DNA from: Caryophanales bacterium
Lineage (GTDB): Bacteria; Bacillota; Bacilli; CAJFEE01
Direction of reading: 5' to 3'
NCBI GenBank assembly: GCA_029256085.1
Contig: JAQSYP010000004.1
Span: 62,001 to 126,000, forward strand
DNA length: 64,000 bases
Shown: positions 1 to 64,000 of the stretch, piece after piece
Position numbering within the stretch: position 1 is the first letter of the stretch
Layout of the letters: each line of letters opens with the position of its first letter
Position numbers and translations under genes: made by a program
The notes under the pieces: model-generated
The model's database searches: none
What the model was told of the DNA's origin: nothing
The model's input: the letters and a program-made list of their open reading frames with translations, nothing else

Positions 1-289
1 TAGCCATACCACAAAGTGCAGACCCCGTTAGAAATAAAATTAGGCCAATCATATAAAATCTTTTTCTTCCATACATATCAGATAGTTTGCCGAAAATTGG
101 CATCCCAGCTAGTACAGCAATCATGTAAGCTGATGTTACCCAAATAAAATGTTCAAGACCTTTTAATTCAGAGACGATTGTCCCCATAGCAGTTGCTACA
201 ATTGTATTATCCATAGCGGACATTAAAATTCCTAACAGTAGCCCCAAAACTACTAGCTTTATATTTCCTTGCTTATGCTCCACAAACAT
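1..289 (-). CDS. DHA2-type MFS drug efflux transporter, N-terminal part (cut by window edge)
   Basis: The first 96 codons of a major facilitator transporter are visible on the minus strand; the rest lies outside the window. The first membrane helix contains MDNTIVATA, the motif found in helix 1 of 14-helix EmrB/QacA-type drug:proton antiporters. The loop after helix 2 has GKLSDMYGRKR, the MFS motif A between helices 2 and 3. An AAGGAGTGA ribosome binding site sits just before the ATG. By family it should export cationic or amphipathic compounds using the proton gradient; the substrate cannot be deduced. Confidence 0.88.
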   Translation of the reverse strand, partial: MFVEHKQGNIKLVVLGLLLGILMSAMDNTIVATAMGTIVSELKGLEHFIWVTSAYMIAVLAGMPIFGKLSDMYGRKRFYMIGLILFLTGSALCGMA

Positions 290-449
290 TCACTCCTTAA
301 TACGCATATTATAATTATAGACAATTACCAAATATATACAAATATTTGATTAATTAAGTAAAATAATTTTCGAATTAACTATTTATAAGAATTATAATTA
401 ATTATTTGCATAGTATATCTTGAAAAAGACTCCTAGTGAGGTGTTAAAT

Positions 450-887
450 ATGGACGGGTTAAATAGTTTAGAATGTATCGTGTATTGTAACTTTGGGACT
501 CCAGGTGATTCTAAGACATTTGAATGTGATAATATGTGCGAGCTATTAATTCATCACGAAGTTATCTTGAAAATAGAATTAATAAATAAATCTAAAGATA
601 ATTTAGAAGATATTTCGATTTCTCATATAAAGAGGGTGGGTGGTATTATTCCACAAGATTCTATATTAAATGATAAAGGTAAAGTTAAATATATTTACGA
701 TAGCCTCAAATGGAAGCTCGAGCGCTTAAATATTGGTGAAAAGGCAGTTTTGACTTTTAAATATTTAATAGAAGATTGTACACCTTTCTCACTAACACCT
801 TTAAAAGTATCATATGATTATTCGATTAATAATAAGTATTTTGGACCTTATGATTCAAATAAATTTAAAATTATTTGTAATCGATAA
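450..887 (+). CDS. hypothetical protein with a DUF11-like beta-sandwich
   Basis: A 145-residue protein without signal peptide or membrane helix. The ATG at 450 is preferred over an in-frame TTG at 420 because a GAGGTG box lies a few bases upstream. The middle resembles one DUF11/Ig-like unit: hydrophobic strands, then LINKSKDNLEDISISH, an acidic/Gly segment, a W followed by LERLNIGEKAVLTF. In DUF11 units the last part is the usual 'W-x-L-L-x-x-G-E-x-x-x-L' pattern. Such units are normally repeated in surface proteins; a lone cytoplasmic copy is unusual. Family assignment is by pattern only and function is unknown. Confidence 0.6.
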   Translation: MDGLNSLECIVYCNFGTPGDSKTFECDNMCELLIHHEVILKIELINKSKDNLEDISISHIKRVGGIIPQDSILNDKGKVKYIYDSLKWKLERLNIGEKAVLTFKYLIEDCTPFSLTPLKVSYDYSINNKYFGPYDSNKFKIICNR

Positions 888-916
888 TGTTCAGCCTTTA
901 CACTTTCATATGAAAT

Positions 917-946
917 AATGCACATAGAAAGTTTTCTATGTGCATT
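917..946. terminator. bidirectional hairpin terminator
   Basis: A 14-bp near-perfect stem (917-930 with 933-946) lies between the convergent genes ending at 887 and 954. A/T-rich flanks allow it to act in both directions. Confidence 0.75.
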
Positions 947-953
947 TAATAAT

Positions 954-2438
954 TTAATATTTTTGATTCTCTTTAATTTCAATTAGATAATCAATTAATT
1001 CCTGACTTGTAATTGGCTTACTGATAAAATACCCTTGTACGTAGTCACAATCTGTATTTTTAATCATTTTAAATTGTTCTCCAGATTCTACGCCCTCAGC
1101 TACTATTTTCATATTTAGTTTCTTTCCGAGAGTAATAATTTCCTCAAATATAATTTTTCCGAATTCACTATTTAAATTATCAACAAACAACTTATCTACT
1201 TTTAATGTACTTGCTTTAAATTGAAGTAAATATTTAAAAGAACTATATCCACTACCGAAATCATCAATACTCATTTTTATGCCTGAATCCTCTAGCTGTT
1301 TCATAGTCAGAACTAATCGCTCAGGATTTTGCATAGAAACTGTTTCGGTTATTTCAAAGTTTAAATGCTCTCCAGAGACATTCTCATTATTTAATATTTT
1401 TTTAACGCTATTTACAAAGTCTCTATTAGAAATCTGTTTATAGCTTAAGTTAATACATATAGTTAAATTAATGTCAGCGATTTCCTTGACTAGTTTTTGA
1501 AACTTACACGCCTCTTTTATTAACCAGTTACCGAGAGGTACTATGATCCCTGTTTGCTCAGCTAAGTCTATAAAATGGACTGGGTTTAACACACCTAGAG
1601 TGGGATGTAACCATCTAAGTAATACTTCAACACTCTCAATCTTTTGATTTTTTATATTATATATTGGTTGATAGACAAGAAAAAATTCTTTATTTAATAG
1701 TGCATTCTTAAAATCTTTATTTAAGTTATAGGTTGATGTTGGCAAATTATAGGATATATTATCAAAAAAGTTAATATAATCGAAGCCGTATTTTTTTGAA
1801 TTAGTACACGATGTTTCAGCTCGAAGAAGTAACTCTGTGTAATCATTTATTGTATCGTTTAATGCACATCCAATGTTAAAAAATAATTCTAATTTTACAC
1901 CGTTAATGTAATAAGGTTCTTTTAATTTGTCTAGTAAACGATTTAGTATTAGTTCAACTTCACCCTTATTTTTTACATCTACTAGAATTATCCCGAATTT
2001 GTCAGAATACAATCTTGAAATACATATCTTCATTCCAAGTACTCTGGTTATTCTAATAGAAATATATCTTAAAAGATCATCACCGGTTTTATATCCAAGT
2101 AAAGTATTAATCTGGCTAAATTGACTTATAGATATTACTGTTACAGCAACTTTCCTTTTAGTAATAGATAGCCCTTTTAACTTACTTAAAAAGTAGTCTC
2201 TATTAAAAAGTCTTGTCACATTATCAAATAATTTATAATAAATAAAGTTATTTAGTATAATAAGTAAAACCATTAGTATATTTACTAAGCACATTATCAT
2301 AACTCTATTATTATTTATTAAATTTAAATAAATAATTAAACTCGAAAATATGATGCTGAAGGTCAATGTTTTATAAATATTATTAAGGTATTTATATATA
2401 ACATAATTTAAATATTTTAATGTGCTTTTTAATAACAT
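954..2438 (-). CDS. membrane GGDEF-EAL protein, probably a c-di-GMP phosphodiesterase
   Basis: 494 residues. Two hydrophobic helices near residues 25-68 anchor the protein. The GGDEF domain (about 75-225) is degenerate: the signature is SDKF in YSDKFGI, so cyclase activity is unlikely. The EAL domain (about 235-485) has EVLLRW at the EAL position, ENFEITET-type strand NFEITET, the DDFGSGYSS loop, KVDKLF and AEGVESGEQ, so most catalytic metal ligands are kept. Inference: hydrolysis of c-di-GMP with the GGDEF part as a regulatory or GTP-sensing module. The gene is monocistronic, with AAGGGAAGTG before the ATG, and diverges from cheV. Confidence 0.9.
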   Translation of the reverse strand: MLLKSTLKYLNYVIYKYLNNIYKTLTFSIIFSSLIIYLNLINNNRVMIMCLVNILMVLLIILNNFIYYKLFDNVTRLFNRDYFLSKLKGLSITKRKVAVTVISISQFSQINTLLGYKTGDDLLRYISIRITRVLGMKICISRLYSDKFGIILVDVKNKGEVELILNRLLDKLKEPYYINGVKLELFFNIGCALNDTINDYTELLLRAETSCTNSKKYGFDYINFFDNISYNLPTSTYNLNKDFKNALLNKEFFLVYQPIYNIKNQKIESVEVLLRWLHPTLGVLNPVHFIDLAEQTGIIVPLGNWLIKEACKFQKLVKEIADINLTICINLSYKQISNRDFVNSVKKILNNENVSGEHLNFEITETVSMQNPERLVLTMKQLEDSGIKMSIDDFGSGYSSFKYLLQFKASTLKVDKLFVDNLNSEFGKIIFEEIITLGKKLNMKIVAEGVESGEQFKMIKNTDCDYVQGYFISKPITSQELIDYLIEIKENQKY

Positions 2439-2615
2439 TTTTTCACTTCCCTTAATAGCATCATATTGTATTTAAAGAGAAATGCTTGTACTATCGTATT
2501 AATTTCTGAAAAATTCGTTAACTAAGAATAAAATAGACAAGTTTTACTTTCAATATAGTAATATAAATCATATAATAATAGTTAAGTAATGTTATATACG
2601 GAAGGACGATTAACT

Positions 2616-3518
2616 ATGAATGATCAAAAAGGTATATTACTTGAATCTGGTACAAATGAACTTGAAATAGTTGAATTCGGTATTGGTAATAGTAAGTTTG
2701 GAATTAACGTAATTAAAGTAAGAGAAATTATAAATCCAGTTCCTATTACTCCTATTCCACATGCACATCCGAATGTTGAGGGTATTATAGAAATTAGGGG
2801 AGAAGTTCTTCCAGTAGTAGACATTGCTAAAGCACTTGGTTTTGCCAAATCAGAAACACCTGAGAATGACAAATATATAGTTGCTGAATTCAATAAATTA
2901 AAAATTGTTTTTCACGTTCATACTGTGACACAAATTCACAGAATTTCTTGGATGCAAATAGAGAAACCAACTGATATGTATAAGGGATTAGAATCACAAA
3001 TAACAGGTGTAGTAAAATTAAACGGTGAAATGATTTTACTGTTAGATTTTGAGAAGATTGTAGTCGATATTAACCCGGACTCTGGAATAACTGTCCAAAG
3101 AGTTGCTAAATTAGGGAAAAGAGAACGTTCAACTAAAAGATTAGTTATAGCTGAGGACTCTGTATTATTACGTAAATTAATACACGAAACTTTAAATGAA
3201 GCAGGATATATAAATTTAGAGTTTTTTGAAAATGGTAAAGATGCTTTAGATTATTTAATAAGCGTTTCAGAAAAAAATAATATTGCTGATGAAGTTAAGT
3301 TAGTAATAACAGATATAGAAATGCCACAAATGGATGGTCATCATTTAACTAGGAGAGTAAAAGAAGATCAAAATCTAAAAGTGCTCCCGGTTATTATTTT
3401 CTCATCATTAATTACCGATGATTTAAGACATAAAGGCGAGATGGTCGGAGCTGATTTCCAAGTTAGCAAACCTGAAATTGGTGAATTAGTAAAAAAAATT
3501 GATGAATTAATTTTATAG
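2616..3518 (+). CDS. cheV: chemotaxis coupling protein CheV
   Basis: CheV couples chemoreceptors to the kinase CheA and takes part in adaptation. The N-terminal 155 residues form a CheW-like domain (KFGINVIKVREI, GIIEIRGEVLPVVDI). The C-terminal part is a response-regulator receiver with acidic pocket ED at the start of the domain, phosphoacceptor Asp233 in ITDIEMPQMDG, and conserved Lys in VSKPE. The ATG at 2616 follows GGAAGGAC at proper spacing, whereas the in-frame ATG at 2589 lies upstream of this box. Length fits the B. subtilis protein. It stands alone between a divergent EAL gene and a terminator. Confidence 0.95.
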   Translation: MNDQKGILLESGTNELEIVEFGIGNSKFGINVIKVREIINPVPITPIPHAHPNVEGIIEIRGEVLPVVDIAKALGFAKSETPENDKYIVAEFNKLKIVFHVHTVTQIHRISWMQIEKPTDMYKGLESQITGVVKLNGEMILLLDFEKIVVDINPDSGITVQRVAKLGKRERSTKRLVIAEDSVLLRKLIHETLNEAGYINLEFFENGKDALDYLISVSEKNNIADEVKLVITDIEMPQMDGHHLTRRVKEDQNLKVLPVIIFSSLITDDLRHKGEMVGADFQVSKPEIGELVKKIDELIL

Positions 3519-3525
3519 ACTTAAA

Positions 3526-3551
3526 AACAGCCATTGGCTGTTTTTTTTTTT
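3526..3551 (+). terminator. cheV intrinsic terminator
   Basis: ACAGCC-ATT-GGCTGT hairpin directly followed by a run of more than ten T. The family A repeat begins at the end of this T-run. Confidence 0.85.
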
Positions 3552-3661
3552 GCTAATAGGAAAGTATAAACTTTTGACTAGTTCATACTTTCCTAACGCA
3601 TAAGGGCAACTACGGCTCTGCCGTCGACCTTAAGGCTCGGCAACCGACTAGTTTTCTTTAT
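3552..3661 (+). repeat. family A interspersed element, copy 1
   Basis: About 110 bp starting GCTAATAGGAAAG. The first hairpin pairs GGAAAGTAT with ATACTTTCC and AACT with AGTT. The second is ACGGC-TCT-GCCGT. The third (CTCGG...) is degenerate in this copy. It ends in TTTTCTTTAT. Other copies are at 11804, 26674, 40733, 40877, 47414, 54845 and 58724, all in this orientation and all downstream of terminators. Confidence 0.85.
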
Positions 3662-3811
3662 ACATCAGAACCGGCTCTCTTTCGACAAGAGTGTACAAAA
3701 AATTATAAAATGCGTACAAAAAAGTAAGTTTTACGTATGAATATTACATGTAACTAAATGTACAAGTCATTCATATAATAATATTGATATGGTTATTAAG
3801 GAGTGATTAAC

Positions 3812-5065
3812 TTGTCGTTCAAAATGAAATATTCAATTATTAGCGACTATATAGTAGCACCTAGTAAAAGACGATCTGGGATAAAAATTCCAGAAGTATT
3901 GTTTATAGTTGCTCATGATACAGGAAATGATGGTTCAACAGCAAGGCAAAATGTAAATTACTTTCAAAATTCTAGAGACGCTATGAGTGCGTCTGCACAT
4001 ATTTTCGTTGATGATAATGAAATAATTGAGTGTATTCCAGCGACTACAGCAGATCCTGAAAAAGCTTGGCATGTTCGCTACGATAAGACGGAAGACAATA
4101 AGATTTTTGGGGAAGATGCTAATGATGCATCTATAGGTGTTGAGTTATGTTATAGTAAGTCAACTACAAATATAAATAATCTAGAAGCCTACAAGAGATA
4201 TGTTTGGACAATAGCATATTTATGCTATAAATACGCACTAGACCCTAGACAAAAAATCACAGGGCATTATGTGTTAGATCCACAAAGGAGAACAGACCCA
4301 GTTAATGCACTTTCAGTTATTAATAAATCTTTTCAAGATTTTATTGATGATGTTTATAAAGAGTATATTGAATGTACAAAATCAAAAAATGTAAAAGTTC
4401 CAGCAAAGAAAGTAAAAAAAACGAAACCAAAAACTGAAAAAGAACCAATTGGAGAACTTACAGTTACGGCATATCATTTAAATATAAGAGAAGCACCGGA
4501 TTTCAACTCTAAAATTGTTCGTGTTGCGAATAAGGGCGATGTACTTAAGGTATATACTCAGAAAAATGGACTATATAAAGTACATCCAACCGAAAACCAG
4601 TGGACTTCTTCAAATAGGAAGTATGTTAGTTTTAGAACAATTAAATCTAGTAGTGTTATAGGAAGGATAACTGTTAAAGCATATCACCTGAATGTTAGAA
4701 GTTCTGCAGATTTTAATTCAAGTATTGCTAAAGTTATAAATAAAGGTGAGAACTATAATGTATATGCTCAAAAAAATGGTCTCTATAGAATTCACCCAAC
4801 AAAAGAAGAATGGACATCAGCAAATTCAAAGTATGTTAAATATTATCCTTTGAGAGCGACTACAGTGCTCGGCACTGCAACGATTGAAGCATACCATTTA
4901 AATGTAAGAAGCGCTCCAGATTTTAATTCGAGTATTGTAAGAGTTGTAGATAAGGGGAATAAGTTTAATATTTTTGAGAAGAAAAATGGATTGTTAAAGA
5001 TTCATCCAACAAGAAATGAATGGATTTCAGCAAATAGTGAATATGTTAGATATAGTGGTAAATAA
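3812..5065 (+). CDS. N-acetylmuramoyl-L-alanine amidase (Amidase_2) with three SH3b-like repeats
   Basis: Cleaves the lactyl-amide bond between MurNAc and L-Ala in peptidoglycan. The N-terminal half is a zinc-dependent Amidase_2 domain: candidate metal ligands are the His of VAHDTGN and the His of ITGHYVLDPQ with a following Asp; AWHVRYD is also typical. A Lys-rich linker near residue 195-215 precedes three tandem repeats of about 65 residues, each beginning AYHLN(I/V)R and ending near W-x-S-x-N-x-x-YV; they resemble bacterial SH3 wall-binding repeats. No signal peptide is seen, so export may need lysis or another route, as for phage-type or mother-cell amidases. The TTG at 3812 is chosen because AAGGAGTG precedes it at good spacing. 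Confidence 0.9.
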   Translation: MSFKMKYSIISDYIVAPSKRRSGIKIPEVLFIVAHDTGNDGSTARQNVNYFQNSRDAMSASAHIFVDDNEIIECIPATTADPEKAWHVRYDKTEDNKIFGEDANDASIGVELCYSKSTTNINNLEAYKRYVWTIAYLCYKYALDPRQKITGHYVLDPQRRTDPVNALSVINKSFQDFIDDVYKEYIECTKSKNVKVPAKKVKKTKPKTEKEPIGELTVTAYHLNIREAPDFNSKIVRVANKGDVLKVYTQKNGLYKVHPTENQWTSSNRKYVSFRTIKSSSVIGRITVKAYHLNVRSSADFNSSIAKVINKGENYNVYAQKNGLYRIHPTKEEWTSANSKYVKYYPLRATTVLGTATIEAYHLNVRSAPDFNSSIVRVVDKGNKFNIFEKKNGLLKIHPTRNEWISANSEYVRYSGK

Positions 5066-5071
5066 TAAATC

Positions 5072-5093
5072 CTGCCTTAGGGCAGTTTTTTTT
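5072..5093 (+). terminator. intrinsic terminator after the amidase gene
   Basis: CTGCC-TTAG-GGCAG hairpin followed by eight T. Confidence 0.85.
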
Positions 5094-5188
5094 ATAATAA
5101 AATACATAAAAAATTTTAAAGTTAGAAGGATATTTTGAACAATTATGTCGATAAATGTATTATATTAATGTATAAAGGGGGGACTAAT

Positions 5189-6004
5189 TTGAGCCATATA
5201 CTTATTTCTAGTAAGAAGCGTTTTTTCTTTATTTTTGCCACGTTAATTTTTTTTAGTGTAACATTTCTATCTGCGCATAATATCTTTAATACAGTTAGTG
5301 CAGAAAATAAATTTTCTGGAGATCTACATTTAATAGATGTATTAGAAGTAGATATGGTAAAGAAGAAGTCTCCAACTAAATGGGGAAATGAAGGACGTAA
5401 AATTGTTTATTTAACTTTTGATGATGGTCCTAATAAATATTCTCATGGGTTCCTAGATATTTTGAATAATTATAATGTAAAAGCAACATTTTTTTATATT
5501 GGAAACAATATTAATAAACAACCAGACGTATTACTTAGATCTGCCAAAGAAGGACACTATCCTGGTCTACATTCAATGACTCACAATTACAGAAATCTAT
5601 ACCTAACCAATTCAGTAAATTTGGCTAATGAGATGCAGTTAACTCAAGATACAGTATATAAATACTTAAAGATCAGACCTGATCTAACAAGGGTACCATA
5701 CGGTAGTTACCCTCAAGTAACTCCAGAACAACGGGAAGAGCTTTTAAAAAGGGGACTTAAAATGTGGGATTGGACAATTGATTCAAATGATTGGAAATAT
5801 CCTAATAACCCAAACTTAATTGTAAAACATATTGGTGATAACCTAAAAGATGATAGCGAAATTATCTTGTTTCATGAAAGAAAACAAACTTTACTTGCAT
5901 TACCTAAAATAATAGAGTTAATAGAAAGTAGAGGCTATACTTTCGAAATCTATAACCCTGATGAACATTTAGTAGTAAACTTTTGGCAAGATAAAAAACT
6001 ATAA
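5189..6004 (+). CDS. secreted polysaccharide deacetylase (NodB/PgdA-like)
   Basis: An extracytoplasmic carbohydrate esterase family 4 enzyme, expected to remove acetyl groups from wall GlcNAc or a related polymer. The N-terminus has basic residues then a hydrophobic segment (about 12-30) that is a signal peptide or anchor. NodB motifs in order: TFDDGP (catalytic base and metal Asp), HSMTH (the two metal His), RVPYGSY, WDWTIDSNDW and ILFHE. All catalytic residues are present. The TTG at 5189 follows AAAGGGGGG; earlier in-frame TTG (5135) and ATG (5168) lie upstream of that box. It is followed after 13 bp by a lipoprotein gene, probably co-transcribed. Confidence 0.9.
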   Translation: MSHILISSKKRFFFIFATLIFFSVTFLSAHNIFNTVSAENKFSGDLHLIDVLEVDMVKKKSPTKWGNEGRKIVYLTFDDGPNKYSHGFLDILNNYNVKATFFYIGNNINKQPDVLLRSAKEGHYPGLHSMTHNYRNLYLTNSVNLANEMQLTQDTVYKYLKIRPDLTRVPYGSYPQVTPEQREELLKRGLKMWDWTIDSNDWKYPNNPNLIVKHIGDNLKDDSEIILFHERKQTLLALPKIIELIESRGYTFEIYNPDEHLVVNFWQDKKL

Positions 6005-6017
6005 TAAGAGGCATTTG

Positions 6018-6671
6018 ATGAAATTAGACAAACTTCATGTAGTGATTTTGATCTTTCTAATAATAGGTGGATGCAATCAAAATCAAATTAATAATATTAG
6101 AACGGCACATTCCATACTAGAACATTCGACAAAAAAGGAAAACGAATTAAAAAAACTACAATCTGAATTAAATGTATTAATCAAACAGGAAAATAAAAAT
6201 TATATCGAGATATTAGATAAAGGGAAGAACGACTTAAGTAATATAAATATAGAGCTTGATAAGGTAATTAATACTAATAATTCCATGCTCCAAAAACTAG
6301 ATTCTATGATAAAAATAATGAATTCTTCTAAAACAGAATGGGTTAAACTGAATAGTTTAGTGGAGAAGAGTGAAAACAAGCAAGAACGAAGGCTATTGTT
6401 AAATATAATAAGTGTACTAGAAGAACGAGAAAGAATATTTTTTGCTATAGTAAATGAGCAAGAATTGATAATTAGATCAAATATAAAATTATATAATACA
6501 TTAAAAGAACCAAAAGTAAACGTTAATGACTTGGAAAGAGAAATTAATACTATAAACAAAAAAATGGACGTCTCAAATACATTAAATAATAGTTATACTA
6601 AAAGTACAAAAGATCTAAATAACCTAAAACAAATAGTTTACGAAATTATATTATTAAATAAAAAAAAATAA
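6018..6671 (+). CDS. YkyA-like coiled-coil lipoprotein
   Basis: A 217-residue lipoprotein. A short hydrophobic signal ends in the lipobox IIGGC, so Cys near position 20 should be lipidated. The rest is charged and mostly helical, with heptad-like Leu/Ile spacing predicting coiled coil, ending in a Lys-rich tail. Size, lipobox and coiled-coil nature resemble B. subtilis YkyA, a putative cell-wall-binding lipoprotein; this match is by general pattern. AAGAGG precedes the ATG. Its position just after the deacetylase gene suggests a cell-envelope role. Confidence 0.65.
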   Translation: MKLDKLHVVILIFLIIGGCNQNQINNIRTAHSILEHSTKKENELKKLQSELNVLIKQENKNYIEILDKGKNDLSNINIELDKVINTNNSMLQKLDSMIKIMNSSKTEWVKLNSLVEKSENKQERRLLLNIISVLEERERIFFAIVNEQELIIRSNIKLYNTLKEPKVNVNDLEREINTINKKMDVSNTLNNSYTKSTKDLNNLKQIVYEIILLNKKK

Positions 6672-6702
6672 GTCACTTTCATTGAAGAAGGTGACTTATT
6701 TT
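6667..6702. terminator. bidirectional hairpin terminator
   Basis: AATAAGTCAC pairs with GTGACTTATT around a short loop, with T-rich sequence on both sides, between the convergent genes ending at 6671 and 6703. Confidence 0.85.
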
Positions 6703-8256
6703 TTATTTAATTACGGTTAACTTAACTTTACGTTCATTATTCTTCTGTAGATTAATAATATTATATACTTCTTTGTCTTCCAGTATAATATTCGTAAAAA
6801 TATCAACTATTTTAGGATCCCACTGAGTTCCTTTTCCTTCTTTAAGAATTGATAGTGCTTTCTCAACACTGACTCCAGTTCGGTATGGACGATCAGAAAT
6901 CATTGCATCAAAAGAATCCGCCACAGCTAGTATTCTACCGAAAAGTGGTATATTCTCACCTGAGAGACCAGAAGGGTAACCATTACCATCATATCGCTCA
7001 TGGTGATACTTAACACCGTCGATTAGATTAGAAAGAAGTTCTTTTGGTCTAACTTTTGACAATATTAGAGCACCAACTTCAGGATGTGTTTTGATTTCGT
7101 TATATTCAGATTCGGTTAACTTGTCCTCTTTAAGAAGGATATTATCTCGGATACCTATTTTACCTATATCATGCAATAATGCAGCTTTTTGTAAAAGGCT
7201 AAGATCACACTCTTTAACGCCGTATTTAGAACCGATTTTCATAGAATATTTTGCAACGCGCACAGAGTGTCCAGCTGTATAAGGATCTCTCTGGTCAAGT
7301 GTAACCGCGAAAGTTTGATAGAAGCTCTCTAATAATTGATTATTTAACATATCTCGTTGATAGATTGTATCAACCATAGTATTAAAACCATAGACTATAT
7401 CTGAAAATTCGTCACTATAAACGTTGTCACATTTCTGGTATTTGCCATCTTGGATATTTTTCATAGCAGACTTAATCTCGTTAAGTGGAACCGAAATGTC
7501 TTTATATAAAAGATATGATCCGTAAAGAGAGAAAGATATCGAGATTAATAGTATTAAAAACGTCCACAAAAAGAAGTTATATAGATCAATTGACGATTTA
7601 GTATTTATATGGATCTGTGATGATAAAATAAACAAAAGCATTGGAGTACAACCGATGTATAAGGCACACAGTTGAAACTTTCTTTTTAAAGATGTTGTCA
7701 TATCTCCATTGTGGGTTATATCGTGACTAAATCTTTCTAAGGCTCTTCTAGAAAATTCTTTTAATATGCTTTGTGTTGCTCTAGATGTATGAAAAAAATC
7801 TATTAAAGCATGAATTCCAGTAATAATCAACGCCCCAACTACACCTAAGATTAGATACCTATAAGGCATATTGACACGTTGAGTATAAATCAGAAAGAAA
7901 GTAATAGAAACAGCTGGTACAAGGAAGCCAAACAAATGAGGCACTAGTAGCCTTTTAAGTGAAAGAAGCGGAAATTCTAACGCCTGGTTGTATGCCTTTT
8001 GGATTTCAGATAGAGTCCATTCATTACTAATAAAAATACTTCGTATAGGAGATAATTCCCTAGTAAATATCCTTAGCTCGATTGCTAGCATAATAAGTAC
8101 AGATATATATAATGCGAATATCAAATAAAGAGTCTCTTTTGCATTGAAATTAATAGATGCAAAATAAAAAACTCCAACTAAACCGATTACTGATGAAACC
8201 GCACCAATAATATAGTTTTTTATTAATTTATGTACAAAGTCTTGGTAGAAATTCAT
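6703..8256 (-). CDS. multi-pass membrane HAMP and HD-GYP phosphodiesterase
   Basis: 517 residues. About six hydrophobic helices fill the first 250 residues, then a HAMP-like linker (about 250-305) and a C-terminal HD-GYP domain. The latter has LLHDIGKIGI, THPEVG, YHHERYDGNGYP and AVADSFDAM, i.e. the complete metal-ligand and GYP set. HD-GYP enzymes degrade c-di-GMP to pGpG or GMP. The membrane part matches no sensor family I recognise. The second ATG (8256) is preferred because AAAGG lies about nine bases before it; an ATG three codons earlier overlaps this region. Confidence 0.9.
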   Translation of the reverse strand: MNFYQDFVHKLIKNYIIGAVSSVIGLVGVFYFASINFNAKETLYLIFALYISVLIMLAIELRIFTRELSPIRSIFISNEWTLSEIQKAYNQALEFPLLSLKRLLVPHLFGFLVPAVSITFFLIYTQRVNMPYRYLILGVVGALIITGIHALIDFFHTSRATQSILKEFSRRALERFSHDITHNGDMTTSLKRKFQLCALYIGCTPMLLFILSSQIHINTKSSIDLYNFFLWTFLILLISISFSLYGSYLLYKDISVPLNEIKSAMKNIQDGKYQKCDNVYSDEFSDIVYGFNTMVDTIYQRDMLNNQLLESFYQTFAVTLDQRDPYTAGHSVRVAKYSMKIGSKYGVKECDLSLLQKAALLHDIGKIGIRDNILLKEDKLTESEYNEIKTHPEVGALILSKVRPKELLSNLIDGVKYHHERYDGNGYPSGLSGENIPLFGRILAVADSFDAMISDRPYRTGVSVEKALSILKEGKGTQWDPKIVDIFTNIILEDKEVYNIINLQKNNERKVKLTVIK

Positions 8257-8423
8257 ATAATACATCCTTTTAGATGAAGTTTGTAAAAGTATTATTGAGA
8301 TATATTAATATTATACATAGATTAATAATGATATAGTTCACAATTTTTTGCTAGTACTCATTTTCCATAAATTGTTACAATATGTCGAATTAAAGCAGTT
8401 TATAAACATTTAATATAAATTAT

Positions 8424-8451
8424 AAAAAGCCCTCTTAACAGTTAGAGGGCT
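8424..8451 (-). terminator. intrinsic terminator of the minus-strand gene at 8514
   Basis: GCCCTC/GAGGGC stem whose minus-strand 3' side is followed by TTTTTATA. Confidence 0.7.
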
Positions 8452-8513
8452 GGTCAATTATATGTGTATCCTATTTTGAATTGATATTTTATAATGTTTT
8501 TAGGTAAATATGG

Positions 8514-8828
8514 TTATCTCTGACTACCTTGTTGCTGATATGGCTGCATTGGATAGTTATTAATAATTGTTTCTTGAGGGACTGTGTTGTACGGAACAGG
8601 ATATGAATATTGATATGGTGAAGAATAGTATGGTGCAGGGTACGGATATGGGTATGGAGCGTACTGAACCGGGTATGGAGCGTATTTTGGACCACCAAAT
8701 GCTAATCCTCCTATCGCTAAACCTCCAAGAAACGGGATTAGACCAAATCCAATAAATCGACCATCTTCCCCATATTGTGGAACGTATCTATAATCAGAGT
8801 TGTTAAAATAATGTTCATTATTATGCAT
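8514..8828 (-). CDS. small Tyr/Pro-rich protein with a glycine-rich hydrophobic segment
   Basis: 104 residues. After a polar start (about 1-25) comes a Gly/Leu/Phe-rich hydrophobic stretch (about 26-47), then a tail of PY-type repeats such as YAPYPYPYPAPYY, ending Gln-rich. GGAGGTATAG precedes the ATG. The composition is reminiscent of spore-coat or surface proteins of Bacillaceae, but no family is recognised and no function is assigned. It is a single gene with its own terminator. An open frame on the opposite strand is only its shadow. Confidence 0.7.
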   Translation of the reverse strand: MHNNEHYFNNSDYRYVPQYGEDGRFIGFGLIPFLGGLAIGGLAFGGPKYAPYPVQYAPYPYPYPAPYYSSPYQYSYPVPYNTVPQETIINNYPMQPYQQQGSQR

Positions 8829-8908
8829 GACTATACCTCCATGAAAGTAATTTCTATTTATGTTATGTGTAATTATTTGAGATGAGCAAGTACAAAGGAA
8901 GGATATAA

Positions 8909-9280
8909 ATGTTTAATAACAAATACATACTAATTTTTTTGTTTGGTGGTTTAGGGACAATAATTAGAACTACAATAACTTCGATAAATATCAACAATTT
9001 TATCCATATTACAATTTTGATTTGTAATATTATAGGAAGTTTTTTAATTGGATATATAAATTCAAAAGTGATAAATAAATCATTAAAAATTGGTTTATGT
9101 ACGGGCTTATGTGGGGGACTAACTACAATGTCGGCTTTTTCATTAGCGTATTTCAGGTTAATCCAAGAAAATATAGTGAATTCAATGATATATGTTTTAA
9201 TTTCAGTTATTTTATGTTTTCTAGCAGTTATTTTAGGTGAAAAGGTATCAGTACTTAGAAAGGGTGATTCTGAATGTTGA
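8909..9280 (+). CDS. crcB: fluoride exporter subunit CrcB/Fluc (first of pair)
   Basis: Fluc proteins are small four-helix fluoride channels working as antiparallel dimers. Motifs: FGGLGTIIR at the N-terminus, CNIIGSFLIG in helix 2, and CGGLTTMSAFS with the fluoride-lining Phe and the central Na+-site TT(M)S. About 123 residues fits the family. The gene overlaps the next crcB by 7 bp. AAAGGAAGG precedes the ATG. Many Gram-positives encode such pairs as heterodimers with opposite topology; that is inferred here. No fluoride riboswitch is visible in the short upstream gap. Confidence 0.92.
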   Translation: MFNNKYILIFLFGGLGTIIRTTITSININNFIHITILICNIIGSFLIGYINSKVINKSLKIGLCTGLCGGLTTMSAFSLAYFRLIQENIVNSMIYVLISVILCFLAVILGEKVSVLRKGDSEC

Positions 9281-9618
9281 TATTTGTTTTCGGGGGGGTA
9301 GGCGCAGTTTTTAGGTATTATCTTTCTGAGCTCATAGTGAAATACAATAGGCGTGCTATGATTCCTATACATACACTAATAATCAATATTACAGGATCTT
9401 TTCTTTTAGGCTTTGTTTTAAATAACAAAGTTATATATTCCATTGAAATTAGTGACGCTATAACATTTGGTTTTTTAGGAGCCTTTACTACTTTCTCGAG
9501 TTTCAGCCTAGAACTTGTACAAATATATAGAAAGAATAATATAAATAAATTGGTAATTTATTCAATATTCTCAATATTCGGAAGTCTTTTCGCTTTATAT
9601 GTGGGTATTTCAATCTAA
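9274..9618 (+). CDS. crcB: fluoride exporter subunit CrcB/Fluc (second of pair)
   Basis: The second small Fluc-type membrane protein (114 residues), translationally coupled to the first through a 7-bp overlap. It shows FGGVGAVFRY, NITGSFLLG and GFLGAFTTFSSFS, the canonical central motif. Differences in the first-half charges between the two subunits would suit a heterodimer in dual orientation, as known for paired Fluc genes. Expected role: passive export of fluoride from the cytoplasm. Confidence 0.92.
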   Translation: MLIFVFGGVGAVFRYYLSELIVKYNRRAMIPIHTLIINITGSFLLGFVLNNKVIYSIEISDAITFGFLGAFTTFSSFSLELVQIYRKNNINKLVIYSIFSIFGSLFALYVGISI

Positions 9619-9689
9619 ATACTTCAAATATACACATCTGTGTGTTACGATTAAATAAGAAAATTGCAGAATATACGAGGTTAATATCC

Positions 9690-11786
9690 ATGATTGTCGA
9701 AGAAGAAGGGTTTGTAGATAACATTTCAGACGTGTCTATTCAATCAAAAATCTTAGGTATTATTTATAGACATCTAAATGATTTTTTATTTATTATGAAA
9801 TATGAAAATGATGAGTTTAGATATATTTTTACTAATGAAAAGTCACTTGAGGTACTTGGCTTAAGTGAGACACCTCGAGGAAAAACATTTTATGATGTAT
9901 TACCCCAAGACAAAGCAGACTCGCTTAAAATAATTTATGAAGAGGCAATTTTACATAAACAGTCGATTGAATTTATGGATGATCATACTTTATTTAATGG
10001 TGAGCTTATTCATGCGGAGTCAATTATCACGCCTATTGTTAATTCGGTTGGTGAATGTGAATATATAATTTGTATAACTAGGGACATAACTGAAAGAGTG
10101 AAGAAAGAGAATCAGCTTTTAGAAAATAAGTTAAGATTTCAGTCCTTATTTGTCCATAACCTAGATGCTGTTCTTTCTGTCGATTCTCAAGGAAATATAT
10201 TTAATGTTAACAAAGTAGGTGTAGACTTACTAGGGTATCCACTTGAGGAAATTGAAAACAGAAATATTCTTAGATTCATTGATTTTGTAGACTCTCAAGA
10301 GTTTCTAAACTTATTTGCTATGGCGTTAATTGGTAAATCACTAGAATTAAAGAAAATTAGATTAAAAGCTTTTGCTGAAAAGGAAATTTTTGCACAACTA
10401 AAATTAATTCCAACAGTACTACATGGTGAAATAGTTGGGTTATATATTGTTCTTCGTGATATAACTGAACAAATACATCAAGAAGAAGCAATACGACAAC
10501 TGGCATATTGCGATGCACTAACAGGTCTTGGAAACCGAGTTGCATTAATGGATAATTTAAAAATGTTAACAAAATCATCAAACTCCGAGGAAAAGCATTT
10601 TGCATTACTATATTGTGATTTAGATAGATTTAAACTAATGAACGATTCATTCGGTCATACAACAGGAGATATTTTGTTAAAGGAAGTTGCTAACCGCTTA
10701 ATTTCAATAATGGATTATAATTATAGCGTATATCGTCAAGGTGGGGACGAATTTATAATTCTAATTGAGGAATCTGATAAAGAGATTATTTCAAATTTTG
10801 CTGGCAAAATAATAGACTTATTTAATTCACCGTTTAAAATCGAATATCAAGATTTTTATTTCTCAGTTAGTATAGGAATTAGTATTTATCCTACTGATAG
10901 CACTAATCCTTATAGCTTAATAAAAAATGCCGACTACGCTTTATATAATGTTAAAGATAATGAAAAAGGCTCATTTGAATTTTATAAGAATGATATGAAT
11001 AAGAATGTCTCATACACATTAGAAATAGAATCAGGAATGCGAAAGGCTATTAATAATAATGAATTTTTTATTTGTTACCAGCCACAATTTGATGTTAATA
11101 CTAAAAAAACTAAGAGTTTAGAAGCTTTAATACGTTGGAATAATCCTTCATTTGGATTAGTACCACCATTAGACTTTATTCCAATCGCAGAGGAAACAGG
11201 ATATATCATAAACATTGGTGAATGGGTAATCTTCGAAGTTTGTAAACAATTAGCAGAATGGAAAGAAAAATCATATAATCTTATTCCTGTAGCCATTAAT
11301 ATATCAACAAGACATTTTAAACATATATCCTTCATAAATGCACTCAAAAGAGCACTTGATATTTTTGAAATTGATCCAGGTCTTATTGAGATTGAAATTA
11401 CCGAAAGAGCAATGATGAATTTCGATGAATCAGTTATAATACTAGATCAGCTCAAGACCTTAGGTGTTAATATATCAATTGATGATTTTGGTACAGGATA
11501 TTCTACTCTAAGCTATTTAAAGAATTTGCCGCTCGACACGATTAAAATAGACAGATCATTTATACAAGAAATTTCAAAGAGCGAGAAAGATGAAATGATA
11601 ATAAAACTAATATCTGATTTAGCTAGAAATCTTGGAATGAGGGTAATAGCTGAGGGTGTTGAAGAAGAATCTCAAATTCACTTCTTAAAAAGGATATCTT
11701 GCGACACTGCACAGGGTTTTTTATACAGTAGGCCAATCTTAGCAGAAGAAGTAGCAAGTAATTTTCTCAACAAAACCACTACATAA
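9690..11786 (+). CDS. PAS-PAS-GGDEF-EAL c-di-GMP signalling protein
   Basis: A soluble protein of about 698 residues. Two PAS-like domains come first (about 30-150 and 155-270), each ending in the DIT(E)R/Q box (CITRDITER, VLRDITEQ). A GGDEF domain follows with DALTGLGNR and intact RQGGDEF, then an EAL domain with LEALIRW, EITERAM, DDFGTGYS, IKIDRSF and AEGVEEE. Both catalytic signatures are intact, so it could make and degrade c-di-GMP; the PAS pair probably sets the balance in response to a ligand or cofactor. An in-frame GTG at 9642 adds 16 residues but has no ribosome binding site; the ATG at 9690 has a weak GAGG. Confidence 0.9.
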   Translation: MIVEEEGFVDNISDVSIQSKILGIIYRHLNDFLFIMKYENDEFRYIFTNEKSLEVLGLSETPRGKTFYDVLPQDKADSLKIIYEEAILHKQSIEFMDDHTLFNGELIHAESIITPIVNSVGECEYIICITRDITERVKKENQLLENKLRFQSLFVHNLDAVLSVDSQGNIFNVNKVGVDLLGYPLEEIENRNILRFIDFVDSQEFLNLFAMALIGKSLELKKIRLKAFAEKEIFAQLKLIPTVLHGEIVGLYIVLRDITEQIHQEEAIRQLAYCDALTGLGNRVALMDNLKMLTKSSNSEEKHFALLYCDLDRFKLMNDSFGHTTGDILLKEVANRLISIMDYNYSVYRQGGDEFIILIEESDKEIISNFAGKIIDLFNSPFKIEYQDFYFSVSIGISIYPTDSTNPYSLIKNADYALYNVKDNEKGSFEFYKNDMNKNVSYTLEIESGMRKAINNNEFFICYQPQFDVNTKKTKSLEALIRWNNPSFGLVPPLDFIPIAEETGYIINIGEWVIFEVCKQLAEWKEKSYNLIPVAINISTRHFKHISFINALKRALDIFEIDPGLIEIEITERAMMNFDESVIILDQLKTLGVNISIDDFGTGYSTLSYLKNLPLDTIKIDRSFIQEISKSEKDEMIIKLISDLARNLGMRVIAEGVEEESQIHFLKRISCDTAQGFLYSRPILAEEVASNFLNKTTT

Positions 11787-11801
11787 TTGTAGTGGTTTAT
11801 T
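11773..11801 (+). terminator. intrinsic terminator overlapping the end of the GGDEF-EAL gene
   Basis: AAACCACTACA pairs with TGTAGTGGTTT; the stop codon lies in the loop. A T-rich tail follows and runs into family A copy 2. Confidence 0.8.
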
Positions 11802-11803
11802 TT

Positions 11804-11887
11804 AGCTAATAGGTAAACTTTGACAAGTTCATACTTTCCTAACGCATAAGTGCAACTACGGCTCTGCAATCGCCGAGTTTCCTTTAT
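11804..11887 (+). repeat. family A element, copy 2 (internally shortened)
   Basis: GCTAATAGG head, TTCATACTTTCCTAACGCATAAGTGC core and GCCGAGTTTCCTTTAT tail. The segment between the GGCTCTGC of hairpin 2 and the CTCGGCA of hairpin 3 is fused, consistent with deletion between the two similar motifs. Confidence 0.8.
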
Positions 11888-11947
11888 TATTTATTTTATT
11901 TTATGGTAAACTATACTTTAAGAATGGTAATAAATGGAGGATTTTTT

Positions 11948-12304
11948 ATGAATAATTGGTCTCTGCCATATAGAATTTTAATGGGACCTGGTCCAAGTGA
12001 TGTTGATCCAGATGTTTTAAAATCTTTGTCGACCCCTTTAGTAGGTCATCTTGATCCATCTTTTTTAAATTTGATGAATAAATTAAAGGTCCTACTTCAA
12101 GAAGTATTTAATACGAAGAACGAAATGACTTTAGCAATGAGTGGGACAGGTAGTGCTGGAATGGAAACACTAGTAGTTAACCTTGGTGAAGCAGGAAATT
12201 TTAAAGGGAAAGTCTGGAGAGTCGGATTAATGGGAGTTAATGCTAGGAAATCTAACGTTGCACTACTTTTATCTGCTTTTGAAGAACTTCTTATTAAAAA
12301 GTAA
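11948..12304 (+). pseudogene. internally deleted class V aminotransferase (alanine-glyoxylate/PucG type)
   Basis: 118 codons against roughly 380 for the family. The start matches the N-terminus of alanine-glyoxylate-type aminotransferases ([33 protein letters not shown]). The end matches their C-terminus ([11 protein letters not shown] followed by a helix and LLSAFEELL). The PLP-binding lysine domain in between is missing; the junction lies near residue 84-86, in frame. AATGGAGG precedes the ATG, so it may still be translated. It cannot be an active aminotransferase. It probably shares a transcript with the YkuI-like gene 25 bp downstream. Confidence 0.85.
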
Positions 12305-12329
12305 ATATAGATAAGGAGGATTTGTAAAA

Positions 12330-13508
12330 TTGAATACAAAATCACAAAAAAATTATCAACTACATTACCAGCCTATAATAAGTGCTGATGAGATTGAAGT
12401 AATTGGTTTCGAAATTATTGCTACAAATTTAATAAATCCTTCAAATAGAGAGTATATAAATTTTACTACTTTGAATGAACTTAACTATTTAGATTTAATT
12501 AATCAAATTCTATATGAAACAAAAGAGATTTCTCAAAGAAAGCTAATTTTTGTAAAAATAGATGCGAATATTCTTGTAAATGAATTAGGTGACAAATTAT
12601 TAGAATTAATCTTAAATCATCAAGAACATGGTTTTAATATTTCTAGTATAGTACTTGAATTCCCTGAACATGAATATGAAGGAGATATTGAAAGTTTATA
12701 TTACTTAACTAAATATTTCCGTACGTATGGAATTAAAATAGCACTTCTAGGAATTTGTCAGGAGAAAAGTAATTTAGACAGAGTAAGATATATCTCACCT
12801 AATATCATGAAGATTGATTTAGGCAATTTTAAAGTCCAATATTCAACTAATTTAGGGCTAGGATTTTTAAAATCATTATCAATTCTTTCAAGTAAAATAG
12901 GTGCAACACTTCTTTACGACAACATTGAATCAGATTTGCAACTTTATTATGCGTGGACTAATAATGGAAGGTATTATCAGGGGAATTTCATTAGTGGTAT
13001 ACAAACACAAATTTCAATACTTGCTACGTTCAGTCACATAAAAGATGAGTTTCAAGACTTTGTTATTCGTGAAATGAAAAAGTTAGACACGTTGTTTAAT
13101 CTACAAAAAAAATTAAATAGTTTAATCAAAATTGAGCTAAATAAAATTGCAATTAATATAGAATATAATGCTACCCTTGAGAGCTTAGCAAAAACCTTTA
13201 CAGATATGAGTATCCGACTTTATATTGTAGATGACCTTGGTTATCAAAAATCATATAATTATTATAAGGTTGAAGGAAAATGGGAAGCACAACCAGAATT
13301 CGCAGGTAGAAATTGGGGATGGCGCCCTTACTTCTTGAGAAATATATTACAAATGAAATATGACTCATCTGGAACATTGTCTGACGTCTATACTGATGTT
13401 GAAACACATCAAATGTTGAGAACATTTTCATATCCAATAAATAAGAATCACTTTTTATTTATTGACTTAGATCCATCCTTTTTATACGAAGAGGATGTAT
13501 TACTATAA
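12330..13508 (+). CDS. YkuI-like degenerate EAL protein with C-terminal sensor domain
   Basis: 392 residues. The first about 240 have the EAL fold pattern (LHYQPIIS at the start) but the EAL position reads FEIIA, the DDFG loop is replaced by LLGICQEKS, and other metal ligands are absent. The C-terminal about 150 residues match the PAS-like half of B. subtilis YkuI (AGRNWGWRPYF; the domain ends in FLFIDLDPSFL). B. subtilis YkuI binds c-di-GMP but has little activity; this version looks even less catalytic. Inference: receptor or inert scaffold. The TTG start follows AAGGAGG. Confidence 0.82.
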   Translation: MNTKSQKNYQLHYQPIISADEIEVIGFEIIATNLINPSNREYINFTTLNELNYLDLINQILYETKEISQRKLIFVKIDANILVNELGDKLLELILNHQEHGFNISSIVLEFPEHEYEGDIESLYYLTKYFRTYGIKIALLGICQEKSNLDRVRYISPNIMKIDLGNFKVQYSTNLGLGFLKSLSILSSKIGATLLYDNIESDLQLYYAWTNNGRYYQGNFISGIQTQISILATFSHIKDEFQDFVIREMKKLDTLFNLQKKLNSLIKIELNKIAINIEYNATLESLAKTFTDMSIRLYIVDDLGYQKSYNYYKVEGKWEAQPEFAGRNWGWRPYFLRNILQMKYDSSGTLSDVYTDVETHQMLRTFSYPINKNHFLFIDLDPSFLYEEDVLL

Positions 13509-13530
13509 TTTTTTAATACAAAATAAATAT

Positions 13531-13567
13531 AAAAAACAGATCATTGATAATTTGATCTGTTTTTTTT
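13531..13567 (+). terminator. intrinsic terminator
   Basis: ACAGATCA pairs with TGATCTGT, flanked by A-run and T-run. From here to 13734 (about 165 bp) no gene is supported. Confidence 0.85.
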
Positions 13568-13734
13568 CGTTTATTGTCAACATAATAAGACAATTAACAT
13601 ACATATACTTATATATATTAATAAAAATGAGAATCGTGTCATTATTTCAGTTAATTTTACGAACGTTTAATGGACTATTTTATGACTTTTATTGATAAAA
13701 TTTAAACCATACTACTAAGAAAGGGCTGAGGTGA

Positions 13735-13884
13735 ATGAAATATACATGTAAGAAGTGTTGCACAATTATAAATGATAAAAAAGCTTGCCCTGTATGTAAG
13801 CAAGAAGATCATTTAATGCCAATAATCATCAATGTACAGGGTAGTTCTTATGGATTCTATACATTTGATTTTGAAGTTGATTAA
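13735..13884 (+). CDS. 49-residue zinc-ribbon-like protein
   Basis: A short gene with two Cys pairs, YTCKKC and ACPVCK, separated by about a dozen residues, as in small zinc ribbons, followed by a hydrophobic segment (MPIIINVQG) and an acidic end. AAAGGG and GAGGTG lie upstream of the ATG. The stop is 18 bp before the next gene, so the two are probably co-transcribed. Function is unknown. The Cys-pair arrangement and ribosome binding site are the evidence that it is real. Confidence 0.6.
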   Translation: MKYTCKKCCTIINDKKACPVCKQEDHLMPIIINVQGSSYGFYTFDFEVD

Positions 13885-13902
13885 TTTTAAAGGAGAGTAG
13901 AA

Positions 13903-14421
13903 ATGAAACGTATCATTGGATCTGTTTTTTTCTTAATAATTGTTCTGGCAACAATAACACAAGTTAATGAAACTCATGCTAGTAAAAATAGGTTAGTTAC
14001 TCTCCAAAAAGAACAATCCCCATATTATGTAATTAATTCAGGGCATAAGTTACAACTTGAATTGATCGAAGGTAGCTATAGTGCCTCTGAACTTAAGAAT
14101 AAATTATCTAAATTTTTCACTGATAAATTTATTGATGATTATATATTACAAAATTATATTGAATATAATGGAAAGTTGATATTTAAAGCGACTGATTTTC
14201 CGTATGCATTTGTACCAGATTTTACATTTGATAAAAATACTAAAAAAGAAATTACAAATAACTCGAGGACACAATTAGTATATCAATGGTTTGATGCCGT
14301 TCAAAATGAGCCTGTTACCCATGATGGTGTTTTTAGTTATGTTAAATTGATAAAAGATAATGATGATATTTGGAAAATTGATGATATAGGTAATACACTA
14401 TCTAAACCGATATTAAACTAA
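13903..14421 (+). CDS. secreted protein, possibly DUF3993 family
   Basis: 172 residues with a clear signal peptide (MKR, hydrophobic 4-17, cleavage likely near THAS). The mature part has a helical segment (ELKNKLSKFFTDKFIDDYI) and aromatic-rich strands ending in W-K-I-D, a pattern like Bacillus DUF3993 proteins; this is a pattern-based guess. AAAGGAGAG precedes the ATG. Its last 20 bp overlap the convergent glutaredoxin-like gene, with no terminator between them. Confidence 0.7.
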   Translation: MKRIIGSVFFLIIVLATITQVNETHASKNRLVTLQKEQSPYYVINSGHKLQLELIEGSYSASELKNKLSKFFTDKFIDDYILQNYIEYNGKLIFKATDFPYAFVPDFTFDKNTKKEITNNSRTQLVYQWFDAVQNEPVTHDGVFSYVKLIKDNDDIWKIDDIGNTLSKPILN

Positions 14422-14632
14422 TTATTTTATCTTCATGAAATCCTCTTATGATATTCCCGTTGATAACGATAGTTGGGGTGCTGGATGAATCTAATTCTAA
14501 TATTAGTTTCCTCATAAGTGTGGTGTCCCTATCAACTCTTCTTTCTATATATTCTACACCTTGATTTCTTAAAAATATTTTTGCCTTTTCACACGAAATG
14601 CAATTATCTTTAGTATATATTTCAATATTCAT
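14402..14632 (-). CDS. glutaredoxin-like thiol-redox protein
   Basis: 76 residues with thioredoxin fold signature: IEIYTKDNCISCEKAK (active-site CISC), cis-Pro in SSTPTIVIN and GF near the C-terminus. It resembles NrdH/YruB-type glutaredoxins, which pass electrons from thioredoxin reductase or bacillithiol to targets. The ATG at 14632 has GAGG five bases upstream, so it is chosen over a longer frame. The 3' end overlaps the convergent upstream gene by 20 bp. Confidence 0.85.
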   Translation of the reverse strand: MNIEIYTKDNCISCEKAKIFLRNQGVEYIERRVDRDTTLMRKLILELDSSSTPTIVINGNIIRGFHEDKIISLISV

Positions 14633-14646
14633 ACATGCCTCGTTTC

Positions 14647-14681
14647 TCACAGCACGTTAAGTGACTGTGATATTTTTTTTA
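14647..14681 (+). terminator. plus-strand terminator-like hairpin
   Basis: TCACAG-CAC with GTG-A-CTGTGA stem followed by TATTTTTTTTAT. In plus direction it would end transcripts that read through the glutaredoxin gene from the DUF3993-like gene. Confidence 0.55.
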
Positions 14682-14760
14682 TCGGACTGTTTTTACTAGA
14701 ATATTACTCAATCATCTTAACATATTGTATTAGTAATTAAGAATTGTAGGAGTGGTTGTA

Positions 14761-14979
14761 ATGTTAGACGATATAAAAGAAGCTGTAAGAATAGTTTTAG
14801 TTTTTATTTTATGCACATTAATCTTTTACTATGGTATTATGTGGATATCGGAGGAATATGGGCCCGAAAGTAATAAGTCAGTAAATAATAATGCAATAAA
14901 AGTAAATCAAAGTAATGTTACTTATGAAAATGATGAACTTTTAAGAAGGATCAGGATATTTTTTGAATACGGGGAGTAA
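14761..14979 (+). CDS. yqzK: YqzK-type membrane protein (DUF4227)
   Basis: 72 residues with one hydrophobic helix (about 10-30: VRIVLVFILCTLIFYY) and a polar C-terminal tail. B. subtilis has the same small gene directly before xerD, which supports the assignment. The ATG at 14761 follows TAGGAGTGG; the GTG at 14752 lies inside that box. It ends 5 bp before xerD. Function is unknown. Confidence 0.85.
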   Translation: MLDDIKEAVRIVLVFILCTLIFYYGIMWISEEYGPESNKSVNNNAIKVNQSNVTYENDELLRRIRIFFEYGE

Positions 14980-14984
14980 TTATC

Positions 14985-15875
14985 GTGCATTTTGAACTTG
15001 AAGACTTTCTACATTATTTATCTGTAGAAAAACAACTAGCAAATAATACTATAAATTCATATAAAAGAGATTTAGAATCTTATATTTTATTTTTAAGAAA
15101 TGAATTAAAAGTTGAAAGTATAAATGATATAAATAGAGTACATATTATTCAGTTTTTAAAAAGAGAAAGAGAACTTGATAAATCCTCTAAATCAATGTCT
15201 AGATATATATCATCAATTCGTAGTTTTCATCAATTCTTATTTAGAGAAAGAAAAGTGGATATTGATTTCACTGAAAATATCGAAACACCAAAGATAGAAA
15301 GAAACTTACCTAAAGTTCTTTCAGTTGATGAAGTAGACCTTTTATTAAACTCATTAAATGAAAATTCGCCAATTGATTTAAGAGATAAGGCAATGGTTGA
15401 AGTATTATATGCCACTGGGTTACGTGTTAGTGAACTCATTTCATTAGATTTGGATAGCATTAACTTAACTATGGGTTTTATTAGGTGCATAGGAAAAGGT
15501 GGAAAAGAAAGAATCGTTCCATTAGGAAGAATTGCAAAAGCTTCGGTAGAAAACTACTTGATCTCTGGTAGGCCGGTTCTTCTAAAAAAATCTAATAGTA
15601 ATGCCATGTTCTTAAACCAAAGGGGTAAAAGATTAACTCGACAAGGATTTTGGAAAATATTAAATATTATACAAAGAAAAGTTGGTTTAAGCACAAACAT
15701 AAGTCCGCATACTTTAAGACATTCATTTGCAACTCATCTTTTAGAAAATGGAGCGGATTTGAGATCTGTACAAGAAATGCTTGGACATGCTGATATTTCT
15801 ACAACTCAAATATATACCCATGTTACAAAGACTAGATTAAAAGAAGTTTATAATAAATTTCACCCAAGATCATAA
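14985..15875 (+). CDS. xerD: tyrosine recombinase XerD
   Basis: 296 residues. Site-specific recombinase that, with XerC/CodV, resolves chromosome dimers at dif. The N-terminal SAM-like core-binding domain is about 1-95. The catalytic domain carries Arg147 (ATGLRVSEL), Lys171 (GKGGKER), His242 and Arg245 (HTLRHSFATH), His268 (LGHADI) and nucleophile Tyr277 (TTQIYTHV), the full set. GTG start preceded by GGGGAG. It is coupled to yqzK as in B. subtilis. Confidence 0.96.
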   Translation: MHFELEDFLHYLSVEKQLANNTINSYKRDLESYILFLRNELKVESINDINRVHIIQFLKRERELDKSSKSMSRYISSIRSFHQFLFRERKVDIDFTENIETPKIERNLPKVLSVDEVDLLLNSLNENSPIDLRDKAMVEVLYATGLRVSELISLDLDSINLTMGFIRCIGKGGKERIVPLGRIAKASVENYLISGRPVLLKKSNSNAMFLNQRGKRLTRQGFWKILNIIQRKVGLSTNISPHTLRHSFATHLLENGADLRSVQEMLGHADISTTQIYTHVTKTRLKEVYNKFHPRS

Positions 15876-15910
15876 AGATAGAATTGTAACTAATTATAAT
15901 TAAAGCTTCC

Positions 15911-15984
15911 GGCGCTCGCTTTCCGCTGGCAAGTCACGAGCCTGTAGTCTCGTCTGACTTGCTTTCCAGCAGGAGTCGAGCGCC
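15911..15984. repeat. family B palindromic element, copy 1
   Basis: GGCGCTCGCTTTCCGCTGG pairs with CCAGCAGGAGTCGAGCGCC; an internal AAGTCA...TGACTT pair gives a long hairpin. It lies between xerD and deoB. Related copies: 22481, 40771, 41225, 41352 and 43829. The rest of the 293-bp gap (to 16168) shows nothing further. Confidence 0.8.
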
Positions 15985-16168
15985 TTTCGCTTTATCAGTA
16001 CTCTATAGATATTATATTGGGGGGCGACCTTAAAACATGAAATTTAAAACTCTTGTTAGCATTCAGATTAGCCATTATATAGTTTTCTTTATATAATTAA
16101 GTAAAGTTGATAAAGATAAGATATAGTAAAAGGTTGATTAAGATTAGATACATAGATGGAGGGTTTTT

Positions 16169-17350
16169 ATGGACTATAGATTCAAAAGGATTTTTCTAAT
16201 AGTGTTAGACTCAGTTGGAATTGGCGAGTCACCTGATGCAGAAAAGTTTGGTGATGTTGGATCAAATACAATTGGTAATATTGCAATAGCAAAAAAGGGA
16301 CTTAATATGCCTAATATGAGTCAACTTGGCCTTGGTAATATTGCAGAAATTAAAGGGGTTAATAAATGTGAATTTCCAAGAGCATATTATACTAAAATCT
16401 CTGAACTATCTAATGGAAAAGATACAATGACGGGGCATTGGGAAATGATGGGATTACATATAGAAACTCCTTTCAGGGTATTTCCAGACGGTTTTCCTAA
16501 GCAATTGCTAGATGATTTAGAATCTCGAACTGGTCGCGGGATTATTGGAAATAAATCAGCTTCAGGAACAGAAATTTTAGATGAGCTTGGAGAAGAACAT
16601 ATTAGGACTGGTTCAATTATAGTATATACTTCTGCTGATAGTGTCTTGCAAATAGCTGCTCATGAGGAAATAGTACCATTAGAAGAATTATATAAAATAT
16701 GTGAAATTGCTAGAGAGTTGACTCTTAGAGAAGAGTATATGGTTGGAAGGGTAATAGCTAGACCGTTTATAGGACAACCTGGCAAATTCACTCGAACTTC
16801 AAATAGACATGATTATGCTCTTAAACCTTTTGATAGAACAGTTATGAATGAATTGAAAGATAGTAATCTCGATGTTATATCCTTAGGTAAAATTAATGAC
16901 ATTTATGACGGAGAAGGTGTATCGAAAGCTGTAAGAACAAAATCTAATATGGATGGTATGGACAAAATCATAGAACAATCATTAACTGACTTTACTGGAT
17001 TGTGCTTTTTAAATTTAGTTGACTTTGATGCGTTATTTGGACATAGAAGAGACCCGATTGGATATGGTGATGCATTAGAAGAATTTGACAAAAGACTTGA
17101 ACAGTTAATTCCAAATATTAAAGAAAGTGATTTACTTATATTAACTGCAGATCATGGTAATGACCCAACGTTTAAGGGTACTGATCATACTAGAGAATAT
17201 GTGCCTCTTCTTGTTTATAATCAGGAATTCAAGTCGCCTAAAGATCTAGAAATTAAAGAAACATTTGCAGATATCGGAGCAACTATAGCAGATAATTTTA
17301 AAGTTGAACTACCTAAAATCGGAACAAGTTTCTTATCTGAACTAAAATAG
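16169..17350 (+). CDS. deoB: phosphopentomutase
   Basis: Interconverts (deoxy)ribose 1-phosphate and 5-phosphate in nucleoside catabolism. An alkaline-phosphatase-fold metalloenzyme: [15 protein letters not shown] carries the metal Asp, [12 protein letters not shown] the nucleophile Thr, and [19 protein letters not shown] the second metal cluster. 393 residues is standard. GGAGGG precedes the ATG. It is first of a three-gene nucleoside salvage operon with punA and pdp. Confidence 0.97.
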
Positions 17351-17360
17351 AGGTGAATAT

Positions 17361-18179
17361 ATGTCTATTGAAAATATGAAAAAATCAGCAGAATATATAC
17401 GTAATAAAATTAATAATAACCCAAGAGTTGGACTTATATTGGGTTCTGGTCTTGGGGTACTTGCGGAAGAAGTTAAGAATTCAGTAGTAATACCTTATAG
17501 CGAAATTCCGGGTTTCCCAGTTTCTACAGTCGAAGGCCATGCGGGTCAATTAGTAATAGGTGATCTTGAGGGCATTGAAGTTATAGTAATGCAAGGTAGA
17601 TTCCATTTTTATGAAGGCTATGAAATGGACCGTGTAACATATCCAGTTAGAGTAATGAAATTACTTGGGATAGAAAATATAATCATAACGAATGCAGCTG
17701 GTGGAATAAATACATCTTTTGAGCCAGGAGACTTAATGATTATTACCGACCATATAAATATGGTTGGTACTAGTCCATTAATAGGAAAAAACTTTAATGA
17801 ATTTGGTACGCGCTTTCCTGATATGAGTAATGCTTATAATAAAGAATTTATAAATTTAGCTGAAAGAGTTGCAGTAAATTTAAATATAAAAATTAAAAAA
17901 GGCGTATATATTGGGAATACAGGCCCTAATTACGAAACACCTGCTGAAATTCGAATGGGAAGAGTTCTAGGAGGAGATGCAGTTGGTATGTCAACAGTAC
18001 CTGAAGTGATTGTTGCAAATCACAGCGGTATGAAGGTTCTTGGAATATCATGTATTTCCAATATGGCTGCGGGCATTTTAGATCAACCTCTTACTCATGA
18101 TGAAGTTATGGAAACTACAGAAAAAGTGAAGAGTAATTTTTTAAAGTTAGTTAAAAATATTGTTCAAGAAATGAGATAG
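17361..18179 (+). CDS. punA: purine-nucleoside phosphorylase (trimeric type)
   Basis: 272 residues. Phosphorolysis of guanosine/inosine to base plus ribose 1-phosphate, feeding DeoB. Typical motifs: LILGSGLG, FPVSTVEGHAG (phosphate site), MQGRFHFYEGY, NAAGGIN, PNYETPAEIRM and GMSTVPE. It starts 10 bp after deoB with GAGGTG. B. subtilis calls this gene pupG/punA and has it in the same place. Confidence 0.96.
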   Translation: MSIENMKKSAEYIRNKINNNPRVGLILGSGLGVLAEEVKNSVVIPYSEIPGFPVSTVEGHAGQLVIGDLEGIEVIVMQGRFHFYEGYEMDRVTYPVRVMKLLGIENIIITNAAGGINTSFEPGDLMIITDHINMVGTSPLIGKNFNEFGTRFPDMSNAYNKEFINLAERVAVNLNIKIKKGVYIGNTGPNYETPAEIRMGRVLGGDAVGMSTVPEVIVANHSGMKVLGISCISNMAAGILDQPLTHDEVMETTEKVKSNFLKLVKNIVQEMR

Positions 18180-18191
18180 GAAGTGCAATTT

Positions 18192-19493
18192 ATGAGAATG
18201 GTAGACATAATTGCTAAAAAAAGAAATGGAAACACCCTTAATGAAGAAGAAATTAAATATTTTATTAATGGATATGTAGATGGAAGTATCCCTGATTATC
18301 AGGTCTCAGCATTACTAATGTCGATATTTTACAATGGCATGAATAATTCAGAAGTTTCTAATCTAACTAAATTCATGGTTGAATCAGGAGATGTAATTAA
18401 TCTAGATCAAATTAAAGGGTTTAAAGTAGATAAACATTCAACAGGTGGTGTGGGCGACAAAACTAGCCTTATCATAGGGCCATTAGTTGCAGCAGCAGGT
18501 GTGCCAATAGCAAAAATGTCAGGTCGAGGGTTGGGACATACTGGCGGTACATTAGACAAACTTGAATCAATTAAGAACTTCAAAATCGAACTTACAAGTG
18601 AACAGTTCATAAATAATGTAAATAAACATAAGATTGCTATAATTGGTCAAACCGCGAATTTAGTCCCTGCAGATAAAAAGTTATATTCTTTACGAGATGT
18701 AACTGCAACAGTAGATTCAATTCCTCTAATCGCAAGTTCAATAATGAGTAAAAAAATTGCTTCGGGAGCTGACGCTATTGTACTTGACGTTAAAGTAGGA
18801 TCTGGCGCTTTTATGAAAACTATAGATGAAGCAAGAAAACTTGCTGAAACGATGGTACAGATTGGTAAGTCGCTTAATAGAAAAACCGTTGCAATATTAA
18901 CTAATATGGACGAACCACTTGGTAAGGAAATTGGAAATGCAAATGAAATTCATGAAGTTATTCAAGTTCTAAAAAATAATGGACCGCATGATTTAACAGA
19001 AATTAGTATTACAATAGCAGCTCAAATGACAGTTTTAGCAAATGTGTATGATGATATTGAGATTGCCAAGATAGAATTACGAAAGCTTTTAAGTAATGGT
19101 AAAGCCTTTGAAAAACTAGTAGAGTTCGTAATGGCACAAGGTGGCGATACATCTGTAATCCATGATCCGAATCTTCTACCAAAAGCGAAAGTACATTCAG
19201 ACATTAAAGCTGATCAAGATGGCTTTGTTTCAAAGATTGACGCACTTTCAATTGGAATTTCAGCAATGTTATTAGGTGCAGGACGTAAAACTAAAGACGA
19301 AGTAATAGATCATTCTGTTGGTATTACACTACATAAAAAAGTTGGAGATAAAGTTAATCAGGGAGAAGTTATAGCTACGATACATTGTAATAACTCAAAT
19401 ATCGATGAATCAACTGATTTAATACATAAAGCTTATTTAATTAGTAATGAGGCAATTAAGTCAAGCAAACTTATATATGATGTAATACAATAA
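18192..19493 (+). CDS. pdp: pyrimidine-nucleoside phosphorylase
   Basis: 433 residues. Phosphorolysis of uridine, thymidine and deoxyuridine. The phosphorylase signature is complete: KHSTGGVGDKTS, MSGRGLGHTGGTLDKLE, and DVKVGSGAFMK, with a C-terminal alpha/beta domain (GVGITLHKKVGD-type). The ATG at 18192 follows AGGAAGTG; a GTG at 18183 lies within this box. In B. subtilis pdp sits elsewhere (with deoR-dra-nupC), so its place after punA makes a compact purine and pyrimidine salvage operon with the shared mutase. Confidence 0.95.
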   Translation: MRMVDIIAKKRNGNTLNEEEIKYFINGYVDGSIPDYQVSALLMSIFYNGMNNSEVSNLTKFMVESGDVINLDQIKGFKVDKHSTGGVGDKTSLIIGPLVAAAGVPIAKMSGRGLGHTGGTLDKLESIKNFKIELTSEQFINNVNKHKIAIIGQTANLVPADKKLYSLRDVTATVDSIPLIASSIMSKKIASGADAIVLDVKVGSGAFMKTIDEARKLAETMVQIGKSLNRKTVAILTNMDEPLGKEIGNANEIHEVIQVLKNNGPHDLTEISITIAAQMTVLANVYDDIEIAKIELRKLLSNGKAFEKLVEFVMAQGGDTSVIHDPNLLPKAKVHSDIKADQDGFVSKIDALSIGISAMLLGAGRKTKDEVIDHSVGITLHKKVGDKVNQGEVIATIHCNNSNIDESTDLIHKAYLISNEAIKSSKLIYDVIQ

Positions 19494-19518
19494 TTTGGAT
19501 TATTATTAAATAGCTACT

Positions 19519-19550
19519 AACACAGGATAAATTCCTGTGTTTTTTGTTTT
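19519..19550 (+). terminator. terminator of deoB-punA-pdp
   Basis: AACACAGGA pairs with TCCTGTGTT, followed by TTTTTGTTTTTT. Confidence 0.85.
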
Positions 19551-19558
19551 TTAATAAT

Positions 19559-19588
19559 GTATAAGGATTAATAATCTGGAAAAAATAG
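19559..19588 (+). promoter_or_regulatory. candidate forespore (sigma-F/G) promoter of dacF
   Basis: GTATA at 19559 and GGAAAAAATA at 19578, 14 bp apart. This resembles the sigma-F pattern GYWTA-N15-GGNRANAYTW with one mismatch and slightly short spacing. In B. subtilis dacF is sigma-F/G dependent. Confidence 0.45.
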
Positions 19589-19617
19589 GTAAGGAATTTT
19601 ATAAGGAGGGATATTGC

Positions 19618-20778
19618 TTGAATCGTTCATTTATTACAACATTATTAGCAATTTTACTTGTATTCACAATTATTAACCCTGTTAGTGCAGCTAACTCTTC
19701 AGTTAAATTAGCAGAAGAGGCTAAATCGGCTGTTCTGATTGAACAAGATTCTGGTAAAATACTTTACTCGAAAAATGAAAATGTTAAATTACCACCAGCT
19801 AGTATGACGAAAATAATGACTTTATTACTAATTATGGAAAAAATTGAAGATGGATCTATTAAGTTAAATGAAAAAGTAAGAGCTAGTGAATATGCAGCAT
19901 CAATGGGTGGATCACAAATATTTCTAGAACCTGGTGAAGAAATGACTGTAGATGAGCTGCTTCGTGGTATTGCGGTAGCTTCTGGAAATGATGCATCTGT
20001 AGTTATGGCAGAAAGGATTGCTGGAACTGAGGATGAATTTGTTAAATTAATGAATAAAAAGGCAAAAGAGCTTGGACTAAAAAATACAACATTTAAAAAT
20101 ACAACTGGATTACCTGCGGATGGTCATGTGTCAACATCCTATGATATGGCAATTATGGCACGAGAATTATTAAAATATGAACAAGTTACAAAGTACACTG
20201 GACTTTATGAAGATTACCTACGACAAAACACTGATAATAAATTTTGGCTTGTTAATACAAATAAACTCGTTAAATTCTATCCAGGATGTGATGGTCTTAA
20301 GACTGGATTTACAACAGAAGCTAGATATTGCTTAACAGCTACTGCAAAGAGAAATGATATGCGTGTTGTCGGTGTAATTATGGGTGCTCCAACATCTAAG
20401 GTTAGAAATGCACAAATGACAAAAATGTTAGACTATGCATTTGCTCAATACTCTGTGAAGCCTATTTATAAGAAAAATCAAGTGCTTCAAAAAGTTAAGA
20501 TAAGTAAAGGATCAAGACAAACTGTAGATGTATTAGTTCCATCAAAAGTTTCTATTGTTCTAAAAAAAGGTGAAAAGATTGGAAAACTTGAAAGTGTAAT
20601 TAAAGTTCAAGAAACAGTTAAGGCACCTGTGAAAAAAGGACAAGAATTAGGAACTCTTGAGATTAGATCGAAGACTAAAGTATATGTAAAAACAAAAATT
20701 GTTGCTGCTGAGGATATTAATGAAGCATCATACTTCGATTTATTTAAAAGAACTCTTGGAAATTTATCAGGAAAATAG
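19618..20778 (+). CDS. dacF: sporulation D-alanyl-D-alanine carboxypeptidase DacF
   Basis: Low-molecular-weight PBP that trims the terminal D-Ala of peptidoglycan; in B. subtilis it affects forespore cortex cross-linking. A signal peptide (1-24, ending VSAAN) is followed by the S11 peptidase domain: Ser62-x-x-Lys65 (ASMTK), Ser122-Gly-Asn (ASGND) and KTG in GLKTGFT. The C-terminal 110 residues form the PBP5-type beta domain with an amphipathic end. TTG start after AAGGAGGG. It lies directly before spoIIAA as in B. subtilis, where read-through gives a late spoIIA transcript. Confidence 0.95.
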   Translation: MNRSFITTLLAILLVFTIINPVSAANSSVKLAEEAKSAVLIEQDSGKILYSKNENVKLPPASMTKIMTLLLIMEKIEDGSIKLNEKVRASEYAASMGGSQIFLEPGEEMTVDELLRGIAVASGNDASVVMAERIAGTEDEFVKLMNKKAKELGLKNTTFKNTTGLPADGHVSTSYDMAIMARELLKYEQVTKYTGLYEDYLRQNTDNKFWLVNTNKLVKFYPGCDGLKTGFTTEARYCLTATAKRNDMRVVGVIMGAPTSKVRNAQMTKMLDYAFAQYSVKPIYKKNQVLQKVKISKGSRQTVDVLVPSKVSIVLKKGEKIGKLESVIKVQETVKAPVKKGQELGTLEIRSKTKVYVKTKIVAAEDINEASYFDLFKRTLGNLSGK

Positions 20779-20807
20779 TCGATTTATAACTTGTTTTGTA
20801 GTTAAGA

Positions 20808-20833
20808 AGGATATTAACAAAAACATATAGAAT
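20808..20833 (+). promoter_or_regulatory. candidate sigma-H promoter of the spoIIA operon
   Basis: AGGATATT (20808-20815), 14 bp spacer, then GAAT (20830-20833), matching the sigma-H pattern AGGAWWT and GAAT. The B. subtilis spoIIA operon starts from a sigma-H promoter at this position. Confidence 0.6.
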
Positions 20834-20867
20834 ATGAATCCTTAGTCCATTAAAAGGAGGAAGGATT

Positions 20868-21218
20868 TTGAGTCTTTCATTTGATTACGAAATAAAACAA
20901 GATATTTTAGTTATACGACTTGATGGCGAATTGGACCATCATACTGCTGATGAAGTTAGAGTTAATATTACGGATTTAATTGAACAGCATAAGTTAAACA
21001 ACATAGTGATGAATCTTGAGAAGCTATCTTTTATGGATAGTTCAGGTTTTGGAGTTATTCTCGGTAGATATAAGCATCTTAAGAGTTTAAACGGTGAATT
21101 AATAATTTGCTCTGTTCCTACATCAATTCAAAGATTGTTTGATATGTCTGGGTTGTTCAAGATTGTTAGGATAGAAGCAACTGAAGATGATGCATTTTCT
21201 TGCATGGAGGTGAGATAA
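20868..21218 (+). CDS. spoIIAA: anti-sigma-F factor antagonist SpoIIAA
   Basis: 116-residue STAS protein. When unphosphorylated it binds SpoIIAB and frees sigma-F in the forespore. The phosphorylation site is Ser58 in FMDSSGFG, the same number as in B. subtilis. TTG start after AAAGGAGG. Its stop codon overlaps the spoIIAB start (TAATG), so the two are translationally coupled. Confidence 0.97.
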
Positions 21219-21658
21219 TGAAGAATTTTTTTCGACTTCAAATACCTGCAGTAAGTGAAAATGAATCATTTGCTCGTGTTGCAGTTGCAGCATTTGTTGC
21301 TCAATTAGATCCTACATTAGATGAATTAACTGAAATTAAAACAGCTATATCAGAAGCAGTAACAAACTCAATAATTCATGGTTATGAAGAAAATTCCGAA
21401 GGCATTATTGAAATTGAGGTTTCGATAGAGGAATTTATAGTTACTGTAAAGGTTAAAGATATGGGAATAGGCATTACTGATATTGAAGAGGCTAGGACAC
21501 CATTATACACTTCAAAACCAGAGCTAGAAAGATCCGGAATGGGCTTTACTATAATAGAGAACTTCATGGACGAAGTAACTATTAATACAGGTGCAATGCA
21601 AGGCACAGAAATTATAATGATTAAACATTTAACTGGCGCAAAAGCACTTGTTAATTAA
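21218..21658 (+). CDS. spoIIAB: anti-sigma-F factor and SpoIIAA kinase SpoIIAB
   Basis: 146 residues of GHKL ATPase fold. It holds sigma-F inactive and phosphorylates SpoIIAA. The N box is [11 protein letters not shown] (Glu46, Asn50), G1 box DMGIGI and G2 box [10 protein letters not shown]. Arg20, important for sigma and SpoIIAA contact in studied homologues, is present. The ATG at 21218 has GGAGGTGAG upstream; an upstream in-frame TTG is not needed. Confidence 0.97.
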
Positions 21659-21671
21659 GGAGATTTGACTT

Positions 21672-22427
21672 ATGGATGTTGAAGTCAAAAATGAACAAAC
21701 AAAGGCCCCTTTAAAGGATCGTGAAATAAAGGAACTAATTGTAAGAAGTCAAAATGGTGATCATAAAGCTAGAGAAATAATAGTTGAGAAGAATATGAGA
21801 CTGGTTTGGTCAGTTGTCCAAAGGTTTCTAAATAGAGGTTATGAACCTGATGACCTTTTTCAAATAGGAAGCATAGGATTACTAAAGTCTGTTGATAAAT
21901 TTGACCTTAGCTATGACGTTAAATTTTCAACTTATGCCGTTCCGATGATAATTGGAGAAATCCAAAGGTTTATTAGAGATGATGGAACAGTCAAAGTAAG
22001 CAGGTCATTAAAAGAGATTGGTAATAAAATAAGAAAGCTAAAAGATGAAATGTCTAAAACTCTAGGTAGATCACCTACTGTTAATGAGATTGCTGAGGCT
22101 TTAGAGATTACTCGTGATGAAGTTATTTTAGCCCAAGATGCAAATAGGACACCTACATCAATCCATGAAACTGTATACGAGAATGATGGTGATCCAATTA
22201 CTCTACTTGATCAGATAGCAGATAACTCAGAGCACAAGTGGTTCAATAATTTAGCGCTTTCTGATGCAATACATGGGTTATCTGAACGTGAAAGACTAAT
22301 CGTATTTTTAAGGTACTATAAGGATCAAACTCAATCAGAAGTTGCAGAAAGACTTGGTATATCGCAAGTGCAGGTTTCAAGATTAGAGAAAAAAATATTA
22401 CAACAAATTAAAGAGTACATGGATTAA
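21672..22427 (+). CDS. sigF: RNA polymerase sigma-F factor
   Basis: 251-residue forespore-specific sigma factor, third gene of the operon. Region 2 has DLFQIGSIGLLKSVDKFD and FSTYAVPMIIGEIQRF; region 3 GRSPTVNEIAEAL; region 4 a helix-turn-helix (SEVAERLGISQVQVSRLE). AAGGAG precedes the ATG, 13 bp after spoIIAB. A strong terminator overlaps the stop codon. Confidence 0.97.
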   Translation: MDVEVKNEQTKAPLKDREIKELIVRSQNGDHKAREIIVEKNMRLVWSVVQRFLNRGYEPDDLFQIGSIGLLKSVDKFDLSYDVKFSTYAVPMIIGEIQRFIRDDGTVKVSRSLKEIGNKIRKLKDEMSKTLGRSPTVNEIAEALEITRDEVILAQDANRTPTSIHETVYENDGDPITLLDQIADNSEHKWFNNLALSDAIHGLSERERLIVFLRYYKDQTQSEVAERLGISQVQVSRLEKKILQQIKEYMD

Positions 22428-22451
22428 ATTATTTTAATCCATGTACTTTTC
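22414..22451 (+). terminator. spoIIA operon terminator
   Basis: A 15-bp stem (22414-22428 with 22433-22447) that includes the sigF stop codon, ending in TTTT. Confidence 0.8.
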
Positions 22452-22480
22452 TCATTAAAAGTAAAGTATATGCATTCTCA

Positions 22481-22594
22481 AAAAAAACTGCTCGCTTTCC
22501 GCGGGCACGGCCTCAGGCGTTTTTCGCAAGTTTTACTTGCAAAAATGGATTTTTGGCTCGTGCTGTTCCCGCTGGAGTCGAGCAGTTTTTTTTA
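22481..22594. repeat. family B palindromic element, copy 2 (full length)
   Basis: AAAAAAACTGCTCG at the left pairs with CGAGCAGTTTTTTT at the right. Inner parts CTTTCCGCGGGCACGGCC and GGCTCGTGCTGTTCCCGC also pair in part, and the centre has TTTTCGCAAG/CTTGCAAAAA. It fills the place where spoVAA and spoVAB stand in B. subtilis. Confidence 0.8.
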
Positions 22595-22655
22595 TTGTGT
22601 TAAGTCTACTTATTAAAATGACTTAGCAATGTCAAGCTTATTTTATTTTAAAATA

Positions 22656-22685
22656 TGATTTTTTCTGTATTAATTACTCATACTA
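22656..22685 (+). promoter_or_regulatory. candidate sigma-G promoter of the spoVA operon
   Basis: TGATTT (22656-22661), 17 bp spacer, CATACTA (22679-22685). The -10 is a perfect match to the sigma-G/F pattern, the -35 agrees in half of its bases. spoVA operons are sigma-G dependent. Confidence 0.6.
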
Positions 22686-22722
22686 AAATTAAAGTAAAAT
22701 TTCTAGGGTAAGGTGGATTGAA

Positions 22723-23175
22723 ATGACAAATTCAATAAAACACAACTACAAAGATAAAGTTAAAGATTTTCATCCAAATCCTCATATATTTAAAAACTGT
22801 ATTAAAGCATTCGTTGTGGGAGGATTAATATGTGCGTTTGGGCAAGTGCTAACTAACTTTTATCTAGCAAATTTTAATTTCACTGAAGAAACAGTTGGAA
22901 ATCCGACAGTAGCAACATTAATCCTAATATCAGCTATATTAACAGGCTTAGGATACTATGACATTATTGGTCAATTTGCTGGAGCTGGTTCAGCGGTACC
23001 TGTTACTGGATTTGCAAACTCGATGGCTTCAGCTGCACTAGAATATAAAAGTGAGGGCATCGTACTTGGAATTGCAACAAATATGTTTAAGCTTGCTGGA
23101 AGTGTTATTGTATTTGGAGTTGTATCAGCGTATGTTGTTGGAATTATAAGATATATATTCAATATGTTTATGTGA
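22723..23175 (+). CDS. spoVAC: SpoVAC, spore dipicolinate channel subunit
   Basis: 150 residues with several hydrophobic helices and the motifs QFAGAGSAVPVTGFANSMASAA and KLAGSVIVFG. Part of the inner-membrane complex importing Ca-dipicolinate into the forespore and releasing it in germination; B. subtilis SpoVAC has mechanosensitive channel activity. It is first gene of the operon here, behind a sigma-G-like promoter. spoVAA and spoVAB, which precede it in B. subtilis, are not present. Confidence 0.95.
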   Translation: MTNSIKHNYKDKVKDFHPNPHIFKNCIKAFVVGGLICAFGQVLTNFYLANFNFTEETVGNPTVATLILISAILTGLGYYDIIGQFAGAGSAVPVTGFANSMASAALEYKSEGIVLGIATNMFKLAGSVIVFGVVSAYVVGIIRYIFNMFM

Positions 23176-23185
23176 AGGTGAAACT

Positions 23186-24217
23186 ATGAATAACTTACTC
23201 GGAAAACAGACTTGGTCTTTTAATAAGGGAGTTTATATTCTATCAAGGGCTACAGCATCAGGACCAAAAGAAGGTAGTGGTCCAATAGGTAGTTTATTTG
23301 ATAAAGTTTATGATGAGTTACATTGTGGACAAAATAGCTGGGAATTAGCAGAAAGAGCACTATTGAGCGATAGTATAAATTTATGTCTTGAAAAGGTAAA
23401 TAAAAACTATAACGATATTGACTTATTACTTGCTGGAGATTTAATTAATCAAATAGTTAGCGCAAACTATGCTGCAAGACAAATTAATATCCCTTTCTTA
23501 GGTATCTTTGGTGCATGTTCAACATCCATGGAAGGCCTTGCGATTGCTAGTGCATTAGTAGAGAGTAGTTATGCTAACTATGCAATAGCAGCAACATGTA
23601 GTCATAACTCAACAGCTGAGAGACAATTTAGGTATCCAACAGAATATGGAGGTCAGAAACCAGAAACAGCAACGACAACTGTAACTGGTGGAGGGGCTGT
23701 TTTAGTTAGTAAAGAACAAACAAAAATTAAAGTAACTCATGCAACTATAGGCAAAGTCCAAGATTTAGGTATAACTGATCCATTTGATATGGGTTCAGCA
23801 ATGGCGCCTGCCGCAGCAGATACAATTAGGCAACATTTTATTGATACTAATCGAAAACCTGAAGATTATGATCTCATTGTAACGGGTGACCTATCTGCTG
23901 TAGGTAAGCCAATTTGTGAGAAACTCCTATTAGAAGATGGGTTTGATGTATCAAATGTTTACAATGATTGTGGATTAATAATTTATAAACAAGGTGATAG
24001 TGAAGTTTTTGCAGGTGGAAGTGGATGTGCATGCAGTGCATTAGTAACGTATTCACACTTGTTAAATGAACTTGAGTCAGGAAACTATAAAAGAATTTTA
24101 GTTGTAGCAACAGGAGCCCTATTAAATCCTACGATGATACAACAAAAAGAGTCAATTCCGTGCATTGCACACGCAGTAGCATTTGAATACGAATCAGAGC
24201 GAAAGAGGATGAAATAG
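23186..24217 (+). CDS. spoVAD: SpoVAD, dipicolinate-binding thiolase-fold protein
   Basis: 343 residues with ketosynthase/thiolase fold signals ([20 protein letters not shown]). SpoVAD sits on the outer face of the spore inner membrane complex and binds dipicolinate directly. GAAGGTG precedes the ATG, 10 bp after spoVAC. Other typical parts: [11 protein letters not shown] near the start, and [17 protein letters not shown]. Confidence 0.96.
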
Positions 24218-24218
24218 T

Positions 24219-24569
24219 ATGGAATATCTCATTGCATTCGTAACAGGTGGTTTAATTTGTATTGTGGGTCAATTATTACTTGATATTCTTAAGTTTACAC
24301 CAGCACATGTAATGGCGACATTTGTAATTATCGGATCAATTTTAGATGGCTTTGGAATTTATGATAAATTTATAGAATTTGCAGGCGCAGGTGCAACTGT
24401 CCCAATTACAAGCTTTGGGCATTCATTACTACATGGAGCTATGGCCGAAGCGGAGAAGCATGGATTTATTGGTATCGGAATGGGTATGTTTAAACTAACA
24501 TCAGGCGGTATATCAGCAGCTATAGTCTTTGCTTTTTTTGTAGCTTTAATTTTTAAACCGAAAGGATAA
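24219..24569 (+). CDS. spoVAEB: SpoVAEB, membrane subunit of the SpoVA channel
   Basis: 116 residues, mostly membrane helices, with [20 protein letters not shown], which parallels the SpoVAC motif; the two are homologous. The start is one base after the spoVAD stop, so translation is coupled. Role: membrane part of the dipicolinate transport complex. Confidence 0.94.
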
Positions 24570-24574
24570 TTCAT

Positions 24575-25144
24575 ATGAAAACAAAGGTTATTCTAATAAC
24601 CGATGGAGATGAATATGCGCTACAAACTATTCAGCTAATAGCAAAGGAGTTTGGAGGACGTTGTATTTCCCAGAGTAAGGGAAATCCAACCAAATTTACT
24701 GGCTATGAAATAGTTAAATTAATTAAAAAAGCTAAATCAGAACCGGTATTTGTACTATTTGACGATAGCGGATGTCTTGGTGAGGGACCGGGTGAAAGAG
24801 CACTCGAATATGTGATTAAACACGAAGATATTCAAATTCTAGGAGTCCTGGCGGTTGCATCAAGAACACATAATCAAGAGTGGACAAAAGTTGATTATAC
24901 AGTTGATAGATATTGCAAAGTGTCAAAACTAGGTGTAGATAAAGAGGGAATTCAAGAGTTAGAATACGGAAGAATAAGTGGCGATACGGTATATATTTTA
25001 GACTCATTAGATGTACCAATAATTGTTGGTATTGGTGATATTGGTAAAATGGGCGGTTATGACGATGTCAAAAAAGGATCACCTGTAACGAAAAAGGCAA
25101 TTAAATTAATCCTTGAACGGAGTGGTGATTTTGAAAAAAAATGA
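24575..25144 (+). CDS. spoVAEA: SpoVAEA, soluble SpoVA protein
   Basis: 189-residue cytosolic protein with [12 protein letters not shown] at the start, [20 protein letters not shown] and [14 protein letters not shown]. It matches the SpoVAEA family by length and motifs. It follows spoVAEB by 5 bp and overlaps spoVAF by 14 bp. Its exact role is unclear in studied species; it is found in the spore and influences germination. Confidence 0.93.
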
Positions 25145-26609
25145 AGAAGAAGTTTATGATATATTTTCTGAAGTCCTAAAAAACGATGAATATTTTAAAA
25201 AGAATGTAGGTAGCAAAGTAAGTTTTGATATTGGGATCAGACCATTTAAAATATTAGGTCGAGATGTTCATGTTCATTTTTTAAATGGATTAACAGATAG
25301 CAGTATACTAATTCATATTTTCTCTGATTTACTACAAATAAATGACCATGAAGAGAATAAGTATGAGTTGTTCAATATTATCTTTAATAGATTAAACCAC
25401 CAGTCCGTCACGACTATAAATTCATTAGAAGAAGCTACAGTCCAACTACTTTGTGGCTTGCCAGTTATATTTATTGATGGTGAAACATCAGCAATTGCGA
25501 TTGATATAAGAAGTTACCCCGGAAGATCACCTCAAGAACCTGACACGGAAAAGGTAGTAAGAGGTGCAAGAGATGGTTATACGGAAAATATTATTGTAAA
25601 TACTGCATTAACTCGTAGAAGAATTAGAGATCAGAAATTACGATTTAAGATTATGAAGATTGGTCAAAGATCAAAAACTGACGTTGTAGTTGCATTTATA
25701 GAAGATATTGCTGATCCAAGGTTAGTTGAAGATATAACAAACAAACTAGAATCAATTGATATTGATGGATTGGCAATGGCAGATAAAACTGTTGAAGAGT
25801 GCATTGTAAATCAAGGATATAATCCGTTTCCTTTAGTAAGGTATACTGAGAGACCAGATGTCGCTGCTAATCATCTTATTGAAGGTCATGTAATTGTATT
25901 TGTAGATACATCACCTAGTGTGATAATTACTCCTACAACATACTTTCACCATGTTCAACATGCTGAAGAATATCGTCAGGCACCAATAATTGGTACAGCT
26001 TTAAGGTGGTTTAGATTTCTTGGATTATTTCTATCAATATTTTTACTACCGTTATGGTTACTATTTGCAACGGATTTAGCATTGCTACCTGAAAACCTTG
26101 AGTATATTGGACCAAAAGAACTTACTAATATACCAGTGTTAATCCAAATATTGCTAGCTGATTTTGGAATTGAGTTTTTACGGATGGCAGCAATACATAC
26201 ACCGACACCTTTATCAACAGCTATGGGTCTGATTGCAGCAGCTCTTATAGGGCAAATTGCAATTGATGTAGGTTTATTTGTTCCAGAGGTAATTTTATAT
26301 GTAGCAATTGCGGCAATTGGCTCATTTGCGACACCTTCTTATGAAATGGGTGTTGCAAATAAAGTAGCTAAAACAGGTTTATTAATTTTATCAGCGTTCA
26401 TGGGTATAGAAGGATTTATGCTTGGAGTAACAATTATATTTGTCTCTTTAGTAAGTTTAAAGTCTTTTAACACACCATACTTATGGCCATTTGCTCCTTT
26501 TAATCCAGCAGCATTTAAGGAAATTGTAATTAGAACACCAGTAAAAACCTCTAGACGTCTTAGTGTTATAAACCCTCAGGACCGAGTAAGAATGAAGAAA
26601 TCTAAGTAA
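25131..26609 (+). CDS. spoVAF: SpoVAF, GerA-family membrane protein
   Basis: 492 residues. N-terminal cytosolic domain (about 1-290), then about five membrane helices in the C-terminal half and a basic tail. [23 protein letters not shown]-type loop and [19 protein letters not shown] are family features shared with GerAA. In B. subtilis SpoVAF assists germinant receptors, forming a likely ion channel. The TTG at 25131 has GGAGTGGTG upstream and is preferred over a TTG at 25113. Last gene of the operon. Confidence 0.94.
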
Positions 26610-26645
26610 TTGTTGGGATGGTGATATAACTTCCATTAAGTAAAA

Positions 26646-26672
26646 TAGGAGCTAAATTTAGCACCTTTTATT
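26646..26672 (+). terminator. probable spoVA operon terminator
   Basis: GG-A-GCTAA pairs with TTAGC-A-CC (one mismatch), followed by TTTTATTT. Family A copy 3 begins right after it. Confidence 0.6.
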
Positions 26673-26673
26673 T

Positions 26674-26759
26674 GCTATTAGGAAAGTATAAACTCATGAG
26701 TAATTCATACTTTAATAACACATAAGGACAACAACAGCTCTGTTGTCGCCCTTAAGGTT
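26674..26759 (+). repeat. family A element, copy 3 (3' part missing)
   Basis: GCTATTAGGAAAGTATAAACT head, CATACTTTAATAACACATAAGGAC core, and a second hairpin ACAGC-TCT-GTTGT that keeps pairing through changed bases. It stops at CCTTAAGG; these last bases supply the final codons of the convergent minus-strand gene. Confidence 0.8.
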
Positions 26760-27627
26760 TATTAAAGTATTCGGCATTTAATGGTTTATCTCCATTAAAT
26801 ATTCTCGGATCATATATGCCGATTCTAGTGTCACTATCTTCAATAACAACAAATGGCGCCCACTGATATAAAACTTTAGATTTTGGATTCCCATTAAAAA
26901 GTATTTTTAAATCAGAATTTTCATCAGACAAAATAGTTTTTTCTAGTTTTTTATTAGTAAAAATACCGTCAGAGTATATATTCACTAAGTTACCTTTTTT
27001 TGCGATAATTTTAAAATTTGTAGGGTTAAAACTAGCAGCAAGTGTTGTTTTATCGTAATCAACACTTATTTTTGAATAATAATAGTATCCTACAGAACTT
27101 TTAAATAAAAAATAGACAGAAATTGAAAGCCACATTAGTTTGAATACATAAGCTTTTGAAATAGAAAATTTTCGAAGTTTAGAAATTATAAATGTAATTA
27201 AAAACATAGTCCATATTACAAAATCTAAAATCGGGATGACTCCAAATGTAAGTCGAATGTTTGAAAAAGGTTCTAAGTAACCTGTCCCCCAAGCATTAAA
27301 AATATCACTAGTAACATGTATTATTACACTAACTAATGCTATCCAAAAAAGTTTAAAATCATTTACTTTAAATATTTTTCGAGAAATTAAATATATCAAA
27401 TAGGCCCAAAGAGGTGTTAAAAATATTGAATGTGTTAAACCTCTATGCCACATTTGATTCATTATTCGACCAGTTTCTGTGATATTCACTATTACGTCAA
27501 TGTCTGGTATTTGACTTGCAATTAATGTTGTAAAAATTAATGCTTTATTGAAGTCTTTAGTTGTGTTTGTTTTATTAGTAGCTCCATATATTCCGTAACC
27601 AAAAAGCGCATGAGTTATAGTATCCAT
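26752..27627 (-). CDS. YfhP/YdjM-family membrane metal-dependent hydrolase-like protein
   Basis: 291 residues. The start MDTITHALFGYGIYG, then SQIPDIDVI, WHRGLTHS and HVTSDIFNAWGT, are the conserved His/Asp motifs of the YdjM (DUF457) membrane family, with about four hydrophobic helices in residues 70-180 and a soluble C-terminal domain. It most resembles B. subtilis YfhP by this layout. Biochemical activity is not established for the family. The last Pro codon and stop lie in family A copy 3, so the original C-terminus may have been altered. Confidence 0.85.
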   Translation of the reverse strand: MDTITHALFGYGIYGATNKTNTTKDFNKALIFTTLIASQIPDIDVIVNITETGRIMNQMWHRGLTHSIFLTPLWAYLIYLISRKIFKVNDFKLFWIALVSVIIHVTSDIFNAWGTGYLEPFSNIRLTFGVIPILDFVIWTMFLITFIISKLRKFSISKAYVFKLMWLSISVYFLFKSSVGYYYYSKISVDYDKTTLAASFNPTNFKIIAKKGNLVNIYSDGIFTNKKLEKTILSDENSDLKILFNGNPKSKVLYQWAPFVVIEDSDTRIGIYDPRIFNGDKPLNAEYFNKP

Positions 27628-27726
27628 AAAAACTCCTCAACAATCTAATAATATTATTTTAGCATAGTAGGTTTGAAAAGTGATGAAGAATTAGTATATA
27701 ATTTAATAAAATCAGGAGGTATTAAA

Positions 27727-28164
27727 ATGAAAAAAGCAAAAATAACTATGCAAGATGGAAGAGAAATAATTATAGAATTATATCCTAATGAGGCTCCAGG
27801 AACAGTAGCCAATTTTGAAAAACTAGCTAATGAAGGATTTTATAATGGCTTGAATTTCCATAGAGTTATTCCGGGATTTGTAAGTCAAGGAGGCTGTCCG
27901 CATGGAGTTGGTCACGGTGGCCCAGGTTACTCTATAAAGTGTGAAACAGTAGGTAATCCTCATAAACATGTTCCAGGATCATTATCAATGGCACATGCAG
28001 GAAAAGATACAGGCGGTAGCCAGTTCTTCTTAGTTCATGAAGCTCAACCACATTTAAACGGTGTACATACTGTGTTTGGTCAAGTTATTGAGGGATTAGA
28101 TATTGTTCTAAATATGAAGCAAGGCGATATTATGACTGAAGTACAAGTTTGGGATGAAGAATAA
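27727..28164 (+). CDS. ppiB: cyclophilin-type peptidyl-prolyl isomerase PpiB
   Basis: 145 residues. Cytosolic prolyl cis-trans isomerase. [14 protein letters not shown] holds the catalytic Arg, GGSQFFLV and [12 protein letters not shown] the substrate groove. CAGGAGG precedes the ATG at 27727; an in-frame ATG 18 codons earlier lacks such a box. In B. subtilis ppiB is likewise between spoVAF/lysA and the rib operon; lysA is absent here. Confidence 0.96.
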
Positions 28165-28369
28165 ATTATAGTTAAACCTTTTGTTAATGGGTATTTTCAT
28201 AAAAGTTCATAATTCATTTGACGTAATTGTGTAAATCTTATAATATCAAATATGAATTCATAGCTATCTAGGTAATATGTCTACAGCAAATTGCAACTAT
28301 TCGCATATTATCATAGTATTAAGTACCCAGAGTAGCGTGTAAAATCTGTTATACGTAAGAGGGAGAATT

Positions 28370-28726
28370 ATGTTAGTTAAGTATAAAAAGAATTATGAAA
28401 AAATTGCAATGGGTTTGCTATCATTTACACCTGGTGAAAAGGATATAAAAAAGCTTCTAGAACTTATTAAATTATATGAAAATAATGAAAATTGGCAGAT
28501 ATATTTATATAAGCTTAATGAGGATTTTATTGGAATCGTTGGTGTAGTGACTGATGATACTGATGTGGAACTGAAGCATCTTTGTGTTAATCCTTCACAT
28601 AGAAACCAAGGCTTAGGTAAAAAAATTGTTCATGAACTTATTGAGCTATACAAAGATAAAAATTTTAAAGCTATGGGATCAATAAATTCGTTCTTGGAAC
28701 AATGCAAATGTGAAACACAAATATAA
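28370..28726 (+). CDS. ribT: RibT, GNAT-type acetyltransferase
   Basis: 118 residues. LVKYKKNYEKIAMGLLSFTPGEKD is close to the start of B. subtilis RibT, and HLCVNPSHRNQGLGKKIV is the acetyl-CoA-binding GNAT motif A. RibT is the last gene of the rib operon in B. subtilis; its substrate is unknown. Here it stands alone: no ribDEAH and no FMN riboswitch in the 205-bp gap upstream (28165-28369), where I see no other feature. GAGGGAG precedes the ATG. Confidence 0.9.
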   Translation: MLVKYKKNYEKIAMGLLSFTPGEKDIKKLLELIKLYENNENWQIYLYKLNEDFIGIVGVVTDDTDVELKHLCVNPSHRNQGLGKKIVHELIELYKDKNFKAMGSINSFLEQCKCETQI

Positions 28727-28734
28727 CATATTAA

Positions 28735-28767
28735 AGGAGTTGGGCTTAGTCCCATCTCTTTTTTTTA
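28735..28767 (+). terminator. ribT terminator
   Basis: GAG-T-TGGG pairs with CCCA-T-CTC around CTTAGT, followed by nine T. Confidence 0.8.
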
Positions 28768-28850
28768 TTATTAATATATAAAAATCTTACTTCCTTTATT
28801 GTAAATATGTTAAATTATATACAGTATGATATACAACTCGAGAGGTCTTT

Positions 28851-29597
28851 ATGGAATATAAAGTAAAAGTTGAAGCATTTGAAGGGCCATTAGATTTATT
28901 ATTACATTTAGTTCAGAAGATGGAAATTGATATTTATGATATCCCTGTTTCTGAAATTACTGAACAATATTTATTTTATGTAAATACGATGCAAGAACTA
29001 GAGCTTAATGTCGCTAGCGAGTATTTGGTAATGGCAGCAACTCTTATTGCGATGAAGAGCAAAACACTCTTACCTGTACATGAAGAATTCTTAGACGCAG
29101 ATGATTATGTTGAGGATGATCCTCGTGAAACTCTAATTTTGCAACTTTTAGAATACAAAAAATATAAGGAAATTAGTTCTACGTTTAAGGAAAGAGAAAT
29201 CGAGCAATCTTTCGTTTTTACTAAACCTGCAAGTGATATTACCGAATATGCTCCTAAAAATCTTTCTGTTCCAGATGACCTGAATATTTCATTCTATGAT
29301 TTACTTGGTGCTTTTCAGAAAGTAATAATTAGAAAAAAATTTAGTTCACCTTTACAAACTAAAATTATGAGGCAAGAAATAACACTTGAAGAGAGAATGG
29401 AAGAGATTCTTGAACTTGTTCAAAGAAAAGGTGAAAATGTAGATTTTACTGAGTTATTTGAATATCAATCAAAAGGACACTTGGTAGTTACATTTTTAGC
29501 TGTGTTAGAATTGATAAAACTAAAAAAAATAAGTGTATTTCAAGATAGAAACTTTTCACGTATATATATAATGAACAATTATAATGGAGGATATTAG
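28851..29597 (+). CDS. scpA: segregation and condensation protein A
   Basis: Kleisin of the SMC-ScpAB complex for chromosome compaction and segregation. KVEAFEGPLDLLLHLVQ at the N-terminus binds the SMC neck; the C-terminal winged helix (EERMEEILELV...FLAVLELIKLKKISV) binds the SMC cap. 248 residues is typical. GAGAGGT precedes the ATG. scpB follows at once. Confidence 0.97.
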   Translation: MEYKVKVEAFEGPLDLLLHLVQKMEIDIYDIPVSEITEQYLFYVNTMQELELNVASEYLVMAATLIAMKSKTLLPVHEEFLDADDYVEDDPRETLILQLLEYKKYKEISSTFKEREIEQSFVFTKPASDITEYAPKNLSVPDDLNISFYDLLGAFQKVIIRKKFSSPLQTKIMRQEITLEERMEEILELVQRKGENVDFTELFEYQSKGHLVVTFLAVLELIKLKKISVFQDRNFSRIYIMNNYNGGY

Positions 29598-29598
29598 G

Positions 29599-30183
29599 TT
29601 GAACGTTATTGAATGGAAAGCAGCAATAGAAGGAGCATTATTTCTAACTGGAGATGAAGGTCTCCACCTAAACCAATTGGCAAAAATGCTTGAAACAGAA
29701 GAAGATACAGTTTTATGTTTATTAGAGGAGTTAATTGAAGAATATAATAAGGATAATAGAGGACTAATAATAGTTAGAAATGATAAATTTTATCGATTAA
29801 CTACTAAGAAAGACCATGCTGAATATTATTCAAAGTTGTTTTTCAGTAATAGCAATTCAGCCTTATCACAAGCTTCATTAGAAACTTTAGCTATTATTGC
29901 CTATAATCAACCAATAACAAGATTAGAAATTGAGCAAATCAGAGGAGTTAAAACTGATAGACCAATTTATACTTTAATGTCCAGATTGTTAATAAAAGAA
30001 ATTGGCAGGTCAGAAGGAGCCGGTAGGGCTATATTATACGGCACTACCAAAGAATTTCTACAATACTTTGGACTACAATCGTTAGAAGAACTTCCTCCAC
30101 TACCTACCGATGTAACAGATGAAAATCTAAAAAGTGAAGTTGATTTATTTTTTGATCAAATTAGAGAAGAAGTGAGTAAATAA
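29599..30183 (+). CDS. scpB: segregation and condensation protein B
   Basis: 194 residues; forms a dimer that binds the middle of ScpA. Two winged-helix domains, with the family motif ALSQASLETLAIIAYNQPIT and RGVKTDRPIYTL. The TTG at 29599 is one base after the scpA stop and has GGAGG eight bases upstream; an ATG at 29584 would contain that box and is less likely. Confidence 0.96.
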   Translation: MNVIEWKAAIEGALFLTGDEGLHLNQLAKMLETEEDTVLCLLEELIEEYNKDNRGLIIVRNDKFYRLTTKKDHAEYYSKLFFSNSNSALSQASLETLAIIAYNQPITRLEIEQIRGVKTDRPIYTLMSRLLIKEIGRSEGAGRAILYGTTKEFLQYFGLQSLEELPPLPTDVTDENLKSEVDLFFDQIREEVSK

Positions 30184-30199
30184 TTAATGAGGTGTCTAT

Positions 30200-30574
30200 G
30201 TGGAATTAATTAAATGCTATAGCAATCCAGTTGAAAAAACTGTTTCAAATTCAAACCAAGATTATTTCTATGAAGGTACTCTTGTTTATAAGTTAAAAAA
30301 TATAAATGAACAGTTTAAGGTATTAGTTATAACATCTTTGATTGAGCCATTATATAATGATTTTAAAGGAAAGTTAGATGATGAAATAGAACAATCTAGT
30401 TTTATGGATTATATTACTATAAGTGTTTTTTTAGAAAATTCAAATACAAAAGTTGTAGATCGTTTATATTTTAGTGACTTAGATAAATTAGTGTTAATTT
30501 TAACTAAAACAAATTGGTCGTTATGCAATGATATTTATAAGAAACTAAAAAATAATAAATCATATAACTTTTAA
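30200..30574 (+). CDS. hypothetical protein between scpB and ypuI
   Basis: 124 residues, no signal peptide, no membrane helix. Alternating hydrophobic and polar residues suggest a small alpha/beta protein; there is a conserved-looking EQFKVLVITS strand and a C-terminal basic helix. GAGGTG precedes the GTG start, 16 bp after scpB, so it is probably in the scp transcript. I do not recognise a family. Confidence 0.65.
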   Translation: MELIKCYSNPVEKTVSNSNQDYFYEGTLVYKLKNINEQFKVLVITSLIEPLYNDFKGKLDDEIEQSSFMDYITISVFLENSNTKVVDRLYFSDLDKLVLILTKTNWSLCNDIYKKLKNNKSYNF

Positions 30575-30636
30575 TATTGTTACTATTTAATAAGTATGCT
30601 ATCTTATTCTTAATTAAGTTTTTAGTGGGGGAAACC

Positions 30637-31116
30637 ATGAGTAACGAATTAGTTATTAAACAAACAAATACTATTAAGAATTTATTAGAAGAGATCAATT
30701 TAAAGTTAGAATTATTTTTAGATGATAATAATTTAAATACTTTAGAAGTAGAAAATGTTATCTACTTGAAGAGTGTTTACAAGCAATTAAGAAAATTATC
30801 AGTTTATTGCGATGATGCGTATGAAGCTTGTAAATTATTGTTAAGTGATAGTTCTCCAAGAAACAGTGCGATGGAGAAAGTTTTATACCGTGTCTATCAT
30901 TATTGTGTAGAAGAATTTTTCAACCCTAAAGCTGATGTTTGGTTTGAAAATAGTAGATCTGCATATACAGGTAGAAATTCGATAAAATTTAGAGAAAATG
31001 TTTCCGTTAACATTGAAAAGCTTGTACATGAATTAGAAGGTACATTTCATAAAATAAGAGAAGAATTAGAATACTTTGAGACAGATTATCGTACAAAGAT
31101 GATGCAATCTAAATAA
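30637..31116 (+). CDS. ypuI: YpuI-type protein (DUF3907)
   Basis: 159 residues, helical, soluble. Features such as YRVYHYCVEEFFNPKADVWFENSRSAYTG agree with the B. subtilis YpuI family, and the gene sits in the expected place after scpB. GGGGGAA precedes the ATG at 30637; the longer frame from 30577 has no such box. Function unknown. In B. subtilis dacB comes next; here about 10 kb of other genes intervene. Confidence 0.82.
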   Translation: MSNELVIKQTNTIKNLLEEINLKLELFLDDNNLNTLEVENVIYLKSVYKQLRKLSVYCDDAYEACKLLLSDSSPRNSAMEKVLYRVYHYCVEEFFNPKADVWFENSRSAYTGRNSIKFRENVSVNIEKLVHELEGTFHKIREELEYFETDYRTKMMQSK

Positions 31117-31125
31117 TAAACATTA

Positions 31126-31156
31126 AAAAATCCCTTAACATTAGTTAAGGGATTTT
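31126..31156. terminator. bidirectional terminator
   Basis: AAAATCCCTTAAC pairs with GTTAAGGGATTTT between the convergent genes; it overlaps the last bases of the minus-strand HD gene. Confidence 0.85.
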
Positions 31157-31707
31157 AAATTAAAGAAAGAAATAACTAGATCTTCAAATTCAAAAAAGTA
31201 AGATGGAGCAGTTGATTTATTTATACCTTCCCACATAGCTGTGACTATTCCAGTGTAATACATTTGTTGGTCGGTTCTTCCTCTATAATAATGCTTCCAC
31301 ATTTTTTCGCCTTCATTTTTAAATTGCTCATTAAAACTTGATAAATTATCAAATTTATCCGCCACAACTAAAGCTTTAACTTCCAATGAAGCATATCTTA
31401 CCATCTCGATAGTATTTAATTTCCGTTCTTCCCAAGATAACTGTTTATTCTCAGTATTTTTACTAACATAATAAGCAACAGTAATACCAAATAAAATCTC
31501 TATTTCATCTATTGTCGCTTGTGTATCTTCCACAGTGTCATGCAAATATCCAGCAGCCACAAGTTCATCACTAAAGCCTGCCTCTTGTAATCTTTTTGCT
31601 ACACGTTTTGCATGGTAATAATAGGGCTCATCAGAATTTTTTCTTTTTTGTCCATTATGAGCATTTTTTGCATATTCCTTTGATTTTACAATTAAGTCAT
31701 TTCCCAT
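31141..31707 (-). CDS. HD-domain hydrolase related to RelA/SpoT hydrolase domain
   Basis: 188 residues. HAKRVAKRL, GYLHDTVEDT (the HD pair) and VVADKFDNLSS follow the (p)ppGpp hydrolase pattern of RSH proteins and small alarmone hydrolases. No synthetase domain is present. Inference: hydrolysis of (p)ppGpp or another nucleotide. The ATG at 31707 has GGAGATGA upstream; a longer hydrophobic extension to 31767 does not look like part of the family. Confidence 0.82.
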   Translation of the reverse strand: MGNDLIVKSKEYAKNAHNGQKRKNSDEPYYYHAKRVAKRLQEAGFSDELVAAGYLHDTVEDTQATIDEIEILFGITVAYYVSKNTENKQLSWEERKLNTIEMVRYASLEVKALVVADKFDNLSSFNEQFKNEGEKMWKHYYRGRTDQQMYYTGIVTAMWEGINKSTAPSYFFEFEDLVISFFNLKSLN

Positions 31708-31774
31708 TAGTTCATCTCCAAAGTTTTTCCTATAGGAAATTGTACATAAAAGAATTAAAAACATCAATAAACAT

Positions 31775-32065
31775 TTATATAAGAACTAGGGAAACAATAA
31801 TAGAGAATATACTAAAACCAATTGCAGTAAAACCAATTACCCTTGCACCATAGCTTACTGCCCTATATCCGAAGAAGATTCCTACGATTCCTGATATTAA
31901 AGGGAATAAAAATAGTGCCAGTAATGAAAAAAATATCGCTAAGAGACCATATATCATTCCACTTCTTAATGCTTTATCTGCTCTATATATGTCTTTAACA
32001 CCAGGAGTTAAGTCATATGCGTATTCTTCTAATGTATCATTATTTTTAGTACGAAGTCTTTTCAT
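31775..32065 (-). CDS. small membrane protein with two helices
   Basis: 96 residues: polar N-terminus (to about 30) then two hydrophobic helices with a Gly-rich turn (SGIVGIFFGYRAV) resembling the DUF4190 layout. GAGGTG precedes the ATG. Possibly co-transcribed with the HD gene 67 bp downstream. No function assigned. Confidence 0.65.
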   Translation of the reverse strand: MKRLRTKNNDTLEEYAYDLTPGVKDIYRADKALRSGMIYGLLAIFFSLLALFLFPLISGIVGIFFGYRAVSYGARVIGFTAIGFSIFSIIVSLVLI

Positions 32066-32176
32066 AAAATAACACCTCACTTAGCTCTTTGTATTAGTAT
32101 TTGTAAGATAAAATACGTTATTCAAAGAAAGTGAGGTGTAACATTTGGAAAGTATATTACTGGATAATTGCAATTT

Positions 32177-33592
32177 TTATGAAACTTTACGACCTTTTGA
32201 ATCATTAAATTCTTTCCTCATTAGAGGGTAGAAAATGAATCCACTTAAGAATAAACCGATTCCTAAAGAGAAAGTTTTTAAATCTCCTGTACCAGATTTA
32301 ATAACATATAATGAGTAAAGAAGGGCAAGAGATGCAATAATTCCATCTTTAATTCGGATATTATCCTTATTATCATAAGTTTCACCTCTAAATACTAGAA
32401 CAAGTTGATATAGAGGTGATACTAAATAAGGAATTAAATATGCAAGTGTTCCGACTGTTATTAGGAAAGCATATGCATTTGATATAGAGTCGAAAATTAC
32501 TGAAAACATGAAAATTTGAGACATGATGTTGGTGATTAACAGCGCTCTAGAAGGAGAGTTATTTTTATTTGTATCCCCAAACCATTTGAAGAATATTTTA
32601 GACTTAGAACCTTGATATGCTACTTCTGCGCTTACTAATATCCAACCAATTATTGAACCTGCTAGTGCAAGTAATGCAACGATTGCCATAATTGTACCAC
32701 CAGAATTTCCAATTACAGATGTTAAAGCATCAACAAGTGGCTTATCTGACTTCTTAAGTGCCTCAACCGGCAAAGCACCCATAGTTAGTAATGAAATTAG
32801 TAAATATATTGAAGTGGCAATACCTAATCCCAAAATAGTAGCCTTCTTAATATCAGTCGATTTCTTTGCTCTACCAGATAAAAGTATTGCAGATTCAATT
32901 CCAACAAAAGCCCACAGTGTAGAGATTAAAGCAGCATCGACTTGTCCAAATAGACTTATCTTATTACCTTCATCATTTAATATTGTTGACTTAAAGTCAC
33001 CGAAATTTGATGGATCGAAAGCGAAAAGTGCTGCAATTATAAATAATAAGAAACCAATTACTTTCGTAGCTGTTGCAAATAAACTAATATTACCTGCATG
33101 ACTGTGCTTGTTTACTAAAATATAGTGGGCAAACCATAAGATTACAGTACATATTGCAAAAGTTAAAAATTTACCTTGTTCAAGTGAGAAGCTACCAATT
33201 TGCATTAAAACTTTATCATCCTTCATTGCAGGTACGAAGGTAGATAAATATCCAGCAAATGAAGTTATAATTGCGGTATTACTTGCCCAGTTTGCTACCC
33301 AATATCCCCAAACAATGCTAAAACCAGCTGTTCTTCCTTTGTTAGGATCTTTAAAAATTGCGACTGCATGGCTCTGTGGTCCAGCAGTTAATTCAGGCTT
33401 TCTAACAGCAAGATTTCCAAAGACTAGTGCAATAAATAATACACCAATTGCGGTTACTAACCATGCGAGTGTAGAGCCCAAAGGACTAGCTTTTTGTGCT
33501 AATGTTGCTGGTAGCATCATAATACCAGTACCCACCATGTTACCAACTACTATTGCAGTTAAAGCCCATAAACCCCAAGTTTTTCTCTCCAT
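32177..33592 (-). CDS. lysine-regulated APC-family amino acid permease (YvsH/ArcD-like)
   Basis: 471 residues with about 12-13 membrane helices. VVGNMVGTGIMMLPATLA is the substrate-binding G-x-G-x-G segment of helix 1, and FVGIESAILLSGRAKKSTDIKKAT follows the basic-amino-acid antiporter group. AAAGGAG precedes the ATG. A lysine riboswitch stands upstream, so lysine (or a lysine/cadaverine-type exchange) is the likely substrate, as for B. subtilis YvsH, which is also L-box controlled. Confidence 0.9.
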   Translation of the reverse strand: MERKTWGLWALTAIVVGNMVGTGIMMLPATLAQKASPLGSTLAWLVTAIGVLFIALVFGNLAVRKPELTAGPQSHAVAIFKDPNKGRTAGFSIVWGYWVANWASNTAIITSFAGYLSTFVPAMKDDKVLMQIGSFSLEQGKFLTFAICTVILWFAHYILVNKHSHAGNISLFATATKVIGFLLFIIAALFAFDPSNFGDFKSTILNDEGNKISLFGQVDAALISTLWAFVGIESAILLSGRAKKSTDIKKATILGLGIATSIYLLISLLTMGALPVEALKKSDKPLVDALTSVIGNSGGTIMAIVALLALAGSIIGWILVSAEVAYQGSKSKIFFKWFGDTNKNNSPSRALLITNIMSQIFMFSVIFDSISNAYAFLITVGTLAYLIPYLVSPLYQLVLVFRGETYDNKDNIRIKDGIIASLALLYSLYVIKSGTGDLKTFSLGIGLFLSGFIFYPLMRKEFNDSKGRKVS

Positions 33593-33647
33593 TGTAATTC
33601 TCCTTTTTGTGTTTTATATAGAGTTCTCTCAGAATTATTTAGGACAT

Positions 33648-33682
33648 AAAAAAAAGCACGCAGACATATGTCTACATGCTTC
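33648..33682 (-). terminator. riboswitch expression-platform terminator
   Basis: On the minus strand AAGCATGTAGACA pairs imperfectly with TGTCTGCGTGCTT and is followed by eight T, between the lysine aptamer and the permease start. Confidence 0.8.
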
Positions 33683-33717
33683 AATAAAATCGTATTGAAA
33701 CGCGTTTCCATATCCCG

Positions 33718-33892
33718 ATCGATAGCTCTTCACAAGTAAACTTGTGACAGTACTGTACCTATTAAACACAGTCCCAACAATAAATAAATTGTAGTTTATT
33801 TCTGCTTCGGCAATAAATCCTTTCGACTATTTTCTCAGATACTACAATACCTCGAATAGCCTACTCATATTAATTGCAACCTCTACCTCACA
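33718..33892 (-). promoter_or_regulatory. lysine riboswitch (L box)
   Basis: Read on the minus strand: GAGGTAGAGGTTGCAATTAA at the 5' side, AGTAGGC, AGTCGAAAGGA, the hallmark TTGCCGAAGCA, TTGGGACTGTG and AGGTACAGTACTGTCA, closing with GAGCTATC, which pairs with GGTAG to form P1. Order and spacing agree with the L-box aptamer. A terminator follows, so high lysine should stop transcription into the permease gene. The remaining bases of the 460-bp gap (33893-34052) show no gene. Confidence 0.9.
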
Positions 33893-34052
33893 TGAGATTA
33901 ATGAGAGATATATTAAATTACTTGTTTAGTATAATCACGAAAAAAACCAGTGTCAACAACTTTTGTCGCTACTTCCCGTATTTTAAATATTAAAAAAATT
34001 AACTATAGTCAGGCTCTTTTCATAACTTACTAACGAAAGGGGGAATGTTTAA

Positions 34053-34964
34053 ATGAATCATTTGGAAAACTTTATTACTAGTGTAAAGGAGTGGGTTTCA
34101 AATCTTGAAAGTATCATATTTAGAAGAGAAAGTAATTTAAATGAAGATCAGTTACAAAATCTTTATAGGAAAGTAGAGAAATTAAAAAGTCTTTTAGTTG
34201 ATAAGCCTGCAGTAATTACAAGTGATTATATAAACTCGGTTAATAATGGTGTAAAGTCTGTTAAGTCATATCTAAGCCAATTAAATGATAGTATTCAAAT
34301 AAAGCCAAATGCACCAAATTCAAATAATGAGGTAGAGGTAGTTCCTATTGGCAAACATATACTTCCACCACTTCCATACGAATATAGCGCACTTGAACCT
34401 TTTATTAGTACAGAGATAATGAAATTACACCATCAAGTACATCATCAAAGTTATGTAGATGGTTTAAATAAGGCAGAGATCGAATTAGAAAAAGCTCGTA
34501 ATAATAATGAATTTTCACTAGTAAAGCATTGGGAACGAGAATTAGCATTTCATGGGTCAGGACATTATTTACATTCAATGTTTTGGACTAACATGAAGAA
34601 AAATGGCGGAGGTGCAGCAACAGGTGAACTTTTAGAGGAGATTAAACGCTCATTTGGAAGTTTTAATAAATTTAAAATTCATTTTACAGAGGCTGCATTA
34701 AAAGTGGAGGGTGTAGGTTGGGCTATTTTAGTGTGGTCACCAAGGTCTAGAAGGTTAGAAATACTGCAAACTGAGAAGCAACAACTTTTTACTCAGTGGG
34801 ATACGATACCATTATTAGGAATTGATGTCTGGGAGCATGCCTATTATTTACAATATAAGGCTAATAGGAAAGAATATATTAATAATTGGTGGAAGCTCGT
34901 TAATTGGGAAAATGTTGAAATGAGATTAAAAACATCAAAAAACGTTAAATGGAATCCATTATAA
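34053..34964 (+). CDS. Fe/Mn superoxide dismutase with N-terminal helical extension (SodF-like)
   Basis: 303 residues, about 100 longer than SodA. The first about 95 residues are helical and charged with no signal peptide. The SOD part follows: LPPLPYEYSALEPFIS, HHQVHHQSYV (ligand His), AFHGSGHYLHSMFW (ligand His), NGGGAATGEL, and GIDVWEHAYYLQY (ligand Asp and His). All four metal ligands are present. The layout is that of B. subtilis SodF. GAAAGGGGG precedes the start. Activity is likely but unproven for this subgroup. Confidence 0.9.
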   Translation: MNHLENFITSVKEWVSNLESIIFRRESNLNEDQLQNLYRKVEKLKSLLVDKPAVITSDYINSVNNGVKSVKSYLSQLNDSIQIKPNAPNSNNEVEVVPIGKHILPPLPYEYSALEPFISTEIMKLHHQVHHQSYVDGLNKAEIELEKARNNNEFSLVKHWERELAFHGSGHYLHSMFWTNMKKNGGGAATGELLEEIKRSFGSFNKFKIHFTEAALKVEGVGWAILVWSPRSRRLEILQTEKQQLFTQWDTIPLLGIDVWEHAYYLQYKANRKEYINNWWKLVNWENVEMRLKTSKNVKWNPL

Positions 34965-35052
34965 ATTGTTCTTTATTTGTAAAATATAAAATGGCACTAG
35001 TTAAAAATAGACTATATTATAAGGTAAAATATAGTCACTGGAGAAAATTAAG

Positions 35053-35811
35053 ATGAAAAAAATTTTAATTTGTTTAACATTAACTTCGACACTACTAGCT
35101 GGTTGCCAATTATTCAAAGAAGAAAAGGTTCAAAAAAAGTATACTTTTGAAAAAGTAGTGGATCCTATTAATTATACCGAAAAAATAAAAACATTAGATG
35201 AAGACAAAGAGATAGTAATAAAAGAATATTCTTCTAATATATCTTTGAATTATACAGATATAGAAAATCAACCGATGATTGGTACAAAAAATGCCCCAAT
35301 AAGCATTTTGGTTTTCGGTGATTATTATGATTACAATACTCAAAAATGGTATCAAAATGTATACCCGAAAATAGTGCATAAATATGTATATTCTAAGGAA
35401 GTAAAAATCTATTTTATAAACCTCCAAAAAAGTAGTAATAGCGCAAAACTTGCTGGACTTGTGTCTGAACTAATGTATAAAGAGGGTAGATTACCTTTTA
35501 TTGACTACCATAATAGAATAATAAATTTAGTTGCAGAGAGTTATAAAGTAAATAATCCAATTATTACTAATGAAAAATATTTAGAGAATGTAACTTTAAA
35601 TCAAATTCAAGGTATCGACCAAAAACGGGTAATCGCAGGATTAAAAAGTCAATCGTTAATAGACGAACTGAAAAAAGATGAATTAATAGCAGTGAAACAT
35701 AATGTTAATAGTACTCCAACAATAATTGTTAACAATGAAAAAGTTATCGCAGAAGATGGAAATTATCCAAGTTTTATTGAAGTTGAAGATGCAATAAATA
35801 AATGTAAATAA
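35053..35811 (+). CDS. DsbA-fold lipoprotein lacking the CXXC active site
   Basis: 252 residues. Signal peptide with lipobox LLAGC, so anchored outside the membrane. GTKNAPISILVFGDY matches the start of BdbD/DsbA-type thioredoxin folds, but the place of the catalytic CXXC reads YYDYNTQ. The cis-Pro loop is kept (NSTPTIIVN). With no Cys in the active site it cannot catalyse dithiol exchange; a chaperone or binding role is inferred. It lies between sodF and the arginine operon, with its own terminator. Confidence 0.82.
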   Translation: MKKILICLTLTSTLLAGCQLFKEEKVQKKYTFEKVVDPINYTEKIKTLDEDKEIVIKEYSSNISLNYTDIENQPMIGTKNAPISILVFGDYYDYNTQKWYQNVYPKIVHKYVYSKEVKIYFINLQKSSNSAKLAGLVSELMYKEGRLPFIDYHNRIINLVAESYKVNNPIITNEKYLENVTLNQIQGIDQKRVIAGLKSQSLIDELKKDELIAVKHNVNSTPTIIVNNEKVIAEDGNYPSFIEVEDAINKCK

Positions 35812-35823
35812 AATTGTAAAAAT

Positions 35824-35849
35824 ACAGGCAAATAAATGCCTGTTTTTTA
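35824..35849 (+). terminator. intrinsic terminator
   Basis: ACAGGCA-AATAAA-TGCCTGT followed by TTTTT. Confidence 0.85.
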
Positions 35850-35887
35850 TATGAATTTTTATAAATTTTATTGAATATTTATTTACA
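35850..35887 (+). promoter_or_regulatory. tandem ARG boxes (arginine repressor operator)
   Basis: TATGAATTTTTATAAATT (35850-35867) and ATTGAATATTTATTTACA (35870-35887) each agree at 16 of 18 positions with the ARG-box pattern TNTGAATWWWWATTCANW. The GAAT cores are 20 bp apart, as ArgR/AhrC operators usually are. A weak -35 (TTGAAT) overlaps the second box. This predicts arginine-dependent repression of art-arg. Confidence 0.65.
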
Positions 35888-35932
35888 CTATGTTAAATTA
35901 AGTAAGTAAAAAAATTATCTTTGGGGGATACA

Positions 35933-36691
35933 ATGTTGAAAAAGCAAATATGTAAAGTATTATCAATTATTCTAGTAGGAACAACACTATTAGGAGCATG
36001 CAGTAAGAAAGAAGAAGAGAAGAAAGTTCTGGTTATGGGTACATCAGCTGATTATGCACCATTTGAGTATGTAGATACAGCTAATGGAGAAAAGATAGTT
36101 GGTATCGATGTTGAAATAGCTGAAAACATAGCAGAAGAACTAGGCTATGAACTTAAAATAAAGGATATGGATTTTAACAGTTTAATTCCTGCACTTAAAT
36201 CAGATAAAATCGATTTTGCAATCGCTGGAATGAATGCTACGGAAAAAAGGAAAAAGACAGTAGATTTTACAGACACTTATTACGTGGCAAGTAATTTCAT
36301 TATGTCGCATGAAGGTCATATTACAAAGCTTGAAGATCTTAAAGGGAAAACAGTTGGTGTACAATTAGGATCAGTTCAAGAAGAGTATGCAAAGGAATTA
36401 GAAAAAGAATATGGTATTAAAATTGAAGCTAGAAACCGTGTTTCGGACGCAGTTCAAGAATTAAAAGCTGAAAGAGTAGATGCTGTTATTATAGAAGATA
36501 GTGTATCTACAGGCTATCTTGAAAAGAACTCTGATTTAAAAGGATTTAAAATAGAAGGCGACACTGCTGAGGGTTATGCAATTGCGCTAAAGAAAAATAG
36601 TGAATTAACTAAAGAATTTAATGAAGCATTGAAAAACCTTGAAGAAAGCGGAGAGCTTAAGCAAATTTTCGAGAAGTATTTCAATAAATAA
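35933..36691 (+). CDS. artP: amino-acid ABC transporter substrate-binding lipoprotein (arginine type)
   Basis: 252 residues. Lipobox LLGACS, then a type II periplasmic-binding fold: TSADYAPFEYVD, GIDVEIAENIAEELG, DFAIAGMNATEKRKKTVDFT. This is the HisJ/GlnH group for polar amino acids. Arginine is inferred from the ARG boxes upstream, the linked argGH, and likeness to B. subtilis ArtP (YqiX). GGGGGA precedes the ATG at 35933; an upstream TTG lies within that box. Confidence 0.85.
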   Translation: MLKKQICKVLSIILVGTTLLGACSKKEEEKKVLVMGTSADYAPFEYVDTANGEKIVGIDVEIAENIAEELGYELKIKDMDFNSLIPALKSDKIDFAIAGMNATEKRKKTVDFTDTYYVASNFIMSHEGHITKLEDLKGKTVGVQLGSVQEEYAKELEKEYGIKIEARNRVSDAVQELKAERVDAVIIEDSVSTGYLEKNSDLKGFKIEGDTAEGYAIALKKNSELTKEFNEALKNLEESGELKQIFEKYFNK

Positions 36692-36705
36692 GAAGGTGAA
36701 TCAAC

Positions 36706-37359
36706 ATGAATTTAGATTTTAGTGGTGTAATACCTTCAATTCCATTTATTCTTGAGGGGATAAAAGTAACATTAGCTATTGTAAGTATGTCAATTTTACT
36801 TGGATTCGTTCTAGGTTCTATATTAGCAGTATTTAAAATTAGCGATATAAAAGTATTAACTTTTTTCGCATCAGCTTACACTTCAATTTTTAGAGGAACA
36901 CCCTTAATACTTCAATTAATGATTATTTATTACGGGTTACCTCAAACTTTTGGAATTGACATTTCAGAATTCCCGGCAGCAATTTTAGCATTAGGGTTGA
37001 ATTCTGCTGCTTATGTTTCAGAAATAATAAGAGCAGGTATTCAGGCTGTCGACAAAGGACAAAGCGAAGCAGCAATTGCTTTAGGAGTTCCAAAGCGACT
37101 AATGTTATTAGATATTATTTTTCCACAAGCAATTAGAAACATCCTACCTGCATTAATTAATGAGTTTACTAGCTTAACTAAAGAATCAGCAATTGTAACT
37201 GTAATTGGAGCATCAGATGTAATGAGACGTGCTTACATGGTTGGTAGTGATACTTATCTATATATGGAATCACTGATGATTGCAGGAGTATTTTATTACG
37301 TACTCGTTTCATTATTAAGCTTTGCTGGTAAGAAGTTAGAGGTGAAACTACAAGGATGA
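36706..37359 (+). CDS. artQ: amino-acid ABC transporter permease
   Basis: 217 residues, about five helices, with the EAA-loop pattern of polar amino-acid permeases ([35 protein letters not shown]) following [26 protein letters not shown] precedes the ATG, and the gene overlaps the ATPase gene by 4 bp. It forms the membrane channel with artP and artR products. Confidence 0.9.
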
Positions 37360-38078
37360 TACAAATAAACAATCTTTCTAAGAGCTTTAAGAACAATACA
37401 GTTTTAAAAGATATTTCTTTAAAAATTAACCAAGGTGAAGTAGTTGCATTAATTGGACCTTCTGGTTCAGGTAAGTCTACATTACTAAGGCATGTAAATG
37501 GCTTAGAAACCCCATCAAACGGTCAAGTACAAGTTGATGGTGTAAATATTTTCGAAAGTGATAAAAATCTTCAAGATATTAGGTCAAGTGTTGGGATGGT
37601 TTTTCAACATTTTAATCTTTTTCCACATATGAACGTACTACAGAATGTATCGTATGCGCCAATTAAAGTTCGAAAGTTAAGTAAAGAGTTAGCTGAAAAA
37701 AAAGCTTTAGAATTAATTGAAAAAGTAGGTTTGTCTGATCATATTAAAAAAAATCCTGCCCAGTTATCAGGTGGTCAAAAGCAACGTGTTGCTATTGCGA
37801 GAGCATTGGCAATGGAACCTAAAATAATGCTTTTTGATGAACCAACATCAGCACTTGATCCTGAGATGGTTAAAGAAGTTCTCGATGTTATAAAATCACT
37901 TGCACATACTGGTGTGACAATGCTAATTGTTACACATGAAATGAATTTCGCTAAAGAAGTTGCCGACAGAATTATTTTTCTTGAAGAAGGTATACTTTTG
38001 GAAGATTCAAATCCAGTTGAATTTTTTAATAACCCAAAAACAGACCGAGCAAAGGAGTTTTTGGCAAAAATATTATAG
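37356..38078 (+). CDS. artR: amino-acid ABC transporter ATP-binding protein
   Basis: 240 residues. Walker [11 protein letters not shown]-loop [12 protein letters not shown], signature [15 protein letters not shown], Walker [13 protein letters not shown] and switch His in VTHEM. GlnQ/ArtR-type by length and sequence. Start ATG overlaps the end of artQ (ATGA). argG follows after 24 bp, suggesting one transport-plus-biosynthesis transcript. Confidence 0.92.
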
Positions 38079-38102
38079 TAGTAGATGAGAGGGGAATTTA
38101 TT

Positions 38103-39305
38103 ATGGGAAAGAAAGTCGTTTTAGCATATTCTGGAGGTTTAGACACTTCTGTAGCAATTCGTTGGTTAACAGATCAAGGTTATGAGGTAGTTGCTTTATG
38201 TCTTGATTTAGGTGAAGGAAAAGACTTAGAATTTATAAAGCAAAAAGCACTTAAAGTTGGTGCAGTAGCATCGTACATGTTAGATGTTAAGGAAGAATTC
38301 GCAAATGAATATCTTTCTTTAGCACTTAAATCAAACGCAATGTATGAAGGGAAATATCCTTTAGTTTCTGCACTTTCACGTCCATTAATTGCAAAAAAAC
38401 TTGTTGAGATTGCTGAACTTGAGAACGCTACTGCAGTTGCTCATGGTTGTACTGGAAAAGGTAATGACCAAGTTCGATTTGAAGTTTCAATTCAAGCCTT
38501 AAACCCAGATTTAGAAGTTATCGCACCAGTTCGTGAGTGGAGCTGGTCACGTGAAGAGGAAATCGAATATGCTTTGAAGAATAGAATTCCTATTCCTGTT
38601 AACTTAGATTCTCCATTCTCTACTGACCAAAACCTTTGGGGTAGAAGTAATGAGTGCGGAGTTCTAGAAGATCCTTGGGCAGCTCCACCAGAGGAAGCTT
38701 ATGAGTTAACTTCTTCAATTGAAAATGCTCCTGATACTGCAGAGTTCGTGGATATTTACTTCGAAAAAGGTATTCCTATTGCATTAAACGGTAAGAAAAT
38801 GACGTTTGCAACGTTAATTGAACAATTAAATCAATTAGCTGGTAAGCATGGTGTAGGTAGAATTGACCATGTTGAAAATAGATTAGTTGGTATTAAATCT
38901 AGAGAAGTATATGAATGTCCTGCAGCTGTTACTCTAATTAAGGCTCATCAAGAGTTAGAGTGCTTAACGTTAGTTAAAGAAGTGGCACATTTCAAACCAA
39001 TTATTGAACAAAAAGTAAGTGAAGTAATTTACAATGCATTATGGTTCTCACCATTTAGAGCTCCATTAGAAGCATTTATTAATGAAACTCAGGAAAATGT
39101 TACTGGTACTGTAAGAGTAAAACTATTTAAGGGTCATGCTATCCCAGAAGGAAGAACTTCACAGTATTCTTTATATGATGAGAAACTAGCAACTTATACA
39201 AGCGCTGATTCTTTCAATCACAATGCTGCTAAAGGATTTATTGAAATTTGGGGTCTTCCTACTAAAGTTTCAAGTGAACTAAAAAAAGAGAGTCTTAAAA
39301 AATGA
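38103..39305 (+). CDS. argG: argininosuccinate synthase
   Basis: 400 residues. ATP-dependent ligation of citrulline and aspartate. The PP-loop is [23 protein letters not shown] and [15 protein letters not shown] are catalytic loops. GAGGGG precedes the ATG at 38103. Next-to-last step of arginine synthesis; the product goes to ArgH, whose start overlaps the argG stop. Confidence 0.97.
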
Positions 39306-40675
39306 AAAAACTCTGGGGCGGAAGATTTACAGGCTTTGGAGACAAATGGATAGAGGAATTTAATGCCTCTATCCAATTTGATAAAGAATTGGTTTTTGAA
39401 GATATTAAGGGAAGCTTAGCCCATGCAAAGATGCTTGCAAAGCAAGGAATCTTAACTAATGAAGAGTTTCAGCTTATCGAAGGTGGATTAAAAACACTTC
39501 AAACAAAAGCTGAAAATAATGAGTTAGAATTTTATTTGCAGTATGAAGACATTCATTTGAATTTGGAAAAGCAGTTAACTGAACTGATTGGACCAGTGGG
39601 TGGAAAATTACACACTGCTAGAAGTCGAAACGACCAAGTAGCAACAGATGTTCATTTATATGTAGTTAGAAATATAGATGAGCTGATTGAGAAGGTTACT
39701 GGTCTTCAAAAAGCACTATTTAATATTGCAAGTGATAATATTTACACTATTATTCCAGGTTACACGCACCTTCAACGTGCTCAGCCAATAAGCTATGCAC
39801 ATCATTTTATGGCTTATTTCTGGATGCTTGAAAGAGACAAAAACCGTTTAGTCGATTGTAAAAAAAGAGCTAACATCTCACCACTTGGTTCAGGTGCTTT
39901 AGCTGGAACTACTTTTAATATCGATAATGCGTTTACTGCATCTACCCTTGGTTTTGATGGTAATTATGAAAATAGTATCGATGGCGTAAGTGATCGTGAC
40001 TTCGTTCTTGAATTATTAAGTGGCCTATGTATAATGCAAATGCACCTTTCAAGACTTTGCGAGGAAATTATATTGTGGAGTTCAAATGAATTTAACTTCA
40101 TTGAATTAGATGATACTTACTCTACTGGAAGTAGTATTATGCCTCAAAAGAAAAATCCTGACGTTGCAGAACTTGTGCGTGGAAAAACAGGACGTGTTTA
40201 CGGGAATTTAATTTCATTGTTAACTACAATGAAGGGGTTACCATTAGCATATAATAAAGACATGCAAGAAGATAAAGAACCATTATTTGATTCAGTTCAA
40301 ACAATGCAAAATTGTTTATTCGCTTTAACTGGATGCATTGCAACGGCAAAGGTTAAGAAGGAAGAACTTGCTGTAAAGGTAAGTGAAGATTTCTCTAACG
40401 CTACTGAGGTTGCTGATTATTTAGCAAGTAAGGGCATTCCATTCCGTGAAGCACATGAAATTACAGGCAAAATTGTATTATACTGTATTCAAAATAATAA
40501 GTTCCTAAAAGATATGACAATGGATGAGTATTTATCATTTGATAATAACTTTAAAGAGGATATTTATGAAGTTATTAAGCCAGAAGTAGCAGTTGAAAGA
40601 AGGAATTCACTCGGGGGCACAAGCTTCGAACAGGTGAAACTGCAGCTAGAGAAGGCTGAAAAATTATTAAAATAA
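39302..40675 (+). CDS. argH: argininosuccinate lyase
   Basis: 457 residues. Splits argininosuccinate into arginine and fumarate. KLWGGRFTG at the start, [29 protein letters not shown] (catalytic His), and the fumarase-superfamily signature [12 protein letters not shown] with catalytic Ser. ATGA overlap with argG. Last gene of the operon, followed by a long hairpin terminator. Confidence 0.97.
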
Positions 40676-40730
40676 GGCTGAACTCTTAGAGTATCAATTC
40701 TAATCTAAAGAGGCTCAGCCTTTTTTCTTT
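40674..40730 (+). terminator. art-arg operon terminator
   Basis: AAGGCTGA with TCAGCCTT, and inner CTCTTAGA with TCTAA-AGAG, form a long stem followed by TTTTTTCTTT. Confidence 0.8.
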
Positions 40731-40732
40731 GT

Positions 40733-40873
40733 ATAAAAGGAAAGTATAAAATTCTAAATAATTACACTCGCAGAAACTGCTCGCTTTCCGCGGGCACGGC
40801 CTCAACTAATTTTTGTAAGTTTTTTTAAAAATTAATTTTTCCTTTTTAAAGGACTTGGCAAAGCCAAGTTTAT
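40733..40873 (+). repeat. family A element (copy 4) split by a half-copy of family B
   Basis: 40733-40768 holds a family A head (GGAAAGTATAAA). 40771-40852 is a family B left half (CTGCTCGCTTTCCGCGGGCACGG) without its right arm. 40851-40873 is a family A tail with hairpin CTTGGC-AAA-GCCAAG and TTTATTTTA. The arrangement suggests B inserted into A. This starts the 867-bp gene-free stretch 40676-41542. Confidence 0.65.
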
Positions 40874-40876
40874 TTT

Positions 40877-40923
40877 AGCTAATAAGCGGAAAGTATAAAC
40901 TTCTGCGGAGTTCATACTTTCAA
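40877..40923 (+). repeat. family A element head (copy 5), cut by the transposase remnant
   Basis: GCTAATAAGCGGAAAGTATAAACTTCTGCGGAGTTCATACTTTC: first hairpin complete, then abrupt switch to IS1182-type sequence. It begins immediately after the T-rich tail of the preceding family A copy. Confidence 0.75.
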
Positions 40924-41145
40924 CAGGTTAACAGCGAATATTGCCGTTGCTCCTTGAATTTGCATACCTAATAGGCCCGCAGATGATCCTACATCAAACC
41001 CGTGTCTATTTTTTTACTCACTATTTTTTGCTTCAATCTTATATCGAGTACGCGCAAGTTCTTTAAACTCTTCTGAGTCTTGGAACGCTTTTTGTTCAGT
41101 ATGCTCTGTGGATTTGATGGTCACATAATAAGATTTTATAAAACT
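40924..41145 (-). pseudogene. IS1182-family transposase C-terminal remnant, frameshifted
   Basis: Minus-strand reading gives SYYVTIKSTEHTEQKAF, then EEFKELARTRYKIEAKNSE, then a stop. After a one-base shift it continues RHGFDVGSSAGLLGMQIQG and ATAIFAVN. These are the conserved C-terminal motifs of IS1182-type DDE transposases in correct order. One T appears to be missing where Leu-Lys should follow Ser-Glu. The N-terminal part and inverted repeats are absent, so it is a dead fragment. Confidence 0.82.
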
Positions 41146-41159
41146 ATTATAAAATAAAA

Positions 41160-41198
41160 AGGTAGATGAATGTTAATTTAATTAACAATCATCTACCT
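41160..41198 (-). terminator. long perfect-arm hairpin, minus-strand terminator-like
   Basis: AGGTAGATGA-A-TGTTAAT pairs with ATTAACA-A-TCATCTACCT (one mismatch). On the minus strand it is followed by TTTTTATTTT. It has no intact gene upstream and may be left over from a lost gene. Confidence 0.6.
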
Positions 41199-41224
41199 AG
41201 AAAAATAGGTTTTGATTTGAGATA

Positions 41225-41313
41225 GGGCGCTCGACTCCTGCGGGAAAGCGAGACAAGCGAGACTACAGGCTCGCGGGAAAAGTATACTTTTCCCCCGCGG
41301 AAAGCGAGCGCCC
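41225..41313. repeat. family B palindromic element, copy in inverse orientation
   Basis: GGGCGCTCGACTCCTGCGGG pairs with CCCGCGGAAAGCGAGCGCCC; inside is GGGAAAAGTATACTTTTCCC, itself a perfect palindrome. Flanked on the right by GAAACGTAAATCAAAAAG. Confidence 0.82.
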
Positions 41314-41351
41314 GAAACGTAAATCAAAAAGAATTTTCAATAGGACTTTTT

Positions 41352-41407
41352 CAGTGGCTTCAGAACGATCTAGGCGAGACAGATTTGCTCCGGAAAGCAA
41401 GCGTCCA
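41352..41407. repeat. degenerate family B fragment
   Basis: GGCGAGACAGATTTGCTCCGGAAAGCAAGCGTCC resembles the right half of the preceding copy, and both are followed by similar AAACG-AAATCAA sequence, suggesting decay of a tandem pair. Confidence 0.55.
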
Positions 41408-41482
41408 AAAACGAAAATCAAGATACCTTTATAATTTTGTGTGTTTCTTTATATACATATAAATATTGAAATTATTTTTTGT

Positions 41483-41510
41483 TCATTTTCTTAGGGCTTG
41501 TGCATAAATT
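41483..41510 (+). promoter_or_regulatory. candidate sigma-E promoter of dacB-spmA-spmB
   Basis: TCATTTT (41483-41489), 13 bp, CATAAATT (41503-41510); agrees with the sigma-E pattern KMATATT / CATACANT at 6 of 7 and 7 of 8 positions. In B. subtilis this operon is sigma-E dependent. Confidence 0.5.
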
Positions 41511-41542
41511 TGTACAAACATATTTAATAAGAGGGTAAACAC

Positions 41543-42664
41543 ATGAAAATAAAATCAATTTATGCATTAATAATAATTTTCTTATTTAGTAATGTATCTA
41601 CAGCCTTTGCAGCATCACCACACAATAATTCAGCTGCAACTTCAGTACTTATTGATCAAAAGACTGGAAGAGTTCTTTATGGAAATAAAATGAATGAAGA
41701 AAGAAGAATAGCAAGTATAACAAAAATAATGACAGCACTTTTAGCAGTAGAGTCAGGTAAATTAGACAAAATTGTTACTGTTAGTAATACAGCAGTTCAA
41801 ACAGAAGGCTCTGCAATTTACTTAGTTCCTGGTGAAAAGATTAAACTTGAAGATCTTGTATACGGTTTAATGCTTAGATCTGGAAATGATGCTGCAAAGT
41901 GTATAGCTGAATATGTTGGTGGTAGTGTTGAAGGGTTTGCATTCTTAATGAATCAAAAAGCACAAGAACTAGGAATGAAAAATACATTTTTTTCTAATCC
42001 ATCAGGACTTGATGAAAGAGGGAAGGAACATTACTCTAGTGCGTATGATATGGGTATCTTAACTAGGTACGCAATGAGTAATCCTAAATTCGCTGAGATT
42101 GCAGGTGCAAAAATCCACCGCGCTCCCCATCCTACCGAGAAATGGGACCGTGTTTGGAAAAATAAACATAGACTTGTTACAGGATCTTATAAATATGCAA
42201 TTGGAGGAAAAACTGGATTTACTAAAAAGGCTAGAAGAACTTTAGTTACAGTTGCTAAAAAAGGTGACGTGCAGCTAATTGCAGTTACTTTAAATGATGG
42301 AAATGACTGGGACGATCATCGCAATTTTTTTGAATGGGGCTTTAAAAATTATAAATTAACAAAAGTCGCTAAAAAGGGAATATTTAAAGCAAATAAAACG
42401 AGATATATACTTAAACAGGATGTTGTTATTCCGTTAAAAAAAGCTGAACATAAAGATATCACACTAAACTATAAGCTTTATAAAAAAGATGACATTAGTA
42501 AACTAGATAACGAAGCAGGACTATTAGAAGTTAAACTGAAGGACAAAGTTATTTATGAAGCAGTTGTCTTTAAGACAAATAAAAAAGAAGATAATACATC
42601 AAGAATTTGGACTAATTTATTCGCCGATGCATTAAAAATGCTAGGAGTTGGCGTGAATGGTTAA
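41543..42664 (+). CDS. dacB: sporulation D-alanyl-D-alanine carboxypeptidase DacB (PBP5*)
   Basis: 373 residues. Signal peptide 1-23 (ending TAFAAS), Ser58-x-x-Lys61 (ASITK), Ser113-Gly-Asn (RSGND) and KTG (GGKTGFTKKA). In B. subtilis this mother-cell enzyme lowers cortex cross-linking. AAGAGGG precedes the ATG. It overlaps spmA by 8 bp, and its link to spmAB separates it from dacF-type relatives. Confidence 0.95.
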   Translation: MKIKSIYALIIIFLFSNVSTAFAASPHNNSAATSVLIDQKTGRVLYGNKMNEERRIASITKIMTALLAVESGKLDKIVTVSNTAVQTEGSAIYLVPGEKIKLEDLVYGLMLRSGNDAAKCIAEYVGGSVEGFAFLMNQKAQELGMKNTFFSNPSGLDERGKEHYSSAYDMGILTRYAMSNPKFAEIAGAKIHRAPHPTEKWDRVWKNKHRLVTGSYKYAIGGKTGFTKKARRTLVTVAKKGDVQLIAVTLNDGNDWDDHRNFFEWGFKNYKLTKVAKKGIFKANKTRYILKQDVVIPLKKAEHKDITLNYKLYKKDDISKLDNEAGLLEVKLKDKVIYEAVVFKTNKKEDNTSRIWTNLFADALKMLGVGVNG

Positions 42665-43250
42665 TTATATATGGGGTGGCATGATTATAATAAGTGTCAT
42701 CTGTGGCGTAATAAATGGAACTATCGAGGAAGTAAATAAAGCAGCTTTTGAAGGTGCAAAAGAAGCTGTTACGATTTCAATCGGTTTAATTAGTGTTCTA
42801 ATGCTTTGGATGGGATTAATGGAAATCGCCCAAAAAGCTGGAATTATTGAATCCTTATCAAAATTTTTTCAACCGGCAGTTGGGTTTATATTTCCTGAGG
42901 TGCCAAAAAATCATCCTGCTATGGGGTATATGGTTTCAAATATGATCGCAAATATGTTTGGACTAGGAAATGCAGCAACACCCCTAGGGTTGAAGGCAAT
43001 GGATGAGTTGCAAAGCCTTAATAAAAATAAAGAAGAAGCTAGTAGATCAATGATAACCTTCTTGGCAATTAATACCTCAAGCGTAACCCTAGTTCCTACT
43101 ACGGTTATTAGTCTAAGAATGACATATGGATCAGCAAGTCCAACCGACATTGTTCTAACAACTATTCTAGCGAGCTTAGTAGCAACAATAGGAGCAATAA
43201 TTATTGACTGGCTATTTTACAAAAAGAGATCTAGAAGGGAAAGAAGATAA
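42657..43250 (+). CDS. spmA: spore maturation protein A
   Basis: 197 residues, multi-pass membrane protein of the nucleoside-transporter/FeoB gate family. AKEAVTISIGLISVLMLWMGLM and GLGNAATPLGLKAMDELQ are the characteristic segments. SpmA with SpmB is needed for full spore core dehydration. AGGAG precedes the ATG. Ends two bases before spmB. Confidence 0.95.
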   Translation: MVNYIWGGMIIISVICGVINGTIEEVNKAAFEGAKEAVTISIGLISVLMLWMGLMEIAQKAGIIESLSKFFQPAVGFIFPEVPKNHPAMGYMVSNMIANMFGLGNAATPLGLKAMDELQSLNKNKEEASRSMITFLAINTSSVTLVPTTVISLRMTYGSASPTDIVLTTILASLVATIGAIIIDWLFYKKRSRRERR

Positions 43251-43252
43251 TC

Positions 43253-43786
43253 ATGTTAGCATTTTTTACATATTGCTCGGTTCTTTTTATCCCAATAATA
43301 ATTGCTACCATTGTTATTTATGGAACGATAAAAAATGTTCCTACCTTCGAAGCTTTTGTAGAGGGATCTAAAGAGGGAGTATCAATTGTACTTTCAATAT
43401 TACCATTTCTAATAGGTATGCTAGTAGCAATATATATGTTCCGAGCATCCGGAGCAATGGATATCTTAGTAAATTTGTTCAGTCCACTTTTTACTTTATT
43501 TGGTATTCCGAAAGAAGTTGCACCGTTAGCTTTTGTAAAATCAATATCTGGAACTGCTTCATTAGGGTTAGTATCTGAACTTATAGCGAAATATGGACCT
43601 GATTCATTAATTGGAAGACTTGCCTCAACAATTCAAGGTAGCTCTGATACGACACTATTTATTATTACAGTTTACTTTGGTTCTGTTGGAATCAAAAAAA
43701 TTGGTGACTCATTAAAAGTCGGACTATTAGCAGATTTTCTTGGCATTCTTACATCAGTATTTTTTGTATATATTTTCTTTTATTAG
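43253..43786 (+). CDS. spmB: spore maturation protein B
   Basis: 177 residues, membrane protein homologous to SpmA: VPTFEAFVEGSKEGVSIVLSILPFLIGMLVA, SGTASLGLVSELIAKYGPDS and QGSSDTTLFIITVYFGSVG. Third gene of dacB-spmA-spmB. Confidence 0.95.
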   Translation: MLAFFTYCSVLFIPIIIATIVIYGTIKNVPTFEAFVEGSKEGVSIVLSILPFLIGMLVAIYMFRASGAMDILVNLFSPLFTLFGIPKEVAPLAFVKSISGTASLGLVSELIAKYGPDSLIGRLASTIQGSSDTTLFIITVYFGSVGIKKIGDSLKVGLLADFLGILTSVFFVYIFFY

Positions 43787-43828
43787 ACGACTACATTTAA
43801 AAATTTAAGATTATAGACATTGATTTTC

Positions 43829-43873
43829 GGCTCGTGCTGTTCCCGCTGGCGAAATGCATGCATTTCGAGCGCC
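43829..43873. repeat. family B right-half fragment
   Basis: GGCTCGTGCTGTTCCCGCTGG, identical to the right arm of the copy at 22481, then GAAATGCATGCATTTC (perfect palindrome) and GAGCGCC. It lies in the 312-bp gap between spmB and rluB. Confidence 0.65.
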
Positions 43874-43943
43874 TAATGCTTATATTAAAGTAAAACTATA
43901 CGCCATCTTCAAAACATTTATAAACTATAAAATTGTTTATTAG

Positions 43944-43970
43944 AGACGCTAACATAGGGCGTCTTTTTAT
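43944..43970 (+). terminator. terminator before rluB
   Basis: AGACGC-TAACATAGG-GCGTCT followed by TTTTATTTTT. Probably ends the dacB-spmA-spmB transcript. Confidence 0.75.
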
Positions 43971-44098
43971 TTTTGCAATGATAATGTGTTGTTAATTTAT
44001 ATTAAAGTTGAAAACAATATAAAAAAAGGCTTTTATTTTTTGTCTAAAACTTGTACAAAATGTGACATTAAAGTAATATAGACTATGAGGTGAAAAGT

Positions 44099-44842
44099 AT
44101 GCAACAGAGACTGCAAAAGGTCATCGCCCAAGCTGGAATAACTTCTAGAAGAAAAGCTGAAGATTTAATTTTAGAAGGAAAAGTTAAGGTTAATGGCAAA
44201 TTAATAAAGGAGCTAGGATTTAAAGTTAGTTCTAGTGACACTATAGAAGTAAATGAGATTCCTTTAATTAAAGAAGAGAAGGTTTATTTTGTAATGTATA
44301 AACCTACAGGTGTGATTTCGGCAGTATCTGATGATAAAGGAAGAAAAGTTGTTACAGACTTTTTTACAGATGTAAAGGAACGAATATTTCCTATTGGTAG
44401 ATTAGATTATGATACATCAGGGGTATTACTTATTACAAATGATGGGGATTTCTCAAACCTACTAATGCACCCAAAGCATGAAATAGATAAACAATACATA
44501 GCAAAAGTAGAAGGAATGTTAACAAAACAAGAAGTTAATCAGCTAGAAAAGGGAATAAAACTAGTAGATGGAATTACTGCACCTGCAAAGGCTAAAGTAA
44601 TATCATTTGATAGAAAAAAACAGACATCTATTGTTCAACTTACAATCCATGAAGGTAGAAACAGACAAGTAAGAAGAATGTTTGAAGCTATTGGCCACAA
44701 AGTAAAGAAGTTAAAAAGAGAGAAAATTGGATTTCTTGGCGTGGAGGGATTGAGACCTGGTGAATATCGAGTTTTAAGTATTCATGAAGTTAAGCGACTT
44801 AGAGCATTAGCTCAAACTAATGACTGGAGATTAAAGTATTAA
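44099..44842 (+). CDS. rluB: 23S rRNA pseudouridine synthase RluB
   Basis: 247 residues. N-terminal S4 RNA-binding domain (QRLQKVIAQAGITSRRKAEDLI) and catalytic domain with GRLDYDTSGVLLITNDG (catalytic Asp), then EGRNRQVRRMFEAIGH. By orthology it modifies a helix-93 region uridine of 23S rRNA. The ATG at 44099 follows GAGGTG; a GTG at 44090 lies in that box. In B. subtilis (ypuL) it precedes resABCDE. Confidence 0.94.
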   Translation: MQQRLQKVIAQAGITSRRKAEDLILEGKVKVNGKLIKELGFKVSSSDTIEVNEIPLIKEEKVYFVMYKPTGVISAVSDDKGRKVVTDFFTDVKERIFPIGRLDYDTSGVLLITNDGDFSNLLMHPKHEIDKQYIAKVEGMLTKQEVNQLEKGIKLVDGITAPAKAKVISFDRKKQTSIVQLTIHEGRNRQVRRMFEAIGHKVKKLKREKIGFLGVEGLRPGEYRVLSIHEVKRLRALAQTNDWRLKY

Positions 44843-44891
44843 CTATTAGCTAATCAATTTAAACAAGGGGTTAATTAGGAGGAGTTTTTTT

Positions 44892-45608
44892 ATGTCAAAT
44901 GATGTAAGAATATTAGTAGTTGATGATGAAGAGCGTATCAGGCGTTTATTAAGAATGTATTTAGAAAGAGAAAACTATATGATCGATGAAGCAGAGGATG
45001 GTGCTACCGCATTGTCGATGGCTTTAGAAACAGACTTTGATTTAATCGTTCTAGATTTAATGATGCCTGGAATGGATGGAATCGAAGTTTGTAGACAAAT
45101 AAGAGAAAAGAAATCAACACCTATTATAATGCTTACGGCAAAGGGTGAGGAAACTAATAGGGTACAAGGATTTGAGGTGGGCACTGATGATTACATCGTC
45201 AAACCTTTTAGTCCTAGAGAAGTTGTTTTGCGTGTAAAAGCATTACTACGTAGATCGTCTACATCTGTTTTTGTTAAAACAGAAACTTCAACAAAAGACG
45301 TTATTGTATTCTCACATTTAACTATAGATAATGATGCTCATAGAGTAACTGCAGATGGTAAAGAAGTTAATCTTACACCTAAGGAATATGAACTTTTATT
45401 ATTCCTAGCTAAGTCTCCAGATAAGGTTTATGATCGAGAGCAACTATTGAAAGAAGTTTGGCATTATGAATTTTTCGGTGACCTTAGAACAGTTGATACA
45501 CACGTAAAGAGACTTAGAGAGAAACTTAATAAAGTATCTGCATCAGCAGCTAAAATGATAGTTACAGTATGGGGAATTGGTTATAAATTTGAGGTCGTAA
45601 GTGAATGA
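44892..45608 (+). CDS. resD: response regulator ResD
   Basis: 238 residues, OmpR/PhoB type. Receiver with DDEE and phosphoacceptor Asp55 (LIVLDLMMPGMDG), switch Lys in YIVKPF; DNA-binding winged helix with LTPKEYELLLFLAKSP and RTVDTHVKRLREKL. Controls genes for aerobic and anaerobic respiration in B. subtilis. TAGGAGGAG precedes the ATG. It overlaps resE by 4 bp. The cytochrome c maturation genes resABC, normally upstream in the same operon, are absent. Confidence 0.93.
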   Translation: MSNDVRILVVDDEERIRRLLRMYLERENYMIDEAEDGATALSMALETDFDLIVLDLMMPGMDGIEVCRQIREKKSTPIIMLTAKGEETNRVQGFEVGTDDYIVKPFSPREVVLRVKALLRRSSTSVFVKTETSTKDVIVFSHLTIDNDAHRVTADGKEVNLTPKEYELLLFLAKSPDKVYDREQLLKEVWHYEFFGDLRTVDTHVKRLREKLNKVSASAAKMIVTVWGIGYKFEVVSE

Positions 45609-47386
45609 TGTTCTGGCGTAGTATTGTTGGTAAACTTTGGATAACAATATTACTTCTAGTTTCATTTGTTCTCTTTATCTTAACAATTTTGCTACTTGAA
45701 TATTTTGAGAATTACAATTTAAGTATCGCGAAAAAGGCATTAACTCAACAAACTGAAAAGGCACATAATGTTGTAACAGAGTATAATGATAAAAATTATG
45801 CTTACTATATATTGAAGAACACAATTCAAACAGACTCAGAAATATTAATTATCTATGATAATAAACAATCTGTTTATGTAGAAGACCCTAAAGATATTCC
45901 GAATCTTACTGCTGAAACTGTAAGTAAAGAAGAAGTTTTTAAAAACTTAAACAAACACAATAAAATTATGGTTACTACTATAAAAATTAAGTCAAAAAAC
46001 TCATCTAGAGACTACGAATTATTAGTAGTTGGTAAATCCTTTAGAACTAAAGAGAATGTCACTGGGGCAATTTTTAGTTATGAACCAGTTGAAATTATTA
46101 ATAAATCGAGTCGAGATGCAGCAAAATTTATTATTGTAACTGCATTATTAGCGATCTTTTTAACTACTGTTTTTGCTTTTTTTCTATCGACAAGAATCAC
46201 AGCGCCTCTAAGGAGTATGCGTGAAGCGGTCTTTGAAATTGCAAGGGGACGTTTCGATACTAAAGTTCCAATTTTGACGCACGATGAAATCGGTGAACTT
46301 GCCATGGCATTTAACCAAATGGCGCGTCAACTTAAGTTTAATGTAAATGCCCTTAAACATGAAAAAGAGCAATTAAGATCAATTTTGAGCAGTATGGCTG
46401 ATGGTGTTTTGACTATTTCTAAAGAGGGTGAAATTACTGCCCTTAATAGCCCTGCAGAGAAATTTATGCAACTTTGGTATTATGAGTATGGCCATGATGT
46501 AGATGATGACAAAGAACTTCCAGATGAGGTTTTGACTCTATTTAATTCTGTGATATCTGAAGCAAAAGAGAAAACAATCGAAGTCTCTTTTCAGGGATAT
46601 AACTGGGTTATGATAATGTCACCACTTTATAGTCAAACTGATGTTAGAGGTGTGGTTGCATTAATACGTGATATGACTGAAGAAAGAAAGTTAGAAAAAT
46701 TACGTAAAGATTTTATAGCAAACGTATCTCACGAACTTAGAACACCTATTGCAATGTTACAAGGCTATAGTGAGGCAATTATTGATGATATAGCTGGTTC
46801 TGAGGAAGAGAAAAAAGAACTTGCTCAAATAATTTATGATGAAACATTGCGAATGGGTCGTTTAGTAAGTGAACTTTTAGATTTAGCTAGAATGGAATCT
46901 GGCAATATTGAACTTGAAAAAATTGAGGTTAGCTTGAAGCCTTTCTTTGAAAAGGTAATAAGAAAGTTTCAGGGTCTTGCTAATGATAAAAAGATTAATC
47001 TTAACTTGGAATTTAGCAATTCATTAAATAACTTTGTATTTGATCCAGATAGAATCGAACAAGTCTTAACAAATTTAATTGATAACGCTATAAGGCATAC
47101 TCCTGAAAATGGTGAAGTTATATTAAGTGTAATAGATAACGAAACGGGAATCATTTTTGAAATTAGAGATACGGGTTCAGGAATACCACAGGAAGACCTA
47201 CCATTCGTATTCGAGAGGTTTTATAAAGCTGATAAAGCAAGAACAAGAGGCCGATCTGGCACTGGCTTAGGTTTATCGATTGTTAAAAACATAATTATTG
47301 CCCATAAGGGTAGAATTACAGTAGATAGTGTTTTAAATAAAGGTACAATCTTTACAGTGTATCTACCAAAAAGTAATATAAACTAA
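45605..47386 (+). CDS. resE: sensor histidine kinase ResE
   Basis: 593 residues. Helix 1 (about 10-32), extracytoplasmic sensor (about 33-170), helix 2 (about 173-195), HAMP (about 197-250), PAS (about 255-360), then HisKA with His376 in FIANVSHELRTP, and HATPase with DNAIRHTPENG, DTGSGIP and GRSGTGLGLSI. Cognate kinase of ResD, translationally coupled (ATGATG at the overlap). Senses the redox or NO state by known homologues, through the PAS domain. Confidence 0.93.
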   Translation: MMFWRSIVGKLWITILLLVSFVLFILTILLLEYFENYNLSIAKKALTQQTEKAHNVVTEYNDKNYAYYILKNTIQTDSEILIIYDNKQSVYVEDPKDIPNLTAETVSKEEVFKNLNKHNKIMVTTIKIKSKNSSRDYELLVVGKSFRTKENVTGAIFSYEPVEIINKSSRDAAKFIIVTALLAIFLTTVFAFFLSTRITAPLRSMREAVFEIARGRFDTKVPILTHDEIGELAMAFNQMARQLKFNVNALKHEKEQLRSILSSMADGVLTISKEGEITALNSPAEKFMQLWYYEYGHDVDDDKELPDEVLTLFNSVISEAKEKTIEVSFQGYNWVMIMSPLYSQTDVRGVVALIRDMTEERKLEKLRKDFIANVSHELRTPIAMLQGYSEAIIDDIAGSEEEKKELAQIIYDETLRMGRLVSELLDLARMESGNIELEKIEVSLKPFFEKVIRKFQGLANDKKINLNLEFSNSLNNFVFDPDRIEQVLTNLIDNAIRHTPENGEVILSVIDNETGIIFEIRDTGSGIPQEDLPFVFERFYKADKARTRGRSGTGLGLSIVKNIIIAHKGRITVDSVLNKGTIFTVYLPKSNIN

Positions 47387-47412
47387 CCCATCTATGAAAG
47401 ATGGGTTTTTTA
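47385..47412 (+). terminator. resDE terminator
   Basis: AACCCATCT-ATGAA-AGATGGGTT followed by TTTTTT; family A copy 6 follows directly. Confidence 0.85.
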
Positions 47413-47413
47413 G

Positions 47414-47521
47414 GCTAATAGTAAACTATAAACTTTTGGCTAGTTTACACTTTACTAACGCATAAGTGCAACTACGTCTCTGCGTCGCCTTTAACGCTCG
47501 GCAGTCGCCGAGTTTCTTTAA
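47414..47521 (+). repeat. family A element, copy 6 (diverged)
   Basis: GCTAATAGTAAACTATAAACT... pairs with AGTTTACACTTTAC: the second base pair has changed from G-C to T-A on both sides compared with copy 1. Hairpin 3 CTCGGC-AGTC-GCCGAG is perfect, followed by TTTCTTTAA. Confidence 0.82.
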
Positions 47522-47565
47522 TATGATAAAGCTAGTCTAAAATACGTTTTATATTTGGAGGTTAT

Positions 47566-48108
47566 ATGAAAATATATACAAAAAATGGCGATAAAGGAAT
47601 CACCTCAGTAATCGGAGGTATAGTTAGGAAAGATGACGTAAGAATTGATGCAATCGGAATAATAGATGAAATAAATTGTAACCTCGGTCTAGTAATTTCG
47701 GATATGAATAATAATAAGTTCTATAATAAGTTGTTGGAAATTCAAAATGAACTCTTTTTAGTAGGTGCTGATCTTGCAGATATTAATTGCAATAAACATA
47801 GAATCCAGATGAAAGATATATCAATCTTAGAGCAAGAAATAGATCAAATATCTGAAAAATACCCACTTCCTGAAAAATTTATTTTACCTGGTGGTACGAA
47901 AATTGCAGCACAACTTCATGTTATTAGGTCATTAATTAGAAATGCAGAAAGAGTAGTAGTGTCACTTTCTAATATTTCTAAAATAAATCCGGTAATCCAA
48001 CCATATTTAAACAGACTATCAGATTATTTTTTTGTATTAGCATGGTCTATTAACAAAAAGGAAAATATTGAAATTCAATTCTTTAATGAGAATGTTATTA
48101 AAATGTAA
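47566..48108 (+). CDS. cob(I)alamin adenosyltransferase, PduO type
   Basis: 180 residues. Makes adenosylcobalamin from ATP and cob(I)alamin. IYTKNGDKGIT is the ATP-binding N-terminal motif, FILPGGTKIAAQLHVIRSLIRNAERVVV holds the Arg/Glu active-site helix, and YLNRLSDYFFVLAW is the closing motif. The usual RRAER reads IRNAER. TTGGAGG precedes the ATG. Its user enzyme is not in the window. Confidence 0.9.
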   Translation: MKIYTKNGDKGITSVIGGIVRKDDVRIDAIGIIDEINCNLGLVISDMNNNKFYNKLLEIQNELFLVGADLADINCNKHRIQMKDISILEQEIDQISEKYPLPEKFILPGGTKIAAQLHVIRSLIRNAERVVVSLSNISKINPVIQPYLNRLSDYFFVLAWSINKKENIEIQFFNENVIKM

Positions 48109-48178
48109 TATTAAAAAAAGAATAGAACTAGTCCACCCTATATAGAATAGTAAAGTAATATAAATTAGGGGTGGAAAA

Positions 48179-48904
48179 ATGTTTGATTATATAAAAAGAT
48201 TGTCAATTGCGGTTTTAATAGCTATGTCTATAGCTTTATTATTTGTAGGTGGATCGGTAGTTAATGCGGAAGATAATACAAATGAGGGTTGGTTATGGCC
48301 AACTCAAGGTGACCTTTCTGATGCTTTTGGTACGAGAGATGGTAAACATTATGGTATAGATATTGCTGCTGGTGAAGGTACACCAGTTTCAGCTGTACAT
48401 AACGGAAAAGTCATAAAATCATACTATTCGTCAACATATGGGAATGTTATTTTTATTAGAGGTGAAGATGGATATGAAACTATTTACGCCCATCTTAATA
48501 ATAGACTTGTAAGTGAAGGAGAAAGTGTAAATAGAGGTAAGATAATTGGTAGTGTTGGTAATACAGGTAGGTCTTACGGTGCTCATTTACATTTTGAAGT
48601 ACATAAAGGTGAATGGAATATTGATAAAACAAATGCAATAGATCCACTTTTACTGGTTAGTAATAATGAAAAAACTATTGAAGTTGTAAAAAATTCTAAT
48701 AACGAATCTGATGATAATTTAACAAAAAACGAGATTAATTATAGTGTATTAAAAGATGATACCCTTTGGTCTATAAGCAAAAGATATAACGTCACTATTG
48801 ATGAAATAAAGACCTGGAATGGTCTTAATAGTGACTTAATTAAGATAGGTCAAGCGCTAGTATTGTACGGCAGAGAAAATGAAAATACTACACTAAATCA
48901 ATAA
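48179..48904 (+). CDS. secreted M23 metallopeptidase with C-terminal LysM
   Basis: 241 residues. Signal peptide 1-30 (cleavage near VNAED). M23/LytM domain about 38-160: HYGIDIAAGEGTPV (His and Asp zinc ligands) and GAHLHFEVH (HxH motif). LysM domain at about 188-232 (DTLWSISKRYNVTIDEIKTW). Expected to cut peptide cross-bridges in peptidoglycan and bind glycan strands through LysM. AGGGGTGG precedes the ATG. Confidence 0.92.
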   Translation: MFDYIKRLSIAVLIAMSIALLFVGGSVVNAEDNTNEGWLWPTQGDLSDAFGTRDGKHYGIDIAAGEGTPVSAVHNGKVIKSYYSSTYGNVIFIRGEDGYETIYAHLNNRLVSEGESVNRGKIIGSVGNTGRSYGAHLHFEVHKGEWNIDKTNAIDPLLLVSNNEKTIEVVKNSNNESDDNLTKNEINYSVLKDDTLWSISKRYNVTIDEIKTWNGLNSDLIKIGQALVLYGRENENTTLNQ

Positions 48905-48958
48905 TTACATTTTTTGTTTCCAAAATTAAGCTTCTCTAGTATAATAATAAAAAAATAG

Positions 48959-49090
48959 CGATCTTCGGGGCAGGGTGAGAATCCCTACCGGCGGTAATAA
49001 TAAATTTATTTTATTTAGCCCGTGAGCCTGCTAAGGCTGATCTGGTGTGATTCCAGAGCCGACAGTATAGTCTGGATGGGAGAAGGTTAG
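48959..49090 (+). promoter_or_regulatory. FMN riboswitch (RFN element)
   Basis: ATCTTCGGGGCAGGGTGAGA, then ATCCCTACCGGCGGTA, AGCCCGTGAGCC, GATCTGGTGTGATTCCAGAGC, CGACAGTATAGTCTGGATGG and GAGAAGGT: all conserved RFN segments in order. A TATAAT box at 48940 lies just upstream. FMN binding is expected to favour the terminator that follows. Confidence 0.97.
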
Positions 49091-49122
49091 TAGAGATGCA
49101 CTCTGATTTGCCATGTAGTTTT

Positions 49123-49151
49123 ATCCCATGTTATTTTACATGGGATTTTTA
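49123..49151 (+). terminator. FMN riboswitch terminator
   Basis: ATCCCATGT-TATTTT-ACATGGGAT followed by TTTTT, between the aptamer and ribU. Confidence 0.88.
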
Positions 49152-49202
49152 TATGCAAAAATCTCTTTAATAAATCATCAAGATCGCGCTAGGGGAGAAC
49201 AA

Positions 49203-49778
49203 ATGAATAGAAACAAGAAAACAAAAAAGTTAGTCCAATTATCAATGTTAAGTGCAATAGCATATATTCTTATGCTGTTTAGCTTTTCTATTTTACCGTC
49301 ATCGCCATACTTAAAAGTAGATTTCAGTGAAATACCTGTCCTTATAGCTGCATTTATTTTTGGTCCTTTAGGAGGTATACTTGTTGAGCTTTTAAAAAAC
49401 ATACTAGATTATATGTTTAGAGGTGAATTTACTGGTTTTCCAGTAGGGCATTTAGCAAATTTTGCTGCAGGAATTTTATTTGTTCTACCTGTTACATATA
49501 TATTTAATAGAAATAGATCTATTAAAAGCTTAATATTTGGACTAGCTCTAGGAACATTAACAATGACTGTTTTAATGATGGTTTTAAACTATTTAGTATT
49601 CCTTCCAATGTATACATATTTTTTGAACTATCCAACACAGAATTCTAAAGAACTTATTGATTTATTAGTTAAAGCAATAATGCCATTTAACTTAATAAAA
49701 GGTATTCTAGTTTCTATTGTTTTTGTTGCAATTTATAGTAAGTTAAAAAAGTGGATCGAATTACAAATTGAAAAGTAA
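49203..49778 (+). CDS. ribU: riboflavin ECF transporter S component RibU
   Basis: 192 residues, about six helices. SMLSAIAYILMLF and DFSEIPVLIAAFIFGPLGGILVELLKN with FPVGHLANFAAG are RibU family marks. Works with the shared EcfAA'T energising module (not in window) to import riboflavin. The ATG at 49203 follows AGGGGAG. Controlled by the FMN riboswitch directly upstream. Confidence 0.95.
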   Translation: MNRNKKTKKLVQLSMLSAIAYILMLFSFSILPSSPYLKVDFSEIPVLIAAFIFGPLGGILVELLKNILDYMFRGEFTGFPVGHLANFAAGILFVLPVTYIFNRNRSIKSLIFGLALGTLTMTVLMMVLNYLVFLPMYTYFLNYPTQNSKELIDLLVKAIMPFNLIKGILVSIVFVAIYSKLKKWIELQIEK

Positions 49779-49837
49779 ACATAATTAAAAATACTTTTGG
49801 TAAGGACACCTCGGGGTGTATTTATGAGTGCAAATAG

Positions 49838-49888
49838 AAAAGCTGCCCCATAAGGTCAATATTCATCGACCTTTGGGACAGCTTTTTA
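49838..49888. terminator. bidirectional terminator between ribU and fer
   Basis: AAAGCTG-CCC-AAGGTC pairs with GACCTT-GGG-CAGCTTT, with A-run and T-run on the two sides. A smaller hairpin ACACC-TCGG-GGTGT at 49806-49819 lies closer to ribU. Confidence 0.8.
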
Positions 49889-49890
49889 TA

Positions 49891-50154
<264 letters not shown>

Positions 50155-50341
50155 TTATAAAATTCTAAATTAATGTCCCTAATAGTTAGGTTTTAGACTA
50201 CGTTACTATTTTATTATTTTAACCTAAACTTTTCAACATTTAAGCGCGACAAATATTTATTATTCATTTGTATATTTTTATCGGAAAATATAATAATCTG
50301 TCTTAAACAATAATGATAGAATATAGTAAGAGGTGAGTGTA

Positions 50342-51388
50342 GTGACATTAGTAGAGAGATTATGTATTTATTTGGCAAAAAAAATAAATAGTGAAAGAAC
50401 AATTTCGGGTTTAATACATATTCTTAAAGGTAAAAAATCAGCACAATCCATTCAAGATTCTAATGTTTATGGTATTCAACAATTTTATTCACTTTTTCCG
50501 AGTAATTACATTGAATTGATAGAAAAGACATACAAAACACTCGAGAAGAACAATATTTTTAGAATAGATGATAATTTTATTATCTTAAATAATTGTAACT
50601 TTAATAATAATTTAATTGAAGATGAACTATGGTATAAGTTACTAACAAATAAATTATCAAATGAGAATGCAATAATATTCTGGAGAAGGTTAAATTTACT
50701 AATTCAAGTTAGTTCAAACTACTTTAACGGAGTAAATCAATATTATCCAGTTTGTAATGACAAACCAACTCAAAAATTCATAAAAAAATTTTTAACTTAC
50801 TTTAATAATAAAAGTGACATTTCTAATTATCTTTATAATGAAATTAAGACATCTTTAAATGACTTACCAGACAGTTACAATATAATTTTTGTGAAAAAAT
50901 TAACCGGATCAAAAGTATACGGAGAATCATTATATCAGATCGCTAGCGATTTAAAAAAAGAAGAAATTGAGGTCTATTTAATTTTTATGTCGGTACTTCA
51001 TCACATAATGGATAGTTGTAGTACTCATAAGGATTCATTTCCAGTATTAAACTTATTGCTTAAGGATCTTAGTATTCAAAAATTATCAAAAAGTAGTTGT
51101 GAGACGAAAGCAATGTTATGTAAAGGTTTTGGAATTGATATGATATCTAAAGTCAGAAAGTTGAAAACAAATACAATTGAAGATCATATTGTAGAGATTG
51201 TACATCAAGATAAAGACTTTGATATAGATAAATTTATTGATAGAAATACTTCCCACAAAATCTCTGTAGCAATAAAAAATGCAAATTCTTTAAAACTACG
51301 GGAAATTAAGAAAAACCTTCCAGATGAAATTTCATACTTTCAAATTAGATTAGTATTGGCTAGGAAGGAAGAAAGTACATGGAATTAA
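50342..51388 (+). CDS. ypbB: YpbB, helix-turn-helix protein
   Basis: 348 residues, soluble and helical. B. subtilis has ypbB in the same place, overlapping recS; the C-terminal segment (KISVAIKNANSLKLREIKKNLPDEISYFQIRLVLA) fits the HTH_40 RQC-like helix-turn-helix that supplies DNA binding to the short RecQ next to it. GTG at 50342 follows AAGAGGTGA. Overlaps recS by 10 bp. Inference: partner of RecS in DNA repair. Confidence 0.85.
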   Translation: MTLVERLCIYLAKKINSERTISGLIHILKGKKSAQSIQDSNVYGIQQFYSLFPSNYIELIEKTYKTLEKNNIFRIDDNFIILNNCNFNNNLIEDELWYKLLTNKLSNENAIIFWRRLNLLIQVSSNYFNGVNQYYPVCNDKPTQKFIKKFLTYFNNKSDISNYLYNEIKTSLNDLPDSYNIIFVKKLTGSKVYGESLYQIASDLKKEEIEVYLIFMSVLHHIMDSCSTHKDSFPVLNLLLKDLSIQKLSKSSCETKAMLCKGFGIDMISKVRKLKTNTIEDHIVEIVHQDKDFDIDKFIDRNTSHKISVAIKNANSLKLREIKKNLPDEISYFQIRLVLARKEESTWN

Positions 51389-52839
51389 AAGATCAATTGT
51401 ATAAATATTTCGGCTATGAAATTTTTAGGGAAGGGCAAGAAGATGTAATAAAGGCAATCTTAAGCAAAAAAAATGTGGTAACACAATTACCAACAGGAAC
51501 AGGTAAATCTGTATGTTTTCTACTACCAGGGTACATGATTGAAGGACTAGTATTAATAGTTTCACCGTTACTTTCATTAATGGAAGATCAAGTTCAACAA
51601 CTTGTAGTTAAAGGTGAGAAAAGAGTTGCCGCCTTTAATAGTTTTAGAACCGAATCTGAAAAAAGAAAAATACTTGAAAACCTACAAAATATTAAATTTT
51701 TATATGTCTCACCAGAAGTACTACAATCTAATTATTTGATAGAGAAACTTAAATCAACAAAAATTGCATTAGTAGCAATAGATGAAGCACATTGTATTTC
51801 TCAATGGGGACATGATTTTAGAACAGATTATTTGAAATTAGGTCCAGTTATAAAAGTACTTAAATATCCTCCAGTCCTAGCCCTAACTGCCACTGCAAAT
51901 AATAATGTAATGAATGACATAATTAGTAAACTAGAGCTTATGGAGTATGAAACAATTATTCAAACCGTGAATAGGAAAAACATTTTACTTTTTAATGAAA
52001 CATTTAATACAACTGTTGAGAAAAATGAAAGATTGCTACAAATAGTTAGTAAAACAAATGGCCCAATTTTAATATACTGTATGAGTAGAGATACAACAAA
52101 AAATTTATACGAATATCTAAGAGATAATAATATTATTAAATGTGCTTATTACCACGGGGGACTGGATACTGAAACTAGAATTCTAATTCAGCAGCAGTTC
52201 ATGAATAGTCAAATTAGAGTTATGTGTTGTACAAGTGCTTTTGGGATGGGGATTAATAAAGAAAATGTTAGACTTGTAATACACTATCACATCCCAAGTC
52301 AAATTGAATCATATGTACAAGAAATTGGTAGGGCGGGTAGGGATGGAAACCTAAGTTTCGCAATAACACTTACTCAACCAAATGATTTCAATTTACCTTA
52401 TAAAATTTTGAAAAATGAGTTTCCAAGTAGAGAGGAAATTAAAGTAATAATCAATAACTTATTAAATGAACAAAGCACTCAAAATATATCTGAAGTGCAT
52501 GTTAGAGTAATAAGCTACTACTTAGAAATCGAAAAAGAAAATTTTGTCAATTTAGATGAAAAAGATATCGATTTTATGGCCGATGCAATTTACAATAAGA
52601 TTAAGACGAGGATAAAATATAAAGAAAATAAAATAAACCAAATGTTTAGTTATATTTCAACCCAACAATGTCGAAGAGCTAAAGTCCTTGAAGCTTTCGA
52701 TGAACAGCTATTGATCAAACAACAACATTGCTGTGATAATTGTGGCAGTATATTAGAGGACTATTTCGAAAATATCGATATAAATAATAATTTAAATAAC
52801 CTTAACTGGGAAGAAGAATTAACGCTTAGGTTGTTTTAA
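51379..52839 (+). CDS. recS: short RecQ-family DNA helicase RecS
   Basis: 486 residues. REGQEDVI (motif 0), LPTGTGKSVCF (Walker A), DEAHCISQWGHDFR (motif II), ALTATA (III), YYHGGLD (IV), TSAFGMGINKENVRLVIHY (V) and QEIGRAGRDG (VI). CRRAKVLEAF with HCCDNCG forms the RecQ zinc site. No winged helix or HRDC domain is present, matching the short RecS form. AAGGAAG precedes the ATG. Confidence 0.94.
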   Translation: MELKDQLYKYFGYEIFREGQEDVIKAILSKKNVVTQLPTGTGKSVCFLLPGYMIEGLVLIVSPLLSLMEDQVQQLVVKGEKRVAAFNSFRTESEKRKILENLQNIKFLYVSPEVLQSNYLIEKLKSTKIALVAIDEAHCISQWGHDFRTDYLKLGPVIKVLKYPPVLALTATANNNVMNDIISKLELMEYETIIQTVNRKNILLFNETFNTTVEKNERLLQIVSKTNGPILIYCMSRDTTKNLYEYLRDNNIIKCAYYHGGLDTETRILIQQQFMNSQIRVMCCTSAFGMGINKENVRLVIHYHIPSQIESYVQEIGRAGRDGNLSFAITLTQPNDFNLPYKILKNEFPSREEIKVIINNLLNEQSTQNISEVHVRVISYYLEIEKENFVNLDEKDIDFMADAIYNKIKTRIKYKENKINQMFSYISTQQCRRAKVLEAFDEQLLIKQQHCCDNCGSILEDYFENIDINNNLNNLNWEEELTLRLF

Positions 52840-52901
52840 CCAATTCTAAAAAGTACCACTTAACTATAATTATAGATATAATAAAATATTGGTGGTGCAC
52901 T

Positions 52902-53474
52902 ATGAATAATAATATTGATACTATAAGTTCAGAAGATTTGCTTAAGAATTTATACTTAACACAATTACTTTTGTTTATTTTATCAGCAGTATTTATAATA
53001 ATTTTCGAATTAGACATTAGTTATTTAAAATCACTTTTTAAATTTGATATGTATAATGCTCTAACATTTGGTGTTGGTATAGGTCTCTTGATAATTTTAT
53101 TAGAATTGGCTGTATCAAGACTATTTCCAAAAGAATGGCTAGACGATGGTGGGATAAACGAAAAAATATTTTCAAATAGAACGTTATTTGAAGTTTTCCT
53201 TATAGCAGCTATTGTAAGCGTTTCTGAGGAATTATTGTTTAGGGGTATTTTGCAAACTACATTTGGCCTAATATGGTCAAGCAGTATTTTTGCATTAATA
53301 CATTTTCGATACTTAAATAAACCAATTTTATTATTTTTTGTAGTATTAATAAGTTTTGTATTTGGTTGGATATTTGAGTTTACAGATTCTTTATGGACAA
53401 CAATTATTGCGCATTTTCTTGTGGATTTTATATTAGGTATGATTTTAGCAAGAGAATATAAGGAACAATACTAG
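52902..53474 (+). CDS. ypbD: CPBP (CAAX-type) intramembrane metalloprotease YpbD
   Basis: 190 residues, several helices. SVSEELLFRGILQTTFG (EExxxR motif 1), SSIFALIHFRYLN (motif 2 with His) and HFLVDFILG (motif 3) are the ABI/CPBP protease motifs. Same place as B. subtilis ypbD. Substrate unknown. Confidence 0.92.
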   Translation: MNNNIDTISSEDLLKNLYLTQLLLFILSAVFIIIFELDISYLKSLFKFDMYNALTFGVGIGLLIILLELAVSRLFPKEWLDDGGINEKIFSNRTLFEVFLIAAIVSVSEELLFRGILQTTFGLIWSSSIFALIHFRYLNKPILLFFVVLISFVFGWIFEFTDSLWTTIIAHFLVDFILGMILAREYKEQY

Positions 53475-53487
53475 AGGAGGTAGCTGG

Positions 53488-54117
53488 GTGAGTGAACACG
53501 AAAAAATAGATCAAGCCGAAGAGTTAAGACGTAAAATGATTAAACATAGCTCTTCTAAACCAGAAATAGATATATTAAAGCTTCCTCCTAGAAGATCAAC
53601 ACATTCATCTTCTGATAAAAAAGTAAAGTTAAAGTTCAAGTTTCCAATAATTAAGCTACTGGCAATATTTTTTATAATTATCTTAATAAGTATTGTTGCA
53701 TACAGTTTTTATCCGAAAGCAAATAACGATACTGAAAATAAAAATAGTAATAACACAGAAGAAATAGAGTTTGATAAATCTAGTAGTGAAAAAGATTTAC
53801 AAAAGGATAAAGTTAAAACAGTTATTAAAGATATAAATAAAGAGGATAATGACCCAGTAGACGAGACCACTCATCCAACTGTGGAACCTGCAAAAGTTGA
53901 ATTGCCAAATAAACCTAATAATGAAACGAAGAATATAAACTATGAAATAGTAACGCATAAAGTTAGTAGTAAAGATACATTATACAGTATTTCTAAAAAG
54001 TACTTTGGTAATAGTAACGGAATTAAAACAATTATGAAATGGAATGGACTTAAAGATGAAGTAATAAAGGAAGGTCAGATCCTTAAAATTCCATTACCTG
54101 TAAGAAGTTCAAAATAA
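53488..54117 (+). CDS. ypbE: YpbE-like single-pass LysM protein
   Basis: 209 residues. Charged cytosolic N-terminus (1-50), one helix (about 53-72: IIKLLAIFFIIILISIVAY), an acidic low-complexity linker, and a C-terminal LysM (THKVSSKDTLYSISKKYFG...ILKIPLP). Type II membrane protein with its LysM outside, binding peptidoglycan. GTG start after AGAGGAGG. Position as in B. subtilis. Confidence 0.9.
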   Translation: MSEHEKIDQAEELRRKMIKHSSSKPEIDILKLPPRRSTHSSSDKKVKLKFKFPIIKLLAIFFIIILISIVAYSFYPKANNDTENKNSNNTEEIEFDKSSSEKDLQKDKVKTVIKDINKEDNDPVDETTHPTVEPAKVELPNKPNNETKNINYEIVTHKVSSKDTLYSISKKYFGNSNGIKTIMKWNGLKDEVIKEGQILKIPLPVRSSK

Positions 54118-54171
54118 CTTTTTAGATACATAAAGTATAAAAAATAAACTAAAGAAAATGGAGGAGTAACA

Positions 54172-54807
54172 ATGTTTGTAAATAGCATTATGATTCCAAA
54201 AAATAAAAGTCATTATTTAGTATCTGATCAAAAAATTGGAGAAGCTTTAAAAATATTAGAGGAATTAGATTTGGATAGTCTTCCAGTAATTAATGAAGAT
54301 AAGTATGATGGCATAGTTACTCGTTATCGTATTTATAAATACTTATTTGAAAATGATGCCTTACCTAAGGAACAAATTTTAAATAGTGTAGAAGTTTCAG
54401 AAATTGCGGCATATAAGGATATTTTTTTAAATGGTGATGAAGTTTTTGAAAAAACATTAGTAGTATTAAAGGATTTTCCAGCAGTTGCTGTAGTTGAAGA
54501 CGATGGTACTTTTACTGGTGTTGTAACGAGGTTTGATGTCCTCGAACAGTTCAGAAGTGTATTCGGAATGAATAAGCCAGGGGTAAGGATTGCGTTTACT
54601 TCTGTTGAAGCAGAAGGACGTATCGCTAAACTTGCAGAGGTAACTAAGAATTTTCATGAGAATATTATTTCGATTACAACTTTTGATGAAACTGATAAAC
54701 TAGTTAGAAGAATCGTATTGAAGGTTGAAAAGGCAGCTAATATAAAGCAATTTATTAAGAAGTTAGAAAATGAAGGTTTTAGAATTTTAAGCATATACGA
54801 AGATTAA
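54172..54807 (+). CDS. CBS-pair and ACT domain protein (AcuB-like)
   Basis: 211 residues. Two CBS motifs: about 1-60 (IGEALKILEELDLDSLPVINE...GIVTRYRIYK) and about 75-130 (AVAVVEDDGTFTGVVTRFDVLE), then an ACT-like domain (about 138-211: GRIAKLAEVTKNFHENIISI). This resembles AcuB/YtuN-type proteins that bind adenine nucleotides. GGAGGAG precedes the ATG. Ligand and target unknown. Confidence 0.85.
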   Translation: MFVNSIMIPKNKSHYLVSDQKIGEALKILEELDLDSLPVINEDKYDGIVTRYRIYKYLFENDALPKEQILNSVEVSEIAAYKDIFLNGDEVFEKTLVVLKDFPAVAVVEDDGTFTGVVTRFDVLEQFRSVFGMNKPGVRIAFTSVEAEGRIAKLAEVTKNFHENIISITTFDETDKLVRRIVLKVEKAANIKQFIKKLENEGFRILSIYED

Positions 54808-54822
54808 GATTAACATCTTCAC

Positions 54823-54846
54823 ACCGCCATTGGCGGTTTTTTTTGC
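54823..54846 (+). terminator. intrinsic terminator
   Basis: ACCGCC-ATT-GGCGGT followed by eight T, running into family A copy 7. Confidence 0.88.
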
Positions 54847-54957
54847 TATAACCGAAAAGTATAAACTTCTGCGTAGTTCATACTTTCCTAACGCATAAGA
54901 GCAGCTACGGCTCTGCCGTCGTTTTAAAAGCTCGGCAATCGCCAAGTTTTCTTTATC
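54845..54957 (+). repeat. family A element, copy 7
   Basis: GCTATAACCGAAAAGTATAAACT head, TTCATACTTTCCTAACGCATAAGAGC, ACGGC-TCT-GCCGT, CTCGGCAATCGCCAAG, TTTTCTTTAT tail. Nothing else is seen up to ypbH. Confidence 0.85.
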
Positions 54958-55097
54958 ATCAATATACATTAATTGATATATCTATACTATAATTGTATAA
55001 TATTTTGATACAGATGAAATAAATGATTAGGGACAAATAACAAGATTAGTATCCTCATCATAAAATGACATTATACCGTAGATTAGGAGGGGTGGTA

Positions 55098-55706
55098 ATG
55101 AGACTTGAACGATTAAATCCAAATAAATTCAAAGTATTTTTAACTTTCGATGATTTAATAGATCGTGGTTTGACAAAGGATGACCTATGGCACAACGCCC
55201 CTAAAGTACAACAGCTTTTCCAAGATATGATGAAAGAGGCAAGTGATGAATTGGGCTTTGAAATGGATGGTAAATTGGCTGTTGAAATATATTCACTCCA
55301 AGCACAAGGCATGGTAGTAATAGTTACCAAAGAAAAAATAATTAATAACTTAGAAGAAGATTATGATGATGATGATGATGATGACTTTGTTGAAATGCAA
55401 GTAACATTAGATGAAGTACATGAAGTTCTTTTTGAAATATATTCTTTAGAAGACGTTATAGATATGGCTTATAGGGTATGTGATTTTGGTAATATTCCAG
55501 CGAAACTTTATATGTATGATAGTCTATATTATTTATATATCGATCCTATAAATATAGAAACTGTTGATATCGATGTATTAATTTCAATATTGTCTGAATA
55601 CGGAAACCCTTCTGTAAGAACAATTCATAGGATACAAGAATATGGAAAAGTGTTGTTTAATGAACAAGCGATAAATAATATTATAAAATATTTCAAGAAG
55701 AGTTAA
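55098..55706 (+). CDS. ypbH: MecA-type adaptor YpbH
   Basis: 202 residues. N-terminal MRLERLNPNKFKVFLTFDDLIDRGL and C-terminal half (FEIYSLEDVIDMA... IHRIQEYGKVLF) match MecA/YpbH, which bring substrates to the ClpC protease. Paralogue YpbH is chosen from position in the ypb cluster. An acidic linker has seven Asp in a row encoded mostly by repeated GAT. GGAGGGG precedes the ATG at 55098. Confidence 0.9.
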   Translation: MRLERLNPNKFKVFLTFDDLIDRGLTKDDLWHNAPKVQQLFQDMMKEASDELGFEMDGKLAVEIYSLQAQGMVVIVTKEKIINNLEEDYDDDDDDDFVEMQVTLDEVHEVLFEIYSLEDVIDMAYRVCDFGNIPAKLYMYDSLYYLYIDPINIETVDIDVLISILSEYGNPSVRTIHRIQEYGKVLFNEQAINNIIKYFKKS

Positions 55707-55710
55707 TAAA

Positions 55711-56454
55711 ATGAGCAATAATTATATCTTTCAAATCTCAAATGAAATAGAAGTTTGGAAAAGCAAAATTCACAAAAAGAATAGTTTGTTTTCTAGATCG
55801 GCGAAACAGATACAAAATAAAATTAACAATAAAATTCCTGAGGAATATCATGCTAAAATTTCTGGAATTATAAAAAATTTTTGTGGAGCATGTCTATCTG
55901 GATCAAAATATATCTCAAATGAAAAACTGGATCCAAACCGAACACTTGAACAATCTGATAAACTACTAGATGAGAAGTTATCATACTACAAAAAAATTGC
56001 TGTTGCTGAAGGTGCAGGGACTGGTGCTGCAGGACTCTTAATTGGCCTTGCAGATTTTCCTCTTCTACTAGGACTTAAATTAAAATTTATGTATGATATT
56101 GCTATTATTTATGGTTATGATGTAAATAATTTAAAAGAAAGACAATTTTTACTCCATATTTTTCTTCTTACTTACTCCAGTTCAGAAACTAAAGTTTCTC
56201 TTTTTAAAAAAATAAATAGTTGGGATATATTAACTGAAGCTGAAAGGTCAATTGATTGGGATACGTTTCAAAAAGAATACCGTGACTCAATTGATCTTAT
56301 AAAAATGCTACAGCTTGTTCCAGGGATAGGTGCCGCAGTTGGTGCATATGCAAACTATACTTTACTAGAGAAGCTAGGAGAGACTTCAAAAAATTGCTAC
56401 AGAATTAGAAAACTTAATCAAAATAACATTATTAATCAAAATGCCAATAGCTAA
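55711..56454 (+). CDS. EcsC-family protein
   Basis: 247 residues. The centre AVAEGAGTGAAGLLIGLADFPLLLGLKLKFMYDIAIIYGYD is typical of the EcsC family, and LVPGIGAAVGAYANYTLLEKLG closes it; both hydrophobic parts could contact membrane. Starts 4 bp after ypbH, so probably co-transcribed. EcsC function is unclear; in B. subtilis it accompanies the EcsAB transporter. Confidence 0.85.
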   Translation: MSNNYIFQISNEIEVWKSKIHKKNSLFSRSAKQIQNKINNKIPEEYHAKISGIIKNFCGACLSGSKYISNEKLDPNRTLEQSDKLLDEKLSYYKKIAVAEGAGTGAAGLLIGLADFPLLLGLKLKFMYDIAIIYGYDVNNLKERQFLLHIFLLTYSSSETKVSLFKKINSWDILTEAERSIDWDTFQKEYRDSIDLIKMLQLVPGIGAAVGAYANYTLLEKLGETSKNCYRIRKLNQNNIINQNANS

Positions 56455-56476
56455 TAATTAAAGCTATTGGCATTTT
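56438..56476. terminator. bidirectional terminator
   Basis: AAAATGCCAATAGCT pairs exactly with AGCTATTGGCATTTT; overlaps the EcsC-family stop codon. Confidence 0.88.
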
Positions 56477-56504
56477 ATTGCACCGGATAGACCGGTTGTC
56501 ATGA

Positions 56505-57206
56505 TTAATATAGGTTTTTAATATCGATTGTATGGTCTCTATCTAGAGCTTTTACTAAGTATTCCTTATTTGTAAACTTCTTAAAAGGAACTTGATTTAA
56601 TAAATTTTTAAAAACCCTATTAACGGATTGGTTTTGAGTTCGATGACAGAGTAAAGCTTTTTTTACAGTTTCGGAGTTTTCAATACTTAAATCAACAACA
56701 ATATCTATTTCTGTCATTTTTTCTAAATATGCTCTTGGACCTTTTATTTCTTCTGGATATGTTGAATAATATAATTTTTTTATAAAACTAAACTCACTTC
56801 TACTAGCTATTTCTGTTGTTACTTCATGAATGGCAATATGATCTTTGTGACCAGAAATGCCATGGGATGGAAAAGTAATTACGATTTCCGGTTTATGTTC
56901 TTGTAGGATATTTTCTAGTTCTTTTTTCAAATCATTTTTTGATTCGGGTAATTTACCATCTAGAAAGCTTCCTGTTATAACTTTATTAACTCCAAGTACT
57001 TTTGCGGCCTCGATTAATTCTTTATTTCTAACTTCAGATAATTGTTCTTTAGTACATACTGGAGGTTCTCCACACTTTCCAGCATCTCCTAGTGTTGCAC
57101 AATATAATATAATTTCGCACTTGTTTTTTGAGTACAGTTTGTTTATAAGTCCTCCAACCGTAAATGTCTCATCGTCCGGATGTGCAAATGAAAAAAATAC
57201 TTTCAT
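56505..57206 (-). CDS. LmbE/PIG-L family N-deacetylase, possibly BshB2
   Basis: 233 residues. SFAHPDDETFTVGG is the metal-binding AHPDD motif; FPSHGISGHKDHIAIHE gives the second His cluster. The family removes acetyl from GlcNAc-malate (BshB1/BshB2, bacillithiol synthesis), GlcNAc or antibiotics. Bacillaceae often have two such genes; which one this is cannot be settled here. Diverges from gudB. Confidence 0.82.
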   Translation of the reverse strand: MKVFFSFAHPDDETFTVGGLINKLYSKNKCEIILYCATLGDAGKCGEPPVCTKEQLSEVRNKELIEAAKVLGVNKVITGSFLDGKLPESKNDLKKELENILQEHKPEIVITFPSHGISGHKDHIAIHEVTTEIASRSEFSFIKKLYYSTYPEEIKGPRAYLEKMTEIDIVVDLSIENSETVKKALLCHRTQNQSVNRVFKNLLNQVPFKKFTNKEYLVKALDRDHTIDIKNLY

Positions 57207-57396
57207 AAAATTATTACCCTCCCAGCGTATGCTTTTTATAATAAAATAAATTATTTAAGTAGGCAAATATTGTTTCAAATACTTTTATATAATAAACATA
57301 GATTAATTTAAATAAACAAGTGCTTTTCCTTGCAAATTTTTTGCTCTATTGTATATTATTGGTTTGAGATTGTAATTATATCTAGGGGGTTTATTG

Positions 57397-58677
57397 ATGT
57401 CTACGGATCATCAGAATGTGGATAATGAGAATAATCAAGAAAAGCACGATGTTTTAACTTCCACCCAAGTAGTTATAAAAGATGCATTACAAAAATTAGG
57501 CTATCCTGAAGAAATGTATGACCTTTTAAAAGAGCCATTACGGATGCTCACTGTAAAAATACCAATTAGAATGGACGATGGAAAAGTAAAAATTTTTACA
57601 GGCTATCGGGCTCAACACAATGACGCAGTAGGTCCAACAAAAGGTGGTATAAGATTTCATCCTAGTGTAACGGAGAATGAGGTAAAGGCTTTATCAATCT
57701 GGATGAGTTTAAAATGTGGAATCGTTGATTTACCTTATGGTGGTGGAAAAGGTGGAATTGTTTGTGACCCACGAGAAATGTCTTTTAGAGAATTAGAGAG
57801 ATTAAGTAGAGGATATGTAAGAGCAATAAGTCAGTTCGTAGGTCCTACTAAAGATATACCGGCTCCTGATGTATTTACTAACTCTCAAATAATGGCATGG
57901 ATGATGGATGAATATAGTAGAATAGATGAATTTAACTCTCCTGGATTTATAACAGGAAAACCGTTAGTTTTAGGTGGTTCACACGGCCGTGAAACTGCAA
58001 CTGCTAAAGGAGTTACAATTTGCATAAGAGAAGCTGCTAAAAAACGTGGTATAAATCTTGAAGGGGCACGTGTAGTCGTTCAAGGTTTCGGTAATGCAGG
58101 GAGTTTTCTTGCTAAATTTATGCATGACGCAGGGGCAAAAGTTACTGCAATTTCTGATGCATATGGGGCGTTGTATAACCCTGATGGCTTAGATATAGAT
58201 TACTTATTAGATAGAAGGGATAGCTTTGGAACAGTTACAAAGCTATTTAAGAATACAATTTCTAACAAAGAATTATTGGAATTAGAATGTGATATCTTAG
58301 TACCAGCAGCTATAGAGAATCAAATAACTGCTAGTAATGCAAACAATATTAAGGCAAGTATTGTTGTTGAAGCAGCAAACGGTCCAACAACACTTGAGGC
58401 AACAAAAATACTTACCGAAAGAGGTATTTTATTAGTTCCAGATGTATTGGCAAGCTCTGGTGGAGTAACTGTTTCTTATTTTGAATGGGTTCAAAATAAT
58501 CAAGGTTATTATTGGACCGAAGAAGAAGTAGAAGAAAAGTTAGAGAAGGTAATGGTTAAATCTTTTAACAATATTTATGAAACTTCTTACAATAGAAAGA
58601 TTGACATGCGATTAGCAGCATATATGGTTGGGGTTAGAAAAATGGCTGAAGCTAGTCGTTTTAGGGGTTGGATATAA
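57397..58677 (+). CDS. gudB: NAD-specific glutamate dehydrogenase (GudB/RocG)
   Basis: 426 residues. Oxidative deamination of glutamate to 2-oxoglutarate. VGPTKGGIRFHP and LPYGGGKGGIVCDP (catalytic Lys), DVFTNSQIMAWMMDEY, and Rossmann GFGNAGSFLA. No duplication or disruption of the active site is seen. GudB is favoured over RocG by position near ypbH and ypfA, as in B. subtilis. TAGGGGG precedes the ATG. Confidence 0.95.
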   Translation: MSTDHQNVDNENNQEKHDVLTSTQVVIKDALQKLGYPEEMYDLLKEPLRMLTVKIPIRMDDGKVKIFTGYRAQHNDAVGPTKGGIRFHPSVTENEVKALSIWMSLKCGIVDLPYGGGKGGIVCDPREMSFRELERLSRGYVRAISQFVGPTKDIPAPDVFTNSQIMAWMMDEYSRIDEFNSPGFITGKPLVLGGSHGRETATAKGVTICIREAAKKRGINLEGARVVVQGFGNAGSFLAKFMHDAGAKVTAISDAYGALYNPDGLDIDYLLDRRDSFGTVTKLFKNTISNKELLELECDILVPAAIENQITASNANNIKASIVVEAANGPTTLEATKILTERGILLVPDVLASSGGVTVSYFEWVQNNQGYYWTEEEVEEKLEKVMVKSFNNIYETSYNRKIDMRLAAYMVGVRKMAEASRFRGWI

Positions 58678-58685
58678 TAAAAAAC

Positions 58686-58719
58686 AGGCGACTATAACTT
58701 AATAGTTGCCTATTTTTTA
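58686..58719 (+). terminator. gudB terminator
   Basis: AGGCGACTA pairs with TAGTTGCCT (one G-U), followed by ATTTTTTATT. Confidence 0.85.
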
Positions 58720-58723
58720 TTGA

Positions 58724-58852
58724 GCTAATAGGAAAGTATAAACTTTAACTAGTTCATACTTTCCTAACGCATAAGTGCAACTACGGCTCTGCCGTCGCCT
58801 TATAGGCTCTGCCGTCGCCTTATAGGCTCGGCAATCGCCGAGTTTTCTTTAT
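58724..58852 (+). repeat. family A element, copy 8, with 20-bp internal tandem duplication
   Basis: Full-length copy: GCTAATAGGAAAGTATAAACT head to TTTTCTTTAT tail. The unit GGCTCTGCCGTCGCCTTATA occurs twice in exact tandem (58785-58804 and 58805-58824), so hairpin 2 region is doubled. Hairpin 3 CTCGGC-AATC-GCCGAG is perfect. Confidence 0.88.
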
Positions 58853-58880
58853 TTGATTTGTATAAGAAAAACTTGTTAAA

Positions 58881-59858
58881 CTAATAATTTCTTTTGAATT
58901 GTTCTTCTAATAATTTATAATTTAAACCTTGTTCTAACAATACAAGTAGCTTTAAACGGGCTTTGTGGCCAGATAGTCCATTTGAAAAAATAACTCCCAT
59001 TTCTTTAAGTTGTTTTCCTCCTCCTTCATAATCATAGAGGTCTTGTACAATTCCGTTAAAACATCTCGACACTAATACAATTGGAATTCCTTTATCTAAT
59101 ATTTCCTTCATATAAGGGAGTGAGTTAGGCGGTAAGTTTCCCTGACCTAATGCTTCAATTACGACTCCGTCATAATTATTATTTACAATACAACTAAAGA
59201 ATCCATTATCCATGTCAGCGTAAGCTTTAATTAATAAAACATTTTTGCTTATGTCTGTGATTGAAAAACATTCAGAAGCAAGTTTCATTCCATGAAAAAG
59301 TATTTCTTTTTTTGTAATAATACCAATTGCACCAAATCTAGGGCTTTGAAAAGTTGCAATATTACTTGTGTGAGTTTTTGTAACTCCTTTTGCTGAATGA
59401 ATTTCATCATTCATTACTACTAAGACGCCTCTATCTCTTGCGTCTTTTGATGAAGACACTCTAATTGATGAAAGCAAATTATATAGTGCATCACTTCCAA
59501 CCTCATTACTAGATCTCATAGCTCCAGTCACAACCACAGGGAATTCCTTTGTATCAACTGTTAAATCTAAGAAGTACGCAGTCTCTTCAAGAGTATCAGT
59601 GCCGTGAGTAATGACTGCACCATTGAAGCCCTCTAGTTTTTTCTGTTCAATTACTTCCTTAATTTTTAACATGTGTTTTAAAGTGATATGTGGCGACGGT
59701 AATGAAAGTAAATTAATTGTTTCTACCATGTAATCTTTAAAATATAGATTTGAATAGTCATTCAATGGGTGATCCTTTTGAGGTGAAACAGTACCGGTCT
59801 CAGAGTTTTCTCCCATCGATATTGTCCCACCTGTATGAATTACAATAATCTTTTTCAC
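58881..59858 (-). CDS. ansA: type I L-asparaginase
   Basis: 325 residues. Hydrolyses asparagine to aspartate and ammonia. IHTGGTISM (first catalytic Thr) and ITHGTDTLEETA (second Thr-Asp) are complete; VTGAMRSSNEVGSDALYNL is also conserved. The GTG at 59858 has TTGGAGG upstream; a TTG at 59870 would overlap that box. No signal peptide: cytosolic. Diverges from ypfA. Confidence 0.95.
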   Translation of the reverse strand: MKKIIVIHTGGTISMGENSETGTVSPQKDHPLNDYSNLYFKDYMVETINLLSLPSPHITLKHMLKIKEVIEQKKLEGFNGAVITHGTDTLEETAYFLDLTVDTKEFPVVVTGAMRSSNEVGSDALYNLLSSIRVSSSKDARDRGVLVVMNDEIHSAKGVTKTHTSNIATFQSPRFGAIGIITKKEILFHGMKLASECFSITDISKNVLLIKAYADMDNGFFSCIVNNNYDGVVIEALGQGNLPPNSLPYMKEILDKGIPIVLVSRCFNGIVQDLYDYEGGGKQLKEMGVIFSNGLSGHKARLKLLVLLEQGLNYKLLEEQFKRNY

Positions 59859-59990
59859 TATATCCTCCAAATAATTTTTGTTTAAATATAGTATAACAAA
59901 ATCTCTTTAACTTTTAATAAAGTCATGAGATAATATTTTATGATTATTAAGAGATATTTAATGTTTTACATAATTTAGGGGGAGATGTTT

Positions 59991-60650
59991 TTGTTAAATA
60001 TAGGGGACACAATTATCTTACAGTCAACAGATGAACAAGATACAAAAAAACTCCGCTCAAAAGTAGTAGATATTATAGACGAAAAAGTTTATATAGACTT
60101 TCCTGTAAATGATAAAACTAAAAAAACTGAAATCGTGGTTATTGGACAAGAATATTCTGCAGTTTTTGTTGGGAAGGATCAATCGGTATATATATTTACC
60201 ACTGAAATTATATCAAAGTTAAGACAACAAATTCCTATGATACAAATATCATACCCTGGGCATAAAAATCTAAGAAGATTACAAAGAAGAGAATTTGTAC
60301 GAGTAGATTCAAGCTTAGATGTATCAATAATCTTTGGTAATAAACGTAATATCGCATTTAACACTGTAACTTCTGATATCAGTGCAGGTGGATGTGCAAT
60401 AATTTTACCAAAGAAAGAAAAACTATTACCTACAATGATTATTGATATGTATCTTGTGTTACCTCTAGAGTCAGGGTACAAATATTTACTGCTTAAGGGT
60501 AAAGTTATTAGAGTATTAGAAGGAACTAATAAAGAACCTGATAAAGTACCTGTTGAATTCGTAAATATTAGTGAGGTTGATAGACAATTAATTATACGTT
60601 ATTGTTTTGAAAAACAACTTGAAATGCGTAAACGTGGAATAATCTCATAG
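59991..60650 (+). CDS. ypfA: PilZ-domain c-di-GMP receptor YpfA (MotI/DgrA)
   Basis: 219 residues with N-terminal YcgR-like domain (about 1-95) and C-terminal PilZ (about 96-215). The binding motif RRLQRREFVR gives RxxxR and SDISAGGCAI the D/NxSxxG. In B. subtilis the ligand-bound form acts on MotA and stops the flagellar motor. TTG at 59991 follows GGGGGAGA; an ATG at 59985 is inside this box. Only dedicated c-di-GMP effector recognised in the window. Confidence 0.94.
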   Translation: MLNIGDTIILQSTDEQDTKKLRSKVVDIIDEKVYIDFPVNDKTKKTEIVVIGQEYSAVFVGKDQSVYIFTTEIISKLRQQIPMIQISYPGHKNLRRLQRREFVRVDSSLDVSIIFGNKRNIAFNTVTSDISAGGCAIILPKKEKLLPTMIIDMYLVLPLESGYKYLLLKGKVIRVLEGTNKEPDKVPVEFVNISEVDRQLIIRYCFEKQLEMRKRGIIS

Positions 60651-60720
60651 AATATTAATTCCAAAATTCGTTTAAAATAGAATTGATTGATAAAATTTTA
60701 TTTTATAAAGAGGTATATAA

Positions 60721-60909
60721 ATGTTCAACTTCCTCGAACGAATTTTAATAAAAATTTGTATAATCCATATGCTACTTCTAATTATTGCTCAAGCATTGAT
60801 ATTAGAGTTTAATATTATGCCATACGTTAATAAGGTTGTATATTATGAAGGTGTTGTAAAACCATCTTTATCAGATACTTTAGAAACCTTTAAACAAATG
60901 ATAAAATGA
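60721..60909 (+). CDS. ypfB: YpfB small membrane protein
   Basis: 62 residues, single helix (about 10-30), short polar tail. B. subtilis has the same small gene between ypfA and cmk (DUF5359). AAAGAGGT precedes the ATG. An AGCAGGA/TCCTGCT hairpin follows at 60914-60931, perhaps a weak attenuator before cmk. Confidence 0.85.
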
Positions 60910-60964
60910 AATGAGCAGGATATTTCCTGCTTTATTTAATTTACAACTCAAAATAGGAGGCATT

Positions 60965-61636
60965 ATGTCTAAAAGAATAAGTATAGCTATTGACGGCCCA
61001 GCAGCTGCTGGTAAAAGCACTGTTGCAAAGATAATAGCTAAAAAATTAGGATACATATATATTGACACTGGTGCTATGTACAGAGCTATCACTCTAAAAG
61101 TGTTAGAATTGAAACATGATTTAAATAATAATAGTTTGATCAAAGAAATTCTAGAAAACACAGAAATAGATTTAAAGAATAGTGAAGTCGGTCAAAGAGT
61201 TATACTTGATGGTATTGATGTAACTGATAAAGTTAGGGGCAATGATGTAACAAAATCAGTTTCAATTATTGCTGCAATTCCAGAAGTTAGAGATAATATG
61301 CTTATTAGACAAAGAAATTTGGGTTCAACTGGCGGAGTAGTTATGGATGGTAGGGATATTGGAACTCATGTCCTACCTTATGCTGAAGTTAAAATTTTTC
61401 TTATAGCAAGCGTTGAAGAACGTGCTGTAAGACGCCATAAGGAAAATATAGAAAGAGGATTTAGTTCAGATCTTGAAGAATTAAAAATAGAAATAGCAAA
61501 AAGGGATGAACTTGATTCAACTAGAGAAGTCGCACCACTAATTAAGGCTAATGACGCTATAGAAATTGATACAACATCAAAAAACTTAGAAGAAGTTGTT
61601 AATGCTATAATGGATATAATAAAAGATAAAATTTAG
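60965..61636 (+). CDS. cmk: cytidylate kinase
   Basis: 223 residues. Phosphorylates CMP and dCMP. P-loop [33 protein letters not shown] and an Arg-rich lid ([13 protein letters not shown]). AGGAGG precedes the ATG at 60965; the longer frame from 60911 would include the hairpin region. Followed by ypfD as in most Firmicutes. Confidence 0.97.
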
Positions 61637-61716
61637 CTTTTGATACATATGGTAATATTAAATTAGTTATAATTATTTAAAATAAATATTAAAAGAAAAA
61701 AGTTGGAGGAGTAAAT

Positions 61717-62865
61717 ATGAATCAAAATACAGAGCTTAAAATGGAAGAGATTCAAGTTACAGTGGGAAGTGTATTTGAAGGTACTGTCGTAAAAATTGAA
61801 GATAAGCAAGCATTAGTAGACTTTGGTTATAAAGTAGAAGCTATATTACCAATTAGTGAAATCTCAAGCTTCCACGTTGAAAATGTAAGTGATGAAATAA
61901 GTGTAAATGACAAAATTAAATTTAAAATAATGTCTATTAAAGAAGATGATATTGTTGTTTCGAAAAAAGCGGTTGATTTAGAAGAAAAGTGGAGTTCATT
62001 AGAGGCTGCTTACAATAATGGAGAGTTAATCGAGGGTAAAGTAAAAGAAGTTGTTAAAGGTGGATTAGTTGTAGATGTTGGATTAAGAGGTTTTATTCCT
62101 GCATCAATGGTATCTACAAAGTTTGTTGAGGACTTAAGTGAATATGTTGGACAAGTTTTACCTCTTAAAATTATTGAATTAGATCGTGAAAAAATAAAAT
62201 TAGTACTTTCTTATAAAGCAGTTTTGGAGTATGAATCATCAAAAGCAAAAAGTGATGCATTAAACCAAATTAAAGTTGGAGAGATACTAGATGGAACTGT
62301 AGCTAGAATAACTAATTTCGGGGCATTTGTTAACATCGGAAGTGTTGATGGATTAGTACATATATCTCAATTATCTTATAATAGAGTTAATAAAGTTGAA
62401 GAGGTACTTTCTGTAGGAGATACTGTAAAAGTAAAAGTTATTTCCGTTGATAAAGAAAATAATAAAATATCTTTATCTATCAAAGACACTCAAGAAAATC
62501 CAATGGAAAATGAGATAAAGAAACTCTCAGTTGGCCAAATTGTCGAAGGACAAGTTAAAAGACTTATGGCATTTGGAGCTTTTGTTGAAGTTGCACCTCA
62601 TGTAGAAGGACTGTTACATGTATCCCAAATAAGTTCAAAACACTTAAATAATCCAAAAGATGTTTTGTCTGTCGGTGATAAAGTTAAAGTTAAAATTCAA
62701 GAAATAGATTTGGAAAAGAAAAAATTATCTCTAAGTATTAAACAAATTGAAGAGGATGCTGAGCTTGAAGATTTGAAAAAATATCAAGATCAAGCAAAAT
62801 CAGAAAACGCAGGTTTTAATTTAAGCGAACTAATTGGAGATAAGTTAAAAAAATTTAATAAATAA
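61717..62865 (+). CDS. ypfD: 30S ribosomal protein S1 homologue YpfD
   Basis: 382 residues with four S1 (OB-fold) RNA-binding repeats: start near residues 13, 100, 185 and 270, each with the G-x-x-G/A-x-V-x-x-I/L pattern ([44 protein letters not shown]). Bacillus form is shorter than the six-domain E. coli S1. TTGGAGGAG precedes the ATG. Confidence 0.95.
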
Positions 62866-62872
62866 TTTAAAA

Positions 62873-62912
62873 AAGACTCGATAAAAAATTGTCGAGTCTT
62901 TCTTTCTTTTTG
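62873..62912 (+). terminator. ypfD terminator
   Basis: AAGACTCGA pairs with TCGAGTCTT, followed by TCTTTCTTTTT. Confidence 0.85.
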
Positions 62913-62924
62913 AGTTATGAATGA

Positions 62925-63059
62925 TTATCCTTTATTATTTTTTCTAGCATCTGTAGGCGTATCAAGTTTAGTTGAACCGCCATATTTTAATGATTGATCA
63001 CGATCTGCTTCTACTTTACCCTCTTTATGAAGCTTACTTTCTTGCCTGTCTTTTCCCAT
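62925..63059 (-). CDS. ypzI: YpzI small protein
   Basis: 44 residues, very hydrophilic: MGKDRQESKLHKEGKVEADR at the start, then a Gly/Ser turn and a basic tail. It agrees with B. subtilis YpzI, found at the same place between ypfD and the yph genes. GGAGGTG precedes the ATG. Function unknown. Confidence 0.85.
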   Translation of the reverse strand: MGKDRQESKLHKEGKVEADRDQSLKYGGSTKLDTPTDARKNNKG

Positions 63060-63137
63060 GTTTTAACACCTCCAATTACTATTTTTCGAATAAAAAAACG
63101 AAATAATGCATCTAAAGGAAAATTTCCATTTGCGTCA

Positions 63138-63215
63138 ATGATAAAGATAATAAATAAATTTTTTACGGGAATATTATTAATTGTACTTAAATTTGTTTTT
63201 GAAGGAGAAAGTTAA
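63138..63215 (+). CDS. possible 25-residue leader or small membrane peptide
   Basis: ATG followed by a hydrophobic segment (FFTGILLIVLKF) and a stop that overlaps the next start as TAATG, which would couple translation to yphB. The ribosome binding site is weak. It stands where yphA (about 200 codons) is found in B. subtilis. May be spurious. Confidence 0.3.
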   Translation: MIKIINKFFTGILLIVLKFVFEGES

Positions 63216-64000
63216 TGGATAGAATGTTATATCCTGTCTTATTTGGAATTTTATTCGGTGTAATTTCAAGGGTTTACATGATGAGAACAGATTATAGACA
63301 ATACCCAAGTTATCTACACGGTAAAACAATCCATATTGCGTTAGGATTTATAGCATCGTGTTTAGGATCAGTTATCGCACCAGCTATAATAGATCAAGAT
63401 TATACCGCTGTAACTTTTTTTACATTAGCTGCTTCTCAATTTAGAGATGTAAGAAATATGGAAAGAAATACGTTAAGCGAGCTTGATAGTTTTGAAATAG
63501 TACCAAGGGGAAAAACATATATCGAAGGAATCGCACTTGTATTTGAAGGTAGAAATTATTTAGTTATCGTTACATCGTTTTTAACTACACTAGCGTATCT
63601 TAAATTTAATGTGTGGGTAGCATTAGCAGCTGGTATTGCATGTATAGTATTAAGCTCATTCTTAATGTCAGGAAGAAAAATAAGAGATATTGCTGATATT
63701 AGACCAATTGATCTTAGATTTGACGATGCTGGTTTATATGTAGGGAACGTTTATATGATGAATGTTGGGGTGAATGCTAGACAAGAAGATATAGAAAGAT
63801 GGGGAAAAGGGTTTATTTTAAAACCTAAGAACTTAAATGCATCAGTATGTTTAACGAACCTTGGACAGCGCCAAGCAATTTTGCATGACTGTTCATCCGC
63901 CCTAGGAATTTATAAAGATTCTGGAAATCCAGCTTTAACCCCTCTAGCAAAAAGAGATTTAGAAACAGGTGAAATAGCAATATTTATATTACCACGGGAA
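63215..64000 (+). CDS. yphB: YIEG-family membrane protein YphB (3' end outside window)
   Basis: 262 codons to the window edge. Hydrophobic N-terminus with LFGILFGVISRVYMMRTDYR, HGKTIHIALGF, FFTLAASQFRDVRNMERNTL and the name-giving KTYIEGIALVFEGRNY. About five helices in the first 150 residues, then a soluble part. Position before the expected der/gpsA region agrees with B. subtilis yphB. GAAGGAG precedes the ATG. Confidence 0.9.
   Translation, partial: MDRMLYPVLFGILFGVISRVYMMRTDYRQYPSYLHGKTIHIALGFIASCLGSVIAPAIIDQDYTAVTFFTLAASQFRDVRNMERNTLSELDSFEIVPRGKTYIEGIALVFEGRNYLVIVTSFLTTLAYLKFNVWVALAAGIACIVLSSFLMSGRKIRDIADIRPIDLRFDDAGLYVGNVYMMNVGVNARQEDIERWGKGFILKPKNLNASVCLTNLGQRQAILHDCSSALGIYKDSGNPALTPLAKRDLETGEIAIFILPRE

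Follow-up and report, generated by a model that had tools for sequence, protein, structure and literature searches.

The window, a 64,000-nucleotide stretch of a Caryophanales genome, carries on its forward strand a spoVA operon of five genes directly 3′ of spoIIAB and sigF. The sigF gene (spoIIAC; 21672–22427) matches TIGR02885 (spore_sigF) with an E value of 3.5e-110 and is followed by spoVAC (22723–23175; TIGR02838, E = 4.5e-63), spoVAD (23186–24217; TIGR02845, E = 3.1e-157; PF07451, E = 2e-154) and spoVAEb (24219–24569; TIGR02839, E = 2.7e-52), all three equivalog models of this jointly encoded core scoring over their cut-offs. The best match of SpoVAD to a named organism is 68% identical, in a search that may omit records of the window’s own genome. 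The canonical sigF-linked arrangement continues after spoVAEb with spoVAEa (24575–25144; PF14097, E = 2.4e-78) and spoVAF (25131–26609, with an assumed TTG start; PF03323, E = 2.8e-155). The latter encodes a GerA-family protein whose only NCBIfam match, to GerXA, lies below cut-off, and its name comes from its position in the operon and from tblastn matches at the same position in relatives. The operon thus resembles the seven-gene spoVA1 of B. subtilis in lying after dacF, the spoIIA genes and sigF, in the order C-D-Eb-Ea-F and in having a sigma-G-like −10 element before its first gene. Unlike spoVA1, it does not have spoVAA and spoVAB as its first two genes, and the pair is missing from locus and genome alike.

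In the spacer between sigF and spoVAC, which measures 295 bases (22428–22722), a single copy of a palindromic repeat lies between a hairpin and a sigma-G-like −10 element. The hairpin (22411–22450, forward strand) overlaps the sigF stop and, judged by folding energy and shuffles, is a likely intrinsic terminator, with an 18-bp stem, a loop of 4, a 3′ arm ending in TTTT and a folding energy of −22.5 kcal/mol (z = −8.66). No open frame and no tblastn trace of spoVAA or spoVAB was detected in the spacer, in agreement with the initial annotation, and no Rfam match reached gathering score within 22300–22800.

The palindrome (22484–22592, no strand assigned; about 105 bases, −50.3 kcal/mol, z = −6.45) is an interspersed repeat with at least 42 matches in its own genome, two of them just 26 bases long; this count is a lower bound, from 40 scored candidates out of 99. 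No match was found in the sister genome G001, and five other genomes yielded a single match of 24 bases, in Bacillus sinesaloumensis (the genome of locus L008). The repeat copy is not thought to belong to the function of the operon. Because it has so many genomic matches and none in G001, which itself lacks spoVAA and spoVAB, no link is shown between it and the loss of these genes, either as a remnant or as a cause.

The same annotation had filled the spacer with a palindrome and a sigma-G-like promoter; the former is as described, and the promoter (22657–22685, forward strand) is unusual only in its −10 half. Scored against the sigma-G consensus, the −10 element CATACTA (22679–22685) matches at 7 of 7 positions, whereas the weak −35 element GATTT is poor at 3 of 5. 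CATACTA lies 44 bases before the spoVAC ATG, and an exact −10 at 30–50 bases before the ATG occurred in 0.45% of 2000 dinucleotide shuffles; the −35 and −10 scores were jointly reached in 357 of 1000 shuffles, which is not unusual. In 16 hand-chosen loci that carry spoVAA, the best site before this gene had an exact −10 in 12, and 11 of these sites lay at a measured 35–46 bases from spoVAA, a range whose counting runs some 6 bases beyond the assumed start and thus slightly overstates the true distances. Among 14 loci without spoVAA other than the window, an exact −10 preceded spoVAC in only three, one of them, in G001, with a full match. This pattern would suit a loss of spoVAA and spoVAB from between a retained promoter and spoVAC in the family of the window.

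Profile searches of the genome (2.63 Mb in 17 contigs, rated 100% complete) with SpoVAA (PF12164) and SpoVAB (PF13782) gave no match, whereas the B. subtilis control was matched by both. A separate operon of the pair was thus not found, nor was a second spoVA cluster, both matches of the SpoVAC/SpoVAEb family in this genome falling in the present operon; on these two checks, proposed in the initial annotation, its reading holds. The absence of spoVAA and spoVAB from this genome is confirmed as real at profile sensitivity. That the genes are present and were missed, through an assembly gap or through divergence beyond both profiles, is very unlikely: the assembly is indeed in 17 pieces, and four SpoVAA-bearing genomes match the SpoVAA profile only at 1e-8 to 1e-10, but the sigF–spoVAC junction lies inside one contig, the better conserved SpoVAB gives matches of 1e-29 or better in 123 of the 124 genomes with SpoVAA (all but G161), and the sister genome agrees. 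This genome, G001, is the other member of the order in our sample and belongs to the same family but another genus; profile searches found neither SpoVAA nor SpoVAB in it. Behind its spoVAC-D-Eb-Ea block stand the same neighbours as in the window, a ppiB-like gene and then scpA/scpB-like genes (names that come from reading the translations). There is no spoVAF at this operon (L088), and the 1.0 kb between its spoVAC and the contig end showed no sigF.

The initial annotation had presented the missing genes as something of an anomaly, and here a sample of the class tells otherwise. Among the 299 sampled genomes, for which profile matches were counted per genome, 124 matched SpoVAA, 125 SpoVAB and 229 SpoVAD, the last figure being made up of 21 weak (E above 1e-6) and 208 strong matches (5.4e-32 or better). 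As many as 84 of the 208 strong-SpoVAD genomes have no SpoVAA match, and 83 have neither SpoVAA nor SpoVAB. All 124 SpoVAA genomes fall within the strong-SpoVAD set and each also matches SpoVAB; the only SpoVAB without SpoVAA (G080) is a partial match of 37 positions, perhaps a contig-end fragment. SpoVAA and SpoVAB come and go as a unit. A search for SpoVAB in ten genomes found it in four (those of L003, L013, L015 and L016) and not in six (the window’s own genome G000, G001 and those of L014, L018, L019 and L020). The literature had already recorded such absences: Galperin et al. (2012, PMC3533761) list spoVAA and spoVAB for ‘most bacilli, some clostridia’ and name Alicyclobacillus acidocaldarius, Arthromitus and Lysinibacillus sphaericus as lacking them, the last being a genome that these authors distrust. 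The absence in the window is thus one more instance of a variant already known, in which spoVAA and spoVAB are accessory, as that literature already lists them.

Of 21 genomes without SpoVAA from outside the family of the window, chosen for a broad spread of families among the 84, 13 have sigF 0.1–0.5 kb upstream of spoVAC (G007, G013, G015, G020, G033, G034, G047, G094, G105, G128, G174, G240 and G244); in the other eight no sigF was found within the fetched stretch, which for G248 excluded the spoVAC locus. Locus L014 (Bacillaceae MAG GB_MAG13_007; its contig stretch is that of G020) has sigF 0.2 kb upstream of spoVAC, much as in the window, and A. acidocaldarius likewise has a spoVA operon without the pair (PMC3533761). 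These operons differ from that of the window in belonging to other lineages, with probably separate losses.

Several loci that do carry spoVAA show a different kind of variation. In 16 of 27 such loci (L061–L087) no spoVAC was detected beside spoVAA-AB; 13 of these 16 have sigF upstream, spoVAEa and/or spoVAF often follow (for example in L074, L078 and L086), and SpoVAD is found elsewhere in the genome (for example in G002 and G082). The core on the one hand and the AA, AB, Ea and F genes on the other look like separable modules, as if an unlinked core had replaced the linked one. In L079 and L087 (genomes G106 and G263, family f37) the sigF-linked SpoVAC and SpoVAEb are unusually divergent, with 29–40% identity to those of the window, despite good matches for AA, AB, Ea and F; each of these two genomes has two SpoVAD matches, and they form long branches in the C-D-Eb tree described below. 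In G161, where the SpoVAB match covers 35 positions only, SpoVAD is matched four times; three of these matches score identically, lie in different places and resemble copies of a mobile spoVA operon.

The descent of the locus was followed in a tree of two short proteins, SpoIIAB and SigF, with 57 rows (two of them from one genome), 39 of which have spoVAA and spoVAB. Here the window falls in a set of 16 rows (support 95/82) that includes Ectobacillus, Fictibacillus, Bacillus sinesaloumensis and further genomes, and 14 of the 16 carry the pair; the support concerns membership of the set and not the exact neighbour of the window. The presence or absence of the pair changes seven times on this tree, at least four changes being forced by well-supported branches, and eight times on a quick tree of 53 rows, for which a single clade of the 14 rows without spoVAA was rejected (p-AU 2e-136); these counts carry no direction, be it loss or gain. 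Moreover, genus g45 holds both states, the pair being present in G057 and G204 and absent in G240. Because the rows without spoVAA do not form one clade and a single genus shows both states, the pair has probably been lost several times in Bacilli. A sister relationship between the window and G128 was not rejected (p-AU 0.53), and their loss may therefore be one event.

The same trees bear on the alternative that the pair was never present in the lineage of the window and arose later in other Bacilli. The genomes of L018–L020 (Acholeplasmatales, Acholeplasmataceae and uncultured Bacilli), which lack SpoVAB and have neither gene at the locus, would accord with such a history, as would change counts that give no direction. 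However, the window nests among Bacillales that carry spoVAA, with the support given above, and the two states within genus g45 indicate that losses do seem to happen, so that ancestral absence appears improbable.

An origin from another operon is less probable still. The initial annotation had likened the operon to the second spoVA operons of the B. cereus group, and a spoVA2 of that type might have replaced the original operon beside sigF: spoVA2 likewise lacks spoVAA and spoVAB and, according to PMC13059800, has only C, D and Eb in common with spoVA1. By contrast with spoVA2, which in the same account carries NJ2 and other genes, the operon in the window has spoVAEa and spoVAF in canonical order and no NJ2-type lipoprotein gene, its genes being C, D, Eb, Ea and F. 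Nor does the likeness hold by descent. In a quick C-D-Eb tree of 55 rows, from which B. cereus spoVA2 was left out, the operons without an adjoining sigF form one clade of 12 rows (nine operons), which we infer to be spoVA2-like, and both the window and G001 lie outside it. The window belongs instead to a set of 21 rows (support 99) made up of 15 sigF-linked operons with spoVAA, five sigF-linked operons without it (the window included) and G001, its exact place within the set not being fixed.

We therefore consider it very probable that the operon is an ordinary sigF-linked spoVA operon of Bacilli that lacks the promoter-proximal spoVAA and spoVAB and retains the C/D/Eb core together with Ea and F. 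The loss of the pair would probably date back at least to the common ancestor of the genus of the window and its sister genus, and the retained sigma-G promoter would now read spoVAC directly.

As for function, the spoVA products of B. subtilis are described as essential for stable spores (PMC4959285), and a review states that any spoVA deletion except those of Ea and F hampers the transport of DPA during sporulation (PMC11841064). The view in the initial annotation that spoVAA and spoVAB are needed in B. subtilis is thus in print, but with a qualification from the same review: deletion of either gene leads to premature germination that is suppressed by deletion of gerA, and DPA is normal. SpoVAC, SpoVAD and SpoVAEb are regarded as the essential core, with C and Eb forming a channel that D plugs, and the operon of C. 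difficile is sufficient for B. subtilis to import DPA (PMC13059800). The three-gene spoVA operons of C. difficile and C. perfringens (PMC4959285) share with the window the C, D and Eb core and the absence of spoVAA and spoVAB; unlike them, the operon in the window keeps Ea and F and adjoins sigF. Given the sufficiency of the C. difficile operon and the normal DPA of the deletion strains, an operon without the pair is expected to transport DPA.

In the organism of the window, which its gene content suggests to be a spore former, the predicted function of the operon is accordingly the import of DPA into the forespore and its release in germination. For both, the inner-membrane channel would consist of SpoVAC and SpoVAEb, with SpoVAD as the plug on the core side, and SpoVAEa and SpoVAF, together with FigP, may help release. 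SpoVAA and SpoVAB, which in B. subtilis guard against premature GerA-dependent germination, would be dispensable here.

This dispensability would not reflect the dropping of germination receptors. The genome has five GerA-family matches, one of them SpoVAF, and the other four adjoin B and C genes, the B gene being divergent at one locus; four GerA-type receptor loci with A, B and C genes are kept, so that the organism has not escaped by receptor loss. GerA-family matches were also found in the four other genomes without SpoVAA that were searched. The FigP family (YqhR) is matched in the window’s own genome (E = 3.7e-30), and across the sample (E under 1e-5) in 85 of 124 SpoVAA-bearing genomes versus 8 of 84 without SpoVAA, a difference confounded by ancestry. 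G001 has two GerA-family genes in total, neither on the contig of the operon, and no FigP match; together with the missing spoVAF, this fits a joint loss of SpoVAF and FigP.

The general picture of spoVA operons is mostly unchanged by these observations, as the non-universality of spoVAA and spoVAB was already on record. What is added is that the pair behaves as a unit and has apparently been lost repeatedly, also within a genus, with GerA-family genes kept. One speculative reading, to which we give a rather low probability, is that spoVAA and spoVAB constitute a removable gating module, discarded many times while GerA receptors were retained, and that such organisms have another way of shutting the C/D/Eb channel against stray GerA ion release. 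The genomes compared here are a resource for studying the roles of SpoVAA and SpoVAB, and, if the gating-module reading were true, the close relatives with and without the pair in genus g45 would amount to a natural experiment.
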